A DNA stretch of 32,136 nt from Burkholderiales bacterium (lineage in GTDB: Bacteria; Pseudomonadota; Gammaproteobacteria; Burkholderiales; Burkholderiaceae_C). Location of the stretch: NCBI GenBank assembly GCA_011391855.1, contig JAABPT010000344.1:1-32136 (forward strand). The letters are read 5' to 3'. The position numbers were made by a program, and so were the translations under genes. Position 1 is the first letter of the stretch; each line of letters starts with the position of its first letter. The notes beneath the pieces are model-generated. The model was not told the origin of the DNA. It saw only the letters and a program-made list of their open reading frames with translations, and did not search any database. Of this stretch, positions 1-32,136 are shown one piece after another.

Positions 1-2
1 TG

Positions 3-1103
3 ATGGACACGCAGCCCTGGGACTACTGGGAGGCGGGTGGCGCGAAACCCAAGGGCCGCGCCGGAGAGCTGCTCGCGGCGCTGGAGAAGGTGCTCGCACG
101 CAATCCCAATCACCCGGGGGCGATCCACCTTTACATCCATGCGGTCGAGGCGTCGACGAAGCCCGATCGCGCGCTGCCGCACGCGCGGCGGCTGGCCGCC
201 TTGATGCCGGGCGCGGGCCACGTCGTGCACATGCCGGCCCACATCTTCTACCGCGTCGGCCTGTACAAGGAGTCGCTGGAAATCAACAAGCGCGCGATGG
301 CCGTCGATGAGCAGTATTTCAGCACCTCGCCCTCGGACCCGATGTACAAGTCGGCCTACTACCCGCACAACATCCACTTCGTGCTGGTCTCGGCGCAGAT
401 GGGTGGCGACGGGCCGACCTCGCTCAATGCGGCGGCCAAGCTGGACGCAGCGCTGTCCGACACGGTGGTCGCGCAGTTCGCGCTGCTGGAACCCATCAAG
501 GCCGCGCCCTACCTCGCGCACGCGATCTTCAGCGCACCCGACGCGATCTTCGCCTTGAAGACACCGCCGAAGGAGCAGGTCGTGGTGTCCGCCCTGGCGC
601 ACTATGCGCGCGCGCTCGGCTTCGCGGCGACGAAGGACGCAGCAGGAGCCCGCCGCGAAATCGACGCCATCGCCACGATCGAGCAGCAGGCCGACTTCAA
701 GCCGTACACGGACTGGGCGGTGCCGGGCAAGGAGATCGTGCAGACCGCGCGCCTGGTGGCGACCGCACGGCTGGCCGACGCGCAGGGCGACCTCGCCGGG
801 GCGGCCAAGGCCTACGAGGAGGCGGTCGAGATCGAGGACGCGCTGGCCTACATGGAGCCGCCGTACTGGTACTACCCGGTCCGCCAGTCGCTGGGTTCGG
901 TGTACCTGCGGCAGGGCAAGCTCGATGCGGCCGAGAAGGCGCTGCGCGACTCGCTGGTGCGCGTGCGCGGCAACGGCTGGGCGCTGGCGGGCCTGGCGGA
1001 GGTCTACAAGCGCAAGGGCGATGCAAAGGCCGAGGCCTCGGCGCGCCAAGCCTACATGCGGGCCTGGCTCGGCGGCGCGGCGCCCGATATCGCTCGGCTG
1101 TAG
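3..1103 (+). CDS. Tetratricopeptide repeat protein (likely 5'-truncated by window edge)
   Basis: Long ORF with TPR-like helical repeats; motif HPGAIHLYIHAVEAS...HVVHMPAHIFYRVG; the ORF begins at the window edge so the true start is probably upstream. Confidence 0.8.
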   Translation: MDTQPWDYWEAGGAKPKGRAGELLAALEKVLARNPNHPGAIHLYIHAVEASTKPDRALPHARRLAALMPGAGHVVHMPAHIFYRVGLYKESLEINKRAMAVDEQYFSTSPSDPMYKSAYYPHNIHFVLVSAQMGGDGPTSLNAAAKLDAALSDTVVAQFALLEPIKAAPYLAHAIFSAPDAIFALKTPPKEQVVVSALAHYARALGFAATKDAAGARREIDAIATIEQQADFKPYTDWAVPGKEIVQTARLVATARLADAQGDLAGAAKAYEEAVEIEDALAYMEPPYWYYPVRQSLGSVYLRQGKLDAAEKALRDSLVRVRGNGWALAGLAEVYKRKGDAKAEASARQAYMRAWLGGAAPDIARL

Positions 1104-1144
1104 GCAGCGACGCTGGCCGTTTTCGGGACCAGGAGCGTCACCGC

Positions 1145-1167
1145 CCCGAGCAGACTTTCTGCTCGGG
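1145..1167. other. Perfect hairpin CCCGAGCAG-ACTTT-CTGCTCGGG
   Basis: 9-bp perfect inverted repeat with 5-nt loop, 41 nt downstream of the TPR stop codon; no clear U-tract. Confidence 0.45.
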
Positions 1168-1248
1168 CAGGCGGGTCTCAAGGCAGTCGATGCCGACAGC
1201 GGCGCGGTCACGCTGACCCAGAGCTTCAGCGCGGCTGCCAACCTGACA
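1153..1248 (+). pseudogene. Short remnant of an IS91-family-like transposase
   Basis: Translation DFLLGQAGLKAVDADSGAVTLTQSFSAAANLT resembles the recurrent IS91-type transposase segment (…GAVTLIQRFGSAANLN…); no flanking transposase sequence remains. Confidence 0.55.
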
Positions 1249-1468
1249 TCCACGCGCTTTGCATCCCGCAATCTTGCCGTCACTCAGTTCGGCCGGACAA
1301 GCCGCTCCTCAATGGATCGATCCCGCGACGATCCGGCGTCAGTCGGCAATGGTGATCTTCCCGTCGTGGTCATTTAGAAGGGATTGACATCGGCAGCGTC
1401 GTGGGCCTGCAATGCTTGGCCCGTATGCATGAGTGACGGGCAATCCACCGGCCCACCAGGAGACGAGC

Positions 1469-3070
1469 ATGCACCTGCAGCTGATCCGTACCGCACTGGC
1501 CACCGCAGCGCTCTGCGCCAGCCTTCCTGCAGCCGCTCACGAGAGCGATGGAAGGCTCGGCAGCGTGCACTTCAAGGTCAGCTGCAACGCCGAGGCGCAG
1601 CGCGAATTCGACCTCGCCATGGCGTACTACCACTCCTTCGCCTGGGAGCAGATCAGGGCGCCACTGGAGCGCGCGCTGGCCGCCGATGCGACCTGCGGCA
1701 TGACGCACTGGGCACGCGCCCTGGCCTCGCTGGACAACCCCTTCGTCTGGCCGGGCAATGTGTCGGCCAAGACACTGACCGAGGGTGAGGCACTGATGGA
1801 GCAGGCGCGCAACGCGGGTCTGGCCACCCAGCGCGAGCGCGACTATGTCGATGCCCTGGCAGCCTTCTTCAAGGACGCCGACAAGCTCAACCACCGCACG
1901 CGCGCGAAGGCGCTGGAGAGCGGTCTGGAGAAGGTGGCCGCCGGCTACCCCGAAGACAGCGAGGCGACCATCCTGTACAGCCTCGTGCTGTCGGCCAATT
2001 TCGACCCGGCCGACAAGCAATACGGCAACCAATTGCGCGCCGCCAGGCTGCTCGAGCCGATCTTCGCCAAGCAACCCGAGCACCCCGGTGCCGCGCACTA
2101 CCTGATCCACAGCTACGACTACCCGCTCCTGGCCACGCAGGGGCTGCCGGCGGCACAGCGATACAGCAAGATCGCACCGGCCGCCTCGCACGCGCAGCAC
2201 ATGCCGTCGCACATCTTCACGCGCGTCGGGGCCTGGAACGATTCGGTGGCGGCGAATACGGTGTCGGCCAAGGTCGATACCGCCTCGGGCCCGAACACGC
2301 TGCACGCCTACGACTACCTGACCTATGCCCATCTGCAGTTGGGGCAGGACCGCGCGGCACAGGCGGTGCGCGACAGCGCGGTCGCGATCAGCAAGCGGCC
2401 CGACAATTTCGCTGCCGCCTACGCCTATGCGGCCATACCGGCACGGCTCGCGCTGGAGCGTGGCGACTGGGCGACGGCGTCCAAGCTGCCGCTGACGCCG
2501 GCGGCCGATGCCTACCCCTGGTCCAAATACCCGCAGGCTGAAGCCTCCAACGCCTACGCCCGTGCGCTGGGCGCAGCCGCCATGCGCGACGCCTCGGCGA
2601 CCGAGACCGAACTCCTGCGTCTGGCGCGGCTGCGCGATGCAGCCACCGAGTTGAAGATCGGCTACTGGGCCGAGCAGATCGGCATCCAGATCGACGTCGT
2701 GCGTGGCTTCGCCGCCTTCAAGGCCGGTCAGGCGGATGCCGGCATCGCCGCCTTGCAGAAGGCCTCCGAGCGCGAGGATGCGAGCGAGAAGCATGCCGTC
2801 ACGCCGGGGCCGCTGCTGCCGGCGCGCGAGCTGCTGGCCTCGGCGCTGCTCGAACGCGGGGATGCGGCTGGCGCGCTGCGTGAATTCGAGGCCGTGCTGC
2901 ACAAGGAACCCAACCGTCTGCGGGCGATGGCCGGTGCGGGCGTGGCGGCCGAGCGGGCTGGCAACGCCCAGAAGGCGCGCGACTATGCAGACCGGGTTTC
3001 GCACCAGACCGCGCAGGCCGATGCTGGCATTCCCGGCCTGAAGCTGGCCCAGCAGTCAGTGACGCGATGA
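1469..3070 (+). CDS. Secreted/periplasmic tetratricopeptide repeat protein
   Basis: ATG at 1469 gives a signal peptide (MHLQLIRTALATAALCASLPAAAHE); TPR repeats; HPGAAHYLIHSYDYP...HAQHMPSHIFTRVG motif shared with the upstream gene. Confidence 0.85.
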   Translation: MHLQLIRTALATAALCASLPAAAHESDGRLGSVHFKVSCNAEAQREFDLAMAYYHSFAWEQIRAPLERALAADATCGMTHWARALASLDNPFVWPGNVSAKTLTEGEALMEQARNAGLATQRERDYVDALAAFFKDADKLNHRTRAKALESGLEKVAAGYPEDSEATILYSLVLSANFDPADKQYGNQLRAARLLEPIFAKQPEHPGAAHYLIHSYDYPLLATQGLPAAQRYSKIAPAASHAQHMPSHIFTRVGAWNDSVAANTVSAKVDTASGPNTLHAYDYLTYAHLQLGQDRAAQAVRDSAVAISKRPDNFAAAYAYAAIPARLALERGDWATASKLPLTPAADAYPWSKYPQAEASNAYARALGAAAMRDASATETELLRLARLRDAATELKIGYWAEQIGIQIDVVRGFAAFKAGQADAGIAALQKASEREDASEKHAVTPGPLLPARELLASALLERGDAAGALREFEAVLHKEPNRLRAMAGAGVAAERAGNAQKARDYADRVSHQTAQADAGIPGLKLAQQSVTR

Positions 3071-3582
3071 GCAGAAGGCGGGCAGCGCTGCCTGCTTTGC
3101 TGCTGGCGTCGTGGATGGTGGTAGCGATGGGCATGGCGACTGCCGTCGAGAGCGACCCGCTGCCCGTACCGAAGACCGGATCACGTGCCGATGCCGTGCG
3201 CCTGTACAACGACGGTGTTGCGCTGTTGCTGGCGCGAAACTTCCGGGAAGCGCAGCAGAAGTTCGAGGCCGCGCTGGCCCTGGATGAACGACTCGCCGAA
3301 GCCCACAACAACCTCGCGTTCGCGCTGCGGATGCAGGGTCGCCACAACTTCGCGTCGTCGCTCGAGCACTACAACCGCGCCATCGAACTGAAGCCCGACC
3401 TCGCGCAGGCCTACATGTACCGCGGGGTGCTGTTCATGCAGCAGGGCGACAAGGTGCGCGCGCACCAAGACCTGGAGCGTCTGCGCCGGCTCGACGCAAG
3501 ACTTGCGGCTGATCTCGAGCGCGTCGTGGAAGGGGCGGTCGAAGGGCAGGGCAGCGGCGGCGTTGCGGCGCAATACGACTGA
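3067..3582 (+). CDS. Small secreted TPR protein
   Basis: ATGA overlap with upstream CDS; signal peptide-like N-terminus; TPR units (NFREAQQKFEAALALDERLAEAHNNLAFAL, ..HYNRAIELKPDLAQAYMYRGVLFMQQGD). Confidence 0.85.
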   Translation: MSRRRAALPALLLASWMVVAMGMATAVESDPLPVPKTGSRADAVRLYNDGVALLLARNFREAQQKFEAALALDERLAEAHNNLAFALRMQGRHNFASSLEHYNRAIELKPDLAQAYMYRGVLFMQQGDKVRAHQDLERLRRLDARLAADLERVVEGAVEGQGSGGVAAQYD

Positions 3583-3597
3583 GGCTGTCTGGGTCCT

Positions 3598-4287
3598 CTA
3601 CCGATTCGCGGCCACGGCTGCCTTCAGCACATCGGCCGGGAACGGCTTGCCGTGCGCCGGGTAGATGGTCTTCACACCCGCCGCCAACAGTTTCTCGATG
3701 CTGCGCGTCACCTGCGCCATGTCTTCGGCAAAGATCGGCAGTCCCGGGCCCAGCCGCAGCGGCATGCGGTTCATCGCCAGGTCGCCAACGAGCGCGTCGC
3801 CGGAGTCCAGCACGACGCTGACGGAGCCGGGAGTGTGGCCGGGGGTGTGCAGGACCCGGCCTGCCACGCCATAAGGTTCGAGCGACATGCCGTCGTCGGG
3901 CACGATCACGTCGACGCCCGCCGCCGGGATCTTCAACCCTGGGATCACGGTTGCTGACAGCAGCGCCGAAAGAAACCGACCCCACGGCGTGACCCCCGGC
4001 GGCATGACCGGATTCGGCTGCTCGATGCAGTTGCCGTCGGCCGCATGCATCGCGAGCGGCGCACCGGTGTACTGCTTCATCTGGGCCAGGCAGCCGATGT
4101 GGTCCCAGTGGCCGTGCGTGGCCACGATGAGGCCGATGTCCGACGGCGAAACCCCGGCCTGGCGCAGCCTGCGCGCAAACGGCGCGCACTTGCCCGGCTG
4201 ACCCCCGTCGACGAGGATCGCACGCTGGTCCTTCACGACGTAGACGTTGTCGAATCCCAGCGGTATGGCTCTTATCGATACGGCCAC
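3598..4287 (-). CDS. MBL-fold metallo-hydrolase
   Basis: Signature THGHWDHIGC plus HTPGHTPGS; convergent with the preceding gene. Confidence 0.9.
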   Translation of the reverse strand: MAVSIRAIPLGFDNVYVVKDQRAILVDGGQPGKCAPFARRLRQAGVSPSDIGLIVATHGHWDHIGCLAQMKQYTGAPLAMHAADGNCIEQPNPVMPPGVTPWGRFLSALLSATVIPGLKIPAAGVDVIVPDDGMSLEPYGVAGRVLHTPGHTPGSVSVVLDSGDALVGDLAMNRMPLRLGPGLPIFAEDMAQVTRSIEKLLAAGVKTIYPAHGKPFPADVLKAAVAANR

Positions 4288-4349
4288 GGTGCTCCCCTGG
4301 GCCCAACTCCGAGGAATTCACCAGGATCGAAATGCCCGAACCTTCTCCG

Positions 4350-5633
4350 TCATGGACACGCTTTCGCCGCTTTCGCAGCTCGCGGGTTCGCATGCAGGCA
4401 AGGAACACGGGCCAGCGCAATGCCAGAGATGGAAAGCTGCTCGGACGCGACCTGCTGCAGCTTGACGGCATCGCGCGCAGAAATCCCCAGGTCCGCGGCG
4501 GCCTGCTCGTTGGCACCCAAGGACCAGGGGTCGATACCCGTCAAGGTGCCGAATATCACCAGCGCACTCAGGTAGGAGCCGTGTTTGCTGGCGTGCAGGC
4601 CGTCGTCCCACCACAGGTCGATCAGGCGGTCACTCAGCGCGTCCGGCGCATAGGGATTGCGATTCGCGATGCCGCTCTGCACGGCCCGCAGGAACGCATC
4701 GCCAACTGGGGCGACACCCGCGAAATCGGGGTTCGACGCCGCCAAGCCGAAATACGCGTCATGCAGGTCGGCCGTCATGGCCTCAAGCGAGGCCTGGAAG
4801 ATCGGCTCGGTACCCCCGGCTGGATCGGGCATGACGGCGCCTGTGACGGGGTCGGTGACGGTGTTTGCCGGCCCGTAAATCATGTCGGGCCGTGCCCAGG
4901 TCTGGTAGAGGAAGACCTGCGCGGCGGCGTTCTCGTTGGCGTTGCCGCGGATGGTGCGTGCGGCGTTGCACGAGCCTTGCGACAGGGCGTTCGGGTTGCC
5001 AGTCGAGCCCCCACTGCCGGCCCTGCAATTTGCAGATCGAACTGCCGCCGAGCCAGTGGGCGGACCGCCCCACAGCAGGCTTTCGCTGGTGTTCAGGACG
5101 AAATTGCTCTGGTCTGGACCCGCCTGGATGCCCTGGTGGATGTAATCCTCGATCTTGTTGGCGTAGAAATTGAACAATGCCGTGTTGGCATTGGCCCCGC
5201 CGCCCTGGCTCAGCGGTTCGTCGCTCAGGTCCTGCAGCACCACCTGGTCCCACTTCTTGCTGGCCAGGTTGCCCTGCAGGTCCCAGCCGGCGGGATTGGT
5301 GTTGAGGAAGTGACCGCGCAGCGAAGCGGCGTTGCGCGCGGAGATCGAGACTTCGTAGTCCAGCCCCGCCTGCACGGTGAATTGCTTGAAGATGCCCGCC
5401 ACTCCGCCCCAAGGATGGGGCTCGTAGGGGTTGCTGCCGGCTGTGTTCTCGAAGCTCGTCCCGGGCACAGGTGCGGTCAGGTCACGCACGTTGGCTGCGT
5501 TGTAGCCCATCACCGGATCGACGCGGCCGAAGGTGAAGCTGTTACCGACGAACAGCACCGACACCGGGTCGGCGGCAGCGGGCGCGCCGAGGGCAGCGCC
5601 GATCAGCGCCAGGGCGAGAGATCTTGACAACAT
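4350..5633 (-). CDS. Secreted SGNH/GDSL-hydrolase-like protein
   Basis: Signal peptide MLSRSLALALIGAALGAPAAA followed by VLFVGNSFTFGR (GNSF block I-like) and a C-terminal WDDGLHASKHGSYL block V-like motif. Confidence 0.7.
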   Translation of the reverse strand: MLSRSLALALIGAALGAPAAADPVSVLFVGNSFTFGRVDPVMGYNAANVRDLTAPVPGTSFENTAGSNPYEPHPWGGVAGIFKQFTVQAGLDYEVSISARNAASLRGHFLNTNPAGWDLQGNLASKKWDQVVLQDLSDEPLSQGGGANANTALFNFYANKIEDYIHQGIQAGPDQSNFVLNTSESLLWGGPPTGSAAVRSANCRAGSGGSTGNPNALSQGSCNAARTIRGNANENAAAQVFLYQTWARPDMIYGPANTVTDPVTGAVMPDPAGGTEPIFQASLEAMTADLHDAYFGLAASNPDFAGVAPVGDAFLRAVQSGIANRNPYAPDALSDRLIDLWWDDGLHASKHGSYLSALVIFGTLTGIDPWSLGANEQAAADLGISARDAVKLQQVASEQLSISGIALARVPCLHANPRAAKAAKACP

Positions 5634-5909
5634 GCTGATTCCTTGGGTTTTGGACAGGCGGACGGTCGCCTCGAATCTCGAGGCTCCTGCACCAGGCGGC
5701 GATCATTGCGACCGCGGACGGAACCGGCCCTGTGGGAAACCCTTACCCGAAGAAGCCCGCCGCCCGCAACCCCCTCGACTGCGGGATGCCGCGGCTCATG
5801 CTGTTTGCGCCATGACCGTGCGAGTGGCGGCGTTGGCGCGATCAATGCTGGACCGTGGCGCCGAAGGGTCAGGCGTCCCACGGAGCGCCCATCGAGGGGT
5901 CCGATCGTT

Positions 5910-6083
5910 GTCGCACGAGCATCAGTCGCAACCCATTGACTAACATGCACGAATCGAGATGCAACGGTCCCGGCTGCCATCCCGTCTGTCGCCCCAAGGG
6001 GTGGGCCGACAAAGAGAGAATTCGTGCAATCAAATCCGCAAGTGAGCCCATGGCGACTGTGCACGGCCCCCATGATGGATTGG
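5910..6083 (+). repeat. Diverged copy of dusA leader, RBS and first 20 codons (candidate attL)
   Basis: Gapless alignment to 18623-18796 (constant offset 12713); hand count over 5928-6083 about 109/156 identical; encodes V-SN---S-WRLCTAPMMDW in the dusA frame, then diverges immediately after the TGG codon. Confidence 0.85.
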
Positions 6084-6227
6084 ATGCTGTGTTCAGCATT
6101 CATGCGGGCTGCAGCGCGGTTCGCAGCAATTCCGTAGCAGCACTTTCCGGGCTGCTTGGAGCCACGATGCCGGTGCCGGCTGGACCGGCGATGCCCGGCC
6201 CCGTGACGGCACGGGCGCTTTTCCAGA

Positions 6228-6247
6228 TGATAGAATTCCTTTTATCA
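6228..6247. promoter_or_regulatory. Imperfect palindrome TGATAGAATTCCTTTTATCA upstream of the antitoxin gene (candidate operator or -10 region)
   Basis: AT-rich inverted repeat in otherwise GC-rich DNA, 16 nt upstream of the ATG at 6264. Confidence 0.35.
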
Positions 6248-6263
6248 ATTGGGAGTCAGTCGC

Positions 6264-6698
6264 ATGTATGCAGCCGTGGTTGAACCAGGCAAGATCGCCC
6301 AGGTTCTGGGTCTTCGTCGAAAGGTCACCTCGGTCGAACAACTCGAGCAGCAGGTGGAGGCCGGGCTCCCCAAGGCCTCGCTCGGGGCTGTTGCGCGCCA
6401 CGTCTACGGCACCTCGCCGGATGCGGCGGCTTTGATGCAGCGGGTCATCCCGGCGGCCACGTTCCACCGCAGGGGCGAGGAGCTCAAGCCCCAGGAGGGT
6501 GAGCGTGTTGAACGCCTGGCGCGGGTGATCGCGACCGCAGAGTACGTGTGGGACAACGCCGACGACGCTCGCACATTCCTGTCCACTGGTCACGCCATGC
6601 TGGGCGGCAAGCGGCCGATCGAGGTGGCCCTGACGGAGTTGGGAGCGCGCCGGGTCGAAAGCCTGCTGTGGTCGCTGTTCCATGGCGTCGCCGCCTAA
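6264..6698 (+). CDS. Type II antitoxin, Xre/MbcA/ParS family (DUF2384-like)
   Basis: 144 aa; C-terminal AEYVWDNADDARTFLSTGHAMLGGKRPIEVALTELGARRVESLLWSLFHG is typical of MbcA/ParS toxin-binding domains; followed by an overlapping RES gene. Confidence 0.88.
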   Translation: MYAAVVEPGKIAQVLGLRRKVTSVEQLEQQVEAGLPKASLGAVARHVYGTSPDAAALMQRVIPAATFHRRGEELKPQEGERVERLARVIATAEYVWDNADDARTFLSTGHAMLGGKRPIEVALTELGARRVESLLWSLFHGVAA

Positions 6699-7203
6699 GG
6701 CGCGAGCCAAGGCTGCGTCCACCAAACAGGCTCGGTCGCAAGCCTGGCAGGGCTGGCGCATCGCCGACGGACGGTTCGATGTGTTCAGCCCCGTCGGCGC
6801 GTCGCTGGTAGGAGGCCGATGGAATTCACCGGGCCTCGGCGTCATCTATGCGAGCCGCTCCTACGCGGGCGCGATGCTGGAGTGCCTGGCCCACGCGGGT
6901 ATCGGGCGCGTGCCCAGGTCGCACGTGGCGATCGAGATCGCGATCGCAGCTGCCGTGAGCGTCGAGCGGCATGATGAGAGCAGCCTGCCCGCCGGATGGG
7001 ACCACGCGGATCTGCGCGTGGCCCGGGCCTTCGGCGATGCCTGGATTCGTGAGCGGCGAACGGCCGTGCTGGTGGTTCCTTCGGTCGTCGCGCGCAGGGA
7101 AGGGAACGTGCTCCTGAATCCGCAGCATCCTGACTTTAGGAAGATCAGCGCCGGTAGCCCGGAACCGGTGGTCTGGGATGCGCGGCTGTTCGGCCGGCAC
7201 TGA
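6682..7203 (+). CDS. RES-domain toxin
   Basis: GWRIADGRFDVFSPVGASLVGGRWNSPGLGVIYASRSYAGAMLECLAH: RES family R/GRWN and Y..S...A..E motifs; overlaps the antitoxin by 17 nt. Confidence 0.88.
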   Translation: MASPPKARAKAASTKQARSQAWQGWRIADGRFDVFSPVGASLVGGRWNSPGLGVIYASRSYAGAMLECLAHAGIGRVPRSHVAIEIAIAAAVSVERHDESSLPAGWDHADLRVARAFGDAWIRERRTAVLVVPSVVARREGNVLLNPQHPDFRKISAGSPEPVVWDARLFGRH

Positions 7204-7253
7204 GCATGCGCCTTTGTCGGGCCGTAGGGCGGTAGGGCAGCAGGAGGGTTTGA

Positions 7254-7274
7254 TGTGCGCACGTCGGGCGCACA
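7254..7274. other. Hairpin TGTGCGC-ACGTCGG-GCGCACA between convergent genes
   Basis: Perfect 7-bp stem in the gap between the RES toxin and the outer-membrane protein 3' end. Confidence 0.3.
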
Positions 7275-7474
7275 CGCACTGTCCGCACGACCCGCAAACG
7301 GATTGGCTTTGAAGCTGCTGTTCGCGACCGGTTCTTGACGGCCACAACCGGTCAGCCGAGCATCACAAAAATCGCTGGGCCAGTGACCGGTCTCGAAGTG
7401 CAGCCGACATAGCCAGCAACCCGTCCCCGGCGTCGAGATCTCCATTGCGGTCAGTCAGCCTGGCAGGCCGCCCG

Positions 7475-8479
7475 TCAAGCCGCGGTCCTTGGCCGAGCGT
7501 CTGCAGCAGGCAACGCGAACTCGCCCGCGTCTGGCCACTGCCGAAGCCGATGAAGACGTTGATGGACGAGAGGGAAGTCGAACTCGATCCCCACGCCCAC
7601 CGACGCCATGTGTTCGACACCGAGCTCGATCTGGCTGCCCAGGAAACGCGTGTACGCGCCTTCAAGCACGTAGCGTACGGGCCGGTCCCACACCACCCAG
7701 CCCGTGGGCACGCGGCGACGGGCCCAGACGCTGGCGCTCTCGGCCGAAGCTCGGACATCCACATCGGAGGCCAGGGTGCCGCTGTTGCGTAAGATCACGT
7801 TCGTGTAGCGCAGCTCCAGGTCGACGTCCGCCTCGGGCGCAAAGCGTTCGTAGTCGATCATCAGCGAGCCGCCGAGGCCGTAGGTCTGCATCCTCCCGCG
7901 GTCCAGCGCGGCCAGGTCGACGTTGGTGTTCTCCTCGAGCCACCACTTCGCCCCCGCGAGGTCGCTCGTGAGCCGGCCGTAGGTGAAGCTGAACATCGGC
8001 CGCAGGACCCAGTTCGGCGCCAGCGGGAAGTCCCAGCCGATGCCGCCGGAAACCGACAGCGAGTCCCACTTCACCGGCACCGGGCGCTGCTGCGTGACGT
8101 CGCTGGCCAGGAACACGGGGTCGTAGCGGGCCCAGGCCGCATTGCCCTCGAGATACAGCGGCAGGTCTTTGCTCCAGGTGAAACCGCCGCCGAGCTGCGT
8201 CATAGCCAGGTTGGGGTTGGACGTGGCGGCGTTCTCGATCGACAGCGAGCTCGTGGTCACGTCGGGCGCCACGGTGAAGCTCATGAGCCCGAGGATGCCG
8301 TTGGCAAGGGCCTGCACGTCGACGTCGGCGATCGCTCGCTGGCCGGGCTGCGCCTCGGCCGGCGCGCCGCACAGGACCAGGGCGAGCGCGGCCACCGGCC
8401 AGGGCCGCCACGCCAGCCGCGCGCGCAGCGGTCTCGAAGCCCCGCCCGCCAGGTCGCTGGACATCGGCACTCGCATCAC
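7475..8479 (-). CDS. Outer-membrane beta-barrel protein (autotransporter-barrel-like)
   Basis: Signal-type N-terminus ending GAPAEAQ; alternating beta-strand pattern (LGGGFTWSKDLPLYLEGNAAWARYDP...); the C-terminus does not end in an aromatic residue. Confidence 0.65.
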   Translation of the reverse strand: MMRVPMSSDLAGGASRPLRARLAWRPWPVAALALVLCGAPAEAQPGQRAIADVDVQALANGILGLMSFTVAPDVTTSSLSIENAATSNPNLAMTQLGGGFTWSKDLPLYLEGNAAWARYDPVFLASDVTQQRPVPVKWDSLSVSGGIGWDFPLAPNWVLRPMFSFTYGRLTSDLAGAKWWLEENTNVDLAALDRGRMQTYGLGGSLMIDYERFAPEADVDLELRYTNVILRNSGTLASDVDVRASAESASVWARRRVPTGWVVWDRPVRYVLEGAYTRFLGSQIELGVEHMASVGVGIEFDFPLVHQRLHRLRQWPDAGEFALPAADARPRTAA

Positions 8480-8492
8480 GTCGTCGGCTCCG

Positions 8493-9599
8493 TCATCCGG
8501 CAGGAACGGTGATCACCGGCGAGACCTGTCCGCCGCCCGACTCGGTGAGCGTGAACAGGAACATCAGGAAAGAGAAGATCCCTTTGGAGCCCAGGTCGCG
8601 GTCGTCGATCCAGAACCAGTTGTCGCGGTAGCGGATGGCGACGAACGCATCGTCCGGCCGCTCCGGGCCACTGCGGACACGGATCAGCGGCTCCAGGCCA
8701 CCGGTCAGGTGGGCCAGGTCGGCGAAGCCCGGCGAGGCACGTTTCTCGGCTACGTGCGCGGCGGGCACGTCGATGTAGGAGGACATGTCGAGCAGGATCT
8801 CCAGCATCGACCGCGTCAGCATGGTGATCTCCCGCCCGTCCCTCGACGCCGTGCCGTAGACGACGCGGTACTCCTCGGCGCCTACCTCGAGGCCCAGCAG
8901 CCGCTCGGCCTCGGCAATATCCTCCGGCGTGGCGCCCGACTTGCGGGGGCGGAAGAAGAGCGTGGTGGCCTGCATGTCCTTCTCGCGCACGACGCGCACG
9001 CCCACGCCGCCAGCGCCCTGGATGCGCCTGACCACCGCGAGGAACTGCACGAAGTCCGGGTCGGCAGGCCTGCCGTAAAGCATCCGCTGGCCGAAGTTCT
9101 GCAGGCCGTTGAGCGTGTGCACGCAGCATCGCAGCAGCGCCTCGGCGCTCCAGCCGGCCTGGATCAGCGACAGCAGCGCGCCCGGCGGGATGGGCGTCAT
9201 CAGGCTGCGGCTGAACTTCTCGCCCAGCAAGGGGTTGTAGGTGATGGTGGGCCGGTCGGTGAACTTGCTGGCACCGCCGAGCGTGAGGGTGTTGGCGTTG
9301 CCCGCCAGGGGGCGCAGGAGTTCAGCCTCCGCGCTGACACCGGTCTCGATCGAGTAGGAGTTGATCGCCGAGGCGATGTCCAGGAAAACGGGGACGTCTC
9401 CGTATCGCGCTTTGACCAGGTTGAGCAGCATCTGGCTCTTCCAGGAGTCGGAGATCGCGGCGGCGTAGTCGAAGCGGTCGCGCGTGATCGTCGACGGGCC
9501 GAGTGTGGCGCAGCCGGCCACGGCCAGCACGAGCGCCGCAAGGCCCGCGAGCAGTGCCCACCGCCGCTGGCTCCGGGTCCTGGCAGGCGATGCGCTCAC
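8493..9599 (-). CDS. Putative lipoprotein of unknown function
   Basis: GTG start at 9599 gives VSASPARTRSQRRWALLAGLAALVLAVAGCATL with a lipobox (AVAGC); conserved-looking C-terminus; collinear with neighbours. Confidence 0.75.
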   Translation of the reverse strand: MSASPARTRSQRRWALLAGLAALVLAVAGCATLGPSTITRDRFDYAAAISDSWKSQMLLNLVKARYGDVPVFLDIASAINSYSIETGVSAEAELLRPLAGNANTLTLGGASKFTDRPTITYNPLLGEKFSRSLMTPIPPGALLSLIQAGWSAEALLRCCVHTLNGLQNFGQRMLYGRPADPDFVQFLAVVRRIQGAGGVGVRVVREKDMQATTLFFRPRKSGATPEDIAEAERLLGLEVGAEEYRVVYGTASRDGREITMLTRSMLEILLDMSSYIDVPAAHVAEKRASPGFADLAHLTGGLEPLIRVRSGPERPDDAFVAIRYRDNWFWIDDRDLGSKGIFSFLMFLFTLTESGGGQVSPVITVPAG

Positions 9600-9672
9600 G
9601 CGAGCGGCCCGCACCTGCAGGCACGGCGCGAGGCGGCGACGGTGATGGGCTTCACCTCGCCGGCCCACATCC

Positions 9673-12069
9673 TCACCGCACCTCGACCGTGATCTTCGGG
9701 ATGCGCCCGCTGAAGCGCGACTTGGCTTCTGCTCCGATGGCCTCGACCACGGGTGTGCCGAGGTCGAGCCCGACGTCGGCCGTCTCGTCGGCCGAGAACA
9801 GTCCCGCCTGCGTGACGCCGATGCGCCCTTCGCCGACTTTCTCGCCGTCCACGAGCAGCGTGCCCATGCCGCCCTTCGACGGCCCGCCGCCGTCGTAAGC
9901 GAAATTGAACACGAGCGTGTGCTTGCCCGGCGCAAGCTTCTTCGCCGAGGCCACAGAGAAGCGCTGAAGGCCTAGGAAGTTGTAGTCGTAGGCCGGCATG
10001 CCGTCCTTCACGTACAGCGACCAGCCGCCGAACCTCCCGCCCTGGGCGATGACGGTGCCGTTGCCGCCGCCCTCGGGCACCTCTATTTCGGCGGTGAGGG
10101 TCTTGGAGCGGTTCTTCACGTTGGGGAATACGCCCTCCATCATGCCGGTCATGCCCTCAGCCAGCGTCATGGCATTGCGCCCGGCCATCAGGTCGGGCCG
10201 GCCCATCGCCGCCGGATCCAGGCGTTCGAAGACCCGGTCGTCCAGCGGCAGCACACCGTACTTGCGCGCTTCCGTCAGGAACAGCGCCTGCATCTCGGCC
10301 AGCTTCTTGGGGTTCTTCGCTGCCAAGTCATTGACCAGGCTGAAGTCCGAGCGCGTGTCGTACAGCTCCCAACCCGAGCTGTCTTCCAGCGCGCGGCGCG
10401 GCTTGGCCTCCCAAGGCGCGCGGTGGATCGTGCGTGCGAACCAGCCGTCGTGGTAGATCGCGCGGTTGCCGGCGATCTCGAAGTATTGCGTGGTGTGGCG
10501 ATCCTTGGCCTTAGCGTCCTCGAAGGTATAGACCATGCTGGTACCTGACATCGGCACCTGCTTGACACCGTTGACGCTCTTGGGCTCGGGCAGGCCTATC
10601 GCCTGCAGCACCGTGGGCGCCACGTCGATCACATGGCTGAACTGGGTGCGCAACTCGTTCTTCGCCTTGATGCCCTTGGGCCAGCTGACCACCATGCCGT
10701 TGCGCGTGCCACCGAAGTCCGACGGCACCTGCTTCATCCAGCCAAAGGGGCTGTTGAGGGCCACCGCCCAGCCCGCCGCCATGTGCGGATAGGTCTCGGG
10801 ACCGCCCCACTTGTCCATTAGCTTGAGCATGTCCTCGACCTTTTCCTGCACGCCATTGAAGTAGGTGTACTCGTTGAACATGCCGCTCTGGCCGCCCTCG
10901 CCGCTGGTACCGTTGTCTCCGGCGATGTAGAAGACCAAGGTGTTGTCGGCCTCGCCGACTTCCTTGAACGCGTCCAGCATGCGGCCGATCTCGTGGTCGG
11001 TGTAGTCGGCGAATGCCGCGAACACCTCGGCCTGGCGCGTGTACAGGCGCTTCTCGTCGGCGCTGAGCGTGTCCCAGTCCTTGATCGCTGCCGGCTTGGG
11101 CGCCAGCTTGGTGCCCGCCGGCACCACGCCCAACGCGATCTGCCGCGCAAGTGTCGCCTCGCGGATCTTGTCCCAGCCTGCGTCGAACTTGCCCTTCCAC
11201 TTCGCGATCCATTCCTTGGGCACGTGGTGCGGCGCATGCGTGGCGCCGGGCGCGAAATAGACGAACGACGGCCGGTCGGGCGTCAACGCCTTCTGGTACT
11301 TGATCCAGGCCCGCGCCTTCTCGGTCATGTCGTTCATGAAGTGGTAGTTCGGGTCGTTCGGCAGCTCGACCTGCGCCACACCGTCATACAAGAACGGCGC
11401 CCACTGGTTGGTCTCACCACCGATGAAGCCGTAGAACTTGTCAAAGCCCTGGCGCGTGGGCCAGCGATCGAAGGGGCCGGCCTCGCTTGCCTCCCAGGCG
11501 GCGGTTTCATGCCACTTGCCGAACGCCGCCGTGGCGTAGCCGTTCAATCGCAGCGTCTCGGCCAGCGGCGCGGTGGTGCTCGGCACCTGTCCGGTGCCAC
11601 CGGGGAAGCCGGTCGCCATCTCGGTGATGAAGCCCATGTTCACCTGGTGGTGGTTGCGGCCCGACTTCAGCGCCGCGCGGGTCGGCGAGCACAGCGCGGT
11701 GGTGTGGAAGTTGTTGTAGCGCAACCCGTTCTGGGCCAGCTTGTCCAGCGTGGGCATCGGCACCGGCCCACCGAAGGTGCCGGGCACGCCGAAGCCCAAG
11801 TCGTCGATCAGCACGATCACGACGTTCGGCGCCTTGGCCGGCGCCTTGACCTCGAAACGAGGTGGCATCTTCGCCTTGCGCACGTCGATCTCCGTGATGG
11901 CGGGCCGCTTGGGCTCGACGATCGGCAGCACGGTGCGGTCGAGCTTGTCAGCCGCCTGCGCAAACGCGGCCCAGGGCGCCACGGCCGCGACAACGGCGAC
12001 GGCCACGCCTACCAGCGAGCGCGCGACGGGGTACGCTGCGGAGGGCGTCCTGTGAAGTGATGCGTTCAT
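9673..12069 (-). CDS. Periplasmic arylsulfatase (sulfatase family, Cys-type)
   Basis: Signal peptide; NVVIVLIDDLGFG metal-binding motif; CSPTRAALKSGR sulfatase signature with formylglycine Cys; HAPHHVPKEW; C-terminal jelly-roll-like domain. Confidence 0.95.
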   Translation of the reverse strand: MNASLHRTPSAAYPVARSLVGVAVAVVAAVAPWAAFAQAADKLDRTVLPIVEPKRPAITEIDVRKAKMPPRFEVKAPAKAPNVVIVLIDDLGFGVPGTFGGPVPMPTLDKLAQNGLRYNNFHTTALCSPTRAALKSGRNHHQVNMGFITEMATGFPGGTGQVPSTTAPLAETLRLNGYATAAFGKWHETAAWEASEAGPFDRWPTRQGFDKFYGFIGGETNQWAPFLYDGVAQVELPNDPNYHFMNDMTEKARAWIKYQKALTPDRPSFVYFAPGATHAPHHVPKEWIAKWKGKFDAGWDKIREATLARQIALGVVPAGTKLAPKPAAIKDWDTLSADEKRLYTRQAEVFAAFADYTDHEIGRMLDAFKEVGEADNTLVFYIAGDNGTSGEGGQSGMFNEYTYFNGVQEKVEDMLKLMDKWGGPETYPHMAAGWAVALNSPFGWMKQVPSDFGGTRNGMVVSWPKGIKAKNELRTQFSHVIDVAPTVLQAIGLPEPKSVNGVKQVPMSGTSMVYTFEDAKAKDRHTTQYFEIAGNRAIYHDGWFARTIHRAPWEAKPRRALEDSSGWELYDTRSDFSLVNDLAAKNPKKLAEMQALFLTEARKYGVLPLDDRVFERLDPAAMGRPDLMAGRNAMTLAEGMTGMMEGVFPNVKNRSKTLTAEIEVPEGGGNGTVIAQGGRFGGWSLYVKDGMPAYDYNFLGLQRFSVASAKKLAPGKHTLVFNFAYDGGGPSKGGMGTLLVDGEKVGEGRIGVTQAGLFSADETADVGLDLGTPVVEAIGAEAKSRFSGRIPKITVEVR

Positions 12070-12145
12070 TGCGTTGTCGCTCCGTGAAGAATGAAGTCTT
12101 GCGAGGAACGCCGGGCCGGCTTGCTGTCCGTTAAGGAGCAGGCCA

Positions 12146-12991
12146 TCACCAGCGGAAAACCGCCGAAACCGACGGCCCGTTGAAGGTCAGGCTCTGGATC
12201 GCATTGCCGGACTTCATCTCGTAGTCGAGGTAACGCCAAGAAGCGACCACATCGCCCCACTGGAACGAATATCCGACACCGCCCACGGCCTGCCAGGTGA
12301 GCTTCGATTCGCCGGCCCCGACATCCAGGTAGTAGGGCACGAACCACTTGCGGTCGGCGCCCAGCGCAAGCCGGCCCTTGACGCCGACGATGCCGTCCCA
12401 GTTGCTCAGTTCGACCCTGGAAGTGCCGGCACGGCCAGGCGCCGGGATCGAGCCGAGGTTGCCCGTGATGTCCCAGCTCAGCGTCTGAGTGATGTCGAGC
12501 CAGCGGGCGCCGGCAAGCACGTCGAGCGTGGCGGCCGGGTCGGCCATGGCGTGCCAGGTGCCGGCCAGCGTCCAACCCCATCCCTTCAGGTCGTAGTCGA
12601 CCTTGGCGCTTGCGTCGGCAGGAATCGCCCCGCCGGCGATGCTGAAATCGCGCAAACCCGACTTGGTGTTGCCGATGTCCATGTAAAGCACATCGGTGAA
12701 CAGGCCCCACGAGCCCCTGGACGCCCCGAAGCTGCCCATGAAGGCCATCTTCAGGTTGTCGACGATCGTGCTGGCATCGACCAGCGCGTCGCCCGACCCG
12801 GCGGGGGTCAATGGAAAGGCCGTCGTGCCGCCGATGTCTGGCAGATACAGGTTCACCGCAGCCTGGAACCTCCAGTTGTCGGTGGCCTGCGCGGAGGCCG
12901 GGAGCGTAACTAAGACCATCGGCGCGGCAAGCGTCGCCGCGAGCAGGGCCTTCAATTCATGCCTTGGTTTTGCCGTGCTTGAGCTGTACAT
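12146..12991 (-). CDS. Outer-membrane beta-barrel protein
   Basis: Signal peptide (…LPASAQA), NLYLPDIGGTT, repeated beta strands, C-terminal aromatic residue (…SVSAVFRW). Confidence 0.75.
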   Translation of the reverse strand: MYSSSTAKPRHELKALLAATLAAPMVLVTLPASAQATDNWRFQAAVNLYLPDIGGTTAFPLTPAGSGDALVDASTIVDNLKMAFMGSFGASRGSWGLFTDVLYMDIGNTKSGLRDFSIAGGAIPADASAKVDYDLKGWGWTLAGTWHAMADPAATLDVLAGARWLDITQTLSWDITGNLGSIPAPGRAGTSRVELSNWDGIVGVKGRLALGADRKWFVPYYLDVGAGESKLTWQAVGGVGYSFQWGDVVASWRYLDYEMKSGNAIQSLTFNGPSVSAVFRW

Positions 12992-13048
12992 CGATCTCTT
13001 TCTTCTGATTTCTCGTTCGGGCCGGTATGACGCCGGTCCGAAGTGCTG

Positions 13049-13402
13049 TCAGAGCCGAACGGAGCGACGCGCGACGCCGCCGACGTTGCCGACGACACCG
13101 GGCTGGTTCAGGCCCGGGTCGACGACACCGACGCCCGGTGCGCCGACGCCCACGCCCGGTGTCACGCCGACACCCGGCGCACCCACGCCAGGTGCCCCGA
13201 CGCCGACGTTTCCTGCACGACCGGGCTGGTTGATGCCCGGATCCACCGCGCCGACGCCTGGAGCGCCCACTCCGCGCGTGACGCCCGGTCCCGGCTTGCC
13301 GACACCGACTCCGGGATCGACCGCAAAGGCCGCTCCGGTCAGCCCCATCAGCGCGGCGCTAATCACGAGGGCCGGTACGCGCTGTCGAAATTCGTAGCTC
13401 AT
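13049..13402 (-). CDS. Secreted elastin-like Gly/Pro/Val repeat protein
   Basis: Signal peptide MSYEFRQRVPALVISAALMGLTGAAFA followed by repeats of APGVG/TPGVG/DPG; in line with neighbouring genes. Confidence 0.65.
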   Translation of the reverse strand: MSYEFRQRVPALVISAALMGLTGAAFAVDPGVGVGKPGPGVTRGVGAPGVGAVDPGINQPGRAGNVGVGAPGVGAPGVGVTPGVGVGAPGVGVVDPGLNQPGVVGNVGGVARRSVRL

Positions 13403-13442
13403 TGTGTTCTCCCGTTTGCCATTGCGAAGTTGCGGCTGGCAG

Positions 13443-13922
13443 CTACTGCGCGACATACACCAGGTTGTTGCCCTGGAAGCCCGAGCGGTACAGCACGCCG
13501 CCGCAGTTCTGGTACTCGACGCCGCTCTTCGTCTCCGGCTTGCATCCCGCAGGCAGTGCGTTGACGACCGTGCCGGCCGGCGGTGCACCTGCGGGGCGCG
13601 CAGCGGCCTGCTGTTGCGCGGTGGCCGCCTGCTGCTGTGCCGTGGCCGCTTGTTGCTGCGCCGTGGCCTGCTGCTGCTGCGCGGTGGCGGCCTGCTGCTG
13701 CGACGTGGCCGACGTCGCGGCCGATCCGGCGGCCACGGTGCGAGCGGTCGTGCGCCGCGCCACGCCGGCCACCGACACGGGTGTCAGCGGTGCGCCCACG
13801 ATCGCTTGGGCCTCGCGCATCCATGTAAACCCGCCTTGTGCATCGGGCGCGTAGTTGCCGAGGTAAAGCAGCGGCAACGCCGCGGTGACGGCGAGTGCCT
13901 TGAAGATACTGCGTTGTGTCAT
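13443..13922 (-). CDS. Small exported protein with ATAQQQ tandem repeat and C-terminal two-Cys domain
   Basis: N-terminal hydrophobic segment; (QQQAATA)n repeat; C-terminal AGCKPETKSGVEYQNCGGVLYRSGFQGNNLVYVAQ. Confidence 0.75.
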   Translation of the reverse strand: MTQRSIFKALAVTAALPLLYLGNYAPDAQGGFTWMREAQAIVGAPLTPVSVAGVARRTTARTVAAGSAATSATSQQQAATAQQQQATAQQQAATAQQQAATAQQQAAARPAGAPPAGTVVNALPAGCKPETKSGVEYQNCGGVLYRSGFQGNNLVYVAQ

Positions 13923-13938
13923 GTGCTTCCCCTGGGTT

Positions 13939-14703
13939 TCAGCGCGGCAGGAAGTCGACCTTCTTCGCGCCGGTCGGTGGCGTGAAGTTGAAGGTCTGCT
14001 CGTTGAACACCGGCTTCAGGTTCCACTTCGTCATCGTGACGGCGAACTGCGGTGCGTTGGGCAGGTCGCGCGTCGTGATGACCAGCTTGCGTGGCAAAGG
14101 CTGCGCGCCTTCCTGGACCCAGACCTGCAGGTCGACGTGCGGCGCGCGGAACGCGAGCTGGTCGCAGCGCACGCCTTCGATCACCGCCTTGCCGACGACG
14201 AAACCGTCGGTCACACCGTCCATCAGGATCTCGTACGCGTTCTTGTTGAGCAGGTCGCCGGCGGGCGCAACGATGTCGAGCTTGGTGCGCGCGAACTCGA
14301 GCATGCTCTCCAGCGTCTCGGGTGCGGCCACCTGGGCATAAGCCTTGTCCTGCGGGTTGAAGAGCGTCAGCGATTTGCCGTCGTAGATGAAGACCTGGTT
14401 GACCAGATCGCCGCTGCGCTCGGCACGCAGCTTGTTCGGCCTTTGCGCCGAGGTCTTGGCGATGTGGTTGAACTCGATCTTCTGGCCGGACTTCAGCACC
14501 GCCTCGAGCGTGTTGCGCGTCTCGGCGCTGAATTGCTTCTGGCTGGCGAGGAAGTCGGTCGAGGCCTTCAGCAGCCTTTGCGCCTCGGGATCGATGCCCG
14601 CGGGCTGTGCCTGTACGGCGAAGGTTGCCAAGCAGGCAGCCGCCAGGAACGTGGCGCGCCGGACCCAAGGGATCGTCGCGCGGGGGCGCAGGGGGGTGGA
14701 CAT
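13939..14703 (-). CDS. DUF2092-like periplasmic protein (LolA-like fold predicted)
   Basis: ATG at 14703; signal peptide (…AACLATFAVQAQ); DPEAQRLLKASTDFLASQKQFSAETRNTLEAVLKSGQKIEF… is DUF2092-like. Confidence 0.75.
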   Translation of the reverse strand: MSTPLRPRATIPWVRRATFLAAACLATFAVQAQPAGIDPEAQRLLKASTDFLASQKQFSAETRNTLEAVLKSGQKIEFNHIAKTSAQRPNKLRAERSGDLVNQVFIYDGKSLTLFNPQDKAYAQVAAPETLESMLEFARTKLDIVAPAGDLLNKNAYEILMDGVTDGFVVGKAVIEGVRCDQLAFRAPHVDLQVWVQEGAQPLPRKLVITTRDLPNAPQFAVTMTKWNLKPVFNEQTFNFTPPTGAKKVDFLPR

Positions 14704-14989
14704 GGAAGCTCTCCTGTGGGGGATGGGTCGTCGACCGGGAACGCCGAGGCGCCAATGCACCGGCCATCGGCCGATCACGCGGCAGGGTCCATTCCGCTGC
14801 CGTAACCGAGTCTCCGCCTGAATGGAGACAACAGCGATCGATATTCGGCAACGGATCAGCCGCCCTGGCGGGTGGTTGACGTGGATCAACCAAGGAAGCG
14901 AGTCTCGCCGCAACGCCCGCGGATGTCATTGCCAGAAGCCGACGCTCGATCGACAATTCCCGACACCACTTCGCACCGGCACCTCGTCG

Positions 14990-16123
14990 ATGTCCAACAA
15001 GCCTCCCACCGGCACGCGCCCCACCCCGACTCTGACCTCGCGCGGCGCCACGGTGCGTCTGGGGCCGCTGGCGAAGATTCCCGATCTCCTCCGGATACTG
15101 GGATACGCACCCGAGTCCGTCCTGCCGGGCCTGGGCTACGAGCTGGGGTTCTTCGAGGACCCGGAGTTGCCGGTCTCCTACGTCGCCGCGAGCGCGCTGC
15201 TCGCCCGTTGCGTGGAGTGGACCGGTTGCGAACACTTCGGGTTGCGCCTGGGCGAGGGCGCCGATCCGACGGCGCTGGGGCTGGCGGGCTTCGTGCTGAT
15301 GAACGCCCCGGACGTGGGCACGGCGCTGCGGGACCTCGTGTGCTTCCTGGACCTGCACGACCGGGGCGGCATCGCGACTCTAAAGACCTCGGGCGACACG
15401 ACGCTGCTCGGCTTCTTGATTGTCGAACCCGGCGTCGAAGCGCTCGAACAGGTTCACGACCTCTCCATTGCCGTGGCCTGCAACGTCATGCGAAGCCTGT
15501 GCGGCCCGGCATGGAACCCGGCGAAAGTGCTGCTACCCCATCGGAAACCTGACGACGCCCGACCGTGGAAGGCCTTCTTCCGCTCCCCGGTGCACTTCGA
15601 CGCTGGGCAGAGCGCGATGGCGTTCCCCTCGTCGTGGCTGCGCAAACCGGTGGCCGCGGCCAACCCGGCGCTGCACCGGCTGCTGGAGCGCCAGGCGGCG
15701 GCGTTGCGCAGCCAGGCCGGCTCCGGCTTCGTGGCCGAGGTTCAGCGCGTCGCGCACGGGCTCATCGCGCACGGCGCCTGCTCCGCGACGCGCGTCGCCG
15801 CCATGCTCGGTCTGCACGAGCGCGCGCTGAACCGGCGGTTGCAGGCTGCGGGCACGACCTTCATGAAGCTGCGCGATGCCGCGCTGTACGACAAGTCGCG
15901 CCAGCTGCTTGGCTTCAGCGGCATGAACCTGGCGGAGGTCGCCGAAGCGTTGGGCTATGCAGACGCCACGACTTTCATCCGGGCCTTTCACCGCTGGTCA
16001 GGACAGACGCCGGCGCAATGGCGGCGCGAGCAGTCACATTGGCAGACGGCTGCCGACCGGCGTAAGCCCGGACAGCCGTCAGGCGCGACTGCGCTGGCAC
16101 TCGGCCGAGGACCGACCTGTTAG
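14990..16123 (+). CDS. AraC-family transcriptional regulator (with N-terminal Arabinose_bd-like domain)
   Basis: ATG at 14990; C-terminal HTH: ATRVAAMLGLHERALNRRLQAAGTTF...LLGFSGMNLAEVAEALGYADATTFIRAFHRWSGQTPAQWRR; divergent to the sulfatase cluster. Confidence 0.93.
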   Translation: MSNKPPTGTRPTPTLTSRGATVRLGPLAKIPDLLRILGYAPESVLPGLGYELGFFEDPELPVSYVAASALLARCVEWTGCEHFGLRLGEGADPTALGLAGFVLMNAPDVGTALRDLVCFLDLHDRGGIATLKTSGDTTLLGFLIVEPGVEALEQVHDLSIAVACNVMRSLCGPAWNPAKVLLPHRKPDDARPWKAFFRSPVHFDAGQSAMAFPSSWLRKPVAAANPALHRLLERQAAALRSQAGSGFVAEVQRVAHGLIAHGACSATRVAAMLGLHERALNRRLQAAGTTFMKLRDAALYDKSRQLLGFSGMNLAEVAEALGYADATTFIRAFHRWSGQTPAQWRREQSHWQTAADRRKPGQPSGATALALGRGPTC

Positions 16124-16505
16124 TCATCGGCGCATGTACGCCCGCCACAACCGAGGGACGTCAACCGCCGCAGTGCCTAAACCGACGCCTAAGCGACCTT
16201 CGAGCACGCTGGTGCGCGTGCGCATGCGGGCGTTGGTCGAGTGGTGGACGATGGTGCAGGCGTCGAGGCGGACGACGACACGTCGCACCTGAAACGGCAT
16301 CGACTGCAACTGCACCGCATCGAGATCGAGCAGATCGATGCCTGCGCCGGCCATCGTGGGCTCATCGATTTCCTCGACCGTGGCTGCAGTTCATCGCGCC
16401 GCTCGAGCCGGGCTTGGTGATGGGCCTGGGTAAGGGAAAGAGAAAGCACACCAACTGGCCAGAAGCTGACGTCTTCAATGCCGCTGTCTAGCTCAGGCTG
16501 TCATC

Positions 16506-16604
16506 ATGTCAGCTGGTTCGACGGGCGATGTGTCTCCGATCAAGCTGGAAGGACGCACCTTCTACGGGTCGGGCGGAGAGTCCGAACAGCAACAAAGGAA
16601 GTGA
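16506..16604 (+). CDS. Possible small ORF (MSAGSTGDVSPIKLEGRTFYGSGGESEQQQRK)
   Basis: 32 codons, TGATG stop/start overlap with the next CDS; no independent support. Confidence 0.2.
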   Translation: MSAGSTGDVSPIKLEGRTFYGSGGESEQQQRK

Positions 16605-17023
16605 TGACACCACACACCATCGGGCGAACAATCATCGTTGCGCTGACGTTGGCTTTCGCTGGCGCAGCGTTCTCGCAGGCACCGCCGTCACGCTCGGAAG
16701 TCGCAGCACCGGCCAAGGGCAGTGCAGAGGTCCTGAAAGGCACCTGGGTTCGTCCCGACGGCGGGTATCGGATCGTCATCGATGGCGTCGGAGTGGAGGG
16801 GAAGCTGGACGCAACGTACTTCAATCCGACGCGACTCCCATTCGCCAAAGCGCAGGTTTCTCAGGACGGAGCGACCTTTCGCATCGTTCTCGAGTTGCAG
16901 GCCGGTGGATACGCGGGCTCGACCTACGACCTGCTATACGAGCCAGCAACCGATCGACTCAAGGGCACTTACTACCAGGCAGTCGCAAAGCAGAAGTTCG
17001 ACGTGTTCTTCGTGCACAGGTGA
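16604..17023 (+). CDS. Small secreted protein of unknown function
   Basis: Signal peptide MTPHTIGRTIIVALTLAFAGAAFSQA; mature part GTWVRPDGGYRIVIDGVGVEGKLDATYFNPTRLPF… resembles small periplasmic beta-rich proteins. Confidence 0.7.
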   Translation: MTPHTIGRTIIVALTLAFAGAAFSQAPPSRSEVAAPAKGSAEVLKGTWVRPDGGYRIVIDGVGVEGKLDATYFNPTRLPFAKAQVSQDGATFRIVLELQAGGYAGSTYDLLYEPATDRLKGTYYQAVAKQKFDVFFVHR

Positions 17024-17139
17024 CATGGGCCAGGTTGAGTTCCCGACACTCCCAGGAATCTGGTCCGCGCTTCCGACGGTTAGTCCGGAACCGGGAGTCG
17101 TCTGGCCGCCGTCGCGGGCGCCGCTCGGTGGAAGCGGCC

Positions 17140-17907
17140 TTACGGCGCGCGCGTCAGAGAGACGGCCAACGCATCGTCCGCCGTACGCAGGTCGAGCCGA
17201 TCGCCCTCAAACTGCATCGTAGCGACCGTCTCCAGCGCCTTGAGAAAGGCCTGCTCCTGCTCCATCACGCCCAGTGCGCCGCACGCCATGCGGGTCGTGG
17301 CAGGCGCGGTGAAGCGGAGGCTTCGGCCGTCCGATTGCCAGGTCGACGTATAGCGGTTGCAGCTCGCGGTCCCGCTGGCGTTGCCGTCCTTGCCGAAGTC
17401 GAGCGTGACCGTCGTGCCGGTCACGAGGCTTACCACCGCCTGGCGGCCGTTGTTGATGGCGGTCGCCCGCCACGCCGTGCCGGCGAGAACCGAGGACTGC
17501 GCGGCGAAGGTGGCCAGCACGCTCCCATCCACTGCGAGCAGTTGCAACTGCTCGCCGTTCGTGCGGTAGCTCTTCGCGGCGGCGAGCGCCCCCGTGAACG
17601 CCTCCGCCAGCTTCATCCGCTCGGGCGGACACGCCATCTGCGTCGACGCGCCGCGCGGGCCGATCTCGATTGCGCCGGCGCTCGCGCGAACCGGTGCCGT
17701 GTACCGGTTGCAGCCGTCGGTGCCGGCGACGCGGCCGGTATCGAAACGGGCGGTCGGCGCCGAGCCCGGGACGGCGGCGCGCCCGGCGAGCGACGACAGC
17801 ACCCACGCCGTGCCGTCGAGCGATGGCTCTTCAGCGGCGCCTGTCACCGCGCAACCTGACAGGAGCATTGCTGCAGCCGCGCACGCGGCCGTCCATCGAA
17901 GCGTCAT
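17140..17907 (-). CDS. META-domain lipoprotein (HslJ-like, two domains)
   Basis: Lipobox LLSGCAV; two META-type units (GTAWVLSSL…GTDGCNRYTAPV…MACPPERM and GTAWRATAI…GTASCNRYTSTW…TRMACG). Confidence 0.9.
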   Translation of the reverse strand: MTLRWTAACAAAAMLLSGCAVTGAAEEPSLDGTAWVLSSLAGRAAVPGSAPTARFDTGRVAGTDGCNRYTAPVRASAGAIEIGPRGASTQMACPPERMKLAEAFTGALAAAKSYRTNGEQLQLLAVDGSVLATFAAQSSVLAGTAWRATAINNGRQAVVSLVTGTTVTLDFGKDGNASGTASCNRYTSTWQSDGRSLRFTAPATTRMACGALGVMEQEQAFLKALETVATMQFEGDRLDLRTADDALAVSLTRAP

Positions 17908-18135
17908 CTGTTCCCCTTCTTCTTCGTCGTTGTCGCCGAATCAGGCCCGACCATATTAGCCGCTGGCTGCGGACCAGCCGTCCGAACCGATGGCGGTCGT
18001 GTCGTCCGCTCCCGAAAGAAGTTGGAGGGCCGCTTTCGGGATCCGATGGAGTCGGCTTCGGGTCGACAGTGTCAGCTCGAGACTTTCGGGTGCAGCCGTT
18101 CAGTCGCGAATCTGTTGGCGTCGTCCGACCGCGGG

Positions 18136-18434
18136 CGTGAACGTAAGCCGTCGCGAACTCCCACTTGCTTGGCGACGTCGGCGAAGGTCAGGTTTCAGGG
18201 TGGACCCGTCACCTGCGCGGAAAGCGGCCACGGGCAGGAATGGGTCGGCAGCGACAGTACACGGGTTTCGGATGCTGTCGCTCAGCTGGCACCTTTCCCA
18301 GATCGGTGATCGCCACCCGCGAACGACCGCTCTCGCCGTCCCTGACTTTCTCGGCGGCGTCGCCGAAGGTCAAGTTGCAGGGCAGACCGGTCGCTCGCTG
18401 AGAAAACCGCGGCTGACTCCTATGGGTCGTCAAG
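18136..18434. repeat. Imperfect direct repeat pair (about 18136-18252 and 18318-18434, constant offset 182 bp)
   Basis: TTGCTTGGCGACGTCGGCGAAGGTCAGGTTTCAGGG / TTTCTCGGCGGCGTCGCCGAAGGTCAAGTTGCAGGG and ATGGGTCGGCAG / ATGGGTCGTCAA keep the same 182-bp offset. Confidence 0.65.
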
Positions 18435-18622
18435 CGTCCTACAACCTGCCAACCGAGTTGGCCGAAAGCTGGCGTAGACCCGGCGCCGAGCGCTCTGTAA
18501 AGGCGCCCGTCGCGGCCGCCGGACGGCGATCGCGATGTAGCAATCACGTCCGAGCGTCGTAGCAAATTTGTAGCACTGACGCCGAGCCCACGGCGCGAGG
18601 AGGCGCCAGGATCTCCTGCGTC

Positions 18623-18796
18623 GTCGCTCGATCATCGAGCGCAACCCATTGGTTACCATGCACAAACCGCGTCGCGGCGAGCAAAGCGGTCATCTAGTTC
18701 GTCCCACATTTGTCTGGACCGACAAAGAGAAGATTAGTGCTGTCGAATCAACCACTTAGCCACTGGCGGCTGTGTACGGCCCCGATGATGGACTGG
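18623..18796 (+). repeat. dusA leader and 5' coding segment homologous to 5910-6083 (candidate attR)
   Basis: See 5910-6083; includes RBS-like AAAGAGAAGA, GTG at 18737 and core ACGGCCCCGATGATGGACTGG. Confidence 0.85.
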
Positions 18797-19744
18797 TCCG
18801 ACCGCCACTGCCGCTTCCTGCACCGCCTGATCACGCGCCACACGCGCCTGTATACCGAGATGGTGACGACCGGCGCGCTGCTGCACGGCGATGTGCCGCG
18901 CCACCTGGACTTCAATGCCGAGGAGCACCCGCTGGCGCTGCAGCTCGGCGGCAGCGAACCCGAGGATCTGGCGCGTTGCGCCAAGCTGGCCGCGCAGTGG
19001 GGCTACGACGAGATCAACCTGAATTGCGGCTGCCCCAGTGAACGCGTGCAGCGCGGCGCCTTTGGCGCCTGCCTGATGGCCGAACCCGGATTGGTGGCCG
19101 ACGGCGTGAAGGCCATGCGCGACGCGGTGGATCTGCCGGTGACGGTGAAGCACCGTGTCGGCATCGACCGCGGCGAAAGCTACGGCTTCGTGCGCGATTT
19201 CGTCGGCACGGTGGCCGAGCGTGGAGGCGCCCAAGTCTTCATCGTGCACGCCCGCAACGCCTGGCTGCAAGGCCTGAGCCCGAAGGAAAACCGCGAGGTG
19301 CCGCCGCTGCGCTACGACTTCGTGCACCGGCTGAAGGCCGACTTCCCGGCCTTGACCATCGTGCTCAACGGCGGCGTCACGAGCGACGCGCAGATAGACG
19401 AGCAGCTGGGCCATGTCGACGGCGTGATGATCGGCCGTCACGCCTACCACGAGCCGTGGGCGATGGCGGTGTGGGACCAACGCTTCTTCGGCGCGCCGCC
19501 GCAGGCGCTGGACCGCGATGCGGTCGAGGAGCGCTATGTCGACTACATGGAGCGCCTGCAGGCTGCCGGCGTACCCTGGGGTCATGCGTCGCGCCACATG
19601 ATCGGCCTGCGCCACGGCCAGCCGGGCGCGCGGCACTGGCGCCAGGTGTGGTCCGACCCGCGGCTGAAGGCCGGGTCGCCGCGCGAGGCCATGCGCCTGG
19701 CGCGGGCCGGTGGCAGCCGGCAGAATGCGCCGCTCACGGCCTGA
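18737..19744 (+). CDS. dusA: tRNA-dihydrouridine(20/20a) synthase DusA
   Basis: LCTAPMMDWSDRHCRF, INLNCGCPSERVQRGAFGACLM, VKHRVGIDRGESY, NGGV motifs; GTG start with upstream AGAGAAG preferred over TTG at 18710 because both paralogous copies keep GTG and the RBS. Confidence 0.95.
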   Translation: MLSNQPLSHWRLCTAPMMDWSDRHCRFLHRLITRHTRLYTEMVTTGALLHGDVPRHLDFNAEEHPLALQLGGSEPEDLARCAKLAAQWGYDEINLNCGCPSERVQRGAFGACLMAEPGLVADGVKAMRDAVDLPVTVKHRVGIDRGESYGFVRDFVGTVAERGGAQVFIVHARNAWLQGLSPKENREVPPLRYDFVHRLKADFPALTIVLNGGVTSDAQIDEQLGHVDGVMIGRHAYHEPWAMAVWDQRFFGAPPQALDRDAVEERYVDYMERLQAAGVPWGHASRHMIGLRHGQPGARHWRQVWSDPRLKAGSPREAMRLARAGGSRQNAPLTA

Positions 19745-19783
19745 TCCGCGGCCCGTTCCGTTCCAACGACGAGGAGCCACCGA

Positions 19784-20665
<882 letters not shown>

Positions 20666-20677
20666 AAGCATGAAAGC

Positions 20678-21762
<1,085 letters not shown>

Positions 21763-21766
<4 letters not shown>

Positions 21767-22449
21767 GCAGCGACCAGTGCGACGAAGGCAGGGCTTGCGG
21801 CGACGACGAGGGGTGCTTGCGCGACGCGGCGGTGGCCGCCCTGCGACGCCTGGACGCCCTGGGCATGAACCGCGGCAGCACCGGCAACCTGAGCCTGCGC
21901 CAGGGCGAAGGCATGCTGATCACGCCCACGGGCATGGGCGCCGACGAATTGCGGCCGCAGGACCTGGTGTGGCTGGGCTGGGACGGCAAGCAGCGTGGCA
22001 CCTGGCAGCCGAGTTCGGAATGGCATTTCCACCAGGCGATCTACTTCGCGCGGCCCGACCTGCACGCTGTCGTGCACTGCCACTCGGTGCACGCCACTGC
22101 GCTGGCCTGCCTGCGGCGCGAACTGCCAGCCTTCCACTACATGGTGGCGGTGGCCGGCGGCGACAGCGTGCCCTTGGTGCGCTACCACCTGTTCGGCACC
22201 GGCGCCTTGTCGGCCGCGGTGGCGCAAGGCCTGCAGGACCGCGACGCCTGCCTGCTGGCCAACCATGGCCTGGTGGCGGCGGGGCCCACGCTGGCACGTG
22301 CCATGAAGGTGGCGCAGGAGATCGAGTCGCTGTGCGAGACCTACCTCAAGGCGCTGGCGGTGGGTGAGCCGGTGCTCTTGTCGCGCGTGCAGATGGACGA
22401 GGTGATCCATCGCTTCCGCAGTTACGGCAAGGCGGTGCGCACGCCCTGA
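21763..22449 (+). CDS. Class II aldolase/adducin family protein, candidate 5-deoxy/methylthio-ribulose-1-phosphate aldolase
   Basis: NRGSTGNLSLR, EWHFHQAIYFARPDLHAVVHCHSVHATALAC, LANHGLVAAG; ATGA overlap with mtnA. Confidence 0.88.
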
Positions 22450-22542
22450 GCCCGGGGTTCCCCGGCAAGGGACCCGACCCCAGAATTCGGCGCGGTGCGT
22501 GGCGACGCGCAAATCGTGCTTGATCGACGCCGACATGGCCAA

Positions 22543-22558
22543 ATATCCAGATGGATAT
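22543..22558. promoter_or_regulatory. Palindrome ATATCC-AGAT-GGATAT upstream of the Memo-AMMECR1 gene
   Basis: Perfect 6-bp arms in a 133-nt intergenic gap, 25 nt upstream of ATG 22583. Confidence 0.35.
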
Positions 22559-22582
22559 GCACACGCACATGGGGAACAAGCG

Positions 22583-24097
22583 ATGACTGCCATCCGTGCC
22601 GCCGCCGTGGCGGGCAGCTTCTACCCGGGCGCGGCACAGGCTTTGCGCCAGGCGGTTGCCGGCCATCTGGCAGCGGCGGCCGGTTTCGCGGCAAGTTCCG
22701 ACGAAACCACTGACGAAACTGCCGACGAAGCCGCCGCTGGAACCGCCACCGAAGCCGCCGCCGAAGCCGCGGCAGGTCACCCACCCAAGCTGCTGGTGGT
22801 GCCGCACGCCGGCTATGTCTATTCGGGTGACGTGGCGGCGCTGGCCTATGCACCCTTGCGGCGGTGGCGCGGGCGCATCCGGCGCGTGGTGCTGCTGGGC
22901 CCGGTGCACCGGGTGGCGGTGCGCGGGCTGGCGGCACCCACCGTCGAGGCTTTCGAAACACCGCTGGGACGCGTGCCGCTGGACCGGGCCGCGCTGGACT
23001 CGCTGCGCGACCTGCCGCAGGTGGGTTTCAGCGACCTGCCGCACGAGCACGAACACTCGCTGGAGGTGCAGCTGCCGTTCCTCCAGGCCGTGCTCGGCAA
23101 CGGCTTCCCGCTGGTGCCGCTGGCGGTGGGGCAAGCCAGTCCGCAGCAGGTGGCGCAGGTGCTGGAACGTCTTTGGGGCGGCGAGGAGACGCTGGTCGTC
23201 ATCAGCTCCGACCTCTCGCACTACCTGCCCTATGCACAGGCGCAGGCCCGCGACAAGGCCACCGTGCAGCGCATCCTGCACTTCGCCACCGACCTGCGCG
23301 GCGAAGAGGCCTGCGGTGCGGCGCCGCTCAACGGCGCGTTGCTCGTGGCGCGCCAACACGGCCTGGTGCCGCGCTTGCTGGGGCTGCGCAATTCCGCCGA
23401 CGCGACGGGCATGACGCGCGCCGACCGCAACCGCGTGGTCGGCTATGGCGCCATCGCGTTCGATTCGCAACAGGCAGCCGCCGCTGCGCAGGACGAAGGC
23501 AGCGAAGGTGACCAGAACGGGGAAGCGCGCCTGGGGCGTGCCTTGGTGGGCGCGGCCCGCCAGTCCATCGCCGACGCCCTGGGCCTGCAGCCTGCCGACG
23601 CCGGGATCGACGCCGAGCATCCTGCGCTGGCCCGCCCGGGCGCCAGCTTCGTCACCCTGCACGGCGCCGACGGCTGTTTGCGCGGCTGCATCGGCCGGCT
23701 GCAAGCCGTGCGCCCGCTGATCGAGGACGTGCGCGCCAATGCCCGCGCCGCGGCCTTCCAGGACACCCGCTTCCCGCCGCTGCGCACGCATGAATGGCCG
23801 GGCCTGCAGGTCGAGGTTTCGGTGCTGGGCGCAGCCGAGCCGCTGGCCGCGGCCAGCGAGGCCGAAGCCCGGGCCGCGCTGCGGCCGGGCGTCGACGGCG
23901 TGATCTTCGAATGGCGCGATGCCCGAGCCACCTTCCTGCCGCAGGTCTGGCAGCAGTTGCCCGACGCCCGCGGCTTTCTCGCCGCGCTCAAGAAGAAAGC
24001 TGGGCTGGCGGCCGACTTCTGGTCGGACGAGGTGCGGCTGTCGCGCTACCGCGTGCGCAGTTTTACCGATCATGTCCCGAGAGGAGCCCAGGCATGA
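22583..24097 (+). CDS. AmmeMemoRadiSam system protein: Memo-AMMECR1 fusion
   Basis: N-terminal Memo domain (RAAAVAGSFYPGAAQ…VVPHAGYVYSGDVAALAY…GPVHRVAV…HEHEHSLEVQLPFLQ…SSDLSHYLPY) and C-terminal AMMECR1 domain (SFVTLHGADGCLRGCIGRLQAVRPL…NARAAAFQDTRFPPL). Confidence 0.95.
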   Translation: MTAIRAAAVAGSFYPGAAQALRQAVAGHLAAAAGFAASSDETTDETADEAAAGTATEAAAEAAAGHPPKLLVVPHAGYVYSGDVAALAYAPLRRWRGRIRRVVLLGPVHRVAVRGLAAPTVEAFETPLGRVPLDRAALDSLRDLPQVGFSDLPHEHEHSLEVQLPFLQAVLGNGFPLVPLAVGQASPQQVAQVLERLWGGEETLVVISSDLSHYLPYAQAQARDKATVQRILHFATDLRGEEACGAAPLNGALLVARQHGLVPRLLGLRNSADATGMTRADRNRVVGYGAIAFDSQQAAAAAQDEGSEGDQNGEARLGRALVGAARQSIADALGLQPADAGIDAEHPALARPGASFVTLHGADGCLRGCIGRLQAVRPLIEDVRANARAAAFQDTRFPPLRTHEWPGLQVEVSVLGAAEPLAAASEAEARAALRPGVDGVIFEWRDARATFLPQVWQQLPDARGFLAALKKKAGLAADFWSDEVRLSRYRVRSFTDHVPRGAQA

Positions 24098-25200
24098 ACA
24101 CCGTCGTCCCTTCGATCGAACTCGACGCTGGGAGTCCGGCCCGCTGGTGGCACCCGTTGCCCGACGGCCGCATCCAGTGCGACCTGTGCCCGCGCGACTG
24201 CAAGCTGCACGAAGGCCAACGCGGCCTGTGCTTCGTGCGCCAGCGCGTGGGCGACGCCATGGTGCTGGCCACCTACGGCCGCAGCTCGGGCTTCTGTCTC
24301 GACCCCATCGAAAAGAAGCCGCTGAACCACTTTCTGCCGGGCTCCAGCGTCTTCTCCTTCGGCACCGCCGGCTGCAACCTGGCCTGCAAGTTCTGCCAGA
24401 ACTGGGACATCTCCAAGAGCCGCGAGATGGACCGGTTGATGGACACCGCGTCGCCACGGCGCATTGCGCAGGCGGCGCAGGCCAGCGGTGCGGCCAGCGT
24501 GGCCTTCACCTACAACGACCCGGTGATCTTCGCCGAGTACGCCATGGACACGGCCGACGCCTGTCACGAACTCGGTATCAAGACGGTGGCGGTGACCGCG
24601 GGCTATATCCACCCAGTGCCGCGGCGCGCCTTCTTCGACAAGATGGACGCCGCCAATGTGGACCTGAAGGCTTTCACCGACGACTTCTACCAGCAGCAGA
24701 CCGGATCGCACCTGGCGCCGGTGCTCGACACGTTGCAGCACATCCGCCACGACACGACGTGTTGGCTGGAGATCACCACGCTGCTGATCCCGGGGCTGAA
24801 CGACAGCACGGCCGAACTGGAGGCCATGACGCGCTGGATCGCCGAGCACCTGGGCCCCGACGTGCCGCTGCACTTCAGCGCCTTTCACCCCGACTACAAG
24901 ATGGGCGACGTGCCGCGCACGCCGGCCGCCACGCTGACCCGTGCGCGGCGCATCGCGCGCGCCAACGGCCTGCGCCATGTGTACACCGGCAACGTGCACG
25001 ACGCCGAGGGTGACACCACGTTCTGCCCAGGCTGCGAGGCGAAGCTGATCGAACGCGACTGGCACGCGGTGTTGCACTACGGGCTTGACGCCCATGGCGG
25101 CTGCCCGCAGTGCGGCACGCGCATCGCCGGGCACTTCGCGCCGACATTCGAACGTGGCTTCGGCCGCCGGCGCGTGCCGATCCGCGTCTCGCCGCGGTAG
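24094..25200 (+). CDS. amrS: AmmeMemoRadiSam system radical SAM enzyme
   Basis: CNLACKFCQNWDIS radical SAM cluster motif; CDLCPRDCKLHEGQRGLCFVR N-terminus; ATGA overlap with upstream gene. Confidence 0.93.
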   Translation: MNTVVPSIELDAGSPARWWHPLPDGRIQCDLCPRDCKLHEGQRGLCFVRQRVGDAMVLATYGRSSGFCLDPIEKKPLNHFLPGSSVFSFGTAGCNLACKFCQNWDISKSREMDRLMDTASPRRIAQAAQASGAASVAFTYNDPVIFAEYAMDTADACHELGIKTVAVTAGYIHPVPRRAFFDKMDAANVDLKAFTDDFYQQQTGSHLAPVLDTLQHIRHDTTCWLEITTLLIPGLNDSTAELEAMTRWIAEHLGPDVPLHFSAFHPDYKMGDVPRTPAATLTRARRIARANGLRHVYTGNVHDAEGDTTFCPGCEAKLIERDWHAVLHYGLDAHGGCPQCGTRIAGHFAPTFERGFGRRRVPIRVSPR

Positions 25201-25201
25201 C

Positions 25202-26122
25202 TCAGCGCGCCGGCCGCTCCGGCCAGGTGGCCAGCAGCAGCCCGGCGATGCCCAGCCCGAAGGCCGCCACGTGTGCCGTGCCAAACGGCTCGCCCAACAC
25301 GACGATGCCCACCGCAGCGGCGCTGGCCGGCAGCAGCACCGTGAAGACACCGGCCCGTGACGAAGGCACGTGGCGCAGGCCACGCATCCACAGCCACACC
25401 GTGACCATGCTCGCGGCGATGGCATAGAAGGCCAGCAGGCCCCACATCGGCAGCGACACGGAACCGAACGGAAAGCTCCAGGCCTGCCACAGCCCGAAGG
25501 GCGTCACCAGCGCCAGCCCCCACAGGTTGATGAGTGCGCTGATGCGCCGCGGCGACACATTGACGGTGAGCCGCTTGCCGATCACCACGTACGACGCTTC
25601 GCACAGCACCGCCGCCAGCAGCAGCGCGTAGCCCAGCAGCACGCCTGGCCCGTCGCCGGCCGCCGGACCGCCGTGCCGCGCCAAGCCGAGCAGCGCGATG
25701 CCCAGCGCTGCGCAGGCAATCGCCAGCACCACGCGCGGCCGGATGTGTTCGCCCAGGAACAGGCGCGACAGCAGCGCCACCGCCGCTGGAATGGCGGCCA
25801 TCGTCACCCCGGCGGCCAGCGCCGAGGTCAGCGCCACGCCGTACAGCATGCAGATGCTGAACAGGAAGTTGCCGAGGAAACTCTCCCAGAACAGCAGCCA
25901 GCGGTCGTGGCGCGACAGCGGCGGCTCACCTGCACGGCGCGGTACCCAGTGCAGCATGGCCACCGCGGCGATGCCGAAGCGCAGCCAGGCCAGCAGCAGC
26001 ACCGGAAACACGGCCACCAGCAGCTTCGACAGCCCCACGTAGCTGCCCACCAGCGCCATGCTGGCGGCCAGGCTGAGGTAGGCGGTGAGCGGCGGGTGTG
26101 CGGGTGGGCCCGGCCGACTCAC
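25202..26122 (-). CDS. EamA-family (DMT) transporter
   Basis: About ten hydrophobic segments, two EamA-like halves; convergent with the preceding gene. Confidence 0.88.
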   Translation of the reverse strand: MSRPGPPAHPPLTAYLSLAASMALVGSYVGLSKLLVAVFPVLLLAWLRFGIAAVAMLHWVPRRAGEPPLSRHDRWLLFWESFLGNFLFSICMLYGVALTSALAAGVTMAAIPAAVALLSRLFLGEHIRPRVVLAIACAALGIALLGLARHGGPAAGDGPGVLLGYALLLAAVLCEASYVVIGKRLTVNVSPRRISALINLWGLALVTPFGLWQAWSFPFGSVSLPMWGLLAFYAIAASMVTVWLWMRGLRHVPSSRAGVFTVLLPASAAAVGIVVLGEPFGTAHVAAFGLGIAGLLLATWPERPAR

Positions 26123-26180
26123 TGGGTCACCGTACGCACTGTAGGCACCGGAATGAGCGCTTCTGGGCAGCCGTGTGCGT

Positions 26181-27680
26181 TCATGCTGCGTCGATGCGCA
26201 CCCAGGTCGTCTTCAGCTCGGTGTACTTGTCGAAGGCGTGCAGGCTCTTGTCGCGGCCGTTGCCGCTTTGCTTGACGCCGCCGAAGGGCACGGTGATGTC
26301 GTCCTCGTCGTACTGGTTCACATGCACGGTGCCGGCGCGCAGCGCGCGCGCCACGCGGTGGGCGCGGTTGATGTTGTCGCTCCACACGCTGGCCTGCAGG
26401 CCGTAGTTGCTGTTGTTGGCCAGTTGCACGGCCTCGGCCTCGGTCTTGAAGCGGATCACGCTCATGACCGGGCCGAAGATTTCCTCGCGGGCGATCTTCA
26501 TGCCGTTGGCCACACCGTCGAAGACCGTGGGTTCGACATAGTGGCCACCGGTCTCCAGCCGCACCTGCCGGCCACCGGCGATGCAGCGCGCGCCTTCGTC
26601 CCGGCCGGCCTGGATATACCCCAGCACCGTCTTCAGCTGCGTCTCGTCGACCAGGGCCCCCATCACGGTGGACGTCTCCAGCGGGTCGGCCGGGGGGTAC
26701 AGCGGTGCCTGCGCGGCCACCAGCGCCACGAAGTCGTCGGCCACGCGTTCGTGCACGAGCACGCGCGAAGGGGCGTTGCAGCTTTCGCCCTGGTTGAAGA
26801 ACATGCTGCCGGCCACCGTGACAGCGGCGCGCTTCAGGTCGGCGAAATCGTCGAAGACCAGGAAGGCCGACTTGCCGCCGAGCTCGTTGAAGACCCGCTT
26901 CAGGTTGGAACGGCTGGCGTAGTCCAGCATGCGCCGGCCGGTGCGGGTGGAGCCCGTGAAGCCGATGGCGTCCACATCCATGTGCAGCGCCAGCGCCTCG
27001 CCGGCCTCGGCACCGAAACCGGGCACCACGTTCAGCACCCCGGGCGGAATGCCGGCCTCCACCGCCAGTTCGGCCAACCGCAGCGCCGTCAGCGGGCTCT
27101 TCTCGCTGGGCTTGAGCACCACGGAGTTGCCTGCCGCCAGCGCCGGACCCAGTTTCCAGGCGGCCATGATCATGGGGTAGTTCCAGGGCACGATGGCGCC
27201 GACCACGCCCACCGGTTCGTGCGTGATCAGCGCCAGCGCGTTGGCTGCCGTGGGTGCGACCTCGCCGTAGACCTTGTCCACTGCCTCGGCGTACCAGGCG
27301 ATGCAGCGCGCGGTGCTGGGCACGTCCACCGACAGCGAATACTGGATCGGCTTGCCCATGTCCAGCGTTTCCAGCAGCGCCAGTTCGTCGCGCGCGGCCA
27401 GGATCTTCTCGGCAAAGCGCAGCAGCAGCCGCTTGCGCACGGCCGGCGGCTTGCCGGCCCAGCGCGCGTCTTCGAAGGCGGCACGCGCGCTGGCCACCGC
27501 AGCGTCGATGTCGGCTGCGGCGCCGCGCGCCACGCTGGCCAGCACGCGGCCGTCGATGGGCGAGACGCAGGCAAAGGCCTCGCCCGAAGCGGCGTCGCGA
27601 CGCTGGCCTTCGATGACGGCGCGGCCGTCGATGCGCAGCGCGGTGGCGCGTTCATGCCAGTTCGTTGCGGCGGTACTCAT
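26181..27680 (-). CDS. puuC: Aldehyde dehydrogenase, PuuC-like (gamma-glutamyl-gamma-aminobutyraldehyde dehydrogenase)
   Basis: VVGAIVPWNYPMIMAAWKLGPALAAGNSVVLKPSE, FTGSTRTGRRML, FNELGGKSAFLVFDD, FNQGESCNAPSRVLVH; adjacent to polyamine-type ABC transporter. Confidence 0.85.
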   Translation of the reverse strand: MSTAATNWHERATALRIDGRAVIEGQRRDAASGEAFACVSPIDGRVLASVARGAAADIDAAVASARAAFEDARWAGKPPAVRKRLLLRFAEKILAARDELALLETLDMGKPIQYSLSVDVPSTARCIAWYAEAVDKVYGEVAPTAANALALITHEPVGVVGAIVPWNYPMIMAAWKLGPALAAGNSVVLKPSEKSPLTALRLAELAVEAGIPPGVLNVVPGFGAEAGEALALHMDVDAIGFTGSTRTGRRMLDYASRSNLKRVFNELGGKSAFLVFDDFADLKRAAVTVAGSMFFNQGESCNAPSRVLVHERVADDFVALVAAQAPLYPPADPLETSTVMGALVDETQLKTVLGYIQAGRDEGARCIAGGRQVRLETGGHYVEPTVFDGVANGMKIAREEIFGPVMSVIRFKTEAEAVQLANNSNYGLQASVWSDNINRAHRVARALRAGTVHVNQYDEDDITVPFGGVKQSGNGRDKSLHAFDKYTELKTTWVRIDAA

Positions 27681-27703
27681 GGGCATGTCCTGAAAAGGTG
27701 AAA

Positions 27704-27724
27704 GGGCGGGCACTCGGCCCGCCC
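27704..27724 (-). terminator. Terminator-like hairpin (GGGCGGGC-CGAGT-GCCCGCCC followed by TTTCACCTTTT on the minus strand)
   Basis: Perfect 8-bp stem between the porin stop and aldehyde dehydrogenase start; T-rich but interrupted tail. Confidence 0.55.
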
Positions 27725-27750
27725 GGTTCGGGCCGCGGCGGCCCGCTGCG

Positions 27751-29208
27751 TCAGAAGCTGACCACCACCGAGGCACCGAAGACGCTGTTCGTCTTCTCGA
27801 AGCGGCCCTCGCCCACGTATTCGAATACCGGCTGGTCGGCGCCGTCGTAGCGGTATTCCAGCTTGAAGAGGGTGTTCTCGTCGAACAGGTAGTTCATGCC
27901 CAGGCTGAAGGCCCAGCGGTTGGCACCCACCGATTCGCCCTTGGCGAAGCTGCCGTCGTCGAGCAGGCCGCGGCCGATGCCGTTGATGGAGTCGTCGAAG
28001 CTGAAGCCGAGCAGGCCGCCGCCGTTCTTGCTGTTCTCCACATAGTCGGCGCGCAGCACGCCTTCCAGGCGCGGCGTGATCTTGTAGGCCGCGGTGCCCG
28101 ACAGGCCCCACCACTTGGCGTCGCGCAGCACGCCGTCGCTGTTGAAGATGGCCGCGCCGTCTTGCTGGCCCACGCTGGCCTGGCCGAAGAAGGACCAGTC
28201 GCCGCGAATGAAATAGGCGTCGACCTCGAACAGGTTGACGCGCGTGTTCTCGCCGGCGCTGTCGAAGGGCGTGTTCTCGACGATGGGGTCGCCGTTGGCG
28301 TCGACCATGCCGGTGTCCAGCGGGTAGGTGCCGTCGCTGGCGGCGAAGTTCGCCATCTTGCCATGCACCCCGCTGAAGCCGAAGCCGCTGAATTCACCCT
28401 TGGAATAGTCGACGCGGTAGATCAGCGCCGGCTGCTTGTTTCCCGACGTGTTTCGTGCCGTATTGACGTTGGCCAGGCCGCCGCGCACCCACCACTTGCC
28501 GCTGGTGATGTCGAGCACGGCGCCGGTGTAGGCGCTGGGCGCCATGGTGTCGAACAGCAGGTTGTGCGTGATCAGCTTGTTGCCCGCCGGCAGCGTGAGC
28601 TCGTAACCGGTCCAGTCGGGAATCTGGCCCACCCACAGCCGCGTCTGCAGGTCGGTGAGTGGCACCGACACCGAGGCCTCGTGCACGATGGAGTTGTTGA
28701 AGATGGCGCCCGTGCCACGCTCGGGCGCCAGCGTCAGCTTCCAGCGCGTGCCGCCCTCGGTTTCCTTCTCGAAGTCGATCACGGCCATGCCGAAATAGGA
28801 GTTGTCGTAGGTGTAGCGCGCGTCGCCGTTGTTCAGGAAGACGAAGGTGGCGTCGTCCTGGGCACGGTTGTAGATCCAGGTCGGGTCCATCTGGCCGCTG
28901 ATCTTCAGCCCCTTCAGGCCCTGGTCTGCGAAGGTGTCCTGCAGGCCTTCGGTCTTGACGGCGATGCGGTTGAGCTCGCGCGCCTGTTCGGGCGTCATGC
29001 CCCACTGGCCCGCCGCGGGTGGGGTTGCGGCAGCAGGCGCGGCCGCGGCCGGCGCGGCCTGGAGCTTCTTCTCCAGTTCGTTGACACGCTCGCGCAGCGC
29101 GCGCATCTCCTTCAGCAATTCTTCGTTGCTTTGAGCGGCAGCGGGAAAAGCTGCGGCCAGTGCGAGCCCAAGCCCGAGCAGGGGCACGGTGGGGGCGGAG
29201 CGCTTCAT
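27751..29208 (-). CDS. DUF3138-like outer-membrane porin
   Basis: ATG at 29208; signal peptide; coiled-coil SNEELLKEMRALRERVNELEKKLQ; Ala/Pro linker; beta-barrel ending in F (…FGASVVVSF). Confidence 0.8.
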   Translation of the reverse strand: MKRSAPTVPLLGLGLALAAAFPAAAQSNEELLKEMRALRERVNELEKKLQAAPAAAAPAAATPPAAGQWGMTPEQARELNRIAVKTEGLQDTFADQGLKGLKISGQMDPTWIYNRAQDDATFVFLNNGDARYTYDNSYFGMAVIDFEKETEGGTRWKLTLAPERGTGAIFNNSIVHEASVSVPLTDLQTRLWVGQIPDWTGYELTLPAGNKLITHNLLFDTMAPSAYTGAVLDITSGKWWVRGGLANVNTARNTSGNKQPALIYRVDYSKGEFSGFGFSGVHGKMANFAASDGTYPLDTGMVDANGDPIVENTPFDSAGENTRVNLFEVDAYFIRGDWSFFGQASVGQQDGAAIFNSDGVLRDAKWWGLSGTAAYKITPRLEGVLRADYVENSKNGGGLLGFSFDDSINGIGRGLLDDGSFAKGESVGANRWAFSLGMNYLFDENTLFKLEYRYDGADQPVFEYVGEGRFEKTNSVFGASVVVSF

Positions 29209-29264
29209 GGGGGTTCTCCTCGTTCGAGTCTGCGTCAGGGAAGGGTGTGCTGGAAGGTGGGCGT

Positions 29265-30116
29265 TCAGGCGCGCGCCGCGGCGGCCATCTCGCGCTGTCG
29301 CTTGCGCTCGGCGTTGGCAATGAACCAGCTGGCGGCCACCACGCCGATGGCGACGACGACGATGATCAGCGTGGCCACCGCATTGACGCTGGGGTTCAGC
29401 CCCAGCCGCGCGCGCGAGAAGATGACCAGCGGCATGGTGGTGGCGCCGGGGCCGGAAAGAAAGGCCGACAACACCACGTCGTCGAGCGAGAGCGTGAAGG
29501 TGAGCAGCCAGGCCGAGACCAGGCTTTGCGCGATCATCGGCAGCGTCACCAGCCAGAACACCTGGTGCGGCCGCGCGCCCAGGTCCATGGCGGCTTCCTC
29601 CAGTTGCGGATTCAGGTCGTGCAGCCGCGCCTGCACCACCACGGCGGCATAGGCCACGCCCAGCAGCAGGTGGCCGAACCAGATGGTGAGCAGGCCACGC
29701 TCGGGGAAGCCCAGCGCGCGCTGCACGCTCACCAGCATGAGCAGCAGCGACAGGCCCACCACCACCTCGGGCATCACCAGCGGCGCGGTGCTCATGCCCG
29801 AGAACAGCGTGCGCCCCGGAAAGCGCTTGTACTTGACCAGCGCAAAGGCGGTCAGCGTGCCCAGCACGACCGAGCCGCAGGCGGTGAGGAAGGCGATCTT
29901 CAGGCTCAGCCACAGGCCGGCCAACATTTCCGAATCGTTGGCCAGCGCCGCGTACCACCTGAGCGTGAAGCCGCGCCAGACATTGGGGATGGGCGAGTCG
30001 TTGAACGAGAAGATGACCAGCGCCACGATGGGCACGTAGAGGAACACATAACCCAGGCCCAGCCAGCCGCGGCCGAACCAGCGGTTGAAGGTGGCCGAGG
30101 TGCCGCGCGGCGTCAC
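29265..30116 (-). CDS. potI: Polyamine-type ABC transporter permease (PotI-like)
   Basis: GTG start at 30116 with GTGA overlap to the previous gene; FSFNDSP; EEAAMDLGARPHQVFWLVTLPMI EAA loop. Confidence 0.9.
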   Translation of the reverse strand: MTPRGTSATFNRWFGRGWLGLGYVFLYVPIVALVIFSFNDSPIPNVWRGFTLRWYAALANDSEMLAGLWLSLKIAFLTACGSVVLGTLTAFALVKYKRFPGRTLFSGMSTAPLVMPEVVVGLSLLLMLVSVQRALGFPERGLLTIWFGHLLLGVAYAAVVVQARLHDLNPQLEEAAMDLGARPHQVFWLVTLPMIAQSLVSAWLLTFTLSLDDVVLSAFLSGPGATTMPLVIFSRARLGLNPSVNAVATLIIVVVAIGVVAASWFIANAERKRQREMAAAARA

Positions 30117-31033
30117 TTCCCGCTCTCCTGCGCTTCGGCCTGGTATTTGTTGAAGATGGCCAGCGGCACGATGATCAGCAGCACCATCACCACGGCCACG
30201 CTGGAAGCCATGGGCCAGTCGTTGTTGCTGAAGAATTCGTCCCACAGCACGCGGCCGATCATCAGCGTCTCGGGGCCGCCCAGCAGTTCGGGAATCACGA
30301 ATTCGCCGACGCAGGGAATGAAGACCAGCATCGACCCGGCAATGATGCCGGCCTTGGACAGCGGCACCGTGATCTTCCAGAACGCCACCCAGGGCGTGGC
30401 GCCCAGGTCGGCGGCAGCCTCGAGCAGCCGCAGGTCCAGCTTGGCCAGGTTGCCGTACAGCGGCAGGATCATGAACGGCAGGTAGGTGTAGGTCATGCCC
30501 AGCACCAGCGAGAACGGCGTGTGCATCAGCTTGCCGGGCGACGAGATGAGGCCCAGCGCATACAGCACCTGGTCCAGACCGGTGGCGAAGATGAGTTCGG
30601 CCACCCAGCCGCCTTCGGTGAGCAGCCCGCGCCAGGCGTAGACGCGCAGCAGGAAAGAGGTCCAGAACGGCAGCATCACCAGCATCAGCAGCGCCGGTTG
30701 CAGCGTGGGCCGCGCGCGTGCCATGAAATAGGCGAAGGGGTAGCCGATGAGAAGGCACAGCAGCGTGGTCACCAGCGCGTAGTGCAGGCTCGCCAGGTAG
30801 GTCTTGAAGTAGAGCGGGTCCTCGGTGATGAAGACGTAGTTGGAAAAGCGCAGCGCCAGCGTCAGCACGCCGTCGGACCAGCTGAGCACGTCCTTGAAGC
30901 TCACCGTCTCCATCTCGGAGACGCTGATCTTGCCGACGATGACGAAGGGGAACAGGAAGAAGACGAGCAGGAACAGGAACGGCACGGCGATCACCACCGT
31001 GCGGCCGCTGATCCGGGAGAGCAGGGCGTTCAT
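30113..31033 (-). CDS. potH: Polyamine-type ABC transporter permease (PotH-like)
   Basis: Multi-span membrane protein; LLEAAADLGATPWVAFWKITVPLSKAGIIAGSMLVFIPCVGEFVIPELLGG. Confidence 0.92.
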   Translation of the reverse strand: MNALLSRISGRTVVIAVPFLFLLVFFLFPFVIVGKISVSEMETVSFKDVLSWSDGVLTLALRFSNYVFITEDPLYFKTYLASLHYALVTTLLCLLIGYPFAYFMARARPTLQPALLMLVMLPFWTSFLLRVYAWRGLLTEGGWVAELIFATGLDQVLYALGLISSPGKLMHTPFSLVLGMTYTYLPFMILPLYGNLAKLDLRLLEAAADLGATPWVAFWKITVPLSKAGIIAGSMLVFIPCVGEFVIPELLGGPETLMIGRVLWDEFFSNNDWPMASSVAVVMVLLIIVPLAIFNKYQAEAQESGK

Positions 31034-31040
31034 CCCAGGT

Positions 31041-32129
31041 TCACTGCGTCAGCACCACGTGCGCGGCGCGCGACCAATGCGCCCACACCTGGTCGCCCCA
31101 GGTGAATTCGTCGTCGCGGTGGCGCTGCACGTTGGCCATGCTCACCTTCAGCCGCTCGCCGCTGGGCAGCTGCAGGTGGTAGACGGTGAAGCTGCCGAAA
31201 TAGGCCATCTCCTTGATCGTGCCGCTGACACTGTTGAATTCCTCGGCCGGCTTGTGGCGCGAGAGGTGGATCTTCTCGGGCCGCAGCGCCACCGTCACCG
31301 GCATGCCCACGACCCCCGTGATGCCATGGCCGACGAAGTGCTTGCAGTCGGCGCAGCCGATCACGCAATGGTCGGCCTCGTCGACGTCGAGCGTGCCGGG
31401 CATCAGGTTGACATTGCCGATGAAGTCGGCCACGAAACGCGTGGCCGGGGTCTCGTAGATGTCGCCCGGCGCGCCCACCTGCAGGAAGCGGCCCTCGCTC
31501 ATGACGGCGATGCGACTGGCCATGGTCATGGCCTCTTCCTGGTCGTGTGTGACCATGACGCAGGTCACGCCCACCGATTCGATGATGTTGACCAGTTCGA
31601 TCTGCGTTTCCTCGCGCAGCTTCTTGTCCAGCGCACCCAGCGGTTCGTCCAGCAGCAGCAACTGCGGCTGCTTGGCCAGGCTGCGCGCCAGGGCCACGCG
31701 CTGCTGCTGGCCGCCCGAAAGCTGGTGCGGCTTGCGCGTGGCGTATTTGCCCAGCTGCACGAGTTTCAGCATGGCCTCCACGCGCTCGGCGATGCGCTCC
31801 TTGGGGAGCCCCTCGCGCTTCAGGCCGAACGCGATGTTGTCCCACACCGAGAGGTGCGGAAAGAGCGCGTAGCTCTGGAACATCATGTTCATCGGCCGCC
31901 GGTACGGCGGCATGTCGCCGAGGTCGACGCCGTCCAGCACGATGCGGCCCGAGGTGGGTGTCTCGAAGCCGGCCAGCATGCGCAGCAGCGTGCTCTTGCC
32001 GCAGCCCGACGAGCCGAGCAGCGCGAAGATCTCGCCCTGGGTGATATCCAGGCTGACCTTGTTGACAGCCTTGAAGCCGTTGAAGTCCTTGACGACGTCC
32101 TGGATCTGCAGGAACGCCGCCTTGTCCAC
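31041..32129 (-). CDS. potG: Polyamine-type ABC transporter ATP-binding protein (PotG/PotA-like)
   Basis: Walker A GSSGCGKST, signature LSGGQQQRVALARSL, Walker B LLLLDEPLGALDKKLR, C-terminal TOBE-like domain. Confidence 0.94.
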   Translation of the reverse strand: MDKAAFLQIQDVVKDFNGFKAVNKVSLDITQGEIFALLGSSGCGKSTLLRMLAGFETPTSGRIVLDGVDLGDMPPYRRPMNMMFQSYALFPHLSVWDNIAFGLKREGLPKERIAERVEAMLKLVQLGKYATRKPHQLSGGQQQRVALARSLAKQPQLLLLDEPLGALDKKLREETQIELVNIIESVGVTCVMVTHDQEEAMTMASRIAVMSEGRFLQVGAPGDIYETPATRFVADFIGNVNLMPGTLDVDEADHCVIGCADCKHFVGHGITGVVGMPVTVALRPEKIHLSRHKPAEEFNSVSGTIKEMAYFGSFTVYHLQLPSGERLKVSMANVQRHRDDEFTWGDQVWAHWSRAAHVVLTQ

Positions 32130-32136
32130 AGCCGAC

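Follow-up and report, generated by a model that had tools for sequence, protein, structure and literature searches.

A predicted periplasmic sulfatase gene of a Burkholderiales bacterium lies in what is probably an undescribed envelope system

A contig of a Burkholderiales bacterium (JAABPT010000344.1, assembly GCA_011391855.1), analysed here over a stretch of 32,136 nucleotides (the window), carries a predicted sulfatase gene amid genes for other exported proteins, which raises the question of whether these genes form one functional unit and on what such a unit would act. Seven genes, designated A to G, follow one another on the minus strand from position 14703 to 7475 in the order A-B-C-D-E-F-G, and a regulator gene, R, is divergent from them:

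14990..16123, + strand: R, AraC-family regulator with a PF12625 ligand-binding domain (Pfam)
13939..14703, - strand: A, DUF2092 protein, periplasmic and LolA-like (PF09865)
13443..13922, - strand: B, small exported protein, found directly after A elsewhere too
13049..13402, - strand: C, exported PGVG-repeat (elastin-like) protein, an ORF with a GGGAG ribosome-binding site
12146..12991, - strand: D, outer-membrane beta-barrel of about 10 strands by AlphaFold2, matching no Pfam model
9673..12069, - strand: E, exported 798-aa formylglycine-type sulfatase (predicted, PF00884) with a C-terminal extension
8493..9599, - strand: F, predicted outer-membrane lipoprotein of an unnamed family (lipobox)
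7475..8479, - strand: G, second outer-membrane barrel, co-directional (PF03797)

The ORF calls and the sequence agree with the coordinates of the seven collinear genes described in the initial annotation, the intergenic gaps from A to G being 16, 40, 57, 76, 73 and 13 nt; the export signal ascribed there to every product is visible by eye in all seven. A high-GC3 coding bias characterises every called ORF, with the exception of C, which was missed by a simple ORF caller and starts at 13402; F starts at about 9599 with GTG. A terminator search compared with shuffled sequences found no convincing internal terminator within the run: only one terminator-like hit was obtained, within E, which is fewer than expected from shuffling and gives no sign that the run is split. 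For a flanking dusC-like gene, identity to the best copy is 67-81% in most genomes of the same genus and 52-66% outside it; the contig therefore fits the genus and contamination is unlikely. Inspection of the window ORFs revealed no TonB receptor or sulfate transporter, in line with the earlier reading, and carbon-use or sulfur-use genes are absent from the seven-gene cluster.

The enzyme at the centre of the run is E, which scores 193.9 bits against PF00884 (gathering score 25). Its sulfatase domain and full catalytic set align with AtsA of Pseudomonas aeruginosa (SulfAtlas S1_4, PDB 1hdh), with equivalents of the C51/R55 motif, K113, H115, H211, D317, N318 and K375 kept, the C-x-P-x-R motif reading CSPTR, and the DD and DN metal residues aligned. 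The positions follow the active-site numbering of AtsA. E is thus predicted to be a formylglycine-type sulfatase with a complete set of catalytic residues. Unlike AtsA, it has a visible signal peptide, about 200 extra C-terminal residues and envelope-gene neighbours. The genome also encodes an anaerobic sulfatase maturase on contig C223 (TIGR03942, 459 bits against a cut-off of 349), whose gene adjoins that of a sulfatase paralog 52% identical to E, while a second paralog, 84% identical, is encoded on contig C218. A separate sulfatase of about 530-570 aa occurs with a HAD-type phosphatase at loci L102, L072 and L013, in the first two of them near a DUF2092-B pair.

A scores 239.7 bits against PF09865 (cut-off 21.2), and the DUF2092 family, which two papers of the open-licence literature mention, has been published as LolA-related (PMC4520260). 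A profile built from 15 relatives of A matches the LolA structure 8orn weakly, at 3e-4. The score of A against the lolA equivalog model, 17.9 bits, is far below the cut-off of 112, so that A is regarded as LolA-like and not as LolA itself; unlike the LolA/LolB carriers, it is an accessory, multi-copy protein paired with B. The latter was initially annotated as a Q-repeat protein, which captures its Q-rich linker and leaves out two features shared by its family, a conserved motif in the N-terminal part, VGAPLTPVSVAGVARRT, and a two-Cys module at the C-terminal end that resembles DUF6515. Membership in DUF6515 itself is rejected, B scoring 13 bits against PF20125 (cut-off 24.9) and its best relative 23.9, still under the cut-off.

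The pairing of A with B is nearly universal: a small exported low-complexity B-like gene directly follows A in about 21 of the 27 A loci outside the genome studied, a soft count that combines 12 genes recognised by motif with 3 that BLAST added and 6 picked out by eye. In rhizobia there is a 4-bp overlap between the A and B genes, and B has the near-invariant motif RPLTPVSVAGVARRT; on rhizobial plasmids it is a precursor of 69-70 aa, with some 30 mature residues as estimated by eye, ending in (R)(I/V)GRPLTPVSVAGVARRT(V/T)RRCA(V/A)GVYxC, with one variant. The A-B pair is frequent without an E-type sulfatase, for example at most of the rhizobial loci inspected. Desulfation is therefore not a constant function of A-B, and the sulfatase is perhaps a plug-in to an A-B(-D) system of wider scope.

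The AlphaFold2 model of D (pLDDT 80, pTM 0.75) is a barrel whose C-terminal residue is aromatic and whose fold matches are generic, of the porin/omptin kind with a TM of about 0.55. The lipobox of F, LAVAG|C, was identified by eye, and its cysteine is invariant in 19 relatives. F matches no Pfam model, and its AlphaFold2 model (pLDDT 80, pTM 0.73) resembles no PDB fold at E<=0.001, so the predicted fold is apparently new. An amphipathic-hairpin pore was considered for F and rejected: the alternation along the strands, although significant (z about 4.5), is not diagnostic, since scores about as high were obtained for two further strands of F.

G scores 31.8 bits against PF03797 (cut-off 26), and its homologs elsewhere, 41-49% identical, occur without other cluster genes nearby: BLAST found none of A, B, D, E or F near G homologs in eight other genomes. 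These neighbourhoods double as a control for chance co-location. G is excluded from the module by them, although A and G, as well as D and G, co-occur by genome. No counterpart of C was found at the other loci compared.

The divergent AraC regulator reported earlier is present, R scoring 115.9 bits against PF12625 and 66.7 bits against HTH_18. It was not assigned to QhpR, its score with model NF049968 being 197.4 bits, below the cut-off of 250. R is 49% identical to the regulator of a paralogous cluster on contig C37 of the same genome, where an AraC gene is divergent from A'-B'-D'-A'' (A' 50%, B' 44% and D' 66% identical to the window proteins), with no C, E, F or G. The window cluster thus has a duplicated core of A-B-D and the regulator. 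A search for an operator common to the two promoters yielded just one 9-mer present in both. Contig C443 of the same genome carries one more A-B pair, and in other genomes R-type regulators adjoin E (L100, L151) or D and A (L190). By eye, DUF3604, mechanosensitive-channel and carbonic anhydrase-like genes lie beside A-B-D-A on C37 (184-7631).

A counterpart outside the genome is on plasmid pRle248d of Rhizobium leguminosarum, where genes for adenylate cyclase, A, B, an alpha/beta hydrolase, D, an outer-membrane 'transporter', a formylglycine-generating enzyme and E follow one another in one direction (D identified by profile at 4e-46, E 47% identical). On pSymA of Sinorhizobium meliloti R28 the series is A, B, hydrolase, D and transporter. 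These plasmids thus keep A, B and D in the relative order of the window, and pRle248d also E; they differ by the added cyclase, hydrolase, outer-membrane channel and formylglycine-generating enzyme, F and G were not found there, and their B is of the short form. A DUF3604 gene is also found near the pRle248d locus. On a Mesorhizobium plasmid, MesoLjLa2, an E-type sulfatase, a formylglycine-generating enzyme, a transporter and a divergent HTH regulator are bracketed by integrases and IS91 transposases, which may represent a mobile form.

Shorter combinations recur more widely. A-B-x-E and A-E are found at L195 and L193, respectively, E-F at L010 and L125, D-F at L014 and L022, A, D and F at L066, and A-F at L135; any two of A, D, E and F are linked in one or more genomes besides the one studied. 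In a 60-genome sample of the genus, D is present in four genomes besides the one studied (L100, L111, L181 and L182), and in 4/4 of them, which are not independent as they share that genus, an E-type sulfatase lies just upstream on the same strand, cut by the contig edge in three. D precedes E in the window and follows it in these genomes, while at L073, from another family, a fragment of E stands beside D on the opposite strand. Among 273 other genomes of the class, A (present in 10) and F (in 11) occur together in five, two of which share a genus (Fisher 9e-6, by a test that ignores phylogeny). A is encoded in 3/60 genomes of the genus sample, the one studied included, and F is absent from the 36 same-genus genomes searched; given this patchy distribution within the genus, the module has possibly spread horizontally. 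DUF1254/DUF1214 proteins and a PF13557-like outer-membrane channel, which are absent from the window, are encoded near E or D at L181, L151, L010, L144 and L204; nothing on DUF1254 together with a sulfatase was found in the open-licence literature.

None of the other genomes compared contains all seven genes, and the initial proposal that they act as one functional unit holds for a part of them. The neighbourhoods conserved in other genomes support it for A, B, D, E and F and do not support it for C, which was seen nowhere else, or for G, a conserved family with unrelated neighbourhoods. The refuting condition set with the initial proposal, a gene order shared with no other genome, does not hold: A-B-D-E stand in the same relative order on the alphaproteobacterial plasmid pRle248d and A-B-D with a divergent AraC gene again in the same genome. 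Conservation of A-B-D-E, together with the linkage of F, argues for a functional unit, and these five proteins are probably parts of an undescribed envelope system; no description of such a module was found in the open-licence literature.

An enzyme, a lipid-carrier-like protein, an outer-membrane barrel and a regulator with a ligand-binding domain suit a system that takes up an amphipathic sulfate ester and desulfates it. The reading preferred here, at a probability of about 0.38, is that the cluster encodes a regulated accessory envelope module which would import and desulfate such an ester. A sulfated hydrophobic or aromatic compound would enter through the outer membrane via D and perhaps G; E, once activated by a sulfatase maturase, would desulfate the compound in the periplasm; A, being LolA-like, and its partner B would shield and ferry the hydrophobic product or a lipid; F could anchor or scaffold the assembly on the periplasmic side of the outer membrane; and R would detect the compound and switch the cluster on. 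Against this reading stand the lack of carbon-use and sulfur-use genes in the cluster, the frequent A-B pairs with no E-type sulfatase, and the E-type sulfatases encoded away from A, D and F, in some cases next to ABC or Bug-type binding proteins. For this module we infer the substrate, the direction of transport, a physical complex and control by R. Bacteroidota-type polysaccharide-utilisation loci are likewise regulated sets of surface and outer-membrane proteins with a periplasmic sulfatase, whereas the seven genes include no TonB/SusC, SusD or glycoside hydrolase. More broadly, and rather tentatively, the Proteobacteria may possess an unrecognised system in which a LolA-like protein with a coupled, exported (R/A)PLTPVSVAGVARRT partner, a dedicated outer-membrane barrel, a new-fold outer-membrane lipoprotein and a formylglycine sulfatase move a sulfated amphiphile across the periplasm and edit it.

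The main rival to uptake is self-remodelling of the envelope, in which A would move and E would edit a sulfated lipid or glycan of the cell itself or a misplaced outer-membrane lipid, perhaps as a stress response. The LolA-like nature of A, the location of all parts in the periplasm or outer membrane and the proximity of the paralogous clusters to a mechanosensitive channel gene are consistent with this possibility. It is also favoured by patatin-like genes near a few A loci, but this association is weak (2/27 loci by motif), no gene for a sulfotransferase or for sulfolipid synthesis was noticed in the vicinity, and patchiness within the genus is easier to explain with an optional substrate than with a housekeeping lipid; on balance self-remodelling seems a possible though distinctly less probable explanation than uptake. 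It is a little more doubtful still that the cluster combines two or three modules that are independent of each other (A-B, D-E, F and G), co-transcribed in this genome and serving separate pathways. Each of A-B, D-E and F is found alone in other genomes, C and G are unlinked and the order of D and E varies, but the recurrence of all pairs of A, D, E and F and the A-B-D-E order held across classes argue against such a mixture.

An ordinary sulfur-scavenging arylsulfatase locus is unlikely. E is related to P. aeruginosa AtsA, which is made in sulfate-free medium (PMC5066984), and some relatives of E adjoin ABC or Bug-type binding proteins. The conserved partners of E are, however, envelope proteins, and a family scan of the seven genes and R, with the flanks viewed by eye, revealed neither a sulfonate/sulfate-ester ABC transporter nor a sulfur regulator. 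That the cluster builds a surface structure, with B and C forming the matrix, is very improbable: the exported B and C are of low complexity and are accompanied by two barrels and an outer-membrane lipoprotein, but C is not conserved, the rhizobial B has no more than 69-70 aa, and no secretion machinery was seen.

The cluster brings together several unannotated orphan families, namely DUF2092, that of B, the D barrel and the F lipoprotein, as parts of a single, testable, enzyme-centred module. The A-B pair and D are also found on plasmids of Sinorhizobium and Rhizobium, in which gene deletion is routine, so that their function could be tested directly there. Well-defined problems for further work are the near-invariant motif of B and the fold of F, which is apparently new.

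Two further gene groups lie in the window outside the cluster. Just past its 3' end, at 6249-7203 on the plus strand, is a pair encoding an Xre/MbcA/ParS-type antitoxin and a RES-domain toxin, and a RES/Xre pair is likewise found near the DUF2092-B locus of a Rhizobium plasmid (L215). At 19784-25200, also on the plus strand, apparent methionine salvage genes were recognised by eye (MTA phosphorylase, MTR-1-P isomerase and class II aldolase), followed by MEMO/AMMECR1-like and radical SAM-like genes.
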